Both the position numbers and the translations under genes were made by a program. Below are positions 1 to 64,000 of a DNA stretch of 64,000 bases, piece by piece. The stretch comes from Campylobacter novaezeelandiae. GTDB taxonomy: Bacteria; Campylobacterota; Campylobacteria; Campylobacterales; Campylobacteraceae. Location of the stretch: the NCBI RefSeq assembly GCF_004323845.1, contig NZ_QPGR01000003.1, forward strand, positions 88,544-152,543, written 5' to 3'. The notes below the pieces were generated by a model. The model saw only the letters and a list, made by a program, of their open reading frames with translations, had not been told where the DNA came from and did not search any database. The stretch's first letter is position 1. Every line of letters begins with the position of its first letter.

Positions 1-515
1 CTGGTTCAAGAAAAAGTGAAATTAAACGATTAATGCCTATTTTTAAAGAACTTTCCAAAAAATTTAAAGGTGAAAAAATTCTTTGTGTTCCTCCATTTAA
101 TCTTAATAAACTTGAAATTTATGGTGATATTAAAGAATTTAAAATAGAAAGCAATACCCCAAAACTCCTTAAAAAAGCTGATTTTGCTTTTATTTGTAGT
201 GGCACAGCTACACTAGAAGCGGCTTTAGTGGGCACTCCTTTTGTTTTAGCTTATAGAGCAAAGGCTATTGATATTTTTATAGCAAAATTATTTGTGAAAT
301 TAAAACATATAGGACTTGCAAATATTATTTGTGATTTTGCAGGAAAAGAGCCTTTAAATCCTGAATTTTTACAAGATGAGGTTAAAGCGCAAAATCTTTA
401 TAATTCTTATATAAACTATAATTATCAGATATTTTTTGATAAAGTTGATTTTTTAAAAGAGTATTTAAAATTTGGAAGTGCAAAAAAATTAGCTAAAATA
501 CTTCATGAAATTTAA
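1..515 (+). CDS. lpxB: Lipid-A-disaccharide synthase, C-terminal part (5' end outside window)
   Basis: LpxB joins UDP-2,3-diacylglucosamine and lipid X to make the lipid A disaccharide at the inner membrane. The reading frame is open from base 3, ahead of the first ATG at 33, and begins with [10 protein letters not shown], which fits the LpxB sugar-nucleotide binding motif (LPGSR..EI..L). A second typical stretch, [21 protein letters not shown], is seen as [11 protein letters not shown] followed by [10 protein letters not shown] near the middle. About 170 residues are visible, roughly the last half of a normal LpxB. The gene is followed 12 bases later by greA, the same order as in C. jejuni, where the pair is oriented together. 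The lipid A link is reinforced by an LpxH-like gene two genes downstream. Confidence 0.9.
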
Positions 516-527
516 AAAGGATAGAAA

Positions 528-1013
528 ATGCAAAAAGAACCAATGAGTGAATTTGGCTATAAAAAATTAGTTAATGAATTAAAAGATTTAAAAGATAATC
601 AGCGTCCAGCAGTGGTTGTTGAAATTGATGTAGCAAGAAGTCATGGGGATTTAAAAGAAAATGCAGAATATCATGCCGCAAGAGAAAAACAAGCTTTAAT
701 TGAAAGCCGTATAGCAGAGTTAAGTGATATTTTAGCAAGAGCCCAAGTGATAGATCCTTCAAGTTATGAGCACGATAGTGTCAAATTTGGCTCTAGTGTT
801 GTGATTATGGATATAGATAGTGAAAAAGAAAGTAAATATACCTTGGTTGGAATTTGTGAAAGCAATCTTGAAAAAGGCTACATTTCTATCAACTCACCTA
901 TTGCAAAGGCCATGCTTGGTAAGAAAGTAGGTGATGAGTTTAGAGTGCGTTTGCCAAAAGGGGAAAGTGAATTTGAAATTATAGACATTTTTTATGAAAA
1001 ATTGGAGTTTTAA
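528..1013 (+). CDS. greA: Transcription elongation factor GreA
   Basis: GreA stimulates transcript cleavage by backtracked RNA polymerase. The 161-residue length is normal for the family. The N-terminal coiled coil is visible, including the family signature around [20 protein letters not shown] (residues about 36-55), which carries the acidic tip residues that reach into the polymerase secondary channel. The C-terminal globular domain ends with the usual pattern [13 protein letters not shown]. The start ATG at 528 follows an AAGGA ribosome-binding site. The stop codon abuts the GTG start of the next gene, so greA is probably co-transcribed with lpxB and the membrane sulfatase gene. Confidence 0.95.
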
Positions 1014-2732
1014 GTGTCAAATTTCTTAGCTTTTTTAAAAAAATATTTTAAAATTATTTTTTTAATCTACCTAAGCAATATAATTTTAATGCTTTATTTT
1101 ATTTATATTCTATATATTCATGATTTTAACTGGTTTTTAAGTAGAAGTTTTAAAAGTATAATTTATTCTTTAGTATTTGAAGTTGTACTAATACATTTAT
1201 TTTATTTATTTTTAAAACAAAAAACTAAATATTTTTTATATTTTTATTTAGTTTTTGCGGTTTTAGATTTTATATTTGAGGGTTTTTTACTTTTAAATTA
1301 TCACACCCTAATCAATCCTTTATTAATACAAGTTTTATTAGATACTAATTTAAGAGAAAGTTATGAATTTTTAATTACTTTTATAGGATTTAAGGATTTA
1401 TTGAGTATTTTAGGCATTGTAATAGCTGTATTTTTAGTATTAAAATTCTTAAAAAATCCAAAACAAACTTATCCTAAAATAAGAAAAATTTTTATAATTT
1501 TTTATTTTATTGTAATTATTATTTTGTCTGTAGACTTTATAAATAAATTTTTTATCAAAAATGACTCTTTTGGAGCTTTGGAAAGATTGAATGAAAATGC
1601 TTTATTGCGTATTTTAAATAAAACATATGAATTTTTTGGTAATGATAGTTTATATGGGAAATACAAAAGCTATATAAAAAATTATGAAAATATTACTCAA
1701 GGCTATAAAGGTAAGGTTTTACTTAAGGAAAAAATTCCTTATGTGGTTTTAATTATAGGAGAAAGTACAGGACGTAATCATATGAGCTTATATGGTTATG
1801 AGCTTGATACAAATCCTAGATTAAAGAAACTTGAAAAAGAAGGAAATTTAATAAAATTTGATGATGTAATTTCTCCTTTTGCGCATACTGCAGCTTCTTT
1901 GCTTAGGGTCTTAACTTTTGCAAGTAATGAAGATAAGGTTTGGGAAGATAAATTAGATCTTGTTGATTTGTTTAATCTAGCAGGCTATAAGAGTATTTTT
2001 ATTTCTAATCAAGAAAAAGCATCTCTTCCTTCAAGTATTACAAGTGCAATTGCGAGTCGTGCAAATAAAAGTATTTTTGCTAATTCTATTACAAATGATG
2101 ATAAAACCATTGTTTCAAAATATGATGAAGTTTTATTGCCTTTTGCGAAAGAAAATTTAAACAATTATGATTTTTTTATTTTTCATTTATTAGGCACTCA
2201 TGCAAATTATAAATACAGATATCCTAAAGATTTTGAAAAATTTAGTGCTAAAGACATTAATACTTCTTCTTTAAATACTAAACAAAAACAGCTAGTAGCA
2301 GAATACGATAATGCTGTACTTTATAATGATTTTGTAGTTAATGAAGTGTTTAATCTTTTTAAAGATAAAGATTCTGTTATTATTTATTTAAGTGATCATT
2401 CTGAAAGTTTATATGAAGATAAAGGTTTTTTAGGCCATTTTAAGCCTTCTCGTTTTACAGCTGAGATCCCCTTTTTAATAATAGTAAGTGATACTTTTAA
2501 GCAAAACCATAAAGAGCTTTATGAGAAAATTATAAAAGCAAAAAGTAAAGCTTTTATGAGTGATGATTTAATTCATGCTTTATGTACATTGGGGGGGGGG
2601 ATTATGATAAAAGATTATAATGCCACAAGAGATATTTTAAATCCTAAATTTAATGAAAAAAGAAAAAGAATGCTTAATCAAGGTGTAGATTATGATAAAG
2701 AATTAAAAAATGAAAAAGCATTTGCAAGATGA
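1014..2732 (+). CDS. Membrane sulfatase-family protein (phosphoethanolamine-transferase-like), phase-variable
   Basis: This is a 572-residue inner-membrane protein with about five N-terminal membrane segments (residues roughly 10-32, 45-67, 71-93, 119-141, 154-175) and a periplasmic alkaline-phosphatase-fold domain from about residue 240. Metal and nucleophile motifs of the EptA/EptC type are visible: IIGESTGRNHMSLYGY (from about 247), the probable catalytic threonine in FAHTAASL (about Thr292) and SDHSESLYEDKGFLGH (from about 460). The family moves phosphoethanolamine from phospholipid to lipid A, core sugars or the flagellar rod. The start is GTG, directly on the greA stop. A run of ten G at 2591-2600 codes for three glycines about 46 codons before the end; at this length the frame is intact (ON). 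The exact acceptor cannot be read from sequence, and it differs in place from the eptC locus I remember in C. jejuni (Cj0256). Confidence 0.8.
   Translation: MSNFLAFLKKYFKIIFLIYLSNIILMLYFIYILYIHDFNWFLSRSFKSIIYSLVFEVVLIHLFYLFLKQKTKYFLYFYLVFAVLDFIFEGFLLLNYHTLINPLLIQVLLDTNLRESYEFLITFIGFKDLLSILGIVIAVFLVLKFLKNPKQTYPKIRKIFIIFYFIVIIILSVDFINKFFIKNDSFGALERLNENALLRILNKTYEFFGNDSLYGKYKSYIKNYENITQGYKGKVLLKEKIPYVVLIIGESTGRNHMSLYGYELDTNPRLKKLEKEGNLIKFDDVISPFAHTAASLLRVLTFASNEDKVWEDKLDLVDLFNLAGYKSIFISNQEKASLPSSITSAIASRANKSIFANSITNDDKTIVSKYDEVLLPFAKENLNNYDFFIFHLLGTHANYKYRYPKDFEKFSAKDINTSSLNTKQKQLVAEYDNAVLYNDFVVNEVFNLFKDKDSVIIYLSDHSESLYEDKGFLGHFKPSRFTAEIPFLIIVSDTFKQNHKELYEKIIKAKSKAFMSDDLIHALCTLGGGIMIKDYNATRDILNPKFNEKRKRMLNQGVDYDKELKNEKAFAR
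2591..2600 (+). repeat. Homopolymeric G10 tract inside the sulfatase gene
   Basis: Ten consecutive G bases lie in the coding region in an otherwise very AT-rich gene. Runs of 8-12 G or C are the classic slipped-strand mutation sites of Campylobacter. At G10 the downstream frame gives the sequence LGGGIMIKDYN and the protein continues to 572 residues. Loss or gain of one base would replace the last 45 or so residues, downstream of all visible catalytic motifs, and would also affect the overlap with the next gene's start at 2710. Confidence 0.9.
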
Positions 2733-3477
2733 AGTGATTATTAAAAATGGTGCTATTTTTATAGCTGATGCTCATGAAAATGAACAAAGAAGAGGGTTTT
2801 GGAATTTTTTATGTGCTTTAAAAGAAGGTAAAGTTAAAACTTCTCAACTTTTTTTAATGGGTGATATATTTGATTTGTTAATAGGTGAAATTTCTGCTAC
2901 GCATAATTTTGCAAAAAAATATATTATTTTATTAGAAGAGCTTAGTAATGATGTGGAAATTTTTTATTTGGAAGGAAATCATGATTTTAATCTTTCTTAT
3001 TTTTTTAAAAAAGTAAAGATTTTTCCTTTAAAAAAACAGCCTTTAAAAGCTATTTTTTATACTGAAAAAGGTGAAAAAATAGATTTTTTTTTAGCACATG
3101 GGGATATTTTTTTAAATCCTTTTTTAGGGTTTATTTTAAAAAATTTAAGAAGACATTCTTTACTTTGTTTTTTAAATTTTTTAAATAAAATTACTTTCGA
3201 TTTTATATCAAAACGAATTTTGGAAAATCAAAAAAAGAAAAATCTTTTTTTTAAAATTAACAATTTTGAAAATTTAATTTATCAAAGATATGAAAAATAT
3301 AACACCAATAATGCTTGGGTTGTAGAAGGACACTATCATCAAAATTTTATTTTAAATAATGAAAATATAAAATATTTTAATTTAAATAGTTTTGCATATA
3401 AGGAAAGTTTTTTTGTAGTAGAATACAGCCAAGAAATCAAATTTCAAGAACAGAATTTGAGGGGTCAAAATGTTTGA
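2710..3477 (+). CDS. lpxH: LpxH-like UDP-2,3-diacylglucosamine diphosphatase / metallophosphoesterase
   Basis: This 255-residue protein shows all calcineurin-like metallophosphoesterase motifs in order: IADAHENE (D-x-H), MGDIFDLL (GD..D), LEGNHDFN (GNHD), LAHGDIF (GHGD) and VEGHYHQN (GH.H). In the LpxH family this fold cleaves UDP-2,3-diacylglucosamine to lipid X, the substrate of LpxB. The position close to lpxB supports that role; other phosphoesterase substrates remain possible. The ATG at 2710 lies inside the end of the sulfatase gene (23-base overlap), so translation may be coupled. Its end overlaps cheV by 8 bases. Confidence 0.65.
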   Translation: MKKHLQDEVIIKNGAIFIADAHENEQRRGFWNFLCALKEGKVKTSQLFLMGDIFDLLIGEISATHNFAKKYIILLEELSNDVEIFYLEGNHDFNLSYFFKKVKIFPLKKQPLKAIFYTEKGEKIDFFLAHGDIFLNPFLGFILKNLRRHSLLCFLNFLNKITFDFISKRILENQKKKNLFFKINNFENLIYQRYEKYNTNNAWVVEGHYHQNFILNNENIKYFNLNSFAYKESFFVVEYSQEIKFQEQNLRGQNV

Positions 3478-4426
3478 TGAAAATATAATTAAAACAGGTT
3501 CAAATGAAATGGAACTTGTTGATTTCCGTATTTTTAAACAAGGACACGATAAAGTATATGAAGGAATTTATGGTGTTAATGTTTCTAAAGTAAGAGAAAT
3601 TATCAAGATTCCAAGTCTTACGGAATTACCAGGTGTGCCTGATTACATTGAAGGTATTTTTGATCTTCGTGGAGTTGTAATACCTGTAGTTAATCTTGCA
3701 AAGTGGATGCAAATTACCGAGCCAGAAGGGACTATGTTAAAGCCACGAGTAATAATTACAGAATTTAGTAATATTCTTATTGGTTTTATTGTTCATGAGG
3801 CTAAAAGAATTCGTCGTATAAACTGGAAAGATATAGAGCCAGCTACTTTTTCTGCAGGATCTGGAGCTTTAGATAAGGGTAAGATCACGGGTGTAACACG
3901 TATCGAAAATGATGAGGTTTTGCTTATTTTAGATCTTGAGAGTATTGTGGAAGAATTAGGAATTTATGCGCCTAAAATAGATATCGATCTTAGCAAAATC
4001 GAAAAATTTAGCGGGACAGCTTTAATCTTAGATGATAGTTTAACAGCTAGAAAACGTGTTAAAGAAATGCTCCAACAAATAGGACTGCAAGTAGTTGAAG
4101 CAAAAGATGGTGTAGAAGGTATCAATAAGCTAGAAGAGTTGAGTCAGCTTTATGGAGATTCTTTGGGCGCCAATTTAAAGATTATTGTAAGTGATGTTGA
4201 AATGCCTCAAATGGATGGCTTTCATTTTGCTGCACATGTTAAAGAAGATCAGAGATTTAAAGATATTCCTATAGTTTTTAATTCATCTTTATCTAATGAA
4301 TTTATGAACGAAAAAGGTGTTCAAGAAGCTGGAGGAGAAGGATATTTAGTTAAATTTAATGCAAGTGACTTTTTCTCTGAAATAACTCGTGTTTTAAAAA
4401 AACATCAATCTCAACAACAGGGGTAA
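3470..4426 (+). CDS. cheV: Chemotaxis coupling protein CheV (CheW domain plus receiver)
   Basis: CheV links chemoreceptors to the kinase CheA and can be phosphorylated. Residues about 12-165 form a CheW-like domain (VREIIKIPSLTELPGVPDYIEG, then IFDLRGVVIPVVNL). Residues about 180-312 form a response-regulator receiver with the acidic pocket LILDDS, the probable phosphoacceptor Asp242 in IIVSDVEMPQMDG, and a C-terminal lysine in YLVKFNA. The length, 318 residues, is normal. It is the first gene of cheV-cheA-cheW, with only 3 bases to cheA, as in C. jejuni. Confidence 0.95.
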   Translation: MFDENIIKTGSNEMELVDFRIFKQGHDKVYEGIYGVNVSKVREIIKIPSLTELPGVPDYIEGIFDLRGVVIPVVNLAKWMQITEPEGTMLKPRVIITEFSNILIGFIVHEAKRIRRINWKDIEPATFSAGSGALDKGKITGVTRIENDEVLLILDLESIVEELGIYAPKIDIDLSKIEKFSGTALILDDSLTARKRVKEMLQQIGLQVVEAKDGVEGINKLEELSQLYGDSLGANLKIIVSDVEMPQMDGFHFAAHVKEDQRFKDIPIVFNSSLSNEFMNEKGVQEAGGEGYLVKFNASDFFSEITRVLKKHQSQQQG

Positions 4427-4429
4427 AAT

Positions 4430-6733
4430 ATGGAAGATATGCAAGAAATACTTGAAGACTTTTTGGTTGAAGCTTTTGAGCTAGTTGAGCAAATCGACCA
4501 TGACTTAGTAGAGCTTGAATCAAATCCAGAAGATTTAGAATTATTAAATAGAATTTTCCGTGTTGCGCATACCGTTAAAGGATCATCAAGTTTTTTAAAT
4601 TTTGATGTTTTAACAAAATTAACACATCATATGGAAGATGTTTTAAATAAAGCAAGACATGGTGAACTTAAAATCACTCCAGATATAATGGACGTTGTTT
4701 TAGAATCTATTGACAGAATGAAAACTTTGCTTAATTCTATCCGTGATAATGGTAATGATACAGCAATAGGCATGGATATTGGACCTATTTGTTCTAAACT
4801 TACTGCTATCTCAGAAGGAGAGGCGCCAACTTCTAATGAAAAAATAGAAGAAAATAAAGAAGTAAAAGAGGAAAAACAAGAACCAGAACCTACTCCAGAA
4901 CCAGATATAGATGTTAGCAAGCTTAATGATTCTGAAGTTGAAGCAGAAATAGAAAGACTTTTAAAAGTGAGAAAGGCTGAAGATCAAGCAAGAAGAGCAC
5001 AGAAAAAGCAACAAAAATCAGCCTCATCTGTTTCTCCAAATAAACCAGCGGACACAAAAACAAGTGCTCCTGCAGAAAAAAAGGTTCCTGTTACTGGTAG
5101 TAGCGGTGCATCTATGGATCAAACTATTAGGGTTGAAGTTAAGAGACTTGATCATTTGATGAATTTAATTGGTGAATTAGTACTTGGAAAAAACCGTTTG
5201 CTTAAAATTTATGATGATGTTGAAGAGCGTTATGAGGGTGAAAAATTCCTTGAAGAGCTTAACCAGGTTGTTAGCCAATTAAGTATTATTACAACAGATG
5301 TACAACTTGCTGTAATGAAAACAAGAATGCAACCTATTGCAAAGGTATTTAATAAATTTCCAAGAGTTGTTAGAGACTTAAGTCGTGAACTTGGAAAACA
5401 GATTGAACTTGAAATTACAGGCGAAGAAACAGAGCTAGATAAATCTATCGTTGAAGAAATAGGCGATCCTATAATGCATATGATTAGAAATTCTTGTGAT
5501 CATGGTGTAGAAGATCCAGCTACTCGTGTAGCTAGTGGAAAGCCTGAAAAAGGAATTGTTCAACTTAAGGCTTATAATGAAGGAAATCACATTGTAGTTG
5601 AAATTACTGATGATGGTAAAGGACTTGATGCAAATGCATTAAAATATAAAGCTATAGAGAAAAATTTAATCTCTGAAAGAGAAGCAGATCAAATGAGTGA
5701 TAAAGAAGCTTTTGCTTTGATTTTTAAACCAGGTTTTTCTACTGCAGCAAAAGTGACAAATGTTTCAGGTCGTGGCGTTGGAATGGACGTTGTTAAAACC
5801 AATATTGAAAAACTTAATGGTGTGATTGAAATTGATAGCGAAGTGGGTAAAGGAAGTACATTTAAATTAAAAATTCCTTTAACATTGGCAATTATCCAAT
5901 CTTTACTTGTAGGTACTCAAGAAGAATTTTATGCTATTCCGCTTGCAAGTGTTCTTGAAACGGTTAGAGTTCCGATTGATGATATTTACACCATAGAAGG
6001 TAAGAATGTATTGCGCTTAAGAGATGAGGTTCTTTCGCTTGTAAGACTTTCAGATGTTTTTGGAGTTAAGCAAGTTCTTGAAAGTGGTGATCAAACTTAT
6101 GTGGTTGTTATCGGTGTAGCAGAAAGCAAACTTGGTATTATAGTCGATACTTTGGTAGGGCAAGAAGAAATTGTTATTAAATCAATGGGTGATTATTTAC
6201 AAAATATTACAGGAATAGCAGGAGCTACTATAAGAGGTGATGGTAGGGTAACTTTAATTATCGATGTAGCAGCTATGATGGATATGGCAAAAGAAATAAA
6301 AGTTGATATTAAAGCTCAGCTTGAATCAAATGTTAAAAAAGTAAAAGAAAAGCCAAGTGATTATAAAGTTTTAATCGTTGATGATTCTAAAATGGATAGA
6401 ACTTTGATGCAAAAAGCTTTAGAATCTTTAGGGGTGAGTTTGATAGAAGCAACTAACGGCGTTGAAGCACTTAACATTGTTAAATCAGGAGAGCATGATA
6501 TTGATGCTATGCTTATAGATATAGAGATGCCAAGAATGGATGGTTATACTTTAGCTGGTGAGATTAGGAAGTATTCTAAATATAGAAACCTTCCATTAAT
6601 AGCAGTTACCTCAAGAACAAGCAAAACAGATCGTTTAAGAGGTGTTGAAGTAGGAATGACAGAATATATTACAAAACCTTATTCTCCGGAATATTTAGAA
6701 AATGTAGTTAGAAAAAATTTAAAATTAGGATAA
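4430..6733 (+). CDS. cheA: Chemotaxis histidine kinase CheA with C-terminal receiver (CheAY)
   Basis: CheA autophosphorylates in response to receptor state and passes phosphate to CheY. The domain order is: Hpt domain with the substrate histidine near residue 47 (VAHTVKGSSSF), a charged proline-rich linker (about 130-220), dimerisation domain (LDHLMNLIGELVLGKNR), HATPase domain with N box HMIRNSCDHG and G boxes DDGKGLD and GRGVGMDVV, a CheW-like regulatory domain (about 490-620), and a receiver domain at the C-terminus (VLIVDDSKMD, then MLIDIEMPRMDGY, then ITKPYSP). The added receiver is typical of epsilonproteobacterial CheA. 767 residues; sits between cheV and cheW with tight spacing. Confidence 0.97.
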   Translation: MEDMQEILEDFLVEAFELVEQIDHDLVELESNPEDLELLNRIFRVAHTVKGSSSFLNFDVLTKLTHHMEDVLNKARHGELKITPDIMDVVLESIDRMKTLLNSIRDNGNDTAIGMDIGPICSKLTAISEGEAPTSNEKIEENKEVKEEKQEPEPTPEPDIDVSKLNDSEVEAEIERLLKVRKAEDQARRAQKKQQKSASSVSPNKPADTKTSAPAEKKVPVTGSSGASMDQTIRVEVKRLDHLMNLIGELVLGKNRLLKIYDDVEERYEGEKFLEELNQVVSQLSIITTDVQLAVMKTRMQPIAKVFNKFPRVVRDLSRELGKQIELEITGEETELDKSIVEEIGDPIMHMIRNSCDHGVEDPATRVASGKPEKGIVQLKAYNEGNHIVVEITDDGKGLDANALKYKAIEKNLISEREADQMSDKEAFALIFKPGFSTAAKVTNVSGRGVGMDVVKTNIEKLNGVIEIDSEVGKGSTFKLKIPLTLAIIQSLLVGTQEEFYAIPLASVLETVRVPIDDIYTIEGKNVLRLRDEVLSLVRLSDVFGVKQVLESGDQTYVVVIGVAESKLGIIVDTLVGQEEIVIKSMGDYLQNITGIAGATIRGDGRVTLIIDVAAMMDMAKEIKVDIKAQLESNVKKVKEKPSDYKVLIVDDSKMDRTLMQKALESLGVSLIEATNGVEALNIVKSGEHDIDAMLIDIEMPRMDGYTLAGEIRKYSKYRNLPLIAVTSRTSKTDRLRGVEVGMTEYITKPYSPEYLENVVRKNLKLG

Positions 6734-6737
6734 GAGT

Positions 6738-7256
6738 ATGAGTAATGATAAATTAGAACAAATTTTGCAAAAACAGCAAGCTCAGATAGCTAGTCCTCAA
6801 GATCATAAAGAAGATGATATAATCCAACTAGTTGGTTTTGTAGTTGGAGATGAAGAATATGCTATTCCAATTCTTAATATACAAGAGATTATTAAGCCTA
6901 TAGAATACACTAGAGTCCCTAGTGTGCCAGATTATGTTTTAGGTGTATTTAATATGCGTGGAAATGTTATGCCACTTATTGATTTGGCACAACGTTTTAA
7001 TTTAGGAAGTTCTAAAATGACTCCTCAAACTAGATATATAGTTTTAAGAGGAGAGACAAATGGTAGTGGTGTTGGTGGAAATGCTGGTTTTGTTATAGAT
7101 AGATTGACAGAAGCGATTAAAATTCACAGAAGCAGAATTGATCCGCCACCTGAAACTTTAGTAAAAGATAAAGGTATGATTTATGGTATAGGTAAAAGAG
7201 ATGAAAATATTCTTACCATACTTAAAGTCGAAGCACTTCTAAAACGTGAATTCTAA
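6738..7256 (+). CDS. cheW: Chemotaxis adaptor protein CheW
   Basis: CheW bridges methyl-accepting receptors and CheA. The 172-residue protein is a single CheW domain: LVGFVVGDEEYAIPILNIQEI, then YTRVPSVPDYVLGVFNMRGN and IDLAQRF are diagnostic. It begins 4 bases after cheA and is the last gene of the operon; a perfect inverted repeat follows its stop at once. In C. jejuni the next gene is serB; here the operon end is followed directly by tal. Confidence 0.97.
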   Translation: MSNDKLEQILQKQQAQIASPQDHKEDDIIQLVGFVVGDEEYAIPILNIQEIIKPIEYTRVPSVPDYVLGVFNMRGNVMPLIDLAQRFNLGSSKMTPQTRYIVLRGETNGSGVGGNAGFVIDRLTEAIKIHRSRIDPPPETLVKDKGMIYGIGKRDENILTILKVEALLKREF

Positions 7257-7281
7257 ATTTGATGGGATTTTCCCATCAAAT
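7257..7281 (+). terminator. Inverted repeat after cheW
   Basis: A perfect 11-base stem (ATTTGATGGGA / TCCCATCAAAT) with a 3-base loop starts on the base after the cheW stop codon and is followed by a moderately T-rich stretch (CTTCTTAT). It is a good candidate for the terminator of the lpxB-greA-...-cheVAW transcript. Confidence 0.75.
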
Positions 7282-7346
7282 CTTCTTATAAATTATAATT
7301 TAAAGTAAAATCCGCTATATTTTCAGTTAAAAACAAAGGTTTAATT

Positions 7347-8321
7347 ATGAAAAAATTTTCTCTGTGGTGTGATTTTATTGAAAATAATTTTTTAGAAAAA
7401 GAATTTTTAGATTTATTGAATTTTAAAATTAATGGAGCTACTTCTAATCCTAGTATTTTTAAAAATGCTATCTTAAATTCATCATTTTATAAAAACCAAA
7501 TTATTAAATTAAAAGGAAAAAAAGCTAAAGAAATTTATGAAGAATTAGCAATTAACGACATTAAAAAAGCAGCAGATAAATTAATGCCCCATTTTATGAA
7601 TTTCAATGATGGTTTTATTAGTCTTGAGATTGATCCAAGACTTTATAATCACACAAGTTTAAGTTTAGGTGAGGCAAAAAGACTTTTTAATGCTATAGCT
7701 AAAGAAAATGTGATGATGAAAATTCCAGCTACAGAGGCTTCTTATGAGGTAATGTATGAACTTATGAAAGAAGGTATTAGCGTTAATGCAACCTTGGTGT
7801 TTTCACAAGATCAAGGTAAAAAATGTTTTGATGCTTTAAATGAAGGTTTAAAATATTTTTATCAAAAAAATTCACATTTAGCTAATGCAAAAACCCCAAA
7901 AGCTGTGATTAGTATTTTTGTAAGTCGTTTTGATAAATTCCTTGGTATTAATGTTTTAGAGCAAGGATCTATCGGTGTTTTAAATGCAAATTTAATTTAC
8001 AATGATATTGTTTCTAAAAATGAGCCAAATATTCGTGCTTTATTTGCCAGCACAGGAGTTAAAGATAATACTTTATCAAAAGATTATTATATTCAAGAAT
8101 TATTTTTTGAAAATAGTATCAATACAGCCCCGCTTGATGCTATTGATGCTTTTAATGAAAAATGTACTTTTAAAGTTCCTTTAGATAATACTAAAATTTA
8201 TGATAAATTAAATCAAATTGTTTCTTTGTATGATTTACAAAAAGCCTATAAAAATTTAATGGACGATGGTTTAGAGCAATTTTGTATAGCTTATGAAGAT
8301 ATTTTAAGTGCTTTATCTTGA
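7347..8321 (+). CDS. tal: Transaldolase
   Basis: Transaldolase moves a three-carbon dihydroxyacetone unit between sugar phosphates in the non-oxidative pentose phosphate pathway through a Schiff base. The 324-residue protein has the family start (DFIENNFLEKEF.., GATSNPSIFKNAI), the EIDPRL motif and the active-site lysine in VMMKIPATEAS (Lys125), and the conserved VSVF-type stretch read here as VISIFVSRFDKFL. Length is normal. A T-rich stretch with TATATT near 7313 could supply its promoter. It sits alone between cheW and the interrupted gene at 8384, at what looks like a rearrangement junction relative to C. jejuni NCTC 11168. Confidence 0.93.
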   Translation: MKKFSLWCDFIENNFLEKEFLDLLNFKINGATSNPSIFKNAILNSSFYKNQIIKLKGKKAKEIYEELAINDIKKAADKLMPHFMNFNDGFISLEIDPRLYNHTSLSLGEAKRLFNAIAKENVMMKIPATEASYEVMYELMKEGISVNATLVFSQDQGKKCFDALNEGLKYFYQKNSHLANAKTPKAVISIFVSRFDKFLGINVLEQGSIGVLNANLIYNDIVSKNEPNIRALFASTGVKDNTLSKDYYIQELFFENSINTAPLDAIDAFNEKCTFKVPLDNTKIYDKLNQIVSLYDLQKAYKNLMDDGLEQFCIAYEDILSALS

Positions 8322-8346
8322 AATATCTTATACTCAAAAAGTAATT

Positions 8347-8352
8347 TATAAT
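8347..8352 (+). promoter_or_regulatory. Candidate -10 box (TATAAT) of the C9-tract gene
   Basis: TATAAT lies 31 bases before the ATG at 8384 and is followed by a well placed AGGA ribosome-binding site at 8373-8376. Campylobacter sigma-70 promoters depend mainly on this element, so the gene is probably still transcribed even in its OFF state. Confidence 0.5.
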
Positions 8353-8383
8353 AAAATATAAAATTATTATTTAGGAATAGTTT

Positions 8384-9645
8384 ATGAAAAATCCTTTAAA
8401 AAGTAAATCTTTTAAAGTTTTAAAAGAGAAAGGTTTTAAGCGTTGGGTTTTATATAGATTTGTAAAATTATTAAAACTTTATCAAAGACATATAGTTTTA
8501 AGATTTATAAGATATCTTAAACCATTGCCAAGTAATTATAAATTTATAAAGCATTCTTATGATGTATCAGGTCATGGAGCTTTAAATTATTTTTTATTTT
8601 TATGTCGATTAAATAGGGTAAGAGTCTATGATAGAAGTAATGTAAAATATACAAGTGCCAATAATAGGTTAAAAAAAGATGAAAACTTTTACTTAGATTT
8701 TCACTTTTCTGGTAAATCACCATTTATACCAAATTTCTCTCATATATTAAATTCTACCAAAATCCTCATTTTAACAAGAGATCCTATCTCGAGGTTTAAA
8801 ACTTTTATTAATCATGGAAAATCCAATGATGGTAAAAAAATAATAAATTTAAATGATGATTTAAATGAAGTGTTTAAAATTTTATATTTAGGCAAGAGAA
8901 GAGAAAATGAAGTCAAACCAAGCCTTAAGGCTTTAAAGTATTGGAAAAATTCAAATAAAACACTCAATTTCAACTACTATTCCAACATAAAAGCATTTTT
9001 AGAAAGTAAAAAAGAATTTAAAATCTTTTATATAGATTGTAAAGAGCTAGATAGTAAAATAGCTTTTAATACCATGAACAAATTAGCAAAAATTTTAGAT
9101 TTTAATCCACCTAATATAAAAGATAAAGAAAAATTTGAACATAAATTCTGGAATAAATTTGCTCATTTGCTTCCTTTTAATCTTTTACTAGATAAAAAAA
9201 CTTTTCCTTATTTATCAAAAGATATAAGATTAAACATATGTGAAGCAAAATTATCTAATACCCCCCCCCTATATGTAGCATAGATATTAAATCTTTTATA
9301 CTAGATAAAAATTATACTTATTATGAAAACTTAAGTATTTATATAGATGAGAATGATTTTAACATTTTAAAAGAACATAAAGAACTTTTTGAAGAAGTAA
9401 AAACTTATCTTTTAAAATTTAGTGTATTTTTAAAAGAGCAAATTGAATTTAAAGAAGAAAATTTTATAAATGAACAAGATATATTAAATTATTTAAAAGA
9501 AAACAAAGATTTAAGAGTATATATTAAAAACATACTTGATTATGAGCTTACTCACATTAAAGAGCATCGTCCTGATATCATAGCTTCTTGGAAATATTAT
9601 GAGGAATTTGAGAGAATGTGTAAAGAGCTAGATGGGAGAGCTTAA
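8384..9645 (+). pseudogene. Phase-variable DUF2972/sulfotransferase-like gene, OFF by a C9 tract
   Basis: The first frame gives 299 residues and stops at 9281-9283, only 12 bases after a run of nine C at 9261-9269. The frame that continues beyond the tract is open from the tract to the stop at 9643-9645 and reads PICSIDIKSFILDKN.. to ..EFERMCKELDGRA. Adding one C (C10) joins both parts into one protein of about 420 residues, so this is a reversible OFF state rather than decay. The protein is basic at its start, has LILTRDPISRFKTFINHG (about residue 127-144), which resembles the 3'-phosphosulfate loop of sulfotransferase-like proteins, and resembles the contingency DUF2972 family of Campylobacter. 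No signal peptide is evident. Function unknown; the family name is a judgement from memory. Confidence 0.75.
9261..9269 (+). repeat. Homopolymeric C9 tract (phase switch)
   Basis: Nine C bases in a row in a gene that is otherwise over 70 percent AT. With C9 the frame ends at 9283; with C10 it stays open to 9645. This is the usual length range for slipped-strand switching in Campylobacter. Confidence 0.9.
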
Positions 9646-9720
9646 TTATCGTTTATATAGATAGATGAGATATTAAGACATAAAAATATAAATTTTTAAA
9701 TTAAGCTAAGATTTTTTTGA

Positions 9721-9726
9721 TAGAAT
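9721..9726 (+). promoter_or_regulatory. Candidate -10 box (TAGAAT) for rplY operon
   Basis: TAGAAT is preceded by a run of seven T and a GA (ATTTTTTTGA), the T-rich periodic pattern seen upstream of Campylobacter sigma-70 -10 boxes. It is 28 bases before the rplY start, with the AAAGG ribosome-binding site between them. Confidence 0.55.
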
Positions 9727-9754
9727 AAGGGTTTTATTTTACGAAAGGTTAAAA

Positions 9755-10291
9755 ATGCTAGAAGGTATTATTAGAGAGAGTATCGGTAGAAAAGCTGCTA
9801 AAGCTTTAAAAAGAGATGGTTATCTAATTGCAAATATCTATGCAAAAGGATTTGAAAATATTCATGCAGCTTTTAAGCTTAATGATTTTATTAAAGAAGT
9901 GCGTAAAAAAACTACACTTGCTTTTGATATTAAAGTAGGTGAAAAAGTTTTAAATGTTGTTATAGTAGATTATCAAAAAGATCCTGTAACCGCAGAACTT
10001 AAGCATGTAGATTTAAAAGTTGCACAAAAAGGTGTAGTGTCTAAATATATGATTCCTGTTAAAATTATAGGAACTGCAATAGGGCTTAAAAATAAAGGTG
10101 TATTGATTCAGTCAAAGAGAAGATTAAAAGTTAAATGTAAGGCTGAAAATTTACCTAACTTTTTTGAGTTAGATGTTAGTAAATTAGACGTAGGTGATGC
10201 TTTACTTGTAAAAGATGTGGTTGTTCCAGAAGGTGTAAGCATTATTGACGCTGAAAGAGTAGCAGTAGTAGGTGTAGAAAAAGCAAGGTGA
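9755..10291 (+). CDS. rplY: Ribosomal protein bL25 (Ctc form)
   Basis: bL25 binds 5S rRNA. This is the long, two-domain Ctc form (178 residues): an N-terminal 5S-binding barrel ([23 protein letters not shown]) and a C-terminal domain ([24 protein letters not shown]) typical of general-stress-type L25 proteins. It overlaps pth by four bases (10288-10291), as in C. jejuni, so both are likely on one transcript. Confidence 0.95.
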
Positions 10292-10833
10292 TCTTAGTTG
10301 TAGGACTTGGCAATATAGGAGATACTTATAAGGATACAAGGCATAATGTTGGTTTTATGCTTGTTGATTTAATTCTTAAAAATTATAATTTCTTACAAAT
10401 TACAAATGCTAAATTTAAAGGAGAGTTATATAAAATAAACTCTTCTTTATTCTTAAAACCAAATACTTACATGAATCATTCAGGATTAAGCGTAAAAGCT
10501 GTTAAAGATTTTTATAAATGCCAAAGAATTATAGTAATCCACGATGATATAGATCTTAAACTTGGAGCTTTGAAATTTAAAAAAGCAGGAAGTAGTGGCG
10601 GTCATAATGGACTTAAAAGTATAGATGAATATTGTTCTAATGATTATGAGCGCGTGCGTATAGGTATTGGAAGATCAAATAATATTAAAGAATTTGTTTT
10701 GTCTAAATTTAATGAAGATGAAAAAATAATTTTAGATAAAGTTTTAGATCGTGCAAAAGACGCTTTGTTTGAACTCATTAATTCAAATGATATAACTCAT
10801 ATTGCTTCAAAATATAGTTTAAAAGTTTTATAA
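10288..10833 (+). CDS. pth: Peptidyl-tRNA hydrolase
   Basis: Pth frees tRNA from peptidyl-tRNA that has dropped off the ribosome. The 181-residue protein has the family features: [20 protein letters not shown] with the catalytic histidine near residue 20, [13 protein letters not shown], and [20 protein letters not shown] with the helper aspartate, then SGGHNGLKS. It starts with ATC/ATG-like overlap context: the frame begins inside the last codons of rplY at an ATG-containing overlap (GTGATC), and the start may be ATG-less; the protein begins at the residue before ILVVGLGN. The next gene starts on its last base. Confidence 0.93.
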
Positions 10834-11891
10834 TGTGGATTTTTTTTCGTTTTATTTCAGGGATTTATCTTAAAAATTTTTTTATTATTTTTTTATCTTT
10901 ACTTTGTTTTTTTGTTTGTATTGATCTTTTATTAAATTTTAAAGATTTACCAAAGTCTGCAAATTTAGATTTGCTTTATGTAGTTTTTTTGGCTTGTAGT
11001 GCTGTATTTTATCTTTTGCCAATCTCTTTAATTTTTGCTTTGATTTTAAGTTTAATCAATATGATTAGAAGTAATGAATTTGTAAGTTTTTATGCATTGG
11101 GATTGAGTAAAAATTTAGTTATTTTATTTCCTTTTTTATGGGCTTTATTTTTTTGTTTTGTTTTTATAGGACTTAATTTTACTTCATTTGCTTATGCTAA
11201 TGATTATAAAAGAAATATTATAAAAAATGGTGTTTTAATCAAACAAGGTGGTGGAGTTTTTCTAAAATTTAATGATGATCTAATTTATATTGATAAGGTT
11301 AAAAGTGCTCAAAATGAGGTTGAGGATATTAAAATTTTTAACACTAAAGATCTCAATCTAACATCATTTGTTATTGCAAAAAAAGCTATTTTTAATGATG
11401 ATTTTTGGATTTTAAAGGAGGGAAGTTTAACATTGCTTCCAAATGAGTATAATGTAAGCGCTAAAGGCTTACAAAGTAAAGAATTTAAAGATTTAAAAAC
11501 TTTAGAAGGCTTTAAACCTAAGATTATTGAAAGCGTGGCAAATAATAGTGATTATTCTATTAAAGATGCATTAGAAGGGTTATTTTTATTTAAGGAACAA
11601 GGCATTAGTTTGCATTCTATAAAAATTTCTCTTTATAAATTGGTTTTTACTCCGTTTTTTGCACCTTTTTTAATGCTTATAATATATTATTTTTTTCCTA
11701 TAACAGCTAGATTTTTTAATTTGGCCTTTGTAAGTTTTATATTTTTTCTTGTAAGTTTTGGTGTTTGGGGATTATTATTTTTGCTTACAAGATTAAGTGA
11801 AAATGGAGTTATTTTAACTGAATTTGGTATTATCTTGCCTATAGTGCTTTTAGCATTATTTGCATTGTTTATGTATTATAAAAATCGTTAA
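10833..11891 (+). CDS. lptG: LPS export permease LptF/LptG family
   Basis: This 352-residue membrane protein belongs to the YjgP/YjgQ family, the two membrane subunits that work with the LptB ATPase to extract lipopolysaccharide or lipooligosaccharide from the inner membrane. Six membrane segments are visible: three at the start (about 12-32, 47-70, 95-120), a periplasmic beta-jellyroll-like region (about 125-260) and three at the end (about 268-290, 297-320, 328-348). It starts on the last base of pth. Sequence alone does not settle LptF versus LptG. Confidence 0.8.
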   Translation: MWIFFRFISGIYLKNFFIIFLSLLCFFVCIDLLLNFKDLPKSANLDLLYVVFLACSAVFYLLPISLIFALILSLINMIRSNEFVSFYALGLSKNLVILFPFLWALFFCFVFIGLNFTSFAYANDYKRNIIKNGVLIKQGGGVFLKFNDDLIYIDKVKSAQNEVEDIKIFNTKDLNLTSFVIAKKAIFNDDFWILKEGSLTLLPNEYNVSAKGLQSKEFKDLKTLEGFKPKIIESVANNSDYSIKDALEGLFLFKEQGISLHSIKISLYKLVFTPFFAPFLMLIIYYFFPITARFFNLAFVSFIFFLVSFGVWGLLFLLTRLSENGVILTEFGIILPIVLLALFALFMYYKNR

Positions 11892-11900
11892 AGGGTTAAG

Positions 11901-13109
11901 ATGGATTATAAAAGTTTAAGGAATGAGTTTAATACTCCTTTTTATATTTATGATTTTGATGAAATAAAGAAAAATTTTTTAGAACTAAAAGAGGCTTTTA
12001 AGGCAAGAAAATCTCAGATTTTTTATGCTTTAAAAGCTAATTCTAATTTAAGCCTTTTACAAATGTTAGTCAAACTTGATAGCGGTTTTGATTGTGTAAG
12101 CATAGGAGAAGTAAAAAGAGCATTAAGAGCAGGAGCTAAACCTTATAAGATTATTTTTAGTGGTGTAGCAAAAACCGAAGAAGAGCTTAAAGAAGCTTTG
12201 GGTTATGATATATTATATATCAATTTAGAGAGTGAATCTGAATTATTACTTTTAGAGAATGTAGCCAAAAAACTTAATGTAAAAGCAAGAATAAGCATTC
12301 GTGTTAATCCTGATGTAGATGCAAAAACTCATCCTTATATTTCTACCGGACTTAATGAAAATAAATTTGGGGTAGAAATAGAACAAGCCAAAAAAATGTA
12401 TCTTTATGCTAAAAAATCTTCTTATTTAGAACCTATTGGAATACATTTTCATATAGGTTCTCAACTCTTAGATCTTTCTCCTGTTTATGAAGCTGCAGAA
12501 ATTGTTGCAAAGCTTGTAAGAGAATTAAAAGCTTTAAAAATTGATATTAAATTTTTTGACATAGGGGGAGGACTTGGTGTAGCTTATGAAAAAGATGATT
12601 TAAGACCAGATCTTTATTTATATGCACAAGGAATTTTATCAAAGCTTGGTGGGCTTGATGTAACTATAGGAATGGAGCCAGGGCGTTTTTTAGTAGCTAA
12701 AAGTGGGAAATTTGTTTGTTCTGTTCTTTATGAAAAACACAATAAAACAAAACGTTTTGTTATAGTAGATGGAGCAATGAATGATTTAATACGTCCTAGT
12801 TTATATGAAGCGTATCATGAAATTATCATGCCTTACAATGAAGGAGAAAAAAGTCTTTGTGATATTGTAGGGGGAATTTGCGAAAGTGGGGATTTTTTCG
12901 CAAAAGATAGATTGCTAGAGCAAACACAAAGTGGTGATATTTTAGTGATTAATGATGCAGGTGCTTATGGATTTAGTATGAGTAGTAATTATAATACTAG
13001 AAATCGTGTATGTGAATTAGCTTTAGAAGATGGTAAAATAAGAATGATACGTCAAAGAGAAAGTTTTGAAGATCAAATAATTTTAGAAGAAAAATTTTTA
13101 AAAGATTAA
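11901..13109 (+). CDS. lysA: Diaminopimelate decarboxylase
   Basis: LysA removes carbon dioxide from meso-diaminopimelate to form lysine, using pyridoxal phosphate. Family motifs are present: FYALKANSN with the PLP lysine (about residue 45), HFHIGSQL, FDIGGGLGVAYE, GMEPGRFLVA, and GGICESGDFFAKDR with the partner-subunit cysteine. 402 residues is the expected length. It lies 9 bases after the permease gene and 2 bases before the HAD-like gene in the same transcript. Lysine synthesis therefore seems intact, in contrast to the pheA, hisC, trp and serB losses noted elsewhere in the window. Confidence 0.96.
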   Translation: MDYKSLRNEFNTPFYIYDFDEIKKNFLELKEAFKARKSQIFYALKANSNLSLLQMLVKLDSGFDCVSIGEVKRALRAGAKPYKIIFSGVAKTEEELKEALGYDILYINLESESELLLLENVAKKLNVKARISIRVNPDVDAKTHPYISTGLNENKFGVEIEQAKKMYLYAKKSSYLEPIGIHFHIGSQLLDLSPVYEAAEIVAKLVRELKALKIDIKFFDIGGGLGVAYEKDDLRPDLYLYAQGILSKLGGLDVTIGMEPGRFLVAKSGKFVCSVLYEKHNKTKRFVIVDGAMNDLIRPSLYEAYHEIIMPYNEGEKSLCDIVGGICESGDFFAKDRLLEQTQSGDILVINDAGAYGFSMSSNYNTRNRVCELALEDGKIRMIRQRESFEDQIILEEKFLKD

Positions 13110-13111
13110 AA

Positions 13112-13879
13112 ATGTTTTTTTTAGATGTTCAAGGCACTTTACTTTCGGATAAAGATAAGAGTTTAATCTCTGGTGCTAAAGAGTTAATTTCTTATTTGAA
13201 TTCAAATAACATGCCTTATGTTGTTGTTACTAACAATACAAAAAAGCTTGATTTTTTATCAATCTTAAAGCAAAAAGGCTTAGACATTAAAGATAATGCT
13301 TATATTGATCCTTTTTATGTTTTAAAAGATATTTTAAAGCCTTGCAAGATTGCGGCATTTGGAGCTAGAGAGTTTTTATTTAGCCTTGAAAATTTAGGTT
13401 TTGAGCTTGATTTTAATCATCCTGAAGCTTTATTAATTTCTAGTTATGATGATTTCAAATTTAAAGATTTTGCTAATATGATAGAGCTTATTAAAAAAGA
13501 TATTAGAGTAATTGCTATGCATGAGACAAGTATTTATAAAAAAGATAATAGACTCTATCCAGGCGTAGGTAGTATTATGGCTATGCTTAAAAATGCTACA
13601 AATTTTAATTATGAAGTAGTAGGAAAGCCTAGTTTAGCTTTTTATAAAGAAGCTTTAAAGCTCATTCAAAAACAAAATGAACAAATTAATTTTGAAGATA
13701 TTTGTATTGTAAGTGATGATTTTAAAGGAGATTTATTAGAAGCTAAAAATTTAAATATGAAATGTATTTTAGTCTTAAGTGGAAAAATGAGCGATACTAA
13801 AGGAATTGATATAAGCTTACTTGATAAAATTTATCCTAGCGTTTTAGAACTTTTAGGGGAGTTAAAGTGCAAGATTTAA
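13112..13879 (+). CDS. HAD-superfamily protein (NagD-like), altered acid residue
   Basis: A 255-residue protein with the HAD-IIA layout: nucleophile motif FFLDVQGTLLS at residues 2-12, motif II VVVTNNTKKL, a cap region, motif III lysine in VVGKPSLAFYKEAL and motif IV VSDDFKGDLLEAKN. In active phosphatases motif I is DxDGT; here it reads DVQGT, so the second aspartate, the general acid, is replaced by glutamine. That points to weak, altered or no phosphatase activity. It overlaps the start of the chorismate mutase gene by 13 bases. Equivalent to Cj0315 by position. Confidence 0.8.
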   Translation: MFFLDVQGTLLSDKDKSLISGAKELISYLNSNNMPYVVVTNNTKKLDFLSILKQKGLDIKDNAYIDPFYVLKDILKPCKIAAFGAREFLFSLENLGFELDFNHPEALLISSYDDFKFKDFANMIELIKKDIRVIAMHETSIYKKDNRLYPGVGSIMAMLKNATNFNYEVVGKPSLAFYKEALKLIQKQNEQINFEDICIVSDDFKGDLLEAKNLNMKCILVLSGKMSDTKGIDISLLDKIYPSVLELLGELKCKI

Positions 13880-14130
13880 ATGAATTAAGAGCACAAATTG
13901 ATGCTTTAGATGATCAAATTTTGTATTTGCTTGATAAAAGAATGTCTTATGTTAAAGAAATAGGCAAAATAAAGCAAAGTAACGCTCAAGAAATTTATGA
14001 TCATAAAAGAGAAGAATATATTTTAGATCGTTTAAATAATGTCAAATATAAATTTTTAAATTCAAACATGATTAAAAGTATCTATAGGGAAATTTTTTTT
14101 ATATCAAAGCAAATACAGAATTTAGATTAA
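13867..14130 (+). CDS. pheA: Chorismate mutase domain only (truncated PheA)
   Basis: In C. jejuni PheA is a fusion of chorismate mutase and prephenate dehydratase with an ACT domain, about 357 residues. Here only 87 residues remain, matching the AroQ helical mutase domain: LRAQIDALDDQILYLLDKRMSYVKEIGKIK with the active-site arginine/lysine residues, and YDHKREEYILDRL. The frame stops just where the linker to the dehydratase would begin (FFISKQIQNLD), and only 114 bases separate it from fliF, so neither the dehydratase nor hisC is present. The start is GTG with GGGGAG ahead of it. The remaining domain could still make prephenate, but this gene could not make phenylpyruvate. Confidence 0.85.
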   Translation: MQDLNELRAQIDALDDQILYLLDKRMSYVKEIGKIKQSNAQEIYDHKREEYILDRLNNVKYKFLNSNMIKSIYREIFFISKQIQNLD

Positions 14131-14192
14131 GATTTTATTAAACTCTTAATAGATTTTTGATACAATAAATATGTTTTTTTAAGTTTTTGTAA

Positions 14193-14198
14193 TATAAT
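14193..14198 (+). promoter_or_regulatory. Candidate -10 box for fliF operon
   Basis: TATAAT follows a T-rich stretch (AAGTTTTTGTAA) 46 bases before the fliF ATG. A second possible -10 (TACAAT) lies at 14161-14166. Early flagellar genes of Campylobacter use sigma-70, which fits; I see no sigma-54 GG-N10-GC pair here. Confidence 0.5.
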
Positions 14199-14244
14199 TT
14201 TCAGTTTAAATAAATAGTTATTTGTAAATTTATTAAGGTTGCAT

Positions 14245-15924
14245 ATGGATTTTAAAAATATGTTCCATCAAATTGGACAACTTTATCAAAATTTAAGCCG
14301 TAAACAACGTATAGTTATAGCGGCTTCTATTGTTGTGGTTGTTGGATTTTTAGTTTTTTTAAGTTTATATCGTAACTCAGGAAGTGCTACTTCAGATGGC
14401 TACGCTATTTTGGTTGAGAATGTAAAACCAAGTTCATCTGCTGCTATTGTTTCAAAATTAGAACAAAGTGGTATTCCTTACCGTTTGCAAAATGAAAATA
14501 CAATTTTAGTTCCCCAAGATCAAGTTTATAGACAAAGAATGATTATTGCATCTGAAGGTCTTATTAAGGATAGTCGCGTTGGTTTTGAAGCTTTTGATCA
14601 ACAACAATTTGGTGCTACCAATGAAGAGCAAAAAGTTAAATATCAAAGAGCAATTGAAGGGGAGCTTGCTAGGACTATTGAAACTTTAGAGCCTATAAGA
14701 TCAGCAGTTGTGCATATAGCCTTCCCAAAAGAAAGTGTTTTTACTGAAAGACAAATTCCTCCTACCGCTTCTGTTGTGCTTAATATTAAAGAAGGTTTAA
14801 AGCTTACAAGGAAACAAATTGATGGGATTAAAAATATCATTTCGGCTGCGGTTCCAAAGCTTACTAAAGACAATGTAAGAATTAGTGATCAAAGTGGAGC
14901 GCCTTTAGATGAGTTAGAAGCTTATGAAAGTGATGTAATTGCTGCACAGGTTAGATATAAAAGAGATCAAGAAAGAGAGCTTGAAGAAAAAATTATATCA
15001 ACCTTAGCTCCTTTTGCCGGTGGAACTGATAAAATAGAAGTTAATGTGAATATAGATTTTGATTTTTCTAAAAAAGAATCTCAAAGTGAAATTTATGATC
15101 CAAATCCTATAGTAAGAAGCGAACAGACTTTAGAAGAACAAAGAGAAGGTAGAAAAGAGCCTGAAATTCAAGGAGTTCCTGGTGCTGTTTCTAATATAGG
15201 TCCAGTTGAAGGGCTTGATAATAAAGGTCAAGTAGAGCTTTATAAAAAAAATCAAGTAACAACTAATAATGAATTATCTAAAACTATAACCAATACCAAA
15301 AAACAATTTGCTACTATTATTAGAACTTCAGCAGCTGTTGCTATTGATGGAAAATATAAAGAAGTTGTTGATCAAGATGGTAATGTTCAAAATGAGTATA
15401 TACCTTTAAGTGATACAGAACTTAAAAATATAGAAAGTTTGGTACAAAGTGCTATTAATTATAATGCAGCAAGAGGTGATATTGTTGTAGTTAGAAATTT
15501 ACCTTTTCATCGTGAGTCTATTAAAGTGGAAAGTAAAGTTAGAACCTTTTATTCACGCTTTATTGAACCATTTATTCCGCCTGTTAAGTATTTTATTGCA
15601 GCTATTTTACTTTTTATTTTTTACAAAAAAGTTATTGGTCCTTTTATGCAAAAAATGCTCGAAGATGCAACCCCAGAAGAGCAACAACAAGCTCCTGGTT
15701 TGGTGTTAGATGAAGCAGAAGATGCTATAGAGAAATTTAATGCAGCAAGGAAAAAAGTTGAAGAACAACTTGGTTTTGGTGATAACTTCAATGAAGATTC
15801 TATTCAGTATGAAGTTTTGCTTGAGAAATTAAGAGGACTTGTGACTGATAAAAGTGAAGAGATTGCTGCTTTACTTCAAAATTTGGTTCAAAATGATTCT
15901 GAATTTAGCGAGAAGGATATGTAA
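14245..15924 (+). CDS. fliF: Flagellar MS-ring protein FliF
   Basis: FliF forms the membrane ring that supports the flagellar rotor and export gate. The 559-residue protein has a membrane segment near residues 24-45, the ring-building motifs typical of FliF (ARTIETLEPIRSAVVHIAFPKESVF), a periplasmic region, a second membrane segment near residues 445-465 and a cytoplasmic C-terminal FliG-binding tail. The ATG at 14245 is chosen because AAGG sits 6 bases upstream; the frame is open two codons further to a TTG at 14239. Its stop overlaps the fliG start by one base. Confidence 0.95.
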   Translation: MDFKNMFHQIGQLYQNLSRKQRIVIAASIVVVVGFLVFLSLYRNSGSATSDGYAILVENVKPSSSAAIVSKLEQSGIPYRLQNENTILVPQDQVYRQRMIIASEGLIKDSRVGFEAFDQQQFGATNEEQKVKYQRAIEGELARTIETLEPIRSAVVHIAFPKESVFTERQIPPTASVVLNIKEGLKLTRKQIDGIKNIISAAVPKLTKDNVRISDQSGAPLDELEAYESDVIAAQVRYKRDQERELEEKIISTLAPFAGGTDKIEVNVNIDFDFSKKESQSEIYDPNPIVRSEQTLEEQREGRKEPEIQGVPGAVSNIGPVEGLDNKGQVELYKKNQVTTNNELSKTITNTKKQFATIIRTSAAVAIDGKYKEVVDQDGNVQNEYIPLSDTELKNIESLVQSAINYNAARGDIVVVRNLPFHRESIKVESKVRTFYSRFIEPFIPPVKYFIAAILLFIFYKKVIGPFMQKMLEDATPEEQQQAPGLVLDEAEDAIEKFNAARKKVEEQLGFGDNFNEDSIQYEVLLEKLRGLVTDKSEEIAALLQNLVQNDSEFSEKDM

Positions 15925-16952
15925 TGATAAAGCTTAGCGAAGAACAAAAAATGATTTATGATGATTTATCTATGCCTGAAAAAGTAGCAATTTTTTTAAT
16001 TCAACTTGGAGAAGATGCTACAACGGCTGTGTTTTCGCATATGGAAATTGATGTTATTACAGAAATTTCAAGATATATAGCTATGGCCAAGAATGTTGAT
16101 AGATCCGTAGCTACAGCGGTTTTAGAAGAGTTTTATACCTTGCTTCAGTCAAATCAATACATTAAAAGCGGTGGTTTGGAATATGCCAAAGAAATACTTT
16201 TTCGTACTTTTGGCCCTGATATTGCTAATAAAATCCTTGAAAAACTTACTAAAAGTATGGAGAATAACCAAAATTTTGCTTATTTGGCACAAATTAAACC
16301 ACAACAACTTGCTGACTTTATTACAAAAGAACATCCTCAAACTATTGCCCTTATTTTAGCTCACATGGACTCAATCCATGCAGCCGAAACTTTAGAGTAT
16401 TTTAGTGATGAATTAAGGGCTGAAGTTGTAATTAGAATGGCTAATCTTGGTGATATTTCTCCAAGTATTATCAAAAGAGTTTCTGCTGTGCTTGAAAGTA
16501 AACTTGAAAGTCTTACTTCTTATAAGGTTGAAGTGGGCGGTCCAAGGGCTGTGGCAGAAGTGCTCAATCGTTTAGGGCAAAAAGCAAGCAAATCTACTAT
16601 TACTTATATTGAGCAAAGTGATGAGCGTTTAGCTGAAACTATTAAAGAACTTATGTTTACTTTTGATGATATTAGCAAATTAAGCACTAATGCGATTCGT
16701 GAAATTTTAAAAGTTGCTGATAAAAAAGATTTGATGATAGGTTTAAAAGGTGCAAGCGAAGAATTAAAACAAAAATTTCTTTCAAATATGTCATCACGTG
16801 CTAGTGAAGCTTTTTTAGAAGAAATGGGATTTTTAGGAGCTGTAAGGGTAAAGGATGTTGAAGATGCTCAAAGAAAAGTGGTTGAAGCAGTTCAAAAATT
16901 AGCAGAACAAGGTCTAATACAAACAGGCGATGCAGATGAAATGATAGAATAG
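15924..16952 (+). CDS. fliG: Flagellar motor switch protein FliG
   Basis: FliG is the rotor protein that touches the stator and reverses direction on CheY signal. The 342-residue protein has the three-domain layout: an N-terminal FliF-binding domain (MPEKVAIFLIQLGEDATTAVF), a middle domain with the EHPQT motif (TKEHPQTIALILAHM) and a C-terminal torque domain with charged residues in FDDISKLSTNAIREILKVADKKDL. Length and order fliF-fliG-fliH match C. jejuni. Confidence 0.97.
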   Translation: MIKLSEEQKMIYDDLSMPEKVAIFLIQLGEDATTAVFSHMEIDVITEISRYIAMAKNVDRSVATAVLEEFYTLLQSNQYIKSGGLEYAKEILFRTFGPDIANKILEKLTKSMENNQNFAYLAQIKPQQLADFITKEHPQTIALILAHMDSIHAAETLEYFSDELRAEVVIRMANLGDISPSIIKRVSAVLESKLESLTSYKVEVGGPRAVAEVLNRLGQKASKSTITYIEQSDERLAETIKELMFTFDDISKLSTNAIREILKVADKKDLMIGLKGASEELKQKFLSNMSSRASEAFLEEMGFLGAVRVKDVEDAQRKVVEAVQKLAEQGLIQTGDADEMIE

Positions 16953-16959
16953 GAACAAT

Positions 16960-17769
16960 ATGGCAAATCGTAGTAATGTAATTTCTAAAAAAGATAATGA
17001 GCAACATGTTGTTGAAGGCTATAGATTTAAAGTTATATCTGAATTTAATCATGAGCAAGAAAAATCTCATATCAATAATGAAATTAAAAATGATAATGAA
17101 GTAGCTTCTAAGGAAGAACAAGTTGCTTTAAAAGATAATGAAATTAGTGAAGAAAAACAGCTTGATTTTCAACCAAGTTTTGTAGAAGATTTACTTAAAA
17201 AAACAGATGAAATGTCAAGTAATATTATTAAACTTCAAATGCAAATTGAAAATCAAGAAAGTGAATTTAACAACCGTCTTAATTCTGAGCTTGAGAGTGC
17301 AAAGGAAAAATTTACACAAGAAGGTTATAACAACGCTAAAATAGAGTTTGAAAAAGAATTAAATGATTTAAAAGAAAGATATTTAAAAAGTATTTTAAAA
17401 CTTGATGAAGCAAGTAAAAATTTAGATTTATTTATTGAAAAAAACAAAAAGGAATTAGCAGATACTGCGATAGATATTGCAAAGGAAGTAATTTTAAAAG
17501 AAGTAGAAAATAATTCTTCTAAAATTGCCTATTCTTTAGCAAAGGATTTGGTTTCAGAATTAAAAGGTGCTAGTGAAATAGATATTAGAGTAAATTGTAG
17601 TGATTATGATTATTTAAAATCTGAATTTAAAAATGATCTTAGTATTAAGGTTACTTTAGATGATGCAATCTCTAAAGGAAGCGTTGTAATATTAAGTGAT
17701 TTAGGAAATATAGAATCAAGTCTTAATCAAAGATTAGAAAAAATAAAAAGAATGATTAATAATGAGTAA
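16960..17769 (+). CDS. fliH: Flagellar export ATPase regulator FliH
   Basis: FliH binds the export ATPase FliI and the C-ring. This 269-residue protein is highly charged and mostly predicted helix: an N-terminal extension rich in Asn, Lys and Glu (residues about 1-75), a long coiled coil (about 80-165) and a C-terminal domain similar to V-ATPase subunit E (ADTAIDIAKEVILKEVENNS.., EIDIRVNCSDYDYLKSEF). The FliH assignment rests on this architecture and on the place between fliG and dxs. It overlaps dxs by 8 bases. Confidence 0.9.
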   Translation: MANRSNVISKKDNEQHVVEGYRFKVISEFNHEQEKSHINNEIKNDNEVASKEEQVALKDNEISEEKQLDFQPSFVEDLLKKTDEMSSNIIKLQMQIENQESEFNNRLNSELESAKEKFTQEGYNNAKIEFEKELNDLKERYLKSILKLDEASKNLDLFIEKNKKELADTAIDIAKEVILKEVENNSSKIAYSLAKDLVSELKGASEIDIRVNCSDYDYLKSEFKNDLSIKVTLDDAISKGSVVILSDLGNIESSLNQRLEKIKRMINNE

Positions 17770-19603
17770 GAGATTATCCTATACTCATAAAGAGCTTCAA
17801 AATTTAAGTCTTAAAGAGCTTGAAGACTTAGCTTTTAATTTAAGAGAGAAAATTATAGAGGTGGTTTCAAAAAATGGAGGACATTTAAGTTCAAATTTAG
17901 GTGCTGTAGAACTTAGTATTGCAATGCATGTGGTTTTTGATCACAGTAAAGATCCTTTTATTTTTGACGTCTCTCACCAATCTTACGCTCATAAACTCTT
18001 AAGTGGAAGAGAAAATATTTTTCATACTTTACGTCAATTTAAAGGACTTAGTGGATACACTAAACCAAATGAAGGAGATTATTTTATTGCGGGGCATTCT
18101 AGTACTTCAATTTCTTTAGCCATTGGGGCTTGTAAAGCTATAAAATTAAAAAATGAAGATCGCTTACCTGTGGTTTTAATTGGAGATGGGGCTTTAAGTG
18201 CTGGAATGGCTTATGAAGCTTTAAATGAATTGGGTGATAGAAAATATCCTTGTGTCATTATACTAAATGATAACGAAATGAGTATTTCAAAACCAATAGG
18301 AGCTATTTCTAAGTATCTTTCTCAGGCAATGGCAACACAATTTTATCAAAAATTTAAAAAAAGAGTAGAAAAAATGCTTGATTTTTTGCCAGATGGTGCA
18401 ACCTATATGGCAAAGCGTTTTGAGGAGAGTTTTAAACTAATTACACCTGGGCTTTTATTTGAAGAATTAGGACTTGAATATATAGGTCCTATTAATGGGC
18501 ATAATTTAAATGAAATTATTGCTGCTTTAAAACAAGCAAAACTTATAAAAAAACCTTGTGTTATTCATGCACAAACTATAAAAGGAAAGGGTTATTCTTT
18601 AGCTGAAGGAAGACATGCTAAATGGCATGGGGTTAGTGCTTTTAATATAAAAAATGGAGAAAGTCTTAAGAAGCAAGATAAAAAAAGTGCTACTGAAATT
18701 TTTAGTCAAAATTTATTAGAATTAGCAAATAAATATGAAAATATAGTCGGAGTTACTGCGGCTATGCCTAGCGGAACAGGACTTGATAAGCTTATAGAAA
18801 AATATCCTCAAAGATTTTGGGATGTGGCTATTGCAGAGCAACATGCTGTAACTTCCATGGCAGCTATGGCAAAAGAAGGTTTTAAACCTTTTATAGCTAT
18901 TTATAGCACTTTTTTACAGCGTGCATATGATCAAGTAATTCATGATTGTGCTATTTTAAATTTAAATGTTATTTTTGCTATGGATAGAGCAGGAATTGTT
19001 GGTGAAGATGGAGAGACTCATCAAGGAGTTTTTGATATTAATTTTTTATTACCTTTGCCAAATTTAACTCTTGTTGCACCAAGAGATGAAGCTATGATGG
19101 TAAAAATTATGGAATATGCTTATCATCATAAAGGTCCTATTGCATTTCGCTATCCTAGAGGAAGTTTTATTTTAGATAATGAATTTAAAGCATGTGAAAT
19201 AAAATTGGCTAAAGCCCAATGGCTTATCGAGAGTGAAAGTGAAGTTGCTTTTTTGGGTTATGGGCAAGGCGTTGGAAAAGCTTGGAGCGTGTTAAAAAAT
19301 ATACAAATTAATAAAAAGAGTGCAAATTTAGTCGACTTAATTTTTATTAAACCTTTAGATGAGGAATTTCTTAAAGAGCTTGCAAAAAAAACAAAAATAT
19401 GGTTTGTATTTTCAGAGAGCAATAAAATAGGCGGTGTGGGAAGTTTATTAAATACTTTTATACAAGAAAATAATTTAAACATTAAACTAATTAGTTTTGA
19501 GTATAAAGATAAATTTATAGAGCATGGAAAACTTTTTGAAATAGAGAAAGAATTAGGACTTGATACAGACTCATTAACAAATTATGTTTTAAATTATATT
19601 TAG
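17762..19603 (+). CDS. dxs: 1-deoxy-D-xylulose-5-phosphate synthase
   Basis: DXS joins pyruvate and glyceraldehyde 3-phosphate, the first step of the MEP isoprenoid pathway, using thiamine diphosphate. The 613-residue protein has the N-terminal catalytic HLSSNLGAVELSIAMH, the thiamine motif GDGALSAGMAYEALN ... ILNDNEMSIS, the glutamate region in VAIAEQHAVTSMA, and GETHQGVFD in the pyrimidine-binding domain, followed by a C-terminal transketolase domain. Its start lies within the end of fliH, an unusual pairing of a metabolic gene with a flagellar operon, but it is the same in C. jejuni. Confidence 0.96.
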   Translation: MSKRLSYTHKELQNLSLKELEDLAFNLREKIIEVVSKNGGHLSSNLGAVELSIAMHVVFDHSKDPFIFDVSHQSYAHKLLSGRENIFHTLRQFKGLSGYTKPNEGDYFIAGHSSTSISLAIGACKAIKLKNEDRLPVVLIGDGALSAGMAYEALNELGDRKYPCVIILNDNEMSISKPIGAISKYLSQAMATQFYQKFKKRVEKMLDFLPDGATYMAKRFEESFKLITPGLLFEELGLEYIGPINGHNLNEIIAALKQAKLIKKPCVIHAQTIKGKGYSLAEGRHAKWHGVSAFNIKNGESLKKQDKKSATEIFSQNLLELANKYENIVGVTAAMPSGTGLDKLIEKYPQRFWDVAIAEQHAVTSMAAMAKEGFKPFIAIYSTFLQRAYDQVIHDCAILNLNVIFAMDRAGIVGEDGETHQGVFDINFLLPLPNLTLVAPRDEAMMVKIMEYAYHHKGPIAFRYPRGSFILDNEFKACEIKLAKAQWLIESESEVAFLGYGQGVGKAWSVLKNIQINKKSANLVDLIFIKPLDEEFLKELAKKTKIWFVFSESNKIGGVGSLLNTFIQENNLNIKLISFEYKDKFIEHGKLFEIEKELGLDTDSLTNYVLNYI

Positions 19604-19605
19604 TT

Positions 19606-19636
19606 TATTATTTAATAAAAAATATTATTTAATAAA
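19606..19636 (+). promoter_or_regulatory. Two direct repeats of a palindromic AT box upstream of perR
   Basis: The 14-base sequence TATTATTTAATAAA occurs twice (19606-19619 and 19623-19636), 17 bases apart. Each copy contains TTATT-T-AATAA, a 5-1-5 palindrome of the type bound by Fur/PerR-family dimers. The pair lies 28-58 bases upstream of the perR -10 box. It could be an autoregulatory operator or only the AT-rich end of dxs; binding is an inference. Confidence 0.4.
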
Positions 19637-19663
19637 TATAAACTTGTTTTAATTATTTTATTA

Positions 19664-19669
19664 TATAAT
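19664..19669 (+). promoter_or_regulatory. Candidate -10 box of perR
   Basis: TATAAT in the context TTATATAATTTT, 32 bases before the perR ATG. Confidence 0.5.
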
Positions 19670-19700
19670 TTTTATTTGTAAATTTTTAGAGGTGGAGATT

Positions 19701-20111
19701 ATGGAATTGTTAGAAATGTTAAAAAAACATGAACTTAAAGCAACACCACAAAGACTTTGTGTCTTAAAAATTTTAAAACGTCATGAACATCCAAATATAG
19801 AAGAACTTTATGCAGAGATTAAAAAAGAATATCCATCTATTTCTTTGGCAACTGTTTATAAGAATTTAAATACTTTGCAAGAACAAGGTTTAGTGGTTGA
19901 AATCAATGTAGCTAATCAAAAAACTTGTTATGATATCTATGAGGAAGAGCATATTCATATCATATGTTCTAAATGTGGCAGTATAGAAGATTTAAATTTT
20001 AAAGATTCAAATCTTAAAGAGTATCAAGAACATTTAGAAAAAAAACTTGGTAATATTATAAATCATTTAGCAATTTGTGCGTATGTAGATGGTTGCAAAA
20101 AATGTTTTTAG
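19701..20111 (+). CDS. perR: Peroxide-stress repressor PerR (Fur family)
   Basis: PerR represses katA, ahpC and other oxidant-defence genes and is released when its metal site is oxidised. The 136-residue protein matches C. jejuni PerR closely from memory (ELKATPQRLCVLKILKRHEHPN; winged helix SISLATVYKNLNTLQEQGLV). Metal features: HIHIICSKCGSIED with a CxxC pair, and a second CxxC-type pair in VDGCKKCF. The ATG at 19701 is preferred because of the GAGGTGGAG ribosome-binding region; the frame is open to a GTG nine bases earlier. ahpC, a known target, is 8 kb away in this window. Confidence 0.95.
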   Translation: MELLEMLKKHELKATPQRLCVLKILKRHEHPNIEELYAEIKKEYPSISLATVYKNLNTLQEQGLVVEINVANQKTCYDIYEEEHIHIICSKCGSIEDLNFKDSNLKEYQEHLEKKLGNIINHLAICAYVDGCKKCF

Positions 20112-20144
20112 ATAAATTGAAATTGTTAAACAGTTTCAATTTAT
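20112..20144 (+). terminator. Hairpin after perR
   Basis: An 11-base stem ATAAATTGAAA / TTTCAATTTAT directly follows the perR stop; the inner bases TTGTT / AACAG can extend it almost to the loop. Followed by TATTAAAATTT. Likely terminator. Confidence 0.65.
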
Positions 20145-20352
20145 TATTAAAATTTAGATTCTAAAAATCCTAAAAATACTTGTATAATTTTAATTGATTT
20201 ATTGTAATATCTTGCGAAATAAACTTTCCATTTGAGCGAAAGATTAAAATATGTTGTAGAAATAAAAATAAACTAATTTAAAAAGTGCTAAAATTTTTTA
20301 ATTATAATAATTTATTTAAGTATTCTATATGATAAATCAATAGAGGGATAAA
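20145..20352 (+). other. Intergenic region perR-ubiE; possible leader or small RNA
   Basis: No open frame of note. A TATAAT at 20183-20188 stands about 165 bases before ubiE, and the stretch after it contains a short GC-richer hairpin, CTTTC..GAAAG, near 20226-20246. This may be a long 5' leader of ubiE or a separate small RNA. In C. jejuni a small membrane protein gene (Cj0323) is listed here; I do not see an equivalent frame. Confidence 0.3.
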
Positions 20353-21057
20353 ATGCAAAAGCAAGAAAAAATTGTTCAAATGTTTAATGAAATTGCTCCT
20401 AGCTACGACAAAGCAAATAGAATTTTAAGTTTTGGAATTGATATAACTTGGCGTAAAAGGGCTTGTAATTATGTTTTAAAAAACTATGATAAAACAGATT
20501 TAAATATTATTGATGTTGCTTGTGGAACTGCTGATATGATTAATATTTGGCAACAAGAGGCTTTAAAACTTGATAAAAAAATTTCAAAAATTATAGGCAT
20601 CGATCCTAGTGAAGGTATGTTAAAGATTGCAAAAGAAAAATACAAAAAAGTTACATTTATAAAAGCTTTTGCACAGGATTTGCCTTTAGAGAATGAAAGT
20701 GCTGATATTATGAGCATAAGTTATGGACTTAGAAATGTTGTTGAAAGGAAAAAGGCTTTAAAAGAATTTTTTAGGGTTCTTAAAAAAGATGGCTTACTTT
20801 TAATCTTAGAATTTAGCAAACAGGAAAAGAAAGGGTTTTTATCTTTTTTTAGAGATTTTTATCTTAAAAATATTTTACCTATTTTAGGAGGTTTTTTAAG
20901 CAAAAATAAAAGTGCTTATGAGTATTTGCCTAATTCAATTGATCATTTTCTAAGCGAACAAGAATTAGCTAAAGAATTGCAAGAAATAGGTTTTAAAATA
21001 GTAAAAATTAATAATTTTAGTTTTGGTATCAGCTCTATGTTTGTGGCAAAAAAATGA
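20353..21057 (+). CDS. ubiE: Demethylmenaquinone methyltransferase
   Basis: UbiE methylates demethylmenaquinone to menaquinone, the main respiratory quinone of Campylobacter. The 234-residue protein has the family start (VQMFNEIAPSYDKANRILSFGID.TWR), the S-adenosylmethionine motif I IIDVACGTADM and the signature SISYGLRNV..KKALKEFFRVLK. Its end overlaps the start of xseA by four bases (ATGA). Confidence 0.93.
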   Translation: MQKQEKIVQMFNEIAPSYDKANRILSFGIDITWRKRACNYVLKNYDKTDLNIIDVACGTADMINIWQQEALKLDKKISKIIGIDPSEGMLKIAKEKYKKVTFIKAFAQDLPLENESADIMSISYGLRNVVERKKALKEFFRVLKKDGLLLILEFSKQEKKGFLSFFRDFYLKNILPILGGFLSKNKSAYEYLPNSIDHFLSEQELAKELQEIGFKIVKINNFSFGISSMFVAKK

Positions 21058-22217
21058 CTGTAAGCGAACTTAATATAAAGGCTAAAGCTTTACTTGAAAC
21101 TCATTTTGAAAATATTATTTTAAATGGAGAGCTATCAAAAATCACTATCCATTCTTCAGGGCATTGGTATTTTGAGCTTAAGGATGAAAATTCAAGTATT
21201 TCTTGTGTGATTTTTAAATGGGAAAATTTAAAATTAAATTTTATTCCTAAAGTAGGAGATTTTTTAGAGCTTATTGGAAGTCTTAGTTTATACTCTCAGA
21301 GCGGACGTTATCAATTTATTGCTAATACTATAAAAAAAATGGGTTTTGGAGATTTAGAAGGGCAATTTTTAGCTTTAAAGGAACGCTTAGATAAAGAAGG
21401 TTTATTTGACATAAAATATAAAAAACAATTACCTAAATTTCCTTTAAAAATAGGTATTATAAGTTCTTTTACTTCAGCAGCTTTAGAAGATATGTTAAAA
21501 ATAATAGAACAAAAATCATATTTTTTAGCAAAAATTTATGTTTTTAATGCTTTAACTCAAGGAAATTTAGCCCCGTCTTCTTTAATAAATGCTTTGAAAA
21601 AAGCAGATGTAAAAGGACTTGATGTTTTAATTATTGCAAGAGGTGGAGGTAGTAGAGAAGATCTTTTTTGTTTTAATGATGAAAATTTAGCCAGAGAAAT
21701 TTTTAAAGCAAAAACACCTATTATTTCAGCTATTGGACATGAGATTGATTATGTAATCAGTGATTTTGTAGCAGATCTTAGGGCACCAACACCTAGTGCA
21801 GCTATAGATTTACTCATTCCATCAAGAATGGATTTAGAGCAAGATTTAGATTTTAAAACTCAGCAATTAAAAATTATTTTACAAACTAAATTTAAAAATT
21901 TAGAATTAGAACTTTTAAATTTAGAAAAAATATTAAAAGCTAATTCTTTAAATGTTTTAATTTCTCAAAAAATTGATCAAAGCAATCATCTAAAACAACA
22001 ATTATTTTTTTCCATAAAAAATAAATTAAATATTGCTTATTTAAATTTAGAAAAAGCAGAAAATGCCTATAAACAACACGAATCTTTTTTTCAAAAAAGT
22101 AAAAATTTAGTCAATATTGAAAAAGATGGCAAGATAGTAAATTTAAAAGACTTAAAGCAAAATGATAAAATAATTTTAAATTCACAAGATGATAGAAAAC
22201 AAGCACAAGTTTTATAA
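21054..22217 (+). CDS. xseA: Exodeoxyribonuclease VII large subunit
   Basis: XseA degrades single-stranded DNA in complex with XseB. The 387-residue protein has an N-terminal OB fold ([39 protein letters not shown]), the central catalytic region with [37 protein letters not shown] and [26 protein letters not shown], and a C-terminal coiled coil. It is somewhat shorter than the E. coli protein (456), as usual for epsilonproteobacteria. Confidence 0.93.
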
Positions 22218-22227
22218 AGGAAAAAAT

Positions 22228-23301
22228 ATGAGAAAAATTAATTTTAGTGCAGGACCTTCAACTTTACCTTTAGAAGTTTTAAAAGAGGCAAATGAAAATT
22301 TACTTGATTATAAGGGACTTGGTTTTTCTATTATGGAGTTTAGTCATAGAAGTAGCGTTTTTGAAGAGATTCATTTTGATGCTATGAAAATGGCTAAAGA
22401 ACTTTATAATTTAGATGATAATTATGAAGTTTTATTTTTGCATGGAGGTGCTAGTTTACAATTTGCTATGATTCCTATGAATTTATATTTAGGCGGAGTT
22501 TGTGAGTATGCAAATACTGGAATTTGGACTCAAAAAGCTATTAATGAGGCTAGAATTTTGGGAGTCAATCTTAAAATTGTTGCTTCAAGTAAAGAAGAAA
22601 ATTTTTCTTATATACCAAAAATAAACTTTAGTGATAATGCTGATTATGCCTATATATGTTCAAACAATACTATTTATGGAACACAATATAAAGAATATCC
22701 AAAGACTAAGAGTCCTTTGATTGTTGATGCTTCGAGTGATTTTTTTTCTAAAAAAGTAGATTTTTCTAATATCGCTCTTTTTTATGGAGGAACTCAAAAG
22801 AATGCCGGAATTTCAGGCTTATCTTGTGTTTTTATTCGTAAAGATATGTTAGAAAGAAGTAAAAATAAAATCTTACCGAGTATGTTAAAATATAGTATCC
22901 ATTCAGAATATAATTCATTATTTAATACTCCTTGTAATTTTGCTATTTATATTTTTAATCTTGAAATGCAATGGCTTTTAAAGCAAGGAGGTCTTGATGT
23001 GGTTTATGAAAAAAATTTAGAAAAAGCAAATCTTTTATATAAGGCTATAGATGAAAGTGAAGGTTTTTACAAAGGCTATGCGCAAAATAAAGATAGATCT
23101 TTAATGAATGTAAGTTTTAATATAAAAGATGAGAATTTGCTTCCTATTTTTTTAAAAGAAGCAGAACAAAATGATCTTTTAGGACTTAAAGGACATAAAC
23201 TTTTGGGCGGAATTCGTGCAAGTATTTATAATGCTATAACTTTAGAGCAGGTAAAAACTTTATGTGATTTTATGAAAGAATTTGCTAAAAAATATAATTA
23301 A
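22228..23301 (+). CDS. serC: Phosphoserine aminotransferase
   Basis: SerC makes phosphoserine from 3-phosphohydroxypyruvate with PLP; it may also serve pyridoxal synthesis. The 357-residue protein starts with the family signature [20 protein letters not shown]-lysine region is [16 protein letters not shown] at 22228 is chosen since AAGGA lies 8 bases upstream and the next residues match the family start; the frame is open 13 codons earlier. Note that serB, the next pathway enzyme, is not at its C. jejuni location (between cheW and tal). Confidence 0.95.
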
Positions 23302-23374
23302 TTATTTTTTATTTTCTAATATAAAATAGATGCTTAAAAATAATAAATAATTAAATTCTTATTTTAGGATAAAA

Positions 23375-24012
23375 TATGAATACCATATAATTCAAGTTTA
23401 AGCATTTTTGGAATAAGCACAACAAATAATTGGAATTTCGGCGATAAAAATACCGCTCAAATTCCAAATGATAAAAACAAGTCAAATGTTGCAAATTTAG
23501 ATAAACTTCTAAAATCTTACAAAGATTATTATGATGAACTTACAAAAGAAATTCCTATCGCTAAAGGCTCTATACAAGATCAGATTTTAAAGCAAAAAAT
23601 AAAGTTTCAGTGCATTGGTTGGATGAAGACTTACAAAAAGGATATGTAAAAATTTATCACACAAGTATGAGTGTAGAAGAATTTAAACAAAAATGGTTAG
23701 ATCTTCAAGCCAAACACGAAGCTAGATTTGGCGAAATTGCAGAGAAAAGCAGAAAGATATTCAACAAGAAATGCAAACTGCACAAGAGCAATATAACAAC
23801 CAAAAAGAACAAGAAACAAAAACTTTTTTAAACCTATACAAGCAGAAAGTAAAAGCGAAACTTACAAAGATGAAGTAAAAACAAATTTTTGGCAACAATT
23901 TTTAAAAGTTCAACAAGAAAATAGAATGGATGTTTTAGAAATCTTAGAAATGTTAAATAAACAAGGCTTAGATTTAAAGCTTAAGAATTATTTTTTCTAT
24001 CAAGCCTTTTAA
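23375..24012 (+). pseudogene. Decayed gene, at least three frameshifts (unknown family)
   Basis: An ATG at 23375 is stopped after four codons, but shifting frames reveals one continuous coding history: LSIFGISTTNNWNFGDK, then LDKLLKSYKDYYDELTKEI, then (next frame) VSVHWLDEDLQKGYVKIYHT and KWLDLQAKHEARFGEIAEK, then (next frame) DIQQEMQTAQEQYNNQKEQE, and last a frame ending MLNKQGLDLKLKNYFFYQAF at 24012. The 73-residue frame at 23610-23831 is just one piece of it. The protein was hydrophilic and helical, without membrane segments. I do not recognise the family. In C. jejuni this place after serC holds a RidA-like gene (Cj0327), which is not visible here. Confidence 0.7.
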
Positions 24013-24086
24013 TATCCTTGTATTTTTTTAGAATTTTAACCATTTGGTTACCAAGAAAAAAATTTAAGTCTTATCCTTTGCTTTTT

Positions 24087-24160
24087 ATGACATGCTTCCC
24101 CGTCCTTTATAAATCGGGAGTTTCTAGTATCAACAAATCTAGCCTACTTTTGTAGGTCTT
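24087..24160 (+). mobile_element. Probable terminal remnant of an IS200/IS605-type element
   Basis: The sequence CTTCCCCGTCCTTTATAA followed by ATCGGGAGTTTC matches the pattern at the ends of IS605-group elements (CCCCGTCCTTTAGGGCGGGGAG), with the CCCG/CGGG stem partly kept. Next to it lie a compact hairpin CCTAC-TTTT-GTAGG (24143-24156) and a longer inverted repeat AGTATCAAC (24126-24134) / GTTGATACT (24179-24187). Subterminal hairpins are the binding sites of Y1 transposases. No transposase or TnpB frame is near, so only an end or a scar is left. Confidence 0.5.
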
Positions 24161-24387
24161 ATGAATTCTTCTCCAAGAGTTGATACTTTAGCTTTGTAAA
24201 ATGAAACATACAAAGAAGATAATACAAGAAATAGACTTTAAAAAAGGCTCTAGAAGCTAAATTTGGCACAAGTAAAGAATTAGAACTTCTTAGTATGGAA
24301 TTTAATAATGATGCAAAAGAATTTATTAATAAAATTCTTTCTTAAGGTGATTTATTTAGAATTAAAAATGTGGATATAGAGGTTTAA
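24161..24387 (+). pseudogene. Second gene remnant, after the IS-like end
   Basis: From the ATG at 24161 the frame reads MNSSPRVDTLAL, stop, NETYKEDNTRNRL, stop; a shift then gives ALEAKFGTSKELELLSMEF, NNDAKEFINKILS, stop, [13 protein letters not shown] ending at 24387. Several nonsense changes and one frameshift make it non-functional. The last bases overlap the end of fabH on the other strand. Family not recognised; it may be a part of the same ancestral gene cluster as the remnant at 23375. Confidence 0.55.
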
Positions 24388-25379
24388 GAAAAATTTTCTC
24401 CGCCGAATTTAAGTAAAGCAGAACCCCAAGTAAAACCCCCACCAAAAGCATCAAGAAGTATTAAATTTCCTTTTTTAAGACGTCCTTCTTCATAAGCATC
24501 GTTCATAGCCATAGGTATCGAAGCGGCTGAAGTATTGCCGTATTTTTGCACACATACAACACATTTATGATCTTCTAAATTTAATTTTTCTTGTACAGCT
24601 TTAATAATGCGTAAATTTGCCTGATGCGGTATAAAAAGATCAATATTACTTGCTTTTAGATTATTTTTTTTTAAAATTTCTATAACATCATTGCTTAAAG
24701 TGTTAACAGCTATTTTAAAAACTTCGTTTCCTTTCATACTCATACAAAGTGGAGTGCTTATACTGGATTTTTGCGAACGTTTAGTCATTAAAAGATCCCC
24801 ATAGTCCCCATTACTTGCAGTATGAACATCAATAATAGGATTATCAGAATTAAGACTTATAATGCCAGCTCCAGCTCCATCTCCAAATAAAATACAAATA
24901 CTTCTATCATTATAATCAATAATAGAACTTGTTTTTTCTGCTCCTATGATCAAAACATTCTTTTTGCTACCACTTTCAACCATAGCTTTTGCAAGTTCAA
25001 GTAAATAAATGAATCCTGTGCAAGCAGCTGAAATATCAAAAGCCGTTATATTTTTAAGCCCTAGGTTTGAAGCTATTTTGCAAGCAGTTGAAGGCATAGC
25101 AAAATAGTCAGGACTCAGAGTTGCTACTAAAATTGCATCAATATCATCAGGATTTAAATTTGCTCTTTTTATAGCTTTTAATGCTGCTTTTGTTCCAAGA
25201 TCACTTGTTTGCTCGTTATCATTGGCAATACGCCTTTCTTTAATACCTGTGCGTCTTGTTATCCACTCATCTGAAGTGTCAACAATTTTTTCAAGATCAA
25301 AGTTACTTAAAACTTTTTCTGGCACATAAGCTGCTATACTACGTAAAGATGCTTTTTTAACTATATTTTGAGAGTTCAT
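24384..25379 (-). CDS. fabH: 3-oxoacyl-ACP synthase III
   Basis: FabH condenses acetyl-CoA with malonyl-ACP to begin fatty acid synthesis. The triad is visible: cysteine in [16 protein letters not shown], histidine in [10 protein letters not shown] and asparagine in [11 protein letters not shown]. 331 residues; a few residues longer at the start than the usual 320-odd, so initiation could be slightly downstream. It overlaps plsX by 23 bases. Order plsX-fabH after rpmF is the common bacterial fatty-acid cluster. Confidence 0.95.
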
Positions 25380-26340
25380 TTTCTATAACTTGATTAATAT
25401 TTGATTCGCTAAACTTAATAGCTTGAAAAATCGCATTTTTAATTGCCCTAGAGTCACTTTTTCCATGACTTATAATAACACAATCATTAATACCTAGCAA
25501 AGGCGCACCACCATATTCTTGCCAGTCAATACGCTTTTTAAGTTTATAAAAAGAGTTTTTAAGCAATAAAGCTCCTAACTTTGAAATAAGTGATTTTTTA
25601 ATTTCTGATTTTAATATTTGAAATATGGCTGTTGCAACACCTTCACAGGATTTAAGAATAATATTTCCATTAAAACCATCACAAACTAAAACATCAATGC
25701 TTCCATTGAAAATATCTCTACCTTCAGCATTTCCAATAAAATTTGGAATTTTTTTCATAATTTGATGAGCTTCTTTAGTGAGCTCATTTCCCTTGCTTTC
25801 TTCCTCTCCATTGGAGAGAAGTGCAATTTTTGGTTTTTGAATATTCATAATTTCTTTAGCATAAATTTCACCCATAATTGCAAATTGAAATAAATTCTCA
25901 ACTTTACAATCGGTATTTGCACCAACATCTAAAATTAAAGTATTTGTTTTAATATTCGGCATTAAAGTTGCAATAGCAGGCCTTGAAATATTTTTAAGTC
26001 TTCCAAGTTTTAAAGTCGCTAAAGACATAGTTGCACCACTATGTCCTGCTGAAACAACTGCTTTTGCTTTGCCTTCTTTTACAAGTTCTATAGCTTTATA
26101 AATAGTTGTCTCTTTTCGTTTTAAAACCTCTGTTGCACTTTCTTCCATAGAGAAAATTTCGTTTGCCTCTTCATATCGAATATATTTTTCTAAATGTTGC
26201 GGAATTAAAGGTTTTAAAATTTCAGACTGACCTACTAAAATTGCATTAAAAGGCTTTATACTTAAAGCTTGTATTACACCTTCAACAATAGGTTTTTCTC
26301 CAAAATCGCCACCCATTGCATCAATTGCAATGTTTATCAT
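25357..26340 (-). CDS. plsX: Phosphate acyltransferase PlsX
   Basis: PlsX converts acyl-ACP to acyl-phosphate for the PlsY acyltransferase, whose gene is also in this window (45095). The 327-residue protein has the family start [20 protein letters not shown], the [18 protein letters not shown] motif and [13 protein letters not shown], then [16 protein letters not shown]. It follows rpmF with a 5-base gap. Confidence 0.95.
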
Positions 26341-26345
26341 AAATT

Positions 26346-26492
26346 TTAGTATTCCTTAGTTACTGGATTAACACGATGAGGCATTTTATAACTTCCATCT
26401 TTATCTTTAATAGGCATTGGAAGAGTCACTTTATAATGTGTTCTACGTTTTGCTGCACGTGTTTTACTTACTCGTCTTTTAGGTACTGCCAT
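26346..26492 (-). CDS. rpmF: Ribosomal protein bL32
   Basis: A short gene of 48 residues, read on the minus strand as [17 protein letters not shown], then [19 protein letters not shown] and ending [12 protein letters not shown]. This is the basic, arginine-rich bL32 of the large ribosomal subunit, of the type without zinc cysteines. AGGAG lies upstream of the ATG (26499-26505 region). It is flanked by a DUF177 gene and plsX, the classical yceD-rpmF-plsX-fabH order. Confidence 0.95.
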
Positions 26493-26504
26493 TTTTTCTC
26501 CTTT

Positions 26505-26858
26505 TTAAATTTTACATTTATCGCAATAAAAATAATCACTAAAATATGTTTCAACTTCCCCAATTGCAATTTCTATAAGATCAATTTGAGAATCAAAAAA
26601 TTCGATAGTATTACTAAGCTCATTTTCAGAATCTTTAAAAATACCATCACTTGCAAATAGTTCTAATTTTTCATTAATGGAGAATTCAGCCTCTTCTCCA
26701 CAGCTATCACAAGGCTTATAAATAAAGCCTTTTATTATAGCATTAATTTTAACTATTTTCGCATTAATTTTAACCATATCTCCTTCAAAAACTATATTTT
26801 CAAGATTGAGTTTAAAAGGATAGGGTGTTGTATGAATTTTAGAAAAATGAATTTTCAT
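26505..26858 (-). CDS. DUF177 (YceD-like) protein with two CxxC pairs
   Basis: A 117-residue protein upstream of rpmF. YceD/DUF177 proteins are linked with 23S rRNA maturation in plants and bacteria. It has the typical [19 protein letters not shown] with one CxxC and ends YFYCDKCKI with the second, so it may bind zinc. It overlaps ndk by four bases (ATGA). The overlap and the position ahead of rpmF support the family call. Confidence 0.8.
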
Positions 26859-27274
26859 TTATATATTTCATCAGTTTTAAAGAAAAAGTTAATTTCAATT
26901 TCTGCATTTTCTAGACTATCGCTTCCGTGTACAGCATTTGCGTCAATGTTTTCAGCAAAATCAGCTCTTATAGTTCCAGCTTTAGCTTCTTTTGGATTGG
27001 TTGCACCCATTAATTCTCTATTTTTAAATACAGCATCTTCTCCTTCTAAAACAGAGACAACCACAGGCCCACTAATCATAAATTTAACTAAATCTTCAAA
27101 GAAAGGTTTATCTTTATGAATTTGGTAAAATTCTTCGGCTTGGTTTTGATTTAATTGAATTTTTTTCATTGCAACGATTTTCAATCCATTGCTTTCAAAA
27201 CGATCAAGAATTTTACCTATTACATTTTTTTTAACAGCATCAGGTTTAATAATTGATAAAGTTTTTTGAATCAA
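26855..27274 (-). CDS. ndk: Nucleoside diphosphate kinase
   Basis: Ndk balances nucleoside triphosphates through a phospho-histidine. Family marks: [53 protein letters not shown] and the active histidine in [12 protein letters not shown]. The frame is open to an ATG at 27286, but no ribosome-binding site precedes that ATG, while GGAG is 6 bases ahead of the TTG at 27274; the TTG start also gives the normal length of about 139 residues. I therefore prefer TTG. Overlaps the DUF177 gene by four bases. Confidence 0.85.
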
Positions 27275-27367
27275 AGTATTCTCCATAATTTATTTTAAAA
27301 AACTATGATTATACTTAAATTATACTTAAAATTTTATTTAATTAATCTTTATCAATATTTTTAGTTT

Positions 27368-27652
27368 TTAAGCAAATACAGGAGTGCTTCCATCTCTCAT
27401 ATCTGCACCAATTTCATTACGACTTGGTTGTCCTTCTTGAATATCACTCCAAACTATACAACCATCTGTAGGGCAAGCACTTGCACATGCTGGTTGATCA
27501 TTGTATCCTACGCACTCAACGCATTTGTTTGCATATACATAATAACTATCTTCATTATTAGGATTACTTGCATCATCTACTATTGCTGAAACCGGACACT
27601 CATCTATACAAGAACCACATGCAATACAAATATCTGTAATTTTTACTGCCAT
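27368..27652 (-). CDS. fdxA: Ferredoxin FdxA, two 4Fe-4S type
   Basis: FdxA in C. jejuni is an iron-induced ferredoxin needed for aerotolerance. The 94-residue protein has CIACGSCIDECP and CVECVGYNDQPACASACP, the two cysteine sets of an Alvin-type 2[4Fe-4S] ferredoxin with the longer second loop. Divergent from ahpC, sharing a 197-base control region with it, as in C. jejuni. The ribosome-binding site is AAGGAG before ATG. Confidence 0.93.
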   Translation of the reverse strand: MAVKITDICIACGSCIDECPVSAIVDDASNPNNEDSYYVYANKCVECVGYNDQPACASACPTDGCIVWSDIQEGQPSRNEIGADMRDGSTPVFA

Positions 27653-27689
27653 TTTTTCTCCTTATATTAAATTAATATTTTAGAATTCT

Positions 27690-27695
27690 ATCATA
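27690..27695 (-). promoter_or_regulatory. Candidate -10 box of fdxA
   Basis: Read on the minus strand, TATGAT followed by AGAAT lies about 40 bases before the fdxA start. Spacing to the palindrome at 27716-27730 places that site at the -35 region. Confidence 0.45.
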
Positions 27696-27715
27696 CTATT
27701 CTTAAAAACTTATTT

Positions 27716-27730
27716 TTTTGATAATCAAAA
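27716..27730. promoter_or_regulatory. Perfect 7-1-7 palindrome in fdxA-ahpC control region
   Basis: TTTTGAT-A-ATCAAAA is a perfect 7-1-7 inverted repeat, the layout of Fur/PerR boxes. TTGATAAT recurs at 27741-27748, one helical-turn multiple (23 bases) further. It lies between the divergent promoters of fdxA and ahpC, both reported as iron- or peroxide-regulated in C. jejuni. Binding by Fur or PerR is an inference. Confidence 0.5.
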
Positions 27731-27806
27731 TTTATCTTTATTGATAATATTTATTAAAAATCAATAATATAATATCTATTTCAATAATATTTAAAGATTT
27801 AAACGA

Positions 27807-27812
27807 TATAAT
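27807..27812 (+). promoter_or_regulatory. Candidate -10 box of ahpC
   Basis: TATAAT in the context CGATATAATTTAG, 38 bases before the ahpC start; the AGGAG ribosome-binding site follows at 27839-27843. Confidence 0.5.
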
Positions 27813-27849
27813 TTAGTTATCAATAAAATTTATTATTTAGGAGATAAAA

Positions 27850-28446
27850 ATGATAGTTACAAAAAAAGCTTTAGATTTTACTGCTCCAGCAGTTTTAGGA
27901 AATAATGAAATAGTAGAAGATTTTAATCTTTATAAAAATATAGGACCAAAAGGCGCTGTTGTATTTTTCTATCCAAAAGATTTTACTTTTGTATGTCCTT
28001 CTGAAATCATTGCATTTGATAAAAGATATCAAGAATTTAAAGATAGAGGAATTGAAGTAATTGGAATTTCAGGAGATAATGAGTTTTCACATTTTGCTTG
28101 GAAAAATACTCCAGTAAATCAAGGTGGTATTGGCCAAGTTAAATTCCCTCTAGTTGCTGATTTAACTAAACAAATTGCTAGAAATTTTGATGTATTATAT
28201 GCAGAGGCTGTAGCACTTCGCGGATCATTTCTTTTAGATGCTGATGGAACAGTTCGTCATGCTGTGATTAATGATTTACCACTTGGAAGAAATATTGATG
28301 AAATGATTAGAATGGTTGATACTATGCTTTTCACAAATGAGCATGGTGAAGTTTGTCCAGCAGGTTGGAATAAAGGTGATGAAGGAATGAAAGCAGATCC
28401 TAAAGGCGTTGCTGATTATCTTGGAAAAAATGAAAACAAACTTTAA
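27850..28446 (+). CDS. ahpC: Alkyl hydroperoxide reductase AhpC (2-Cys peroxiredoxin)
   Basis: AhpC reduces hydrogen peroxide, organic peroxides and peroxynitrite. The 198-residue protein has the peroxidatic cysteine in DFTFVCPSEI (about Cys48) and the resolving cysteine in GEVCPAGWNKG (about Cys169), with the arginine in AVALRGSFLLD. No ahpF neighbour; in Campylobacter electrons are believed to come from thioredoxin. Single-gene unit with its own promoter and terminator. Confidence 0.97.
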   Translation: MIVTKKALDFTAPAVLGNNEIVEDFNLYKNIGPKGAVVFFYPKDFTFVCPSEIIAFDKRYQEFKDRGIEVIGISGDNEFSHFAWKNTPVNQGGIGQVKFPLVADLTKQIARNFDVLYAEAVALRGSFLLDADGTVRHAVINDLPLGRNIDEMIRMVDTMLFTNEHGEVCPAGWNKGDEGMKADPKGVADYLGKNENKL

Positions 28447-28453
28447 TTAGCTT

Positions 28454-28473
28454 TCTCCCTTTTTTAAGGGAGA
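28454..28473 (+). terminator. Terminator after ahpC
   Basis: Stem TCTCCCTT / AAGGGAGA with a TTTT loop, 8 bases after the ahpC stop, followed by TATTTGAT. Confidence 0.75.
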
Positions 28474-28607
28474 TATTTGATAAATCCTTATAGAACTCTT
28501 ATATTAATTTAATTAATTATACATCTGTTTAAATGATAAATTTAGTATTACAGAATTTATTAGCACTAAAATAAATATTTTTATTAAATTACTTATATAT
28601 TTTTTAA

Positions 28608-28613
28608 TATAAT
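28608..28613 (+). promoter_or_regulatory. Candidate -10 box for flhB
   Basis: TATAAT after a run of T (TTTTTTAATATAATC), 58 bases before the flhB ATG. The rest of the 224-base gap between ahpC and flhB shows only AT-rich sequence. Confidence 0.4.
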
Positions 28614-28670
28614 CATTTATTAATATTTTAAAAATGTAATTTTGAAAGTTTATTAGCAATAGGAGAATTT

Positions 28671-29759
28671 ATGGCAGGCGAAGATCAAGAAAAAACAGAA
28701 GAACCCACATCCAAAAAAATAGAAGATGCCAGAAAAGAAGGAAATGTTCCTAAAAGTCAGGATGCCTCCGCAGTTATAACTTTAATTGTTGCTGTAGCTA
28801 TCACTCTTTTTTTAATGGGATTTTTAGGAGAGAGAATAGTTAATTTATATAGATATTATCAAAGTTTTATCGGGGTTGAGCTTGATCTTAGGATTATTCA
28901 ATCTATTATGATTAAAAGTATTTTTGAAGTTTTGATTATGCTTGCTCCTATAGTGCTAAGTATTATGGTTGCAGGTGTTTTAGGAAATGTTATGCAATTT
29001 GGTTTTGTATTTACAACAAAACCTATTATGCCAAATTTAGGAAAAATTAATCCCTTAAAAGGTCTTAAAAATCTTTTTTCTTTAAAAAAATTATTAGAAA
29101 GTGTAAAAATTATTTTAAAAGTCGGTGTTGTTTTTACTATAGCTTTTATAGTATTGCTTCAGTTTATGAAAGAGCTTCCAAAAGTTGAACTTTATAATAT
29201 GTTTAATCAGCTTATTTGGTTAAGAGATAAGGCCATTATTTTAGCTGCTATTGTGATTATTGCTTTTATGATTATTGCTGTTTTAGATGTATTTTTAGTG
29301 CGTTTTCAATATTTTAAAAGTCTTAGAATGAGCAAACAAGAAATTAAAGATGAATATAAACAAATGGAAGGAGATCCACAGGTTAAAGCGAGAATTCGTC
29401 GTATTCAAATGGAAACAGCACGACGTCGTATGGTGCAAGATGTAGCTGGTGCTGATGTGGTTATAACAAATCCTACGCATTATGCTGTTGCTATTCGTTA
29501 TGATACAACCAAAGAACAAGCTCCAAGAGTTGTAGCAAAAGGTATAGATTTTTTAGCTTTGAGAATTAAAGAAATTGCTTATAAAAATAATGTTGTTGTT
29601 TATGAGAATCCTCCTTTAGCAAGAGAGCTTTATAAAGTTTGTGATGTAAATGATCTTATTCCTAGAGAATTATTTAAGGCTGTAGCTGAGGTATTAGGAT
29701 TTGTATATAATTCCAATAATAAAAGCAGGCTTTCAAACCAAATTAATTCTAAAAATTAA
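28671..29759 (+). CDS. flhB: Flagellar export switch protein FlhB
   Basis: FlhB is the export-gate component that switches from rod/hook to filament substrates by cutting itself. The 362-residue protein has four membrane segments (about 30-52, 82-108, 145-165, 186-208) and the cytoplasmic autocleavage motif NPTH in VVITNPTHYAVAIRYD (about residues 268-271). In C. jejuni FlhB also influences the FlgSR two-component system and thus sigma-54 genes. Its stop codon overlaps the stop of the convergent motB. Confidence 0.97.
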   Translation: MAGEDQEKTEEPTSKKIEDARKEGNVPKSQDASAVITLIVAVAITLFLMGFLGERIVNLYRYYQSFIGVELDLRIIQSIMIKSIFEVLIMLAPIVLSIMVAGVLGNVMQFGFVFTTKPIMPNLGKINPLKGLKNLFSLKKLLESVKIILKVGVVFTIAFIVLLQFMKELPKVELYNMFNQLIWLRDKAIILAAIVIIAFMIIAVLDVFLVRFQYFKSLRMSKQEIKDEYKQMEGDPQVKARIRRIQMETARRRMVQDVAGADVVITNPTHYAVAIRYDTTKEQAPRVVAKGIDFLALRIKEIAYKNNVVVYENPPLARELYKVCDVNDLIPRELFKAVAEVLGFVYNSNNKSRLSNQINSKN

Positions 29760-29768
29760 TTTGGTTTG
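29734..29768. terminator. 15-base perfect hairpin covering both stop codons of flhB and motB
   Basis: CAAACCAAATTAATT pairs with AATTAATTTGGTTTG around a 5-base loop. The stem encodes the last codons of both flhB and motB, which converge and whose stop codons overlap. It has no clear T run after it on either strand, so it may act as a bidirectional pausing or transcript-stabilising structure as well as a terminator. Confidence 0.6.
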
Positions 29769-30487
29769 TGAATGAGTTCAAGTATAGATTTTTGAGCAGC
29801 TTCATTATCGCTATCAACTTTAAAATAAATTTCAACTCTATTATTATTTAAAGTGGTAGGATTATTTTGTAAAGGTTCATTAAAACCATAACTTTTAATA
29901 CTTAAATTTTTTATATTAACTCCGCCATCAATAAAATATTTTAAAACATTTTGAGCTCTTTCATAACCTAGTTCAAAACTTCTTAATACTGTATCACTAT
30001 TATCTGTATAGCCTCTAATTTCAATTTTCGTTTGAGGTGGTAAATTAAGAGCAAGTTGTGCCATGCGTTTTAAATAATCTTTTATGTCAGCAGAGATGAT
30101 TTCAGCACTTCCTTTTTGAAATAAAATTTTAGAAGGAAGATTTAATGCAACTTCATTATTTGATTGATCTAAAGCAGCTTGAAGCTTTTTAATGGTATCT
30201 TGTTGAGTTGTTACTCTTTGTTTTAAAGCTTCTATTTCATCACTTTCTGTTTTTGCAGGTCCTTTGTATTTTTCTTGATTCTTGCTTTCTTCTTGTATGG
30301 TTTGGGTTGTGGTATAATCAAAAATTTTTATAAATTCTGTTTTTAAAGCTTCAACTTTTGCTGGATTTGATTTAGAAATAGCCCATAAAGCTATAAAAAG
30401 TGCCAAAAGTAAACTCAAAAAGTCTGCATAAGGAACAGCCCATTTTTCACCTGCTGGACATTCTGGACATTTATGTTTTTTTGCCAT
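29756..30487 (-). CDS. motB: Flagellar stator protein MotB
   Basis: MotB anchors the stator to peptidoglycan and holds the proton-channel aspartate. One membrane segment (about residues 18-40) contains that aspartate in VPYADFLSLLLALFIALWA. Residues about 120-235 form an OmpA-like peptidoglycan-binding domain (IEIRGYTDNSDTVLRSFELGYERAQNV). 243 residues. Starts 2 bases after motA in the motA-motB order. Confidence 0.96.
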   Translation of the reverse strand: MAKKHKCPECPAGEKWAVPYADFLSLLLALFIALWAISKSNPAKVEALKTEFIKIFDYTTTQTIQEESKNQEKYKGPAKTESDEIEALKQRVTTQQDTIKKLQAALDQSNNEVALNLPSKILFQKGSAEIISADIKDYLKRMAQLALNLPPQTKIEIRGYTDNSDTVLRSFELGYERAQNVLKYFIDGGVNIKNLSIKSYGFNEPLQNNPTTLNNNRVEIYFKVDSDNEAAQKSILELIHKPN

Positions 30488-30489
30488 TT

Positions 30490-31266
30490 TTAGCCTTTAT
30501 CAAATTGTGAAATTTTAGGATCATCATGGCTAAGAAAATTAAAGAGTTTAGCCTCTAAATCTCTAGGATTAGCCCCTTCTGCTATGCCTTTGATAGCTTC
30601 AGTAATAACAATTTGTTCTTTAACTAAATCCATTCCATTAGCTTTCATCTTTCTACCCCAAGGAGCAAAAAGAGCATAAGCTCCAAATATTCCTGTAACA
30701 GTTGCAGTAAAAGCTCCTGAAATACCAGCAGCCATTGCCTGAGGATCATCAAGAAGTTTAAGTGCTAATATAAGTCCAAATACGGCTCCAACTAATCCCA
30801 TAGTTGGACAAGTTTCTCCAAACACTATCCAGTATTCTGCACATTCTTTATAGTGTTCTTCAAGTTGTTCGGTTTGAATTTCCATACTTTCTTTAATCTC
30901 ATCAAAACTTTTTCCATCTACTAGCATCATCATAGCATTTTTTAAAAATTCATTTTCAATTTCATTGGTTTTTGATTCTAAGGCTAAAAGTCCATCTCTT
31001 CTTGCTATAATAGCAAATTCTATAAGTTGAGCTATTCTTTCTGAGAGGTTAACTCCAGATCCTTTAAAGACAATTTTTAATTCTTTATAAGCAGCTTTAA
31101 CAATTTTTTTATGAGTAGACGTCATTGCACAAAAAGCAGCGGTTGGCATCACAATAAGAAATGAAGAAAGATGAATAACATGTAAAGGATTACCACCTTC
31201 TAATATATCGCCAACAGAAATACTTGTTACAGCAAGTACCATTCCAAGTATGGTTGAAAGATCCAT
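30490..31266 (-). CDS. motA: Flagellar stator protein MotA
   Basis: MotA forms the five-subunit ring around MotB that drives rotation. The 258-residue protein has four membrane segments (about 5-25, 30-50, 155-177, 187-208), a large cytoplasmic loop with charged residues (REDGLLALE-like stretch RRDGLLALESKTNEIEN) and the conserved region ETCPTMGLVGAVFGLI with its proline and glycine residues. Located between polA and motB as in C. jejuni. Confidence 0.96.
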   Translation of the reverse strand: MDLSTILGMVLAVTSISVGDILEGGNPLHVIHLSSFLIVMPTAAFCAMTSTHKKIVKAAYKELKIVFKGSGVNLSERIAQLIEFAIIARRDGLLALESKTNEIENEFLKNAMMMLVDGKSFDEIKESMEIQTEQLEEHYKECAEYWIVFGETCPTMGLVGAVFGLILALKLLDDPQAMAAGISGAFTATVTGIFGAYALFAPWGRKMKANGMDLVKEQIVITEAIKGIAEGANPRDLEAKLFNFLSHDDPKISQFDKG

Positions 31267-31278
31267 TAGTAATTCTCC

Positions 31279-33918
31279 TTATTTAAGTTCTCCCCAATTT
31301 TTAGCAATACTTGATGAAGTTTTTAATTTTACATCTAATTTTACAATATTTTCCATAATATCAGTAGCTTTTTTTACAAAATTTTCGCATAATTCATCTT
31401 TTACTTCAAAAATAAGTTCATCATGAATTTGTAAGATAAGTTTTTTGTTATTATCTAAGTCTGGGGCAATTTTTATCATAGCAAGTTTAATAATATCAGC
31501 TGCTGAACCTTGTAAAATAGAATTAATGCTTTCTCTTTCATACATTGCTATTTGCATGGCTTTAGCATTTTCAAAATCAAAAAATCTTTTTCGCCCTAAA
31601 AGAGTAGTAATAAAACCATTTTTTTTAACTTCATTTTTAACTTGTTCGAAATAATCCTTAATGCTAGTAAAATTTTCAAAATATTTTTCTATATAAGATT
31701 TGGCAAGTTTTGCTTCGATTTTTAAATTAGTGCTTAAAGTTTTATAGCCCATGCCGTAAATAAGTCCAAAATTAATGCTTTTTGCTATGCTTCTGGTTTT
31801 ATAATTATTCTCTCCAAATATCATAATAGCTGTTTTTGCGTGGATATCTTCATCATTTGAAAATGCTTGTAAAAGTTTTTGATCTTTGCTAAAATGAGCG
31901 AGCATTCTAAGTTCTATTTGGGAATAATCCAAAGAGATAAAACTAAAACCGTCTTGTGCAATAAAGCAGGATTTATAATCTTTAGCATATTGACCATGTG
32001 CGGGAATATTTTGTAAATTTGGATCTTTAGAAGAAAGACGTCCTGTTGCAGTTCCAGTTTGTAAAAAACTAGAATAAATTCTTGAATTTTCATCTTTTTG
32101 TGCTAGTTTTAAAAGAGGCTCACAATAAGTTGAGTAAAGTTTTGCAAGTTCTCTATAAGATAAAATCTTTTCTATTACGGGATGCTCATTAATAAGTTCT
32201 TTTAAAACTTTTTCATCAGTAGAATATCCTGTTTTGCTTTTTTTCTTGGTATTAAGATTAAGCTTATTAAATAAAACTTCTGCTATTTGTTTAGGAGAGT
32301 TAAGATTAAAGCGATCTTGACATAAGGTATAAATTTCTTCGCTTATCTTTTTTATTTCTTTGCTAAATTGTTGCATTAAATTTTCAAGTTCTAATGTATT
32401 AAGTTTTATACCATTTTCTTCCATCATTATAATAACTTTTATAAAATCAAATTCATTTTTATAAGCAAGTTCTAATAATTTTGGATCTAAATTTTTAAGA
32501 AAATAAAGATAAAATTTTAAAGTAATATACGCATCTTCTGCTGCATATTTGCAAGCTTTATCAAGTTCTATACTTGCAAAATTTTCTCCTTTTTTAACTA
32601 TATCTTCAAAATGTAAGGTTTTATAATCAAAAAGTCTTAAAGCCAAATCATCCATATTTACTCTTAAGCCTGGATTAAAAAGCCAAGCTAATATCATAGT
32701 ATCAGCATATTTTTGAGGAGGGTTTAAATTGAAGTTATTTTGTATGATTTTAAAATCATATTTAAGATTGTGTCCTATAACGGTATGCTTGTAAATAATT
32801 TCTATGGCTTTTTTTGCATTTTGAAGCGAAATTTGCTTTTTTACTCCTAAATAATTATGATTTAAGGGAACATAAAAAGCTTCATTTTCGTTATAACAAA
32901 AACTAAATCCAACTATTTTAGCCTTTTTTGTATCAAGGTCAGTTGTTTCTGTATCAAAAGCAATAATACTTTCTTGATCTAAATTTTCTAAGATATTAAA
33001 AAGTTTATTTTCATCTAAGATTAAAGTTGTTTTGAAGTTTAAAATTCTATTTTGATTTTTTGAATTAAATTGCATTTTTTTAAGTAAAGAATTAAGTTCA
33101 TATTGTTCTAAGATATCTATAATTTTTAATAAAGGTTCTTCTTGATTAAAAATAGATTTTTCCAACAAATTAGGAATCTCGATATCATTTTTTAAACTTG
33201 CAAGTTTTTTGCTTAAAAAAGCATTTTCTTTTCCTTCTAAAAGTAAAATGCGACTTCTTTCATTGCGTACTAACATAAGATTATCATAAATATTTTCTAT
33301 ATTATCAAATTGTTCAAGTAAAGTTTTAGCTCCTTTAGCTCCTATACCTTTAACACCTGGAATATTATCAGAACTATCTCCACAAAGAGCTAAAAAATCT
33401 CTAATCTGTGAGGGTTTTACGCCATATTTTTCAATGCAAGCTTCTTCATTATAATCATTTTTAGAAATAGGGCTATAAATACTAACTTTTCCATTTTTTA
33501 TAAGTTGATAGAGATCTTTATCTTGAGTAATAATACGTATAAAAATATCTTCATTTTCGCATTTTTTAACAACAGAAGCTATAATATCATCTGCTTCGTA
33601 ACCTTCTTTGGAATAACTCATAAAACCCATTTTTTCTATCATTTCAATACAAATTGGAATTTGTGCTAATAATTCTTCAGGAGGAGGGGTGCGGTTAGTT
33701 TTATAATTTGGATCAATTTCGCTTCTAAATGTTTTACCTTTAGAATCAAGTGCGAATAAAATATAATCACTTTTATATTCATTTTGTAGGCTGTAAATAA
33801 AATTGGCAAAGCCAGAAATCATACCGCTAGGAGCACCTTTAGAGTTTTTGAGTCCTTTAAGAGCATAAAAAAGTCTAAAGAAAAACCCAAATGTATCAAT
33901 TATAGTTAAAGTTTTCAT
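31279..33918 (-). CDS. polA: DNA polymerase I
   Basis: Pol I fills gaps and removes primers. The 879-residue protein has a 5'-nuclease domain (residues 1-290; IIDTFGFFFRLFYAL, EADDIIASV, GDSSDNIPGVKGIG), a 3'-5' exonuclease domain (about 315-480) that keeps the active residues DTETTDLD, HNLKYDF and YAAEDAYI, so proofreading looks intact, and the polymerase domain with SLDYSQIELRMLAHFS, RSIAKSINFGLIYGMG and QIHDELIFEV. Lies 12 bases ahead of motA on the same strand. Confidence 0.97.
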   Translation of the reverse strand: MKTLTIIDTFGFFFRLFYALKGLKNSKGAPSGMISGFANFIYSLQNEYKSDYILFALDSKGKTFRSEIDPNYKTNRTPPPEELLAQIPICIEMIEKMGFMSYSKEGYEADDIIASVVKKCENEDIFIRIITQDKDLYQLIKNGKVSIYSPISKNDYNEEACIEKYGVKPSQIRDFLALCGDSSDNIPGVKGIGAKGAKTLLEQFDNIENIYDNLMLVRNERSRILLLEGKENAFLSKKLASLKNDIEIPNLLEKSIFNQEEPLLKIIDILEQYELNSLLKKMQFNSKNQNRILNFKTTLILDENKLFNILENLDQESIIAFDTETTDLDTKKAKIVGFSFCYNENEAFYVPLNHNYLGVKKQISLQNAKKAIEIIYKHTVIGHNLKYDFKIIQNNFNLNPPQKYADTMILAWLFNPGLRVNMDDLALRLFDYKTLHFEDIVKKGENFASIELDKACKYAAEDAYITLKFYLYFLKNLDPKLLELAYKNEFDFIKVIIMMEENGIKLNTLELENLMQQFSKEIKKISEEIYTLCQDRFNLNSPKQIAEVLFNKLNLNTKKKSKTGYSTDEKVLKELINEHPVIEKILSYRELAKLYSTYCEPLLKLAQKDENSRIYSSFLQTGTATGRLSSKDPNLQNIPAHGQYAKDYKSCFIAQDGFSFISLDYSQIELRMLAHFSKDQKLLQAFSNDEDIHAKTAIMIFGENNYKTRSIAKSINFGLIYGMGYKTLSTNLKIEAKLAKSYIEKYFENFTSIKDYFEQVKNEVKKNGFITTLLGRKRFFDFENAKAMQIAMYERESINSILQGSAADIIKLAMIKIAPDLDNNKKLILQIHDELIFEVKDELCENFVKKATDIMENIVKLDVKLKTSSSIAKNWGELK

Positions 33919-34074
33919 AGGATAATCTTTAATTAAGAAATTTATTTTTCTTAATTATTTCAAATTTTAACTTAAAAATTAGGAAAAATCATTTAAATTG
34001 AAAGTTGATAATAGGTATTTAAGCAAAATTAGTATATTTTTTCATCTTTTAAATTTATATTTTTAAGGAAAAAT

Positions 34075-35436
34075 ATGTCAAATAAACAAGCTTGTAGTAT
34101 TGCAGATCAAAATTTTAATACTCCAGATGGAAAAAAAGCCTTCAAAAAAGCTATATTTTCTTGTTGGCTTGGAACAGCTTTAGAATATGCTGATTTTGCA
34201 CTCTATGGTTTAGCTGCAGCAACTATTTTTTCGGAAGTATTTTTTCCAGAACAAACACCAGTAATAGCTCTTTTGCTTTCATTTGTAACCTATGGTATAG
34301 GTTTTATTGCAAGACCTATAGGAGCTTTATTTTTTGGATATTTAGGAGATAAATACGGAAGAAAAAATATTATGATGATAACTATTGCTTTAATGGGAAT
34401 TTCTACAACTCTTATAGGTTTTATTCCAAGCTATGCTGTTATAGGAATTTGGGCGCCACTTTGTCTAGTTATTTTAAGATTCATGCAAGGTTTAGGAGCA
34501 GGAGCAGAACTTTCAGGTGGAACAATTATGCTTGGAGAATATGCTCCTAGTAAAAGAAGAGGACTTGTTTCTTCTGTTATAGCATTAGGATCTAATAGTG
34601 GAACTTTGCTTGCCTCTTTTGTGTGGCTTTTAGTCGTGCAAATAGATGATGAATCTTTTAAAGAATGGGGCTGGAGAATTCCTTTTATCGGAAGCTTTTT
34701 TATTGTTTTATTTGCTCTTTATTTGCGTATTTTTATTAAAGAAAGTCCTGTTTTTGAAAAACAAAAAGAAGAAATGTTAAAAATTAGAGCACAAAATGTG
34801 AAAGAATTAGAAGAAGACACAAGAACTTTTTGGCAAAAAAGTAAAGCATTTTGGATTATGGTTGGTTTAAGAATAGGAGAAAATGGACCATCTTATTTGG
34901 CACAAGGTTTTATAGTAGGTTATGTTACTAAGATTTTGCTTTTAGATAAATCAGTAGCTACAACAGCAGTTTTAAGTGCCTCTTTATTTGGATTTTTAAT
35001 CATACCTTTAGCAGGTTATTTAAGTGATAAATTTGGAAGAAAAATAACTTATAGAACTTTTTGTTTTCTTTTAATGTTATATGCTTTTCCTGCTTTTATG
35101 TTGCTTGATAGTAGAGATGAAATTGTAGTTATTTTAACTATTATCGTAGGAATGTCTTTAGCATCTTTAGGAATTTTTGGAGTTCAGGCTGCTTGGGGTG
35201 TTGAAATGTTTGGAGTTAAAAATCGTTATACTAAAATGGCTTTTGCAAAAGAATTAGGCTCTATCCTTTCTGGTGGAAGTGCCCCTATGATAGCTTCTTT
35301 CTTGCTTGCTTATTATGGCACTTGGATTCCTATAGCGATTTATTTTGTTGTAACTGCTGGTATAGGATTTGTTACTACATTTTTTGCTCCAGAAACAAGA
35401 GGAAGGGATTTAAATTTAATTAAAGATGCTATATGA
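34075..35436 (+). CDS. MFS transporter, metabolite:H+ symporter (MHS) type
   Basis: A 453-residue, 12-segment major-facilitator protein of the MHS group (relatives carry dicarboxylates, proline/betaine or shikimate). Motifs: ALEYADFALYG at the start of helix 1, GDKYGRKNIMMITI (loop 2-3), LRFMQGLGAGAELSGG, and the matching loop YLSDKFGRKITYR in the second half. Its stop overlaps the start of a nucleoside hydrolase gene, so its substrate may be a nucleoside; this is inferred from the neighbour only. Corresponds by position to Cj0339. Confidence 0.85.
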   Translation: MSNKQACSIADQNFNTPDGKKAFKKAIFSCWLGTALEYADFALYGLAAATIFSEVFFPEQTPVIALLLSFVTYGIGFIARPIGALFFGYLGDKYGRKNIMMITIALMGISTTLIGFIPSYAVIGIWAPLCLVILRFMQGLGAGAELSGGTIMLGEYAPSKRRGLVSSVIALGSNSGTLLASFVWLLVVQIDDESFKEWGWRIPFIGSFFIVLFALYLRIFIKESPVFEKQKEEMLKIRAQNVKELEEDTRTFWQKSKAFWIMVGLRIGENGPSYLAQGFIVGYVTKILLLDKSVATTAVLSASLFGFLIIPLAGYLSDKFGRKITYRTFCFLLMLYAFPAFMLLDSRDEIVVILTIIVGMSLASLGIFGVQAAWGVEMFGVKNRYTKMAFAKELGSILSGGSAPMIASFLLAYYGTWIPIAIYFVVTAGIGFVTTFFAPETRGRDLNLIKDAI

Positions 35437-36443
35437 TCCATTTGATTTTAGATACTGATATTGGTAATGGTATAGCAGGAGCTAATACAGATGATGGCTT
35501 AGCTCTTGCTTTAATTTTGGCTTCTAAAGAAATTAAACTTGAAATGATAAGCACTGTAAGCGGTAATGTATCTAATATTATAGCTTATAGTGTGGCAAAG
35601 CATTTTTTAAAACTTTGGAATTTAAATATCCCTGTGTATTTAGGGGCTAATTCTGCTTTAAAAGAGCCTATGAAACCTTGGCGTGATAGACTTGATAATA
35701 GTGTTAAAAAACAAAATTTAAAATCCCTTTGGGATACTATAAAAAAACCTAAAATAATGAAAAATATAATACCTAATGCCCCTTTGAAAATGGGTGAGCT
35801 TATAATGCAAAATCCTAAAAAAATTTCAATTTGTGCTATAGGTCCTCTTACAAATATAGCTATTGCTATGAGACTTTTTAAAGATTTTGATAAAAATGTA
35901 AAAGAAATTCATATTATGGGGGGAAGTTTTGATATGCCCTCATATATCAAAGATACAAATTTTGGTTTTGATCCAGAAGCAGCCAATATAGTTTTAAATT
36001 CTAAAGCAAAAATTGTTTTAGCTCCTTATAATGCTACTATGCAAACTTTATTAACACATAAAGATTTAGATGAACTAGAAAATAAAAATGAACTTTGCAA
36101 TTATTTAATTCAAACTTTAAGAGCTTGGATTTATTATGCTAGTCATACAAGGGGGACAAAGGGAACTTGGATTCATGATGCTTTAAGCGTTGCTTATATG
36201 CTTGATGAAAGTATTGCAGAATTTGATGAATATTTTGTAGATGTTGTTTGTGATAGCTCTTTGGTAAGAGGTTTAGCTTATCGTGTTGAGAAAGAGCCTA
36301 AATTAAGTTTAGGTTTAAATTTAAAAGAAAAAAGATCAGTGAAAGTTTTAAAAAATATAAATAATCCTAAACTTTTAGAACTTATTAAAACAAGATTATT
36401 AAAAGGAATTTGCTATAAAAATTATAAAAATATAACGACTTAA
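35433..36443 (+). CDS. Nucleoside hydrolase (IU-NH family) with expanded metal loop
   Basis: These enzymes split ribonucleosides into base and ribose. The 336-residue protein begins with LILDTDIGNGIAGANTDDGLALALILASKE: the usual DTDPGxDDA calcium loop is present as DTD ... TDDGLAL, but with five or so extra residues between the two acidic pairs. Further marks are ICAIGPLTNIAIAMRL, EIHIMGGSFDMPS and WIHDALSVAYML with the C-terminal histidine-aspartate. Translation is probably coupled to the transporter (overlap ATGA). The end overlaps the convergent DedA-like gene by 45 bases. Confidence 0.85.
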   Translation: MIHLILDTDIGNGIAGANTDDGLALALILASKEIKLEMISTVSGNVSNIIAYSVAKHFLKLWNLNIPVYLGANSALKEPMKPWRDRLDNSVKKQNLKSLWDTIKKPKIMKNIIPNAPLKMGELIMQNPKKISICAIGPLTNIAIAMRLFKDFDKNVKEIHIMGGSFDMPSYIKDTNFGFDPEAANIVLNSKAKIVLAPYNATMQTLLTHKDLDELENKNELCNYLIQTLRAWIYYASHTRGTKGTWIHDALSVAYMLDESIAEFDEYFVDVVCDSSLVRGLAYRVEKEPKLSLGLNLKEKRSVKVLKNINNPKLLELIKTRLLKGICYKNYKNITT

Positions 36444-36830
36444 TTTTCCAAGAGTGATAAAAATAATAGCTCTTATAAGAGAGTATTTAGCAAATCCAAG
36501 TCCTAAAACAAAGATATCTCCTACTATAGGTAAAAAGCTTAAGAAAGAAAATATTGCTCCAAAGCGGTTAAAATTAATGCTTAGTTTTTCCAATTTTTTT
36601 AAAGAATTTGAAAAATATTTTTCTAAAATTTTTTGTTTTCCTAAAAAGGCAAGAGTATAAGTGCTTAAACTTCCTAAGGTATTTCCTAAGGTAGCTATAA
36701 AAAGGACTAAATAAGGATTAAAATTAAATTTGATAAAAGCAAGCACGAAAGCTTCGCTTGCAAGTGGAAGAAGAGTGCTTGAGAGAAAACTTGCAAGAAA
36801 AAGCATAGGATAACTAAGGGTTTCAAACAT
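36399..36830 (-). CDS. Small DedA/YqaA-type membrane protein
   Basis: A 143-residue membrane protein with four segments (about 7-27, 38-58, 88-108, 115-138). ETLSYPMLFLASFLSSTLLPLASEAF and LGNTLGSLSTYTLAFLGKQK match the YqaA branch of the DedA/SNARE-associated family; members affect membrane homeostasis and lipid-carrier recycling. Its 3' end reads through 45 bases of the convergent nucleoside hydrolase gene, so transcription of one may interfere with the other. Confidence 0.75.
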   Translation of the reverse strand: MFETLSYPMLFLASFLSSTLLPLASEAFVLAFIKFNFNPYLVLFIATLGNTLGSLSTYTLAFLGKQKILEKYFSNSLKKLEKLSINFNRFGAIFSFLSFLPIVGDIFVLGLGFAKYSLIRAIIFITLGKLSRYIFIIFIANSF

Positions 36831-36860
36831 TTAAAGCCTTATTTAGGTAATTATTTTAAA

Positions 36861-39683
36861 TTAATTTTTAGCACTCTTGAGTTCTAAATTTAAATAATAT
36901 CCTGTATAAGAACCTGTTTTTTTATGTTCTTTTGCTACTTTTTCTACATTACCACTTGCTATAATCTTACCTCCTTTAACTCCGCCTTCTGGTCCCATAT
37001 CTATAATATAATCAGCATTTTTAATTACATCTAAATTATGCTCAATTACAAAAACTGAATTTTTTAGATCCACTAAATGCTGTAAAACACAAATAAGTTT
37101 ATTAACATCTTCAAAATGAAGTCCTGTGGTAGGCTCATCTAGAATATAAAGAGTTTTGCCTGTGTCACTTCTGCTTAATTCTTTAGCAAGTTTGATTCTT
37201 TGAGCTTCTCCTCCACTTAGGGTTGTGGCGTTTTGTCCTAAAGTAAGATAATTAAGCCCCACCTTAACTAAAGTTTCAAGTTTTTGGCGAATTTTAGGCA
37301 CAGAGCTAAAAAATTCATATGCTTCTAAAACACTCATCTTTAAAATATCTGAAATATTTTTATCTTTATATTTGATTTCTAAAGTAGCTTCATTATAACG
37401 TTTTCCATTGCAGGTATCACAAATAACCATCACATCAGGTAAAAAGTGCATTTCTATTTTAATTTCTCCATCTCCGCTACATTTTTCACACCTTCCACCT
37501 TTTACATTAAATGAAAATCTTCCAGCTTTGTAACCTCTGACTTTGGCTTCTTTGGTAGCTGCAAAAAGATTGCGAATTTCATCCATAACTCCTGTATAGG
37601 TAGCGGGATTAGATCTTGGAGTACGTCCAATAGGACTTTGATCAAGATAGATAACTTTATCAAGCTGTTCTAAACCTTCTATTTCAACCCCGCCTAATTT
37701 TTTTACTTTTTTAGCATGATTTAAAGATTCTTGTGCAAATGGAAGCAAAGTTTGCAATATAAGAGAACTTTTTCCACTACCAGAAACACCTGTAATAGCT
37801 ACAAGATTTTGTAAGGGAAATTTGGCATTTAAATTTGATATATTATTGATATTTACATTTTTAACCTCAAGATAATGTTCTTGTTTTCTATTTTTTTGCC
37901 AAGAAATTTGTTTTTTTCTATTCATATAAAGAGCTGTTTCACTTTTACTTTTTAAAAGTTCTTTATAGGTTCCGCTAAAAACAACTTCTCCGCCAAATTT
38001 TCCAGCTTTTGGGCCAATATCAACTATAAAATCAGCCTCTTCGATCGTCATTTTATCGTGTTCTACAACAATAAGTGTATTTCCTTTTTGCTGTAAATTT
38101 CTTAAAGTTTTGATGAGTTTTGCTGTGTCTCTTTCATGAAGTCCAATACTTGGTTCATCTAAAACATACATTACTCCACTTAAACCACTTCCAATTTGTG
38201 ATGCAATACGTATTCTTTGAGCTTCCCCACCGCTAATTGTTCTAGCATCACGCCCTAAAGAAAGGTAGCCAAGACCTACATCAAAAAGAAAAAATAATCT
38301 TTCATTGATTTCTTTAAGTATAGGCTTTGCTATGAGTTTTTGTTGGGTATTTAGATAATCAAAATTACTTTCTTTTGAAAAAAATGCACTTGAGTTTTCT
38401 ATACTCATATCCAAAATTTCTCCCAATCCTTTATTGGCTACTTTTACAGCTAAGCTTTCTGGCTTTAAACGATGAGCATTGCAATCTTTGCAAATTTTTT
38501 CACTCATGTATTCATTTAAATCTTTATCATCTTTTAAAATGTCATAAGCTATTTTGATTACACCTTCAAAAGTTCGTTTTAAGCGGTTTCTTTTCCAGAA
38601 AAAATCTATAGTTTTTGCATTGCCATATAAGACAAGACGTTTTTGTTCTTCATTAAGTTCAAAAAAAGGAATTTTAGTAGGAATTTCATTTTGTTCACAA
38701 AAGGCAATTAAAAATTTATAATAATAGCTTTTGTTAAAGCCATACATTGTTTTAACAGCCCCATTTTCAATGCTTAAATTCTCATCAATAATTTTTTTCA
38801 TATCCAGAGTATAGCGAATTCCTAAGCCATCACAAGCTTCGCAAGCTCCTTTTGGAGAATTGAAAGAAAAGCTTAAAGGCTCAAGTGGCATAAAAGAAAT
38901 TTTACAATCAAAACAAGCAGAATGAATACTATAATGATAATGTTTATTTAAACCTAATTCTTCATTGTTTAAAACTTCTAATTCTATTTCTCCAAAACTT
39001 TCTTCTAATCCTTTTTCAATATCACTTGCAAGACGTGAAAGTAAATCTTCTTGAATTTCTAATCTATCAATTACAAGTTTAATAGTATGTTTTTTTGTTT
39101 TTGAAAGCTCTATATCTTCATCTAAGCGCACCAAAACTCCATCAATTTGTGCTCTTATATAACCTTTATTGCGTAAATTCTCAAGTAAATCTGCATAGGT
39201 TCCTTTTTTCTCTCTAACTAAAGGAGCATAAAGAATAATTTTTGCTCCTTTAGGAAATTTTAAAATTTCTGAGATAATATCTTCTGTATTCATTGAGCTT
39301 ATTTTTTTACCACATTGATGGCAATGTTGTATCCCAATTCTTGCATATAAAAGTCTTAAATAATCATAAATTTCAGTAATAGTTCCAACAGTAGAGCGCG
39401 GATTTTTAGAGGTTGTTTTTTGATCAATTGCGATAGCAGGAGTCAATCCTTCAATTTTATCAACATCAGGTTTTCCCACTTTATCTAAAAATTGTCTTGC
39501 ATAAGCACTTAAACTTTCTATATAGCGACGCTGTCCTTCAGCGTAGAGAGTTCCAAAAGCTAAAGTAGATTTACCAGATCCTGAAAGACCTGTGAATACT
39601 ATAAGTTTATTTTTTGGAATTTCAAGATTAATATTTTTAAGATTGTTTTCTTTTGCCCCTATGATTTTTATCATGTCATTCAT
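36861..39683 (-). CDS. uvrA: Excinuclease ABC subunit A
   Basis: UvrA finds DNA damage for nucleotide excision repair. The 940-residue protein is a tandem ABC ATPase: Walker A GLSGSGKSTLAFGTLYAEG near residue 33 with the signature IEGLTPAIAIDQ, zinc-finger cysteines (CHQCGKK, CFDCKI, CEACDGLG), first signature SGGEAQRIRIASQIG, second Walker A GVSGSGKSSLILQTLL, a second zinc module (CEKCSGDGEI, CDTCNGKRY) and second signature SGGEAQRIKLAKELS. All parts are intact. Confidence 0.98.
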   Translation of the reverse strand: MNDMIKIIGAKENNLKNINLEIPKNKLIVFTGLSGSGKSTLAFGTLYAEGQRRYIESLSAYARQFLDKVGKPDVDKIEGLTPAIAIDQKTTSKNPRSTVGTITEIYDYLRLLYARIGIQHCHQCGKKISSMNTEDIISEILKFPKGAKIILYAPLVREKKGTYADLLENLRNKGYIRAQIDGVLVRLDEDIELSKTKKHTIKLVIDRLEIQEDLLSRLASDIEKGLEESFGEIELEVLNNEELGLNKHYHYSIHSACFDCKISFMPLEPLSFSFNSPKGACEACDGLGIRYTLDMKKIIDENLSIENGAVKTMYGFNKSYYYKFLIAFCEQNEIPTKIPFFELNEEQKRLVLYGNAKTIDFFWKRNRLKRTFEGVIKIAYDILKDDKDLNEYMSEKICKDCNAHRLKPESLAVKVANKGLGEILDMSIENSSAFFSKESNFDYLNTQQKLIAKPILKEINERLFFLFDVGLGYLSLGRDARTISGGEAQRIRIASQIGSGLSGVMYVLDEPSIGLHERDTAKLIKTLRNLQQKGNTLIVVEHDKMTIEEADFIVDIGPKAGKFGGEVVFSGTYKELLKSKSETALYMNRKKQISWQKNRKQEHYLEVKNVNINNISNLNAKFPLQNLVAITGVSGSGKSSLILQTLLPFAQESLNHAKKVKKLGGVEIEGLEQLDKVIYLDQSPIGRTPRSNPATYTGVMDEIRNLFAATKEAKVRGYKAGRFSFNVKGGRCEKCSGDGEIKIEMHFLPDVMVICDTCNGKRYNEATLEIKYKDKNISDILKMSVLEAYEFFSSVPKIRQKLETLVKVGLNYLTLGQNATTLSGGEAQRIKLAKELSRSDTGKTLYILDEPTTGLHFEDVNKLICVLQHLVDLKNSVFVIEHNLDVIKNADYIIDMGPEGGVKGGKIIASGNVEKVAKEHKKTGSYTGYYLNLELKSAKN

Positions 39684-39765
39684 TTTTTTTCCTAAAAACT
39701 AATTAAATTTAGAATTCTAGCATAAAAATAAAACTTTAGAGTTTTTGTATTGCATTTAATTTTAC

Positions 39766-40551
39766 TTAAAAAACTATAATACCGAGTTTTTTAAGTAAAG
39801 AATGTGTAGTTGCTAGTATAGATAAGGCATAAATGCAAAGTAAGATTTTGCGGTGAGATGAAATTTTCATTTTTTCTATTATTTTAATACCTATAAAAAC
39901 TCCTATCATTGAAGCAATTCCTACTATTATACCTTTGTGAATCACTTCATTATCGATTATATTTGAATTTGAAAAAGAGATAATTCCAGAGATTGAAGCA
40001 AATATTACAAAAAATAAAGATAAGGAAACAACTTTTTTACTATCATACCCTAAAAAATAAGCCAAAATTGGAGCAATTAATAATCCTCCTCCAATACCTA
40101 AAGAAATGGCAAAAATTCCTGTAAAAGCTCCAGCTATAAATAAAATTATATTTTTTTGTAAGGCACTTTTATTGTTTTGAATGACATTTTCTTTAATCCC
40201 AAAAGCATATTTTATAAAAGAAATACAACTTACACCTAAAAATATAGATGTTAAACTAACATCACTTAAGTATTTTAAAAGTATTCCACTAAAACTTGCG
40301 CCTAAAAGACCTCCTAAACCTATATAAATTCCATCTTTTAAATTTAAATTCTTTTTCTTGTAATTTAAATAAGAACCAAAAATTGCAGCAAAAATCATTT
40401 GTAAAACTGAAATTCCAATAGCAGAATGAGAACTTGCTCCTAAAATTAACATAGTAGGAACTATTATCATTCCGCCGCCTATACCAAAAAGTCCAGAAGC
40501 CATTCCTGATATAATTCCTATAATAAAATAAGGCAAATCCATAAAATCCAT
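39766..40551 (-). CDS. TSUP-family permease (TauE/SafE type)
   Basis: A 261-residue protein with about eight membrane segments and the doubled motif of the family: GLFGIGGGMIIVPTML near the start and ISLGIGGGLLIAPILAYFLG in the second half. TSUP proteins export or import small sulfur-containing or organic anions; the substrate here is unknown. In C. jejuni the trp operon follows (Cj0345-Cj0349); here only 160 bases separate it from the CheX-like gene. Confidence 0.85.
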   Translation of the reverse strand: MDFMDLPYFIIGIISGMASGLFGIGGGMIIVPTMLILGASSHSAIGISVLQMIFAAIFGSYLNYKKKNLNLKDGIYIGLGGLLGASFSGILLKYLSDVSLTSIFLGVSCISFIKYAFGIKENVIQNNKSALQKNIILFIAGAFTGIFAISLGIGGGLLIAPILAYFLGYDSKKVVSLSLFFVIFASISGIISFSNSNIIDNEVIHKGIIVGIASMIGVFIGIKIIEKMKISSHRKILLCIYALSILATTHSLLKKLGIIVF

Positions 40552-40631
40552 TGTAATATCCTACATTTTTACATTTAATGAAATAATATTTATATATACA
40601 AATTAAAATATTTTTTTTATAAAATTAAAAT

Positions 40632-40680
40632 AAATTCTTTAACAATAATTAAGAATTTTAAATATTTTTTGTATTATAAT
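40632..40680 (+). promoter_or_regulatory. Inverted repeat and -10 box at the site of the missing trp operon
   Basis: AAATTCTT (40632-40639) and AAGAATTT (40651-40658) form an 8-base inverted repeat. TATAAT at 40675-40680, in the context GTATTATAAT, probably starts the CheX-like-fliN-fliO transcript 31 bases upstream of its ATG. The rest of the gap is featureless AT-rich DNA. Confidence 0.4.
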
Positions 40681-40711
40681 TAAAGATAAATTTATTTTTG
40701 AGGTATAGATT

Positions 40712-41140
40712 ATGTTAGATATTCTTGGGCATTCAACTACTCATTTTTATAATCATATTTTAAAAATGCATATTAAAAAAATGAAAAATATAAGAAAAGA
40801 TGAATTTTATGCAACTTCTATTTCTATTAAAAAGCATGAAATAGAAAATATTTTTTATTTATTTTTTTCTCAACCAATTTTAAAAGAAATTGCTAATATA
40901 TTAATGCCAGATGAAGATTTAAATGAAAATGATTGGCAAGATCTTACTAAAGAATGCACTAATCAAATTATAGGACATATGAAAAAATCACTCAACGATG
41001 CATTGGGAAAAGATGAATATAAGCTTGGAATTCCAAAATATCTTGGAAAAACTAATCCTTCAAGCGTTAAACTTGATGAATTTTTAGTATATAAATTAAA
41101 TAATCATTATTTTAAAATAGGTTTTAATAATCATGAATGA
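40712..41140 (+). CDS. CheX/CheC-like protein upstream of fliN
   Basis: A 142-residue soluble protein. The stretch LFFSQPILKEIANILMPDEDLNENDWQDLTKECTNQIIGHMKKS has the helix spacing of CheC/CheX/FliY-type domains, where a paired Glu-x2-Asn supplies CheY-phosphatase activity; here EC-TNQ is close to that pattern (E..N). It overlaps fliN by 8 bases. The phosphatase role is an inference from shape and place only. Confidence 0.5.
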   Translation: MLDILGHSTTHFYNHILKMHIKKMKNIRKDEFYATSISIKKHEIENIFYLFFSQPILKEIANILMPDEDLNENDWQDLTKECTNQIIGHMKKSLNDALGKDEYKLGIPKYLGKTNPSSVKLDEFLVYKLNNHYFKIGFNNHE

Positions 41141-41441
41141 TGAAATTGAATTTGGTAACTATCATGGCTTGCTTCATTCTTATGAAGATATTTTAGATAT
41201 TACGGTTGATTTTGTTAGCGAGCTTGGAACAACTAATATGAGTGTTAATGAGCTTTTAAAACTAGAAGTAGGTTCTGTTATAGATCTTGAAAAACCAGCA
41301 GGAGAAAGTGTTGAACTTTATATTAATAAAAGAATTTTTGGAAAAGGTGAAGTTATGGTATATGAGAAAAATCTTGCCATAAGGATAAATGAGATTTTAG
41401 ATTCTAAAACTGTTTTACAATATTTTAAAAAAGAAATTTAA
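41133..41441 (+). CDS. fliN: Flagellar motor switch protein FliN
   Basis: FliN forms the lower part of the C-ring and helps export. The 102-residue protein is a SpoA-type domain: YEDILDITVDFVSELGTTNMSVNELLKLEVGSVIDLEKPAGESVELYINKRIFGKGEVMVYEKNLAIRINEI in outline, with LLKLEVGSVIDLEKPAGE being diagnostic. Its last base overlaps the start of the next gene, as in fliN-fliO operons. Confidence 0.93.
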   Translation: MNDEIEFGNYHGLLHSYEDILDITVDFVSELGTTNMSVNELLKLEVGSVIDLEKPAGESVELYINKRIFGKGEVMVYEKNLAIRINEILDSKTVLQYFKKEI

Positions 41442-42241
41442 TGAGAATTTTATTTATCTTTTTTTGTTTTTTAATTCCACTGGTTGCTACTAATTTAACT
41501 GATTATAACATTTATAATAGAAATGATAGAGTTGATTTGATGCTTTCTTTTGATAGCGTTTATAAGGGTAATATTTCTCAAAGAAAAGAAAAAAAAATAT
41601 TAGAACTTATTTTTAATGATCTTAAATATTCTAAAAATGAAGTAAAAAATCTTCAGTCTAAATTTATGGATAAAATCGTAATTAGTTCAAAAAATAATAA
41701 AACATATATTATGTTTCATAATAAAGAAGAAATCAATTTAAATGTTAGCTCTATTAATGATAAATTTGGAATTAGAGTCAGAATTACCCCTTTAAATCAA
41801 AGCAATACTAATACTGAAGGATTATCACCAAAACCAAATTTAAGTTCTGAAAATCTCTTTAAAACTAAAGAAAATATGCCACAAGAATATAATTATACCA
41901 ATTATATTTTAATTATATTGGTTTTGATAGTTTTATTGATTGCTCTTTTATGGTTGAAAAAAAATATGCTTAATAGAAAAAATGTAAATATAAAAAATTT
42001 TAGTATTATTTTTCAAAAACCTTTGGATAGAAATAACCAATTTATGATTTTAGAATATAATTTAAAACGCTATGTAATGATTATAGGACAATCCAATCTT
42101 CTTTTAGAAAGTACTGAAATTTCAGATGATAAGATACAAAAAGATTCCAATGATAAAAATTTTAATTCTTTTTTTGAAGAAAATAAGAGAAAAATTCAAA
42201 ATTTAATTAATGAGAAAAGAAAAAATAATCAAGGCATTTGA
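41441..42241 (+). CDS. fliO: Probable flagellar export protein FliO
   Basis: This 266-residue protein has an N-terminal signal-like segment (residues 1-16), a periplasmic region of about 135 residues, one membrane segment (about 153-171, IILVLIVLLIALLWL) and a cytoplasmic part. The latter contains IIFQKPLDRNNQFMILEYNL and KRYVMIIGQSNLLLEST, which fit the FliO core (plg..sl.lve..gr.lllG....i.ll). Position directly after fliN supports FliO, which helps FliP assemble in the export gate. The extended periplasmic domain is longer than in E. coli FliO. It runs 13 bases into the convergent ppx/gppA gene. Confidence 0.7.
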   Translation: MRILFIFFCFLIPLVATNLTDYNIYNRNDRVDLMLSFDSVYKGNISQRKEKKILELIFNDLKYSKNEVKNLQSKFMDKIVISSKNNKTYIMFHNKEEINLNVSSINDKFGIRVRITPLNQSNTNTEGLSPKPNLSSENLFKTKENMPQEYNYTNYILIILVLIVLLIALLWLKKNMLNRKNVNIKNFSIIFQKPLDRNNQFMILEYNLKRYVMIIGQSNLLLESTEISDDKIQKDSNDKNFNSFFEENKRKIQNLINEKRKNNQGI

Positions 42242-43683
42242 TTTATGCTTATATTTATATTACTAGGTTTGGTAATCTTTTTGATTTCATCTTTAGATAA
42301 ATTAAGTTTTTGATTTTCATTGTAAATATAAAGTGTATCTTTATAAAAAGAAAAATTAATTTTTTCTTCACTAAAACTTAATGTTTTTGCAAGCGTTAAC
42401 ATAAATCCTAGCCAAGTTATAATTTGAGAATTTGGCAAAAGCTGTTTAAAATGTTCTAAATTATATGGAATAGCTTTTTTTCCATTTAATTTAATAATGG
42501 TAGCAATGAGAACTTTTTCTTTATGCGAAAAGCCATAGTTTAAACCACCTAAGATAAAATTTGCTGAATGCTCGTTTGCAAAATAAAAATTCAAATATTC
42601 TCCAATATGACAAAGTTTTGAAGCAACTATTAAGATATTTTTATAGTATATGTTAAGATTATGCGATTCTTTGAGTGTATCAAAAATTTGCAAAGCATAC
42701 TGTGATGTTTTGCTTTTGGTGTTATTGGTTAAAAATCTATCTTGTAAAGATTTTAGACTAGGATTAAAATTATTTGGAAAATATTTTAATGGTCTTAATA
42801 GATCTTGTAAATATATACCTTCTCTAATCCCAACACCACTTGTTATAATTTGTTTAGCTTTGATTTTTTGAGCAATTTTTAAAAAAATCAAAGCGCCTTC
42901 TTTAATGGTATCAAAACGATCTTTTTTAATACCAAAATCAATGAGAGAATTAATATCAGTATTTAAAATTTTAAAGATATAATCTTTTTCATCTTCAAAA
43001 TTGTATCTAAAATCATGTAAATTCTTTAAGGGATAAGAATTTTTTTGCATAATAGAACTTGAAATGGCTCTTAAACTTCCTCCAATGGCTATAAGATTAC
43101 TATTACAAAATGTTTCGGGAATAAGTTTTAAGGTAGATTCCAAAAATTCATCTAATTTTTTTGTATTTTTATTAAAAAGCTCTTTTAGTCTAACTGTTCC
43201 TATATCAAGTGAAATGCAGTCAATAATTTTTCTATTTTTAATTAAACAAAGCTCACTTGAACCCCCGCCTATATCTAAGGTTGTTCCATCTTTAAAAGTG
43301 CTTAATAAATTTAAGGCAGCTAACCCTCCTAAATAGGATTCATTTTTTCCATCAATACAACGGATGTTTAATTGAAGTTTATTTTTTATTCTTTTTATAA
43401 ACTCTTTTGAATTAGGGGCGTCTCTTAGAGCAGAAGTGCCGACTATAAAAATTTTCTTACATTTATTTTTGAGTGCGCATTGTTTAAAAAAACTTAAAGT
43501 TTCTTCAGCTCTTTGCATAGCTTCTTTTTGTAAAATTTTTTTATTATTATAGGAATTCTCTCCTAAACGGACTTTTCTTTTAAATTCATGAGTAGTATAA
43601 AATCCATATCGTGAAGTTTTTTCGAAAATAACCATTCTAATTGAATTAGAACCCAAATCAACAACAGCAGTCCTTTTGGCCAT
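42229..43683 (-). CDS. ppx: Exopolyphosphatase / guanosine pentaphosphatase
   Basis: The Ppx/GppA family releases phosphate from polyphosphate chains or converts pppGpp to ppGpp. The 484-residue protein starts with the actin-like phosphate loop AVVDLGSNSIRMVIFE, then IFIVGTSALRDAPNS, and the second phosphate motif TTLDIGGGSSELCLI. The C-terminal half resembles the HD-like helical domain. Position is that of Cj0353c (ppx1). It starts at the last base of fdxB. Confidence 0.88.
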   Translation of the reverse strand: MAKRTAVVDLGSNSIRMVIFEKTSRYGFYTTHEFKRKVRLGENSYNNKKILQKEAMQRAEETLSFFKQCALKNKCKKIFIVGTSALRDAPNSKEFIKRIKNKLQLNIRCIDGKNESYLGGLAALNLLSTFKDGTTLDIGGGSSELCLIKNRKIIDCISLDIGTVRLKELFNKNTKKLDEFLESTLKLIPETFCNSNLIAIGGSLRAISSSIMQKNSYPLKNLHDFRYNFEDEKDYIFKILNTDINSLIDFGIKKDRFDTIKEGALIFLKIAQKIKAKQIITSGVGIREGIYLQDLLRPLKYFPNNFNPSLKSLQDRFLTNNTKSKTSQYALQIFDTLKESHNLNIYYKNILIVASKLCHIGEYLNFYFANEHSANFILGGLNYGFSHKEKVLIATIIKLNGKKAIPYNLEHFKQLLPNSQIITWLGFMLTLAKTLSFSEEKINFSFYKDTLYIYNENQKLNLSKDEIKKITKPSNINISINQMP

Positions 43684-43928
43684 TAATGCTCTCTACGTTT
43701 ATTTTTTAGACGTAATTCTTCTATACTTTCAACATTATCTGGATCTGGAATAATACATTCATAAGGACAAGCAACGATACAAGCTGGCTCTGAAAAATCA
43801 TTTACACATTCTGAACAAAGATCAGGATCTATAACATAGATAGGGCTATTTTCATAGATAGCATTATCAGGACATTCTTCTCTACAAGCATCACAACAAA
43901 CGCAATCTTTGGTTATTAAAAGAGACAT
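43683..43928 (-). CDS. fdxB: Ferredoxin FdxB, 2[4Fe-4S]
   Basis: An 81-residue ferredoxin with CVCCDACREECPDNAI and CSECVNDFSEPACIVACPYEC, matching two 4Fe-4S clusters with a longer second loop. Similar to FdxA in the same window but with a different end (basic tail NKRREH). Its stop overlaps the ppx start codon region by one base. A possible -10 (minus strand TATTGTATAAAAC) is about 40 bases upstream. Confidence 0.9.
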   Translation of the reverse strand: MSLLITKDCVCCDACREECPDNAIYENSPIYVIDPDLCSECVNDFSEPACIVACPYECIIPDPDNVESIEELRLKNKRREH

Positions 43929-44039
43929 TTTAATTGCACCTTTCAGATATATTTTTTGTTTTATACAATAATAAAACTTAAATATAATATAAAATTTTAA
44001 GTAATAAAATTAAGAAATTTTTTGCCATTATGCAAAAAA

Positions 44040-44711
44040 TTAAGATTTTTTAGGAAAACAAAAACGATATCCTCTACGACGTACAGTTTCGATAGTAGAA
44101 ATATTTAATGGTTTATCCATTTTTTGACGAATTTGATTAATTGCTACTTCAATTACATTTGGTGTAACAAGTTCAGGTTCTTCCCAGATAGCATCAAGCA
44201 ATTGCTCTTTAGAAACAATTTGATCTGAATGTCTAGCTAAATGAGTTAAAACTTCAAAAGGTTTTCCTTTAAGCTCTATGTCTTGCCCCTTATAAGTTAT
44301 CTTTTCTTCATCAGGATCTATGGTTAATTCTTCAATTTTTATTACATTAGTTCCACCAAGTCTTAATCTTGCTTCAATTCTTGCCATTAATATATCAAAA
44401 TCTATATTTTTCTTAACAAAATCATCCGCACCTGCTTTTAAAACTTTAATTTCAGTCTCTTTATCTGTTTTTGAAGACATAATAATAATTGAAGTTCTTG
44501 GGGATTTTTGTTTTATGATATTTATAAGATCAGCTCCATCTCCATCTGGAAGATTCCAGCTTGCTAAAACTAAGTCATAATGTCTAATTCCAATAAAATA
44601 TTCTCCGTCTTTAAAATTTTCAGAAGAGTCAGTTTGATAACCAAAGCTATTAAGATTATCTATAATACTTTTATTTAAATTTATTTCATCTTCTATTACT
44701 AAAATTCTCAT
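44040..44711 (-). CDS. cosR: Orphan response regulator CosR (HP1043-like)
   Basis: CosR is an essential regulator of oxidative-stress genes and of cmeABC in C. jejuni. The 223-residue protein has a receiver domain and a C-terminal winged-helix DNA-binding domain (KEQLLDAIWEEPELVTPNVIEVAINQIRQKM; VRRRGYRF). Where receivers carry the phosphoacceptor aspartate the protein has serine (DLVLASWNLPDGDG), so it works without phosphorylation, as known for the HP1043 family. No histidine kinase lies nearby. Confidence 0.95.
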   Translation of the reverse strand: MRILVIEDEINLNKSIIDNLNSFGYQTDSSENFKDGEYFIGIRHYDLVLASWNLPDGDGADLINIIKQKSPRTSIIIMSSKTDKETEIKVLKAGADDFVKKNIDFDILMARIEARLRLGGTNVIKIEELTIDPDEEKITYKGQDIELKGKPFEVLTHLARHSDQIVSKEQLLDAIWEEPELVTPNVIEVAINQIRQKMDKPLNISTIETVRRRGYRFCFPKKS

Positions 44712-44744
44712 TATATTATCCTTCTCATAAGAAAAATTTAAAAA

Positions 44745-44750
44745 ATTATA
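44745..44750 (-). promoter_or_regulatory. Candidate -10 box of cosR
   Basis: On the minus strand TATAAT is preceded by TGT (extended -10 form TGTTATAAT), 34 bases before the cosR ATG. Confidence 0.5.
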
Positions 44751-44789
44751 ACATAGCTTAAGTAAATATTCAAATAACTTAAAAAAATA

Positions 44790-45110
44790 TTAATATTTTT
44801 TTTTAAAAATTACTCCAGCTTTGGTTTTTTTAATGATTTTAGGCTTAAAAACAGAAATTTTTAAAAAAATTAAAGCTGGAATTTTTTCTTTTAGTTTAGC
44901 GCTTACAAATTCTAAAGATTCTTCTATAGTATAGAATTTATTTTTTTTATAATATTTTTTTATTTTTTTTGTAAGTATAGAATAATCTAAAAATTCATGA
45001 GATTTTGCTTTTAATTTTACTATCACCTTTTGTTTTTTTTTACGTTCAAAAGCCAAAACGCCAATAATACATTTAAATTCTGTTTTAATATTTATTATAT
45101 AATCTTGCAT
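44790..45110 (-). CDS. folB: Dihydroneopterin aldolase-like protein
   Basis: A 106-residue protein with the FolB pattern IINIKTEFKCIIGVLAFERKKKQKV at the start and FYTIEESLEFVSAKLKE in the middle (glutamates of the pterin site), plus a basic tail. FolB splits dihydroneopterin in folate synthesis. The overall similarity is modest and the protein is very lysine-rich; position equals Cj0356c. Overlaps plsY by 16 bases. Confidence 0.7.
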   Translation of the reverse strand: MQDYIINIKTEFKCIIGVLAFERKKKQKVIVKLKAKSHEFLDYSILTKKIKKYYKKNKFYTIEESLEFVSAKLKEKIPALIFLKISVFKPKIIKKTKAGVIFKKKY

Positions 45111-45706
45111 TCTTCTTTTAAAAACAGTCTTTTAATATTTGGTAAATGTTTATAAAATATAATAAAAGTAATAATAAATACAGGTGCATGAGTTTGAATT
45201 TCTGGCATATTATAGTGGTATATAAAAGAACTTCCTATAAAACTTAACAAAGCTAATAAAGAAGCTAAAGATGATATTTTAAATATCTTTCCTATAATCA
45301 ACCAAACAGCTAAGGCAGTCAAAGTTTCTAAAGGCAAAAGCACCATCATAGCACCAGCTCCAGTAGCAACTCCTTTCCCACCTTCAAAAAATAAGTAAAT
45401 TGAAAAACAGTGTCCAAATACCGTTAAAACAGCAACACTCCAAAGTAGTCCTATGTCATAATTTAAAGCTTTTAATGCTAAAAGCAATAGTGCAGATTTA
45501 GAAAAATCTAAAATAATGGTTATAATTGCTAATTTTTTTGCTAATTTAGGATTATTCTTTTTTACTACTCTTAAGACATTAGTTGCACCTATGCTTTTTG
45601 AACCTTGTTCTTTGATGTTGACATTAGCAAATAATTTAGCAAGAACAAAACCAAACGGAATTGATCCTAAAAGATAAGAAATTAGATAAATAATTAGATT
45701 TTCCAT
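45095..45706 (-). CDS. plsY: Glycerol-3-phosphate acyltransferase PlsY
   Basis: PlsY uses acyl-phosphate made by PlsX to form lysophosphatidic acid. The 203-residue protein has five membrane segments and the family motifs LLGSIPFGFVLAKLF, GSKSIGATNVLRV and FGHCFSIYLFFEGGKGVATGAG. plsX lies at 25357. Confidence 0.95.
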   Translation of the reverse strand: MENLIIYLISYLLGSIPFGFVLAKLFANVNIKEQGSKSIGATNVLRVVKKNNPKLAKKLAIITIILDFSKSALLLLALKALNYDIGLLWSVAVLTVFGHCFSIYLFFEGGKGVATGAGAMMVLLPLETLTALAVWLIIGKIFKISSLASLLALLSFIGSSFIYHYNMPEIQTHAPVFIITFIIFYKHLPNIKRLFLKEECKII

Positions 45707-45875
45707 ATAAGCCTTAAAAATTTATTTTTAAAATTATAAATAAAAAAAATAAACAAATCAAATAAGATAAAAATACTATTAATTAATTATTAATTTTTTT
45801 TAGTAATTTTTATTATTAATTAAGTATTAAAAGATTAATATTTTGTTTTTATTTAAAAAGATCAAGGAGTTTTTA

Positions 45876-46910
45876 ATGAAAATTAAATTACCATTTATTA
45901 TTTTAGTTTGTGGTGTTTTTTATTCTGCGAATTTAGGTGCTTTAAGTTTAGTTGATGAGGCTAAGCAATCAGGTCTGGCTTCTTTACCAAAAAATCAAAA
46001 AGAAGTTGATGATATTTTAAAACAAAATGGCGTTAAAGCAAGTCCATTTAGTATAGAAAAATCAGAGCTTGGTAAAAAACTTTATTTTGATCCTAGACTT
46101 TCTAAAAGTAGTATAATTTCTTGTAATACTTGTCATAATTTAGGTCTAGGTGGGACAGATGGTGTTTCCACTGCTATTGGACATAGATGGACTGCTAATC
46201 CTCATCATTTAAATTCTCCAACTGTTTATAATTCTGTTTTAAATACAACTCAGTTTTGGGATGGTAGAGCTAAAACTCTAGCTGATCAAGCTAAAGGACC
46301 TATTGAATCAGAAGCTGAAATGGCAACTCCTTCGAAACTTGCTGTAGAAAAAATTTCTTCTTTGCCTGAGTATGTAGAAGAGTTTAAAAAGATTTATGGA
46401 AAAAGTGGTGTAAATTTTGACAATATTGCTGATGCGATTGCAAATTTTGAAAGAACTCTTATTACTCCTTCTCGTTTTGATAAATTTTTAGATGGAGATG
46501 AAAATGCTTTAAATGATAAAGAAAAGAAAGGTCTTAAATTGTTCCTTGATAAAGGCTGTGTTGCATGTCATACAGGTGTAAATTTAGGCGGAAGTATGCA
46601 ACCTTTCCAAGTTGCTGCTAAATATAAATTTGCAGACATTGGAGATTTTAAAGGTGATGCTAATGGTATGGTTAAAACTCCAACCTTAAGAAATATAGCA
46701 GAAACTGCTCCTTATTTTCATAATGGGGCTATTTGGTCGTTGCAAGATGCTATAAAGGAAATGGGTAGTGTTCAACTTGGAATTAAAATCACAGATCAAG
46801 AAGCAAAAAGTATAGAAATGTTTTTACATTCTTTAACAGGTGAAAAACCAAAAATTACTTATCCTCAATTTCCAGTTTCTACTGGTAAAACTCCAAAACC
46901 ACAACTTTAA
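45876..46910 (+). CDS. Di-haem cytochrome c peroxidase
   Basis: A periplasmic enzyme that reduces hydrogen peroxide with electrons from the respiratory chain. The 344-residue protein has a signal peptide (residues 1-23), two haem sites (SCNTCHNLG and CVACHTGVN) and the conserved WDGRAKTLADQAKGPI and TPTLRNIAETAPYFHNGA stretches of the CcpA/MacA family. The ATG at 45876 is used because AAGGAG lies 7 bases upstream; the frame is open to a TTG at 45843. Position is that of Cj0358. The 169-base gap upstream is almost purely A and T. Confidence 0.93.
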   Translation: MKIKLPFIILVCGVFYSANLGALSLVDEAKQSGLASLPKNQKEVDDILKQNGVKASPFSIEKSELGKKLYFDPRLSKSSIISCNTCHNLGLGGTDGVSTAIGHRWTANPHHLNSPTVYNSVLNTTQFWDGRAKTLADQAKGPIESEAEMATPSKLAVEKISSLPEYVEEFKKIYGKSGVNFDNIADAIANFERTLITPSRFDKFLDGDENALNDKEKKGLKLFLDKGCVACHTGVNLGGSMQPFQVAAKYKFADIGDFKGDANGMVKTPTLRNIAETAPYFHNGAIWSLQDAIKEMGSVQLGIKITDQEAKSIEMFLHSLTGEKPKITYPQFPVSTGKTPKPQL

Positions 46911-46912
46911 TT

Positions 46913-46940
46913 AAAAAACCCTTTTTATAAGGGTTTTTAT
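46913..46940 (+). terminator. Terminator after cytochrome c peroxidase gene
   Basis: AAAAACCC pairs with GGGTTTTT around a 9-base loop, starting 3 bases after the stop, and ends in a T run (GGGTTTTTATTTAAT). A standard intrinsic terminator. Confidence 0.85.
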
Positions 46941-47000
46941 TTAATATTCTTAATTTTCGATTTGTTATAATTATTTTAAATTTTATTGTTAAGGTTTAAA

Positions 47001-48338
47001 ATGGAACTTTTTGGAACAGATGGCGTTAGAGGAAAAGCAGGAAGTTTTTTAGATTCATTTTTAGCAATGCGTTTAGCAATGGCTGCTGGAATTTATTTTA
47101 AAGATAAAAGTCTTACTAACAATATTTTAGTAGGGAAAGATACTAGAAGAAGTGGTTATATGATTGAAAATGCTATAGTTTCTGGTCTTACTTCTATAGG
47201 ATATAATGTAATACAAATTGGACCTATGCCAACACCTGCTATAGCTTTTTTAACTGAGGATATGCGCTGTGATGCAGGAATAATGATTTCAGCTTCTCAT
47301 AATCCTTACTATGATAACGGTATTAAATTTTTTGATTCATATGGTAATAAACTAAATGAAGAAGCGGAAAAGAAAATAGAAGAGATATATTTTAATAATG
47401 ATTTAATCGAAAATGCAAGAGTTACTATGGGTGAGATAGGTCAAGCTAAAAGGATTGATGATGTAATTGGTCGCTATATCGTTTCTATTAAAAATTCTTT
47501 TCCTAAAAATTTAACTTTAAAATCATTACGTGTTATTTTAGATGTTGCTAATGGAGCTTCTTATAAGGTTGCTCCAACTGTATTTAAGGAGCTTGGTGCT
47601 GAAGTTATTGTGATTAATGATAAGCCAAATGGTTTAAATATAAATGAAAATTGCGGAGCATTGCATCCTTTCAATTTGGCTGATGAAGTAAAAAGATTAA
47701 GAGCTGATGTGGGTTTTGCTTTTGATGGAGATGCTGATCGTTTAGTTGTGGTTGATGAAAAAGGCGAGGTAGCTAATGGTGATAGTTTATTGGGAGTTTT
47801 GGCCTTATATCTTAAAGAGCAAAATAAATTAAAATCAAGTGTAGTTGCAACTTCAATGAGTAATGGAGCCTTGAAAGAATTTTTAAACAAAAATGGTATA
47901 GATTTTCAAACTTGTAATGTTGGAGATAAATTTGTTCTTGAAAAACTAAAAGAATTGAAAGGAAATTTTGGCGGAGAACAAAGTGGACATATTATCTTTA
48001 GTGATTATGCCAAAACAGGAGATGGGCTTATTGCAGCTTTGCAATTTAGTGCTTTAATGCTTACTAAGAAAAAAGCTGCTAGTGTGATTTTAGGACAGAT
48101 AAAACCCTATCCGCAGCTTTTAGTAAATTTAAAAATTTCAGAGAAAAAAGATTTAGAAAAAATAAAAGGCTTAAAAGAGCTTATTAAGGAATTAAAAAAT
48201 AAAAATATTAATGCTTTATTTAGATATTCTGGCACTGAAAATCTTATACGCTTGCTTTTAGAAGCTAAAGAGGGAAAAATTTTAGAAAAAGAAATGAAAA
48301 ATGTTGTTGCATTTTTTAAGAAAGCATTAAATGATTGA
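47001..48338 (+). CDS. glmM: Phosphoglucosamine mutase
   Basis: GlmM turns glucosamine 6-phosphate into glucosamine 1-phosphate for peptidoglycan and lipooligosaccharide. The 445-residue protein has [13 protein letters not shown] at its start, the phosphoserine loop [17 protein letters not shown] (serine near 99), the metal loop DGDADR and the C-terminal [11 protein letters not shown]. The ATG at 47001 has AAGG upstream; frame open to 46986. Overlaps lspA by 8 bases. Confidence 0.97.
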
Positions 48339-48792
48339 TAAAATAAAATACCAAATTTTATTTTGGTTTAGTTTTGTTGTAGTTTTTATTTTTGATCAAT
48401 GGTTTAAATATTTAATTTTAAATGGACTACGCTATCAAAGCGAATATTTAGATCTTACTTTTGCTTTAAATACCGGCGTAGCCTTTTCTATGTTTAGTTT
48501 TTTAGAGCATTATCTTAAATATATACATCTTATTGTTATTATTATTTTATTTATTTATCTTTTTAATCAGAAAATTTTTTTAAAAAAACATCTTATTGCC
48601 TTTGGTATGATACTAGGCGCAGGAAGTTCAAATTTATTTGACCGTTTTGTTCACGGAGGCGTTGTTGATATGTTTTTTTGGCATAAATGGTTTGAATTTG
48701 CTATTTTTAATATAGCAGATGTAATGATTAATTTAGGAGTATTTTTAATTTTAATACAAGAAATTTTTATAAAGAAAGAAGGAAGAAAATGA
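48331..48792 (+). CDS. lspA: Lipoprotein signal peptidase
   Basis: LspA cleaves prolipoproteins after lipid attachment. The 153-residue protein has four membrane segments and both aspartate motifs: [20 protein letters not shown] and [15 protein letters not shown]. Several substrates are in the window: CmeA, CmeC and the lipoproteins at 58452 and 61639. Confidence 0.96.
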
Positions 48793-49241
48793 CAGAATGG
48801 ATTAATGAATATTATCTTTGGATAAAATGGGTGCATTATTTAGCATTTGTTTCTTGGATGGCTGGTCTTTTTTACTTGCCAAGGCTTTTTGTATATCATG
48901 CTGAGAATAATCAAAATCAAGGTTTTGTTGAAGTTGTGAAAATTCAGGAGAGAAAACTTTATTTTGCTATTCAAACCCCTGCTATGATAGTAACTTTAAT
49001 TAGCGGAAGCTTAATGTTGCATGCTCATAAAGAAGTTTTAATGGTTGGTTCTGGATATATGCATGTAAAGCTTACTTGTGTAACTCTTTTAATCATTTTT
49101 CATATACATAATTATTTTTGTCTAAAAGCTTTAGCAAATGGCACCTCTAAAAAAAGTGGAAAGTATTTTAGAATTTATAATGAATTTCCAACCATTATGT
49201 TTATTATAATTGCATGGATGATAGTTTTACGTCCTTTTTAA
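48789..49241 (+). CDS. hemJ: HemJ-like protoporphyrinogen oxidase
   Basis: A 150-residue protein with four membrane segments: IKWVHYLAFVSWMAGLFYLPRLFVYHAEN at the start, including the conserved histidine, and HVKLTCVTLLIIFHIHNYF with conserved histidine and lysine, then LRPF at the end. This is the HemJ (formerly UPF0093) family, which oxidises protoporphyrinogen IX in haem synthesis in many proteobacteria. It overlaps lspA by 4 bases. The neighbouring minus-strand gene is a HemN/HemW-like protein. Confidence 0.82.
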   Translation: MTEWINEYYLWIKWVHYLAFVSWMAGLFYLPRLFVYHAENNQNQGFVEVVKIQERKLYFAIQTPAMIVTLISGSLMLHAHKEVLMVGSGYMHVKLTCVTLLIIFHIHNYFCLKALANGTSKKSGKYFRIYNEFPTIMFIIIAWMIVLRPF

Positions 49242-49243
49242 TT

Positions 49244-50587
49244 TTATTGCCCTGATTTAAATTCCATATCAATGGAATTTAAGGGATCTACATTCTCTTT
49301 CATTACATCAATAAAATTTTTATTTTTTAATCGTTTATCATCTCTAAAGACTGCACGTACAAGATCCATTCCAGTGTAAAAATCTTTCATTAAAACAACA
49401 AAAAGATATTTACCAAAATCAGTACTATAAAAAGAATCATTTTCTTTGTAAATAGCTTTACTCAATTTTAATCCTAAAAGCTCTACAAAAAGATCTTTTT
49501 CAAGATTACAATTTAATGTTTTATTAAATTTATTTATTTCAATTTTTCCTGCAAAAATTTCTGTTAGAAAAACGTATTTTATAATTTCTTTTTTATTAAA
49601 ATAAGCTTTTGCAATATTAGCATTTCGTTCTTCTTTGATAAGTCTTGCATAATCATTTAAATTAAAAGCATTGATTAAAAGTTCGCCCTCTAGAAAACTA
49701 AATGCTCCACTGCCTATACCTAAGTATTCATGATGAGAGCTTACATATTCATCATTTAAGGAATTTTTTTCCAAAGAAAAAGACCAACTATTATTTTGAG
49801 TATAACTTTTTAAATATTCTCGTATTATTTGATAGAATTCAAATTCATTATCTTTAAAGCTTACACCTAAACTTTTAGCAATATTATCTTTGGTAAGATT
49901 TGATTTCATTAAAGGATAGGTTGTAATTTGTTGAGGTGCTAAATTTTTTGCAATTTGTAGATCATTTAAAAGTTGATCTTTGGTCTGTCCTGGAAAATTA
50001 AAAATTAAATCTATACTAAAAATAGGTAAAATTCCTAAAGCTTTAGATATTTTTTCTTGAAGTTCTTCTGAAGATCCAAATTTATTATATCTTGATATTT
50101 TTTTTAATATATCATTGTCAAAACTTTGTATTCCACAACTTAAGCGATCTATAAGACCTTTAAATAAAGTTAATTTTTCAGCTTTTATATGATTTGGATC
50201 ACTCTCGCAAGAGATTTCTTTGATAGAGAAAAGTTTTTTACAAAGTTCTAAGGTTTTTAAAAGTTCTTCTTCATTGATGAGTGTTGTTCCTCCTCCAACG
50301 TATAAAGAAGTGAAATCAAAACCTTGATCTTTTATAATTTGAATTTCGTTTCGTAAATTTTCAAAATAAGATTTAGCTAAATTTTCATTATAATAATATT
50401 TATGAAAGCTACAGTAAGGACAAAAAGTATGGCAAAATGGTATGTGCATGTATAGCATATATTGTTTTCCATCTTGTGGAACCTTTTTTTTCGGTGTTTT
50501 TAAAAGTTCGACATTAAAACCTTGTCTTAAAGATTTTTCCATCATATTATGAGAATATTTTAAAGCAAGATTTTGAAAAAAGTTCAT
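49244..50587 (-). CDS. Radical SAM protein of HemN/HemW/HutW family
   Basis: A 447-residue radical SAM protein with HIPFCHTFCPYCSFH (CxxxCxxC, iron-sulfur site), LYVGGGTTLINEEELL and IDLIFNFPGQTKDQLLNDL. True HemN has a fourth cysteine after CxxxCxxC (CxC); here the residue pattern is CPYCSF, as in HemW/HutW-type proteins, which insert or degrade haem rather than oxidise coproporphyrinogen. Equals Cj0363c by position, commonly annotated as coproporphyrinogen oxidase. The exact reaction stays open. Confidence 0.8.
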   Translation of the reverse strand: MNFFQNLALKYSHNMMEKSLRQGFNVELLKTPKKKVPQDGKQYMLYMHIPFCHTFCPYCSFHKYYYNENLAKSYFENLRNEIQIIKDQGFDFTSLYVGGGTTLINEEELLKTLELCKKLFSIKEISCESDPNHIKAEKLTLFKGLIDRLSCGIQSFDNDILKKISRYNKFGSSEELQEKISKALGILPIFSIDLIFNFPGQTKDQLLNDLQIAKNLAPQQITTYPLMKSNLTKDNIAKSLGVSFKDNEFEFYQIIREYLKSYTQNNSWSFSLEKNSLNDEYVSSHHEYLGIGSGAFSFLEGELLINAFNLNDYARLIKEERNANIAKAYFNKKEIIKYVFLTEIFAGKIEINKFNKTLNCNLEKDLFVELLGLKLSKAIYKENDSFYSTDFGKYLFVVLMKDFYTGMDLVRAVFRDDKRLKNKNFIDVMKENVDPLNSIDMEFKSGQ

Positions 50588-50780
50588 ATTATTCCTATAA
50601 ATACTAAAATATTAAATAAAAATTTAACAAATTTTTTTTAATTAGCAGTAAATTATTCTTTCTTAATCAAAAAAAGTATTATTAAATAAAAAGATTTTAA
50701 TTCTATCCTTGTTTTGATAAAATATTTCTAAAATTATTTTTTAAAACTAAATATCTATTTGTAGAATTGTAAATTCAAAA

Positions 50781-50808
50781 TTTTAGAGAATAAAACTATT
50801 CTCTAAAA
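50781..50808 (-). terminator. Terminator of cmeABC
   Basis: A perfect 12-base inverted repeat, TTTTAGAGAATA / TATTCTCTAAAA, with a 4-base loop that includes part of the cmeC stop codon; on the minus strand it is followed by TTTTG. A strong intrinsic terminator overlapping the end of cmeC. Confidence 0.85.
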
Positions 50809-52250
50809 GACATATCTAAATTTTGTGAATCTTTCTCTATATTTTTACTCATATTTTCACTTTGCTCAAAACCTCCTCCAAAAGCTTTAATAACATTTAC
50901 TATAGAATTAGCATAAGAATATTTAGTATTATTAAAAGCAATTTTTGCGTTGAGCCAGTTTTGACGAGCTTCTAGATAATCTTGTAAAGACATTTCACCT
51001 ATATCATAGCGTTCTTTGGAAATTTCATAAATTCTTTTATAAGAGTGTTCGCTTGATTGTGCATTATCATATTGTAAACGTATGGTTTTTCTAGCTGCTA
51101 ATGCATAGCGAATTTCTCCAAAAGCAGTGATTAAAGTATTTTGATAATTTATAAAAGCTTCATCTTTATTGAGTTTTGTTAAATTAATATTTTGATAGAT
51201 TTCTCCCCAATGAAAAATAGGCATTGTAAAATTTCCACCTATATTCCAAGTCTTAGATCCTCCTTTTATAAGAGTATCTAAATCTTTACTTTCAAATCCC
51301 AACAATCCTGTTAGAGAAAGGCTTGGTAAAAATGCTGTGCGAGCTACTCCAACAAGATAGTTTTGTTGAATGAGTTTTTCCAAAGAAGAGCCAATATCAG
51401 GTCTTTGGAGTAAAATTGTACTTGAAATTCCAGTTGGTATATTAAATTCTTTAAGATTAAAAGTTTGATAAGCTTGATCTTTGTAAAGTATATCATTTAA
51501 ATCATTTGAAGTTAAAATTTTTAAAGCTTTTAAGTAATTTTCTTTATTTAATTTTGCTTCATTATATTGCAAAGCTATATTCTCTAAATTAGCTTTTGCT
51601 TGAGAAAGTTCGTATTCTCCTACTGCACCTGCTTGAAATTTTTCATCATTTATTCTATAAATTTCTTCTGCAGAATCATAAGCGTCTTTAAGGGCATTTT
51701 CGTTTTCATATGCATTTGTAAAATTAAAATAAGCTTGAGCAGTACTTGAAATGACAGAAAGTCTTGCTGCTTCATAATCATATTCACTTGCTTTAAAACC
51801 TGATTTGGAAGCACGGTATGTGTCACGATATTTGCCCCAAAAATCGATTTCATAACTTAAATTTAGTCCCATCTTAAAATCATTACTATAATAAACTTTA
51901 CCGGTTTGATTGCTAGGAGCATTTGTGGAGGTTTTTACACGGTTTGCATTAGCGCTACCGTCTAGTTTTGGCAATAGGCTGCTAAAATCTATACCTAATT
52001 GAGCTGAAGCTTGTTCCATATGAATAAAAGCTAGTTTTAAATCATTATTGTTTTTAAGAGCTAAATCTATAAGCTTATTTAGATTTTCATCATCAAATTC
52101 TTTCCACCATTGTTTTGAAATATTGTTATCTTTTACACTATTTAATTGTTTATCATTAATAGTGTAATTTGCTTCAGGTATTTTTAAATTAGGGCTTAAA
52201 GAGCAAGCGCTAAGAAAAAATAATATAAAAAGATATATTAATTTATTCAT
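50796..52250 (-). CDS. cmeC: Multidrug efflux outer-membrane protein CmeC
   Basis: CmeC is the TolC-like outer-membrane channel of the CmeABC pump. The 484-residue protein has a lipoprotein signal (FILFFLSACSLSP, lipid cysteine at about 16) and two repeats of the outer-membrane efflux domain (for example SLSYEIDFWGKYRD as LSYEIDFWGKYRDTYRA and SLSLTGLLGFES). It overlaps cmeB by 4 bases and ends in a strong terminator. Confidence 0.96.
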   Translation of the reverse strand: MNKLIYLFILFFLSACSLSPNLKIPEANYTINDKQLNSVKDNNISKQWWKEFDDENLNKLIDLALKNNNDLKLAFIHMEQASAQLGIDFSSLLPKLDGSANANRVKTSTNAPSNQTGKVYYSNDFKMGLNLSYEIDFWGKYRDTYRASKSGFKASEYDYEAARLSVISSTAQAYFNFTNAYENENALKDAYDSAEEIYRINDEKFQAGAVGEYELSQAKANLENIALQYNEAKLNKENYLKALKILTSNDLNDILYKDQAYQTFNLKEFNIPTGISSTILLQRPDIGSSLEKLIQQNYLVGVARTAFLPSLSLTGLLGFESKDLDTLIKGGSKTWNIGGNFTMPIFHWGEIYQNINLTKLNKDEAFINYQNTLITAFGEIRYALAARKTIRLQYDNAQSSEHSYKRIYEISKERYDIGEMSLQDYLEARQNWLNAKIAFNNTKYSYANSIVNVIKAFGGGFEQSENMSKNIEKDSQNLDMSFRE

Positions 52251-55200
52251 TTTATTTTACCTCTTTTTTTATCTATCCAAATACTAACGTTTTCTAAAAG
52301 ATAGAAAAATAATGGGACAAAAAATATTGCTAATGTTGAAGCGGCAATCATTCCGCCTACAAGCCCAGTTCCTAGAGCATGTCTTGAAGCACTTCCTGCA
52401 CCACTAGCAAAAATCATTGGCAAAACACCAAAAGTAAAAGCTAGTGATGTCATAACAATAGGTCTAAATCTTAATTTCGCCGCATTAATAGCTGCTTCAA
52501 AAACACTTTTTCCTTTTTTCAAGCGTTCTTCCATTGCAAATTCTATAATTAAAATTGCATTTTTAGCAGAAAGACCTATCAAAAGCAAAAGTCCTGTTTG
52601 AAAGTATATATCGTTATCAAACCCTCTAAGAGCTACAAGCAAAAAGGAGCCAAAAACTGCAAAAGGAACTGCTGTAATAACAGCAAGTGGCATAAGCCAT
52701 CTTTCATATTGTGCTGCTAGGATTAAAAATACAAAAACCATACCCAAGACAAAAGCATAACCAGCGGTTCCTTTAGAACTTACTTCTTGATAAGCAGATC
52801 CTGACCAAGCAATAGAGTATTCATCACCTAAGCTTTGTTTTGCTACTTCAGAAATAGCATCAATGGCTTGTCCTGAAGTGTATCCTGGAGCTGGATCTCC
52901 TTGAATTAAAGCTGCTGGAAAGAGATTAAATCTTTTTACATCATCAGGTCCTGCACTTCTTACAAGAGTTAAAAACGAATTTAAAGGAATCATTTTATTA
53001 TCACTTGATCTGACATAGATATTTTTTAATGCATCTTGAGTATTTCTAAAGTCTCCTAAAGCTCTAATATTTACTTGGAAATTTTTACCCAACATAGGAA
53101 AATCGTTAACATAATAAGTTCCTATAGTTGCACTAATTGTATTAAAGACATCTTGCATATTAAGATTATAATATTTCATCTTATCTCTATCAATAAGAAG
53201 TTTATATTGAGGAAAACTTGTATCAAGAGTAGTTCTTACATTGGCAAGTTCTTTTCTTGTTCTTGCAAGCTCAAGCATTTTATTTATATCTTGTTGTATG
53301 GCATCATAGTTTTTTCCACTTTTATTTTGGGCATACATTTCAAATCCACCAGTTAAACTAAGACCTGGAATAGGAGGTGGATTTAAAAAATAACTTAATG
53401 CATTTCTATCTGCTGCATATTGTTTAAATAGTTGTGCAATGATTTGATCAGAGCTTGCTTCTCTTTGGCTCCAATCTTTGAGTTTAAAAAATATTGCTGC
53501 GGCATTTTCTTTTAAGGAACTTGTAAATAAATCATATCCTATAAGGGATACGCTTGATTCAATTTCTTCCATTTGGGTAACATTTTTACTGATTGTATCA
53601 ATTTCATCAATAGTTCTATGTATAGATGATCCAGAAGGAAGATTGATAATGCTCATAATAACGCCTTGATCCTCAGAAGGAACTAAAGAATTAGGAACAA
53701 TTTTATAAAGATATATAATTGAACCTATCATGATACAAAAAAGAAGTAAAAAGCGAATTGTTCTTTTAAGTATATAAGCAACGCCACTACTAAATATAGA
53801 AGTGCTCCAATCAAAAAAATCATTAAATTTTTGAACAAAATAAAAAGGTTTGCTTTCGTTTCTTGTTAAAAATAAAGCAGATAAAGAAGGAGTAAGTGTA
53901 AGTGCTACAAATCCTGAGATAGCAACGGAAATTGCTAAGGTGAGAGCAAATTGCCTTTGAATTTCTCCTACAAAGCCTGAAATAAACGAAACAGGTATAA
54001 AAACAGCGCACAATACAAGAACGATAGAAATAACAGGTGAACTTACTTCATTCATAGCTTGAATTGCTGCATCTTTAACTGAAATATTAGGATCTTCATG
54101 TAAAATTCTATCAATATTTTCAACAACAATAATAGCATCATCTACAACAATACCAATAGCTAAAACAAGGGCAAAAAGTGTTAAAAGATTGATACTAAAA
54201 CCTAAAACATAAAGTACAGCAAAAGTTCCCAATAAAGAAACAGGAACCGCTATCATAGGAATAATAGTCGATCTGAAATTTTTTAAGAAAAGATACATTA
54301 CAATAAGAACTAATACTAAAGCTTCAACAAAAGTTTTAATAACCTCTTTGATAGAGGCTTTAACAAATATAGTTGTATCATAAGGAATTTTATATTTTAA
54401 TCCTTCTGGAAAATTTTTAGAAAGCTCTTGCATTTTTTCATCAATAAGTTTTGCAGTATTTACGGCATTAGCTCCTGATTGCAAGTTGACAATAATTGGC
54501 ACAGCCGCGCTTGTATTTAAGCGACCTGTCGAATTATATTGTTCTGCTCCAATTTCTACTTTAGCGATATCTTTAATTCTTAAAAAAGAATTATCTTCAT
54601 TAACTCTTAAAATAATGTTTTCAAATTCTTGCGGAGTTTGAAGTCTTCCTTGCATAGTGATAGAAAGGACTTGAGGTGATTTATTAACAACAGGTTCTTC
54701 CCCGATTTTTCCTGTAGCGTATTGAGCGTTTTGTTCATTAATAGCACTTATAACATCATTTGCAGTAACACCAAATTTATTTAATAAATCTGGCTTTAAC
54801 CAAATTCTCATAGAGTAATTTTTATTTCCTATTGCAGAGGCGTCGCCAACTCCAGGAATTCTTTTTAACTCATCTAAAATATTTAAAGAAGTATAGTTAT
54901 AGATATCTATATCATTCATCGAGCCATCTTCTGAGTATATGGAAACTACTTCAAGTATAGTAGAAGATGATTTTCTTACGGTTACTCCAAGTTTTTTAAC
55001 CGCTTCTGGAAGTTTTGCTGTTGCTGCTGAGATTCTATTATTTACATCAACTGTTGCTTGATCTGGATCGGTTCCTATATTAAAATAAACAGTTAGTCTC
55101 ATTTGTCCCGGTGAGCTTGTAGAATCCATATAAATCATATTATCAACACCATTAATAGCATCCTCAATAGGTGTTGCAACTGTTGAAGCAATGGTTTGGG

Positions 55201-55363
55201 CATCTGCTCCTGTATAAGTGGCACTTACTTGAACAGTTGGTGGAGTTAAAGAAGGATATTGCTCCACGGGTAAATTTACTAAGCCAATAGCTCCAGCAAT
55301 TGAGATTATGATAGCAACTACAGAAGCAAATATAGGTCTTTCTATAAAGAATTTAGAAAACAT
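52247..55363 (-). CDS. cmeB: Multidrug efflux RND transporter CmeB
   Basis: CmeB is the proton-driven inner-membrane pump for bile salts and many drugs. The 1038-residue protein has the full RND layout: FFIERPIFASVVAIIIS at the start, porter domains, membrane helix 4 with the proton-relay pair in IGIVVDDAIIVVEN, and the second half with YERWLMPLAVITAVPFAVFG and LIGLSAKNAILIIEFA. From memory it is close to C. jejuni CmeB, but the stretch around residues 590-660 (MEEIESSVSLIGYDLFTSSL .. DRNALSYFLNPPPIPG) differs clearly; that part lines the drug-binding porter region. Confidence 0.97.
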   Translation of the reverse strand: MFSKFFIERPIFASVVAIIISIAGAIGLVNLPVEQYPSLTPPTVQVSATYTGADAQTIASTVATPIEDAINGVDNMIYMDSTSSPGQMRLTVYFNIGTDPDQATVDVNNRISAATAKLPEAVKKLGVTVRKSSSTILEVVSIYSEDGSMNDIDIYNYTSLNILDELKRIPGVGDASAIGNKNYSMRIWLKPDLLNKFGVTANDVISAINEQNAQYATGKIGEEPVVNKSPQVLSITMQGRLQTPQEFENIILRVNEDNSFLRIKDIAKVEIGAEQYNSTGRLNTSAAVPIIVNLQSGANAVNTAKLIDEKMQELSKNFPEGLKYKIPYDTTIFVKASIKEVIKTFVEALVLVLIVMYLFLKNFRSTIIPMIAVPVSLLGTFAVLYVLGFSINLLTLFALVLAIGIVVDDAIIVVENIDRILHEDPNISVKDAAIQAMNEVSSPVISIVLVLCAVFIPVSFISGFVGEIQRQFALTLAISVAISGFVALTLTPSLSALFLTRNESKPFYFVQKFNDFFDWSTSIFSSGVAYILKRTIRFLLLFCIMIGSIIYLYKIVPNSLVPSEDQGVIMSIINLPSGSSIHRTIDEIDTISKNVTQMEEIESSVSLIGYDLFTSSLKENAAAIFFKLKDWSQREASSDQIIAQLFKQYAADRNALSYFLNPPPIPGLSLTGGFEMYAQNKSGKNYDAIQQDINKMLELARTRKELANVRTTLDTSFPQYKLLIDRDKMKYYNLNMQDVFNTISATIGTYYVNDFPMLGKNFQVNIRALGDFRNTQDALKNIYVRSSDNKMIPLNSFLTLVRSAGPDDVKRFNLFPAALIQGDPAPGYTSGQAIDAISEVAKQSLGDEYSIAWSGSAYQEVSSKGTAGYAFVLGMVFVFLILAAQYERWLMPLAVITAVPFAVFGSFLLVALRGFDNDIYFQTGLLLLIGLSAKNAILIIEFAMEERLKKGKSVFEAAINAAKLRFRPIVMTSLAFTFGVLPMIFASGAGSASRHALGTGLVGGMIAASTLAIFFVPLFFYLLENVSIWIDKKRGKIK

Positions 55364-56463
55364 TATTTACTCCCAATTTCTTGAACATCAGAGCCAATGC
55401 GAATTTTTTTGAAATTATCCAAAATGATCTTATCATTATCTTTAAGCCCTGAGCTGATAATAGCATACTTGTTGTCTTGATAGCTTATATTAACTGGGGT
55501 TTTGGTTACTTTATTGTTAACTACAGTATATACATAGACTTCATTTTGATTTTGCATTATAGCACTTTGAGGAATTTTGTAGCCATTTTTTTGGATAAAA
55601 CCTTCAGATGTAATATTTGCAAAAGATCCTGGAAGTAAACTAGAGTTGTTATTATCAAAAATAGCTTTAGCTTTTACGCTTCCGCTTTTAGAATCAATTA
55701 CAGAATCAATAAAATATAATTTTCCTTGTTTGGTCTCTCCATTTATATTTAAAGTGGCGTGAATGTTATCAAGTTCCCATTTACCTGTTTTTATATTGCG
55801 ATTAAGATTAAGCTTATCTGTATCGGAGATATAAAAATCAGCATAAATAGGATTAAGGTTTGTAATACGAACAAGTTCAGTAGTGCTTGCGCTTACAAAA
55901 TCCCCTATATTAATTAACGCATCGCCTATGACACCATCAAATGGAGCAACAATTTTAGTGTGATTTAAATCAATTCTAGCATTAGCTAAATCTGCTCTAG
56001 CACTTATCAAATTGGCTTTTGCACTATCAAAATTTGCTAAAGAAGTATCGTATTCTTTTTGTGAAATAGCTTTCTTTTCAAATAAAATTTTATTTCTTTC
56101 ATACTCTTTTGAAGCATTATTAAAATTTGCTTTTGCTGTTAAAGCTTTTCCATAAGCTGAATTTACATTTGCTTCAAATTTGTCAGGTTCTATTAAAAAA
56201 AGTTTTTGACCTTTTTTGACAAGATCTCCAGCTTTAAAGTATTTTTCAATTATAATCCCGCTTACTTGAGGTTTTATGATTACATCATAATCACTTACTA
56301 ATTTTGCAGGATAAGTAAATGTTAAAGGTAAGTCTTCGCCTTTAGCACTCATAGTGCTTACAGGCTGTGCTGGCATAACCATTTTTGGGGTTTCTTTTTG
56401 ATCACAAGCGCTAATAAAAATTGCAATACTTAAAATTAGAAAAATATTCTTTTTAAAAATCAT
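55363..56463 (-). CDS. cmeA: Multidrug efflux periplasmic adaptor CmeA
   Basis: CmeA links CmeB and CmeC. The 366-residue protein has a lipoprotein signal (AIFISACDQKE), a barrel-sandwich domain (DVIIKPQVSGIIIEKYFKAGDLVKKGQKLF), a coiled coil (about 95-165) and ARIDLNHTKIVAPFDGVIGDA, typical of RND adaptors. First gene of the operon; the repressor gene cmeR, which precedes cmeA in C. jejuni, is absent. Confidence 0.97.
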   Translation of the reverse strand: MIFKKNIFLILSIAIFISACDQKETPKMVMPAQPVSTMSAKGEDLPLTFTYPAKLVSDYDVIIKPQVSGIIIEKYFKAGDLVKKGQKLFLIEPDKFEANVNSAYGKALTAKANFNNASKEYERNKILFEKKAISQKEYDTSLANFDSAKANLISARADLANARIDLNHTKIVAPFDGVIGDALINIGDFVSASTTELVRITNLNPIYADFYISDTDKLNLNRNIKTGKWELDNIHATLNINGETKQGKLYFIDSVIDSKSGSVKAKAIFDNNNSSLLPGSFANITSEGFIQKNGYKIPQSAIMQNQNEVYVYTVVNNKVTKTPVNISYQDNKYAIISSGLKDNDKIILDNFKKIRIGSDVQEIGSK

Positions 56464-56497
56464 TAATTTACCTTTTTATATATTTTTATAACTTTTT

Positions 56498-56528
56498 AAA
56501 TCAAAATCTTTATTATAACTTTTGATTT
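56498..56528 (-). promoter_or_regulatory. cmeABC promoter region with inverted repeat
   Basis: In the 101 bases between ccoG and cmeA, AAATCAAAA and TTTTGATTT (9-base inverted repeat, 13-base spacer) surround a TATAAT read on the minus strand (56512-56517). This layout would let a dimeric regulator cover the -10 box. The CmeR operator I remember (TGTAATA-TATTACA type) is not seen. Which protein binds here, if any, is not known. Confidence 0.45.
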
Positions 56529-56564
56529 TTAACCTAAAATTAATTAAATTTTTGTTTAAGGTTT

Positions 56565-57920
56565 TTATTTTTCTGATTTTTTAGGATAAATAAAAATACT
56601 TTTTCTATAAACAAAAATTTTATTATCATCAACAGCATAAGCTTTAATTATAATAGGAACAATAATATCTTTTTGTGTATTAGAATTTAAATTGTTTTTA
56701 GCTTTTAATACGATAATTTTTTTTGTTTTAGCCCCAGGTTCAAGTTTAAAAGGTTTTTTAGGTCTTAGAATTTCTATATCTGAGTTTAATTTTTCATCTG
56801 TTTCTATTTCAAAATAATACTCATGTGCTTGATTATCAGTATTTTGAAATAAAAATGTATAAGCATTGGTAATTTCTAAATTCCCATCTTTTTGATTAAT
56901 GCTATAAAGTTCGCTATTGCGGTTGATATTTAAGAGCATATTTTCTTTTTTACTACCTACAAGAATTAATAAAGCTAAAATTATTAAAAGAACTATTAAA
57001 TATCCAATAGTTTTAAATCTTAAAAATTTAATTTTTGTTTTGGAATTCATAGCATCTATACTTGTCCATTCTATAAGACTTGGACGGTTTAATTTATTTT
57101 GTACTTTAGAGCAAGCATCAGCACATTCAAGACAATTGATGCATTCAAGTTGCATCCCTTTGCGTATATCAATATGAGTAGGACATATATCAACACAAGC
57201 TTCACACCCTATACAATCTCCTTGCAAAGGTTTTTTATAAAGTTTTGTTTTATTTTTGTAAATAATTCCACCCCTTTTTTCATCATAAATTACTTGCATT
57301 GTATTATGATCAAACATAACTGATTGAATTCTTGCATAAGGGCAAACATAAATACAAAATTTCTCAGCCCACCAAGTTACATCAAGGGTTAAAAATAAAG
57401 AAACGCAAAGTAAAATTCCAATTAAAAGCAAATGTTCTTGTAGATTTGCTAAGTAGCTAAAAAATATTTCAGGAGGGACAAAATACCATAAAAAATTACT
57501 TATTGCTATTAAAGAGATTATATAAAAAATTAAAATTGCAATAATTTTTTTAATAAAATTTCTAGGATATTGTTTTTGTTTGTTGTTGATATTTTTACGA
57601 ATTTTAAGTAGTTTTGTTTGAATTAAATCCCTATAGATAACTCGGAATATAGTTTGAGGACAACTCCAAGCACACCAAATTCTTCCTGCTAAAGTTGTTA
57701 TAAAAAATATTCCTATAAAAAGCAACATTAGCATAAAAGGCATAAGATAAAGCTCTTGAGTATCAAAAGATATAAAAAATAAATTAAGCTTTTTGTTTAT
57801 AAAATCAAGAAGAAAAAAATGATTATTATTGATTCTAACAAAAGGTAAAATAAAAATAATTAAGGTAATTATAAAATAAGTAATATAGCGTTTTTTTGTG
57901 TAATTAGTAATATATTGCAT
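56565..57920 (-). CDS. ccoG: CcoG-type membrane ferredoxin (RdxA/FixG family)
   Basis: CcoG helps copper loading of cbb3 cytochrome oxidase. The 451-residue protein has five membrane segments, the WCAWSCPQTIFR motif, two 4Fe-4S sites (CIGCEACVDICPTHIDI; CINCLECADACSKV) and a C-terminal Ig-like domain (about 320-440). The position next to cmeABC is as in C. jejuni (Cj0369c), apart from the missing cmeR. Confidence 0.9.
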   Translation of the reverse strand: MQYITNYTKKRYITYFIITLIIFILPFVRINNNHFFLLDFINKKLNLFFISFDTQELYLMPFMLMLLFIGIFFITTLAGRIWCAWSCPQTIFRVIYRDLIQTKLLKIRKNINNKQKQYPRNFIKKIIAILIFYIISLIAISNFLWYFVPPEIFFSYLANLQEHLLLIGILLCVSLFLTLDVTWWAEKFCIYVCPYARIQSVMFDHNTMQVIYDEKRGGIIYKNKTKLYKKPLQGDCIGCEACVDICPTHIDIRKGMQLECINCLECADACSKVQNKLNRPSLIEWTSIDAMNSKTKIKFLRFKTIGYLIVLLIILALLILVGSKKENMLLNINRNSELYSINQKDGNLEITNAYTFLFQNTDNQAHEYYFEIETDEKLNSDIEILRPKKPFKLEPGAKTKKIIVLKAKNNLNSNTQKDIIVPIIIKAYAVDDNKIFVYRKSIFIYPKKSEK

Positions 57921-58031
57921 AATAAATTCCTAAATAAATTATATTTTTGAGTTTATAAATCTTATAATTTCAAAAGATTATAACTTTTAAAAAATAATTT
58001 AAGCTTAAAGATTTATTTAGTAATTTTTACG

Positions 58032-58037
58032 TAGAAT
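58032..58037 (+). promoter_or_regulatory. Candidate -10 box for rpsU
   Basis: TAGAAT preceded by T-rich AATTTTTACG, 39 bases before the GTG start of rpsU. Confidence 0.45.
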
Positions 58038-58075
58038 TCAAAGCCAAAAAATTTTAATGAAAGGTGGTGAGGGTA

Positions 58076-58288
58076 GTGCCAGGAATTAAGGTGCATCCTA
58101 ATGAGTCTTTTGATGAAGCATACCGTAAGTTTAAAAAGCAAGTAGATAGAAATCTTGTTGTAACTGAAGTAAGAGCAAGAAGATTTTTTGAACCTATGAC
58201 TGAAATTCGTAAAAAGCAAAAAATTTCAGCACGTAAGAAAATGCTTAAAAAACTTTATATGCTAAGACGCTACGAGTCAAGACTTTAA
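58076..58288 (+). CDS. rpsU: Ribosomal protein bS21
   Basis: bS21 is a small basic protein of the 30S subunit. The 70-residue protein starts [20 protein letters not shown] and ends [11 protein letters not shown]. The start is taken as GTG at 58076 because family members begin M-P-G-I; the frame is open to two earlier GTG codons at 58064 and 58067. AAAGG lies at 58060-58064 and a closer GAGG at 58069-58072. Confidence 0.95.
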
Positions 58289-58316
58289 AATCAAAAGCCT
58301 TTTTTGGCTTTTGATT
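58289..58316 (+). terminator. Hairpin after rpsU
   Basis: AATCAAAAGCC pairs with GGCTTTTGATT around a T6 loop, directly after the stop. There is no T run after the stem, so it may also act as a 3' stabiliser. Confidence 0.65.
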
Positions 58317-58451
58317 AACTATACAATAAATTTAACACTATAGAATACCCTTAAGTTTACAATGTTTTTCAAGGATTGCTACTAGATTTAAAATTTATTA
58401 TAAAATTTTGTTAAAATTTTAAAAATTTTTAAATAATCAAAGGAATATCGT

Positions 58452-59045
58452 ATGAAGCATATTAAAAAAATTATTGAAATTAGTGTATTAGGTGGTTTAA
58501 GTGTAATTTCTTTAGGAGCTTTAAGCGGTTGTAATTCAACTCAAGATAACTCTTTGACTGAAACAAAAGCACAAGAGGGTGCTTTTGTAATTATAGAAGA
58601 AATAGCGCCAAATCAATATAAAATTAAAGATCAATATCCTAGTAATGAAACAAGAGTTATTTTAAAAGAATTAAATGGCACAGAAAGAATTTTAAGCAAA
58701 GAAGAAATGGATGCTTTGATTAAAGAAGAGGCTGCTAAAATTGATAATGGAACATCAAATTTAACTAAAGATAATGCTCAAATGAGTAGTGGGGGATTAT
58801 CTTTGGGGGAAACTTTGCTTGCTAGTGCAGCTGGGGCTATACTTGGAAGTTGGATAGGTTCAAAACTTTTTAATAATTCTAATTTTGCCAATCAACAAAG
58901 AGGAGCTTTTTCTAATCAAAGTGCCTATCAAAGGAGTGTAAATAGTTTTAATCAAGCAAATTCAGCTAAAGCTGGAAATTCTGGTAAATCTGGCTTTTTT
59001 GGAGGTGGTTCTAAGGCAAATTCTCAAACAAGTTTTGGATCTTAA
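58452..59045 (+). CDS. UPF0323 lipoprotein (YgiB-like)
   Basis: A 197-residue lipoprotein: signal segment ending LGALSGCNST (lipid cysteine at about 27), a charged middle part, then a glycine-rich membrane-like hairpin (GETLLASAAGAILGSWIGSKLF, read in part as LLASAAGAILGSWIGS) and a low-complexity tail rich in Ser, Asn, Gln and Gly. It matches the UPF0323 family (Cj0371). It lies 8 bases before an ATP-grasp gene, mirroring the ygiB-ygiC pair of E. coli. Function is unknown. Confidence 0.82.
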   Translation: MKHIKKIIEISVLGGLSVISLGALSGCNSTQDNSLTETKAQEGAFVIIEEIAPNQYKIKDQYPSNETRVILKELNGTERILSKEEMDALIKEEAAKIDNGTSNLTKDNAQMSSGGLSLGETLLASAAGAILGSWIGSKLFNNSNFANQQRGAFSNQSAYQRSVNSFNQANSAKAGNSGKSGFFGGGSKANSQTSFGS

Positions 59046-59053
59046 GGATAAAA

Positions 59054-60223
59054 ATGAAATTATTAAAAGTAGAAAAATTAAAAAAAGATTATTTAGAAAG
59101 TATAGGTTTTTCTTGGCATACGGATTCTGATGGAAGTGATTATATAAGTGATGAGTTAGTATGTGTCAATTCAAATGAGGCTAATGCATATTATGAAGCT
59201 GCAAATGAACTTTATGATATGTTTATAGCAGCAGCTCAAAATGTTATAGATAATGATCGTTTTGATGAATTAGCTATCCCTTTTAATCTTAGAGATATTA
59301 TTAAGATTAGCTGGGAAAACGAAGTTCATTGGCATTTATATGGTAGATTTGATTTTGCTGGTGGTATTGATGGAAAACCTATAAAATTATTAGAATTTAA
59401 TGCTGATACCCCTACTATGCTTTTTGAAAGTGCTATTTTACAATGGGCATTACTTAAACAAAATAATATGGACGAAAGATCTCAGTTTAACAATATTTAT
59501 GAAGCTTTAATGGATAATTTTAAAAGACTTATTACTTTAAATGATGATCCTAGTTCTTTTGAGGAATATTATCAAGGTTGGAAAATTCTTTTTTCAAGCA
59601 TTGCTAATAATCAAGAAGAAATCCTTACAACAAAATTGCTTGAGCATATTGCAAAAGAAGCAGGATTTCATACCCATTTTGCCTATGTTGATGAGGTAGA
59701 ATTTAATGAAAATGAAGGAATTTTTAAAGATGGGCAAAATTATGAATACTGGTTTAAGCTTATTCCTTGGGAGGATATAGCCATAGAAGAAGGAGAACTT
59801 GCTGCTCTTTTAACACAGATTATGAAAAATCAAAAAGCTATTATTTTAAATCCTGCTTACACTTTGCTTTTTCAAAGTAAGGGTATTATGAAAATTTTAT
59901 GGGAACTTTATCCAAATCATCCTTTACTTTTAGAAACAAAAGATAAGCCTTTAAGTGGTAAATCTTATGTTAAAAAACCTATTTTTGGTAGAGAAGGTGC
60001 AAATATTAGTATAATAAAAAATGACGAAGTAATTTGTGAAAATCAAGGTCCTTATCAAAATAATTTCATTTATCAGGAATTTATAGAATTAAATGAATAT
60101 AATAAAGAGTATTATCAAGCAGGAGTATTTTTTGCTTATGAAGGTTGTGGTTTAGGTTTTAGAAAAGGTTCTATGATATTAGACAATACCTCTAAATTTG
60201 TAGGACATATTATCGAGGAATAA
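59054..60223 (+). CDS. Glutathionylspermidine-synthase-like ATP-grasp protein (YgiC family)
   Basis: A 389-residue soluble protein of the ATP-grasp C-N ligase group. FAGGIDGKPIKLLEFNADTPTML is the family signature; VKKPIFGREGANISII and YIYQEFIEL-like FIYQEFIELNEY supply nucleotide and metal contacts; EGCGLGFRKGSMILDN follows. Only the synthetase domain is present, not the amidase of E. coli Gsp. The substrate is unknown; a peptide-like ligation linked to the neighbouring lipoprotein is conceivable. Three bases before the next gene. Confidence 0.82.
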   Translation: MKLLKVEKLKKDYLESIGFSWHTDSDGSDYISDELVCVNSNEANAYYEAANELYDMFIAAAQNVIDNDRFDELAIPFNLRDIIKISWENEVHWHLYGRFDFAGGIDGKPIKLLEFNADTPTMLFESAILQWALLKQNNMDERSQFNNIYEALMDNFKRLITLNDDPSSFEEYYQGWKILFSSIANNQEEILTTKLLEHIAKEAGFHTHFAYVDEVEFNENEGIFKDGQNYEYWFKLIPWEDIAIEEGELAALLTQIMKNQKAIILNPAYTLLFQSKGIMKILWELYPNHPLLLETKDKPLSGKSYVKKPIFGREGANISIIKNDEVICENQGPYQNNFIYQEFIELNEYNKEYYQAGVFFAYEGCGLGFRKGSMILDNTSKFVGHIIEE

Positions 60224-60225
60224 AA

Positions 60226-61158
60226 ATGAAAATTGTATGTTTAGATGCTAAAACTCTGGGAAATTATGATTTATCTATCTTTAATGATTTTGGTGAGTTT
60301 AAATCTTATGAAATTACTAAAAAAGATGAGGTGATTGAAAGATTAAAAGAAGCAGATGTTGCAATGGTTAATAAAATTATCATTGATAAGGAAGTAATTG
60401 ATAATACAAATTTAAAACTCATTTTAGAAACAGCAACAGGAGTAAATAATATCGATGTTACTTATGCTAACTCTAAAGGAATCAAGGTTAAAAATGTCGA
60501 AGCTTACTCAACTAAAAGCGTAGTGCAACATACTTTTGCTTTACTTTTTGCTTTTTTAAATCAAATTATTTATTATGATAAATGGTGCAAAGAACAAAAG
60601 TGGGTTCAAAGTCCTATATTTACAGATTTTAGCAAAATTTTACATTCTTTAGAGAATAAAAAATATGGTATTATAGGACTTGGAACTATAGGAAAAGAAG
60701 TGGCTAAGATTGCAAATTCTTTTGGGGCTAATGTTTGTTATTATTCTACTTCAGGACTCAATCATAATAGCGATTATATTTCTTTAAATTTAGATGAGTT
60801 ATTAAATACTTGTGATATTATTAGTATTCATGCCCCTTTAAATGATAAAACTTATAATTTAATTGATTATGAAAAAATGAAACTTTTAAAAGATAGTGCA
60901 ATTTTAATTAATGTCGGTAGAGGCGGGATTATCAATGAGCAAGATCTAGCAAAAATTATGGATGAAAAAGGAATTCGTGTAGGACTTGATGTATTGGAAA
61001 AAGAACCAATGATGCAAGATCATCCTCTTTTAAAAATCAAAAATATACAAAATTTAATTCTTACTCCGCATATTGCTTGGGCAAGTGAAGAGGCTATTGA
61101 TAATTTAATGAAAAAAGTATATCAAAATCTTAAAGAATGGATTGAAAATGGCAAATGA
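60226..61158 (+). CDS. D-2-hydroxyacid dehydrogenase
   Basis: An NAD-dependent oxidoreductase of 310 residues. It has the dinucleotide fold [15 protein letters not shown], the arginine/glutamate active region in [15 protein letters not shown] and [10 protein letters not shown], and the active histidine in [12 protein letters not shown]. Closest groups are glycerate/hydroxypyruvate reductases; the true substrate is not clear. Position is that of Cj0373. Ends inside yajQ by 11 bases. Confidence 0.85.
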
Positions 61159-61639
61159 GCATAGTTTTGATATTTCAGCAGCAATTGATAAACAAGAGCT
61201 AAAAAATGCTTTTGAACAAGCAAAAAAAGAGCTTGATACGCGTTATGATTTAAAAGGTATAAAAACTGAAATTGAATACAATGAAAAAGAAAATATTTTT
61301 AAATTAAATTCTTCAAGTGAAGCAAAACTTGATGTTTTAAAGGATATTTTAATCTCTAAATTTATTAAAAGAGGTATTAATTCTAATGCGGTTAAAGAGC
61401 TTTTAAAAGAAAAAGGAGCAATGTATCGTTTAAGTTTAAAGGTAAATGATAGCATAGATAGCGAAAATGCTAAAAAAATTAATAAAGCAATCAAAGATAG
61501 CAAATTTAAGGTAAATTCTAGCATACGAGGTGATGAGATTCGCGTAGTTTCAAAGCAAATTGATGATTTACAAAGTATAATGCATTTAGTAAAAAATCTT
61601 AATTTAGATCTTAATTTGACTTTTAAGAATTTAAAGTAA
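61148..61639 (+). CDS. yajQ: YajQ family nucleotide-binding protein
   Basis: YajQ proteins bind nucleotides; some bind cyclic di-GMP. The 163-residue protein shows the two-fold domain of the family: [31 protein letters not shown] and a C-terminal [22 protein letters not shown]. The ATG at 61148 is used since the family start is M-A-.-E-.-SFD; an in-frame TTG is two codons upstream. Its end shares a base with the next gene. Confidence 0.92.
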
Positions 61640-62112
61640 TGAAGAAAATATATCTTCTTATTATTTTATTTTTTTTAGGTGCTTGTTCCATAAAAACTCA
61701 TGAAACAAATACTAAAAGTGTTATGATCGGTTTTAATTCTTCTTTTGTGCGTATTCAAGATGTAGGTTTTTTAGAACAAAATGATAAAGTAACTTATCTA
61801 GAAATTTATAAATTAGGGAAAGCCTTTTTTAGAATTAAAATAGAAGATAAAATTTGTTTAAATGAAATTTGTTATGATAAAAAGCTTTTCAATAAAAGAT
61901 TTTTTAAAAATTCTTTTTATGATGATTTTTTAGAAGATATTTTAAAAAATAAACCTTTATTTAATGCCAAAAACTTGCAAAAACAAGATTGTGGTTTTAC
62001 TCAATCAATTAAAGGATTAGATTATGATATTGTTTATGAGATTTGCAATAATCAAACGTTTTTTTTAGATAAATTAAATAAAACAAAAATTACAATACAA
62101 AAGCTTGATTAA
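61639..62112 (+). CDS. Small lipoprotein of unknown function
   Basis: A 157-residue protein with a lipoprotein signal peptide (LLIILFFLGACSIK, lipid cysteine near 16). The mature part has four further cysteines (KICLNEICYDK, QDCGFTQ, YEICNNQ) that could form two disulfides. No known domain is recognised; position corresponds to Cj0375/Cj0376. It overlaps yajQ by one base and ends 16 bases before the AAA ATPase gene. Confidence 0.75.
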   Translation: MKKIYLLIILFFLGACSIKTHETNTKSVMIGFNSSFVRIQDVGFLEQNDKVTYLEIYKLGKAFFRIKIEDKICLNEICYDKKLFNKRFFKNSFYDDFLEDILKNKPLFNAKNLQKQDCGFTQSIKGLDYDIVYEICNNQTFFLDKLNKTKITIQKLD

Positions 62113-62128
62113 ATCCTTAAGGAAATTT

Positions 62129-63850
62129 ATGTTAGATCTTAAAGAGTTTTTAAATACAAAAGATATAGAAAAAACAAAACTTTATCAAAAACTCAAATGC
62201 TCTAAAAATGAAGCTTTGATTTTGAAAGAACTTTGCAAAAATTATGTTGTTTCTGTATCAAGTATTAATGCTTTTGCCTTATTAAGTGGGATTTTTAAAC
62301 AAGAAAAATATGCTTATTTAGATGCTTTAGAAGATTTAAAAAAGCTTTTAGAAAGAGGGTTTATTACCCAAAGTTTAAATTTTTTAAAAAGTTCTAGAGT
62401 GGGTAAAATTTCAAATTCGAGATTAAATCTTTTGCAAAGTGATATTAGTTTAAGTGAGTATTTTTTAGACTTTTTAGAAGATAAACCTAAATTAAAACTT
62501 AATAAAAAAGATCCTTATGAGAATTTTTTAGAATATTTAAAAGATGAGTTTTATAAAATTGAACTCTATGAAAAATTAAGTTTTATTAAGCTTAATTCTT
62601 ATAATCTGGAACTTAAAAATCAAATCAAAGAATTTGAAAAATACATAAAAGAACGTTTAAAGCTTAGTAAATTTTATAATGTTTTAGCTGATATTTTTAA
62701 AGAAAATAAGTTAAATTATAAAGAACAGATTTTGTTTTTAGCACTTTTAAGGGAAGAATATGCCTTAACAAATGAAAATTCTAGTTCAAGGGAATTTAAT
62801 TTTTTACTTTCTTTGATTAGCGAAAATGATTTAGATAAAAGAGCTAATAAAAAATTACTAGAAGAAGGATCAAAACTTATTGATCTTGACTTAATTGAAT
62901 ATGATGAGTATTTACAAGATTTTGGAGAGTTAGCGAGGAGTTTTTTTATTAGTGATAAAATTCTGCAAAGAGTTGTAAATTTTGAACCAAAACAAAATAA
63001 AAAAATTAAATTAGAGAGTGTTTTAAAAGAGCAAGATATTTTTGAACTTATAGAACCAAATACTGATATAAATGACATTATAATGCCTAAACAAACCAAA
63101 GAGCTTTTAGATACTATTTTAAAGCAACAAGATAAAAAAGTTTTAGAAAGACTTACTAAATGGGGTATTAAAACGGGTAAGGATATTGAAGCAAAAATCA
63201 TTTTTTATGGACCAGCTGGGACGGGCAAAACTATGTCAGCTCTTTCTTTAGCTAAATCGATGAAAAAATCAGTTCTTAGTTTTGATTGTTCTAAAATTTT
63301 AAGCAAATGGGTTGGAGAAAGCGAGCAAAATGTAAGAAAAATTTTCGATACTTATAAAAATATCACCCAAACTTGTAAACAAAATCCTATACTTTTGCTT
63401 AATGAGGCTGATCAGTTTTTAAGCACAAGAATAGAAAGTACTAGCGGAAGCGATAAAATGCACAATCAAATGCAAAATATTTTTTTAGAGCAAATAGAGA
63501 AATTTAATGGAGTAATTATTGCAACAACAAATTTCTTAGAAAGTTTAGATAGTGCTTTTTCAAGAAGATTTGATTATAAAATTGAATTTAAAAAACCAGA
63601 TTTTGAAGATAGGCTTAAAATTTGGAAGAAATTTTTGCCCAAAAATGCTGAATTTGATAAAGAATTTGATGAAAAAATTTTAGCAAATTATGAATTAAGT
63701 GGAGCGCAAATTTTAATGGTGGTAAAAAATACTGCCTTAAAAGCCGCAGTTTCTAAAGAAGGAATTTTTAAAATGAAAGATTTTATAGAAAACATACAAA
63801 AAGAATTTAATTCTAGTTTTGATAAAACAAAGATAGTGGGTTTAATTTAA
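62129..63850 (+). CDS. AAA-family ATPase (Walker B asparagine variant)
   Basis: A 573-residue protein. Residues 1-300 form a helical, unrecognised region; residues about 345-540 form an AAA domain: Walker A FYGPAGTGKTMSALSL, sensor region TSGSDKMHNQMQNIF, a sensor 1 asparagine in VIIATTNFLESLDSAF and arginine finger-like SRRFDYKIEF. The Walker B reads ILLLNEADQFL, with Asn where the magnesium-binding Asp is usual. The ATG at 62129 has TAAGGA ahead of it; the frame is open 8 codons upstream. Corresponds to Cj0377. Role unknown; the fold suggests remodelling of a protein partner. Confidence 0.85.
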   Translation: MLDLKEFLNTKDIEKTKLYQKLKCSKNEALILKELCKNYVVSVSSINAFALLSGIFKQEKYAYLDALEDLKKLLERGFITQSLNFLKSSRVGKISNSRLNLLQSDISLSEYFLDFLEDKPKLKLNKKDPYENFLEYLKDEFYKIELYEKLSFIKLNSYNLELKNQIKEFEKYIKERLKLSKFYNVLADIFKENKLNYKEQILFLALLREEYALTNENSSSREFNFLLSLISENDLDKRANKKLLEEGSKLIDLDLIEYDEYLQDFGELARSFFISDKILQRVVNFEPKQNKKIKLESVLKEQDIFELIEPNTDINDIIMPKQTKELLDTILKQQDKKVLERLTKWGIKTGKDIEAKIIFYGPAGTGKTMSALSLAKSMKKSVLSFDCSKILSKWVGESEQNVRKIFDTYKNITQTCKQNPILLLNEADQFLSTRIESTSGSDKMHNQMQNIFLEQIEKFNGVIIATTNFLESLDSAFSRRFDYKIEFKKPDFEDRLKIWKKFLPKNAEFDKEFDEKILANYELSGAQILMVVKNTALKAAVSKEGIFKMKDFIENIQKEFNSSFDKTKIVGLI

Positions 63851-63893
63851 ATAATATAAAATTTTAGATTTTTAAAATCTAACCAAACCCACT
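63835..63893. terminator. Nested inverted repeats between convergent genes
   Basis: AGTGGGTTT (63835-63843) pairs with AAACCCACT (63885-63893). Inside it, TTAGATTTT (63864-63872) pairs with AAAATCTAA (63874-63882). The outer repeat spans the stop codons of both converging genes, a layout suited to a two-way terminator. Confidence 0.5.
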
Positions 63894-64000
63894 TATTTAA
63901 TCTCCAAAACAAATTTATCCTCTTTATCCTTAAAAGTAAAAACTTTATTTTTACAAGGATAAGAAATAGAATTTTCTTTCATAAAAGAATTTCTATTTTT
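63893..64000 (-). CDS. C-terminal end of a minus-strand gene (cut by the window)
   Basis: On the minus strand a frame is open from the window edge to a stop at 63893-63895, giving 35 residues that end YPCKNKVFTFKDKEDKFVLEIK. The codon use is like the surrounding genes and the convergent layout with a shared hairpin supports a real gene. In C. jejuni the next gene here is msrQ (Cj0378c), a membrane protein; this tail is hydrophilic and I cannot confirm that identity. Confidence 0.4.
   Translation of the reverse strand, partial: KNRNSFMKENSISYPCKNKVFTFKDKEDKFVLEIK

Follow-up and report, generated by a model that had tools for sequence, protein, structure and literature searches.

Why would a bacterium keep a chorismate mutase when apparently none of the enzymes that would turn its product into phenylalanine or tyrosine is left? 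This question is raised by a short gene in the window, the 64,000-nucleotide stretch of DNA analysed here, which belongs to a 1.57 Mb genome (G000; 59 contigs, 99.91% complete).

Identification of a free chorismate mutase gene in the window

The features surrounding the gene are listed in Table 1. The first-pass annotation had described the frame as PheA reduced to its chorismate mutase (CM) domain, ending after 87 residues and followed 114 bases later by fliF, and both statements were borne out. The protein matched Pfam CM_2 (E 2.5e-22; 79.3 bits against a cut-off of 27; residues 7-84) and, barely above the cut-off of 69.55, the P-protein-type NCBIfam family CM_P2 (70.7 bits). Its score for CM_A, the DAHP-synthase type, was 58.5, below the cut-off of 106.35. 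Compared with bifunctional PheA, the window protein has the P-protein-type CM domain but not the PF00800 domain, and stops at residue 87.

Table 1 Features at and around the chorismate mutase gene (positions in the window)
Feature	Position	Strand	Remarks
lysA-like gene	11901..13109	+	Named by inspection only; also precedes CM in other lineages
HAD-IIA family hydrolase	13112..13879	+	Pfam/NCBIfam match; 13-base 3' overlap with the CM gene
AGGGGAG, probable CM ribosome-binding site	13855..13861	+	Sequence read, function inferred; within the 3' end of the HAD gene
Free AroQ-type chorismate mutase (CM)	13867..14130	+	87 aa; GTG start; end coincides with the border between the CM and prephenate dehydratase (PDT) domains
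A+T-rich junction	14131..14244	+	114 bases; site of PDT and hisC in relatives, neither remnant found
fliF-like gene, right border of the junction	14245..15924	+	Named by inspection; ATG start at 14245

The best PDB match was 6al9 (E 1.1e-13), a stand-alone AroQ mutase about equal in length to the window CM, which we take to be the free chorismate mutase of Helicobacter. When the window protein was scanned against genome contigs, one distant locus was obtained, from Clostridiales, with 35% identity. Eight sites of E. coli PheA (R11, R28, K39, D48, R51, E52, S84, and Q88), taken here as the CM active-site residues, were all kept in the aligned CMs of G000 and a second genome, G035. Among the 12 free CMs described below, R11, R28, K39, R51, and E52 were present in every protein, and D48, S84, and Q88 were variable. 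In the second lineage (five genomes, see below), Ala replaced S84 in three and Glu replaced Q88 in all five; Glu at the latter position is also carried by seven aligned relatives that possess prephenate dehydratase (PDT). The curated family matches, the stop that the frames share where the CM domain ends, and the codon test described below exclude a chance frame, and the 87-residue frame is confirmed as a genuine CM-domain gene. Its sequence predicts a working chorismate mutase, probably the first domain left over from a PheA that once had two.

PheA of the relatives, a fusion of an AroQ CM and PDT, occupies the same spot behind the lysA and HAD genes and carries the same domain with homologous sequence. 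The order pheA (357 aa), hisC, fliF was found at the two loci that were read out (G023 and G001), and HisC above its cut-off lay at most 3 kb from PDT in 39 of the 43 PDT-bearing genomes of the genus. An aroQ-pheA > hisHb unit, as in these relatives, is described for C. jejuni in PMC1173090. Relative to this arrangement, the window gene lacks the dehydratase and ACT part, hisC behind it is gone, and no phenylalanine or tyrosine enzyme remains to use the product.

In none of the seven PDT-less loci of the genus did the interval between CM and fliF yield a remnant of PDT or HisC; the best chance match had an E value of 0.25. The junctions of G000 and G035 are short and nearly identical, which indicates that their loss of PDT predates the split of the two. 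PDT and hisC may have gone in a single deletion, as suggested in the first-pass annotation, or separately. In the six PDT-less genomes besides G002 the junction measures 117-377 bases. The G002 locus (L076) has approximately 1.5 kb between CM and fliF, with a tautomerase-like 71-aa frame and other short frames.

Absence of PDT, TyrA, and HisC from the genome

Searches of the whole G000 genome gave no match to PDT (PF00800), in support of the first-pass annotation, and a PDT located elsewhere was thereby rejected. Prephenate dehydrogenase (TyrA, PF02153) was likewise without a match in the whole genome, so the earlier proposal that prephenate is left for tyrosine only fails. The window gene was the only CM found genome-wide.

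That hisC is missing, also claimed earlier, held in part. No HisC above the curated cut-off was present in G000, and a full hisC elsewhere was rejected; a weaker HisC-like gene does exist at G000:C56:89829-90905 (an open frame of 370 aa; 245.6 bits, the top match, against a cut-off of 276.55). By inspection, its neighbours resemble glycosyltransferase or other glycan genes, and histidine synthesis through this gene is unlikely. The corresponding requirements of G000 for phenylalanine, tyrosine, and histidine are predictions from gene content.

On contig C56 of G000 (locus L117, 5558-10942), two glycosyltransferase-like frames that are nearly identical over their first ~130 residues flank a HisC-like aminotransferase and a HAD-like frame. 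Further along L117, RANQLET heptads are repeated in series near the start of a 348-aa frame (11853-12899).

Recurrence of the free CM in the genus and the order

Judged from gene content and order, the genus is presumably Campylobacter, and families f1 and f13 are presumably Campylobacteraceae and Helicobacteraceae. CM was present in all 50 genomes of the genus, PDT in 43, and TyrA in 41. The seven PDT-less genomes (G000, G002, G011, G024, G035, G036, and G044) all lacked TyrA, and each had an intact, free CM of 86-87 residues ending at the domain border. When a tree was built from seven linked proteins of 27 genomes, G000 and G035 were separate from the other five; monophyly of the seven was rejected (AU p 0.00216), and with it one common loss. 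Two independent losses within the genus are likely, although a single tree of linked genes could be misled by transfer. In G012 and G048, TyrA was missing and PDT kept, the reverse of the state in g47 described below.

The second lineage, with its five genomes, may correspond to C. molothri and the finch-related species of Miller et al. 2025 (PMC11801493). According to that study, none of 29 C. molothri genomes yielded pheA, tyrA, or the his genes, and the genes lost in this species were mostly missing from three related finch species too. Its main text does not contain the words chorismate, mutase, prephenate, or cmoA.

Across the order, PDT was absent in 32 of 398 genomes, namely three from this genus and 29 others. 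Among these 29, TyrA was found in 22 and CM in 23, and both PDT and TyrA were absent in seven. A third lineage without PDT and TyrA is formed by G108, G121, G252, G394, and G399 (g40, family f13; 99-100% complete). All five have a free CM of 83-92 aa directly behind lysA, and no HAD gene was detected beside it. G212 (82% complete) and G223 (60%) have CM and gave no match to PDT, TyrA, or CmoA; their incompleteness precludes counting them for or against. Hereafter, the 12 complete genomes are the seven of the genus and the five of g40 without PDT and TyrA, with G212 and G223 left out.

A different state was observed in g47, whose CM hardly differs from 6al9: all 15 genomes have a free CM and keep TyrA, so prephenate can serve tyrosine there. 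CM itself was absent in G078, G086, G243, G261, G287, and G299 (57-90% complete), all six with TyrA. In the g47 genome G260 (L111 973-2898), a single 641-aa protein joins the CM domain to the end of LysA and carries ~150 extra residues of unknown kind. CM lies within open frames of 643-655 aa in G190, G232, and G341, suggesting the same LysA fusion as in G260, the one that was read.

CmoA and CmoB as a proposed outlet for prephenate

CmoA converts prephenate and SAM to carboxy-SAM (PMC4482062). CmoA above the curated cut-off and CmoB were found together in all 12 complete genomes; in G000, CmoA exceeded the cut-off and CmoB (PF08003) matched with an E value of 1.6e-82. CmoB was present in each of the 16 genomes searched. 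Arg199 of E. coli CmoA is described as binding the carboxyl group (PMC3663124), and its equivalent is Arg in 12/12. The equivalents of Y39, D62, G64, S66, D89, and E164 were also kept in all 12; those of N90, D117, and N132 varied. Across the genus, some match to CmoA was obtained in 50/50 genomes and a match above the cut-off in 48/50. CmoA is thus nearly universal, so its co-occurrence with CM is not an independent correlation and proves little. A cmoA split into two open frames was observed in G016 (C1:479445-480144), a genome with PDT and TyrA, indicating that the pathway can be dispensable.

A genetic dependence of RNA modification on prephenate is reported for E. coli in PMC6599085. There, cmo5U34 is lost in a pheA tyrA double mutant, and 5-hydroxyuridine in a pheA tyrA cmoA trhO mutant is restored by a CM-only PheA or by added prephenate. 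The designed CM-only strain resembles the present genomes in that prephenate is made but leads to neither phenylalanine nor tyrosine, and in that strain it supports tRNA hydroxylation. The two cases differ in that the strain carries a laboratory point mutation and has cmoA and trhO removed, whereas here the loss is natural and CmoA and CmoB are kept.

Combining these observations, we propose the following model. A two-domain PheA would have become a free CM domain after loss of PDT, and TyrA would have been lost too. CM would convert chorismate, the supply of which is presumed, to the small amounts of prephenate used for tRNA. CmoA would then form carboxy-SAM from prephenate and SAM, and CmoB would transfer the carboxymethyl group to 5-hydroxyuridine at tRNA position 34, giving cmo5U34. 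The preceding hydroxylation, by a putative U32-family protein, may need prephenate as well. Since RNA-modification enzymes are the known prephenate users that remain, we infer that CM has been retained on account of tRNA modification. By elimination and from the published E. coli genetics, it is probable that CM has been kept as the supplier of prephenate for cmo5U34. The wider proposition, that the chorismate-to-prephenate step is now a cofactor pathway in some aromatic auxotrophs and that selection has repeatedly retained CM solely to supply RNA modification, is favoured on balance.

Alternative roles of the retained CM

An unrecognised enzyme, such as a binding-protein-type cyclohexadienyl dehydratase or one of an arogenate route, might still make phenylalanine or tyrosine from prephenate and thereby be served by CM. 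Non-homologous routes of this kind exist, and a free CM beside TyrA is the regular state in g47. However, PDT and TyrA are both missing in 12 complete genomes of three lineages, and auxotrophy for both amino acids has been inferred in related bird Campylobacter species according to PMC11801493. We regard this explanation as unlikely.

The protein could instead be retained because it binds or regulates DAHP synthase, the first shikimate enzyme, and not because of the prephenate it makes. PDB matches of the window CM include the DAHP-synthase-fused CM domains 5j6f, 5gmu, and 3nvt, and free CMs form complexes with DAHP synthase in other bacteria. Such a role is distinctly improbable, however, given the conserved catalytic residues, the match to CM_P2 rather than CM_A, and the lack of a partner gene adjoining CM.

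More improbable still is that CM feeds a U32-family RNA hydroxylase acting on tRNA (ho5U34) or 23S rRNA (ho5C), with the CmoA step incidental. TrhP- and RlhA-dependent hydroxylation requires prephenate in E. coli, and the H. pylori protein HP0169 has been suggested to act likewise; H. pylori is listed with PepU32#2, cmoA, and cmoB and without trhO and trhP (all as given in PMC6599085). Against this, a motif scan of the examined locus pieces revealed no U32-family gene, and CmoA, which itself needs prephenate, is present with CmoB. In the window, no shikimate or U32 gene was seen among the 20 NCBIfam-named frames of 59 non-overlapping frames of at least 90 aa, and no tRNA gene was found in the 64,000 nucleotides.

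Selection on the retained CM

A codon model, run with the first five alignment columns dropped, gave an omega for CM of 0.112 for the pair G000-G035 (p 4.8e-6 against omega 1), 0.157 for the five genomes of the second lineage (p 4.7e-8), and 0.106 for g40 (p 5.7e-23). Pairwise omega was 0.11-0.37 in five PDT-less pairs and 0.007-0.037 in four PDT-bearing pairs; a value of 1 was rejected in four of the five PDT-less pairs, the closest pair being the exception (p 0.22). CM is therefore under purifying selection after PDT loss, and this selection is weaker than in PDT-bearing relatives. We interpret the difference as lower demand on CM, as expected if only traces of prephenate are wanted.

The weaker constraint could also suggest a slowly decaying relic that has persisted by chance or owing to its translational overlap with the HAD gene; this is very improbable, as CM is free of stops and frameshifts in 12/12 genomes, omega is well below 1 in three lineages even with the first codons excluded, and the g40 gene persists without a detected adjoining HAD gene. 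A chance frame or decaying relic was rejected by the codon test.

Implications

If prephenate supply for cmo5U34 is indeed what retains CM, the prephenate need of tRNA modification alone can preserve the enzyme after the amino-acid pathways have vanished. Genomes with CM and without PDT and TyrA would then mark cmo5U34 decoding as mattering to the cell. They would be natural counterparts of the designed E. coli experiment and would offer hosts in which prephenate has a single job. No link between a CM retained in an auxotroph and tRNA modification was found in the literature searched. For annotation, an automatic call of pheA as absent hides a retained CM domain, and a lone CM is no proof of phenylalanine or tyrosine synthesis.

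Elsewhere in the window, an AAA+ ATPase-like frame at 62105-63847 weakly matched IteA, an anti-phage ATPase (105.7 bits; cut-off 510).
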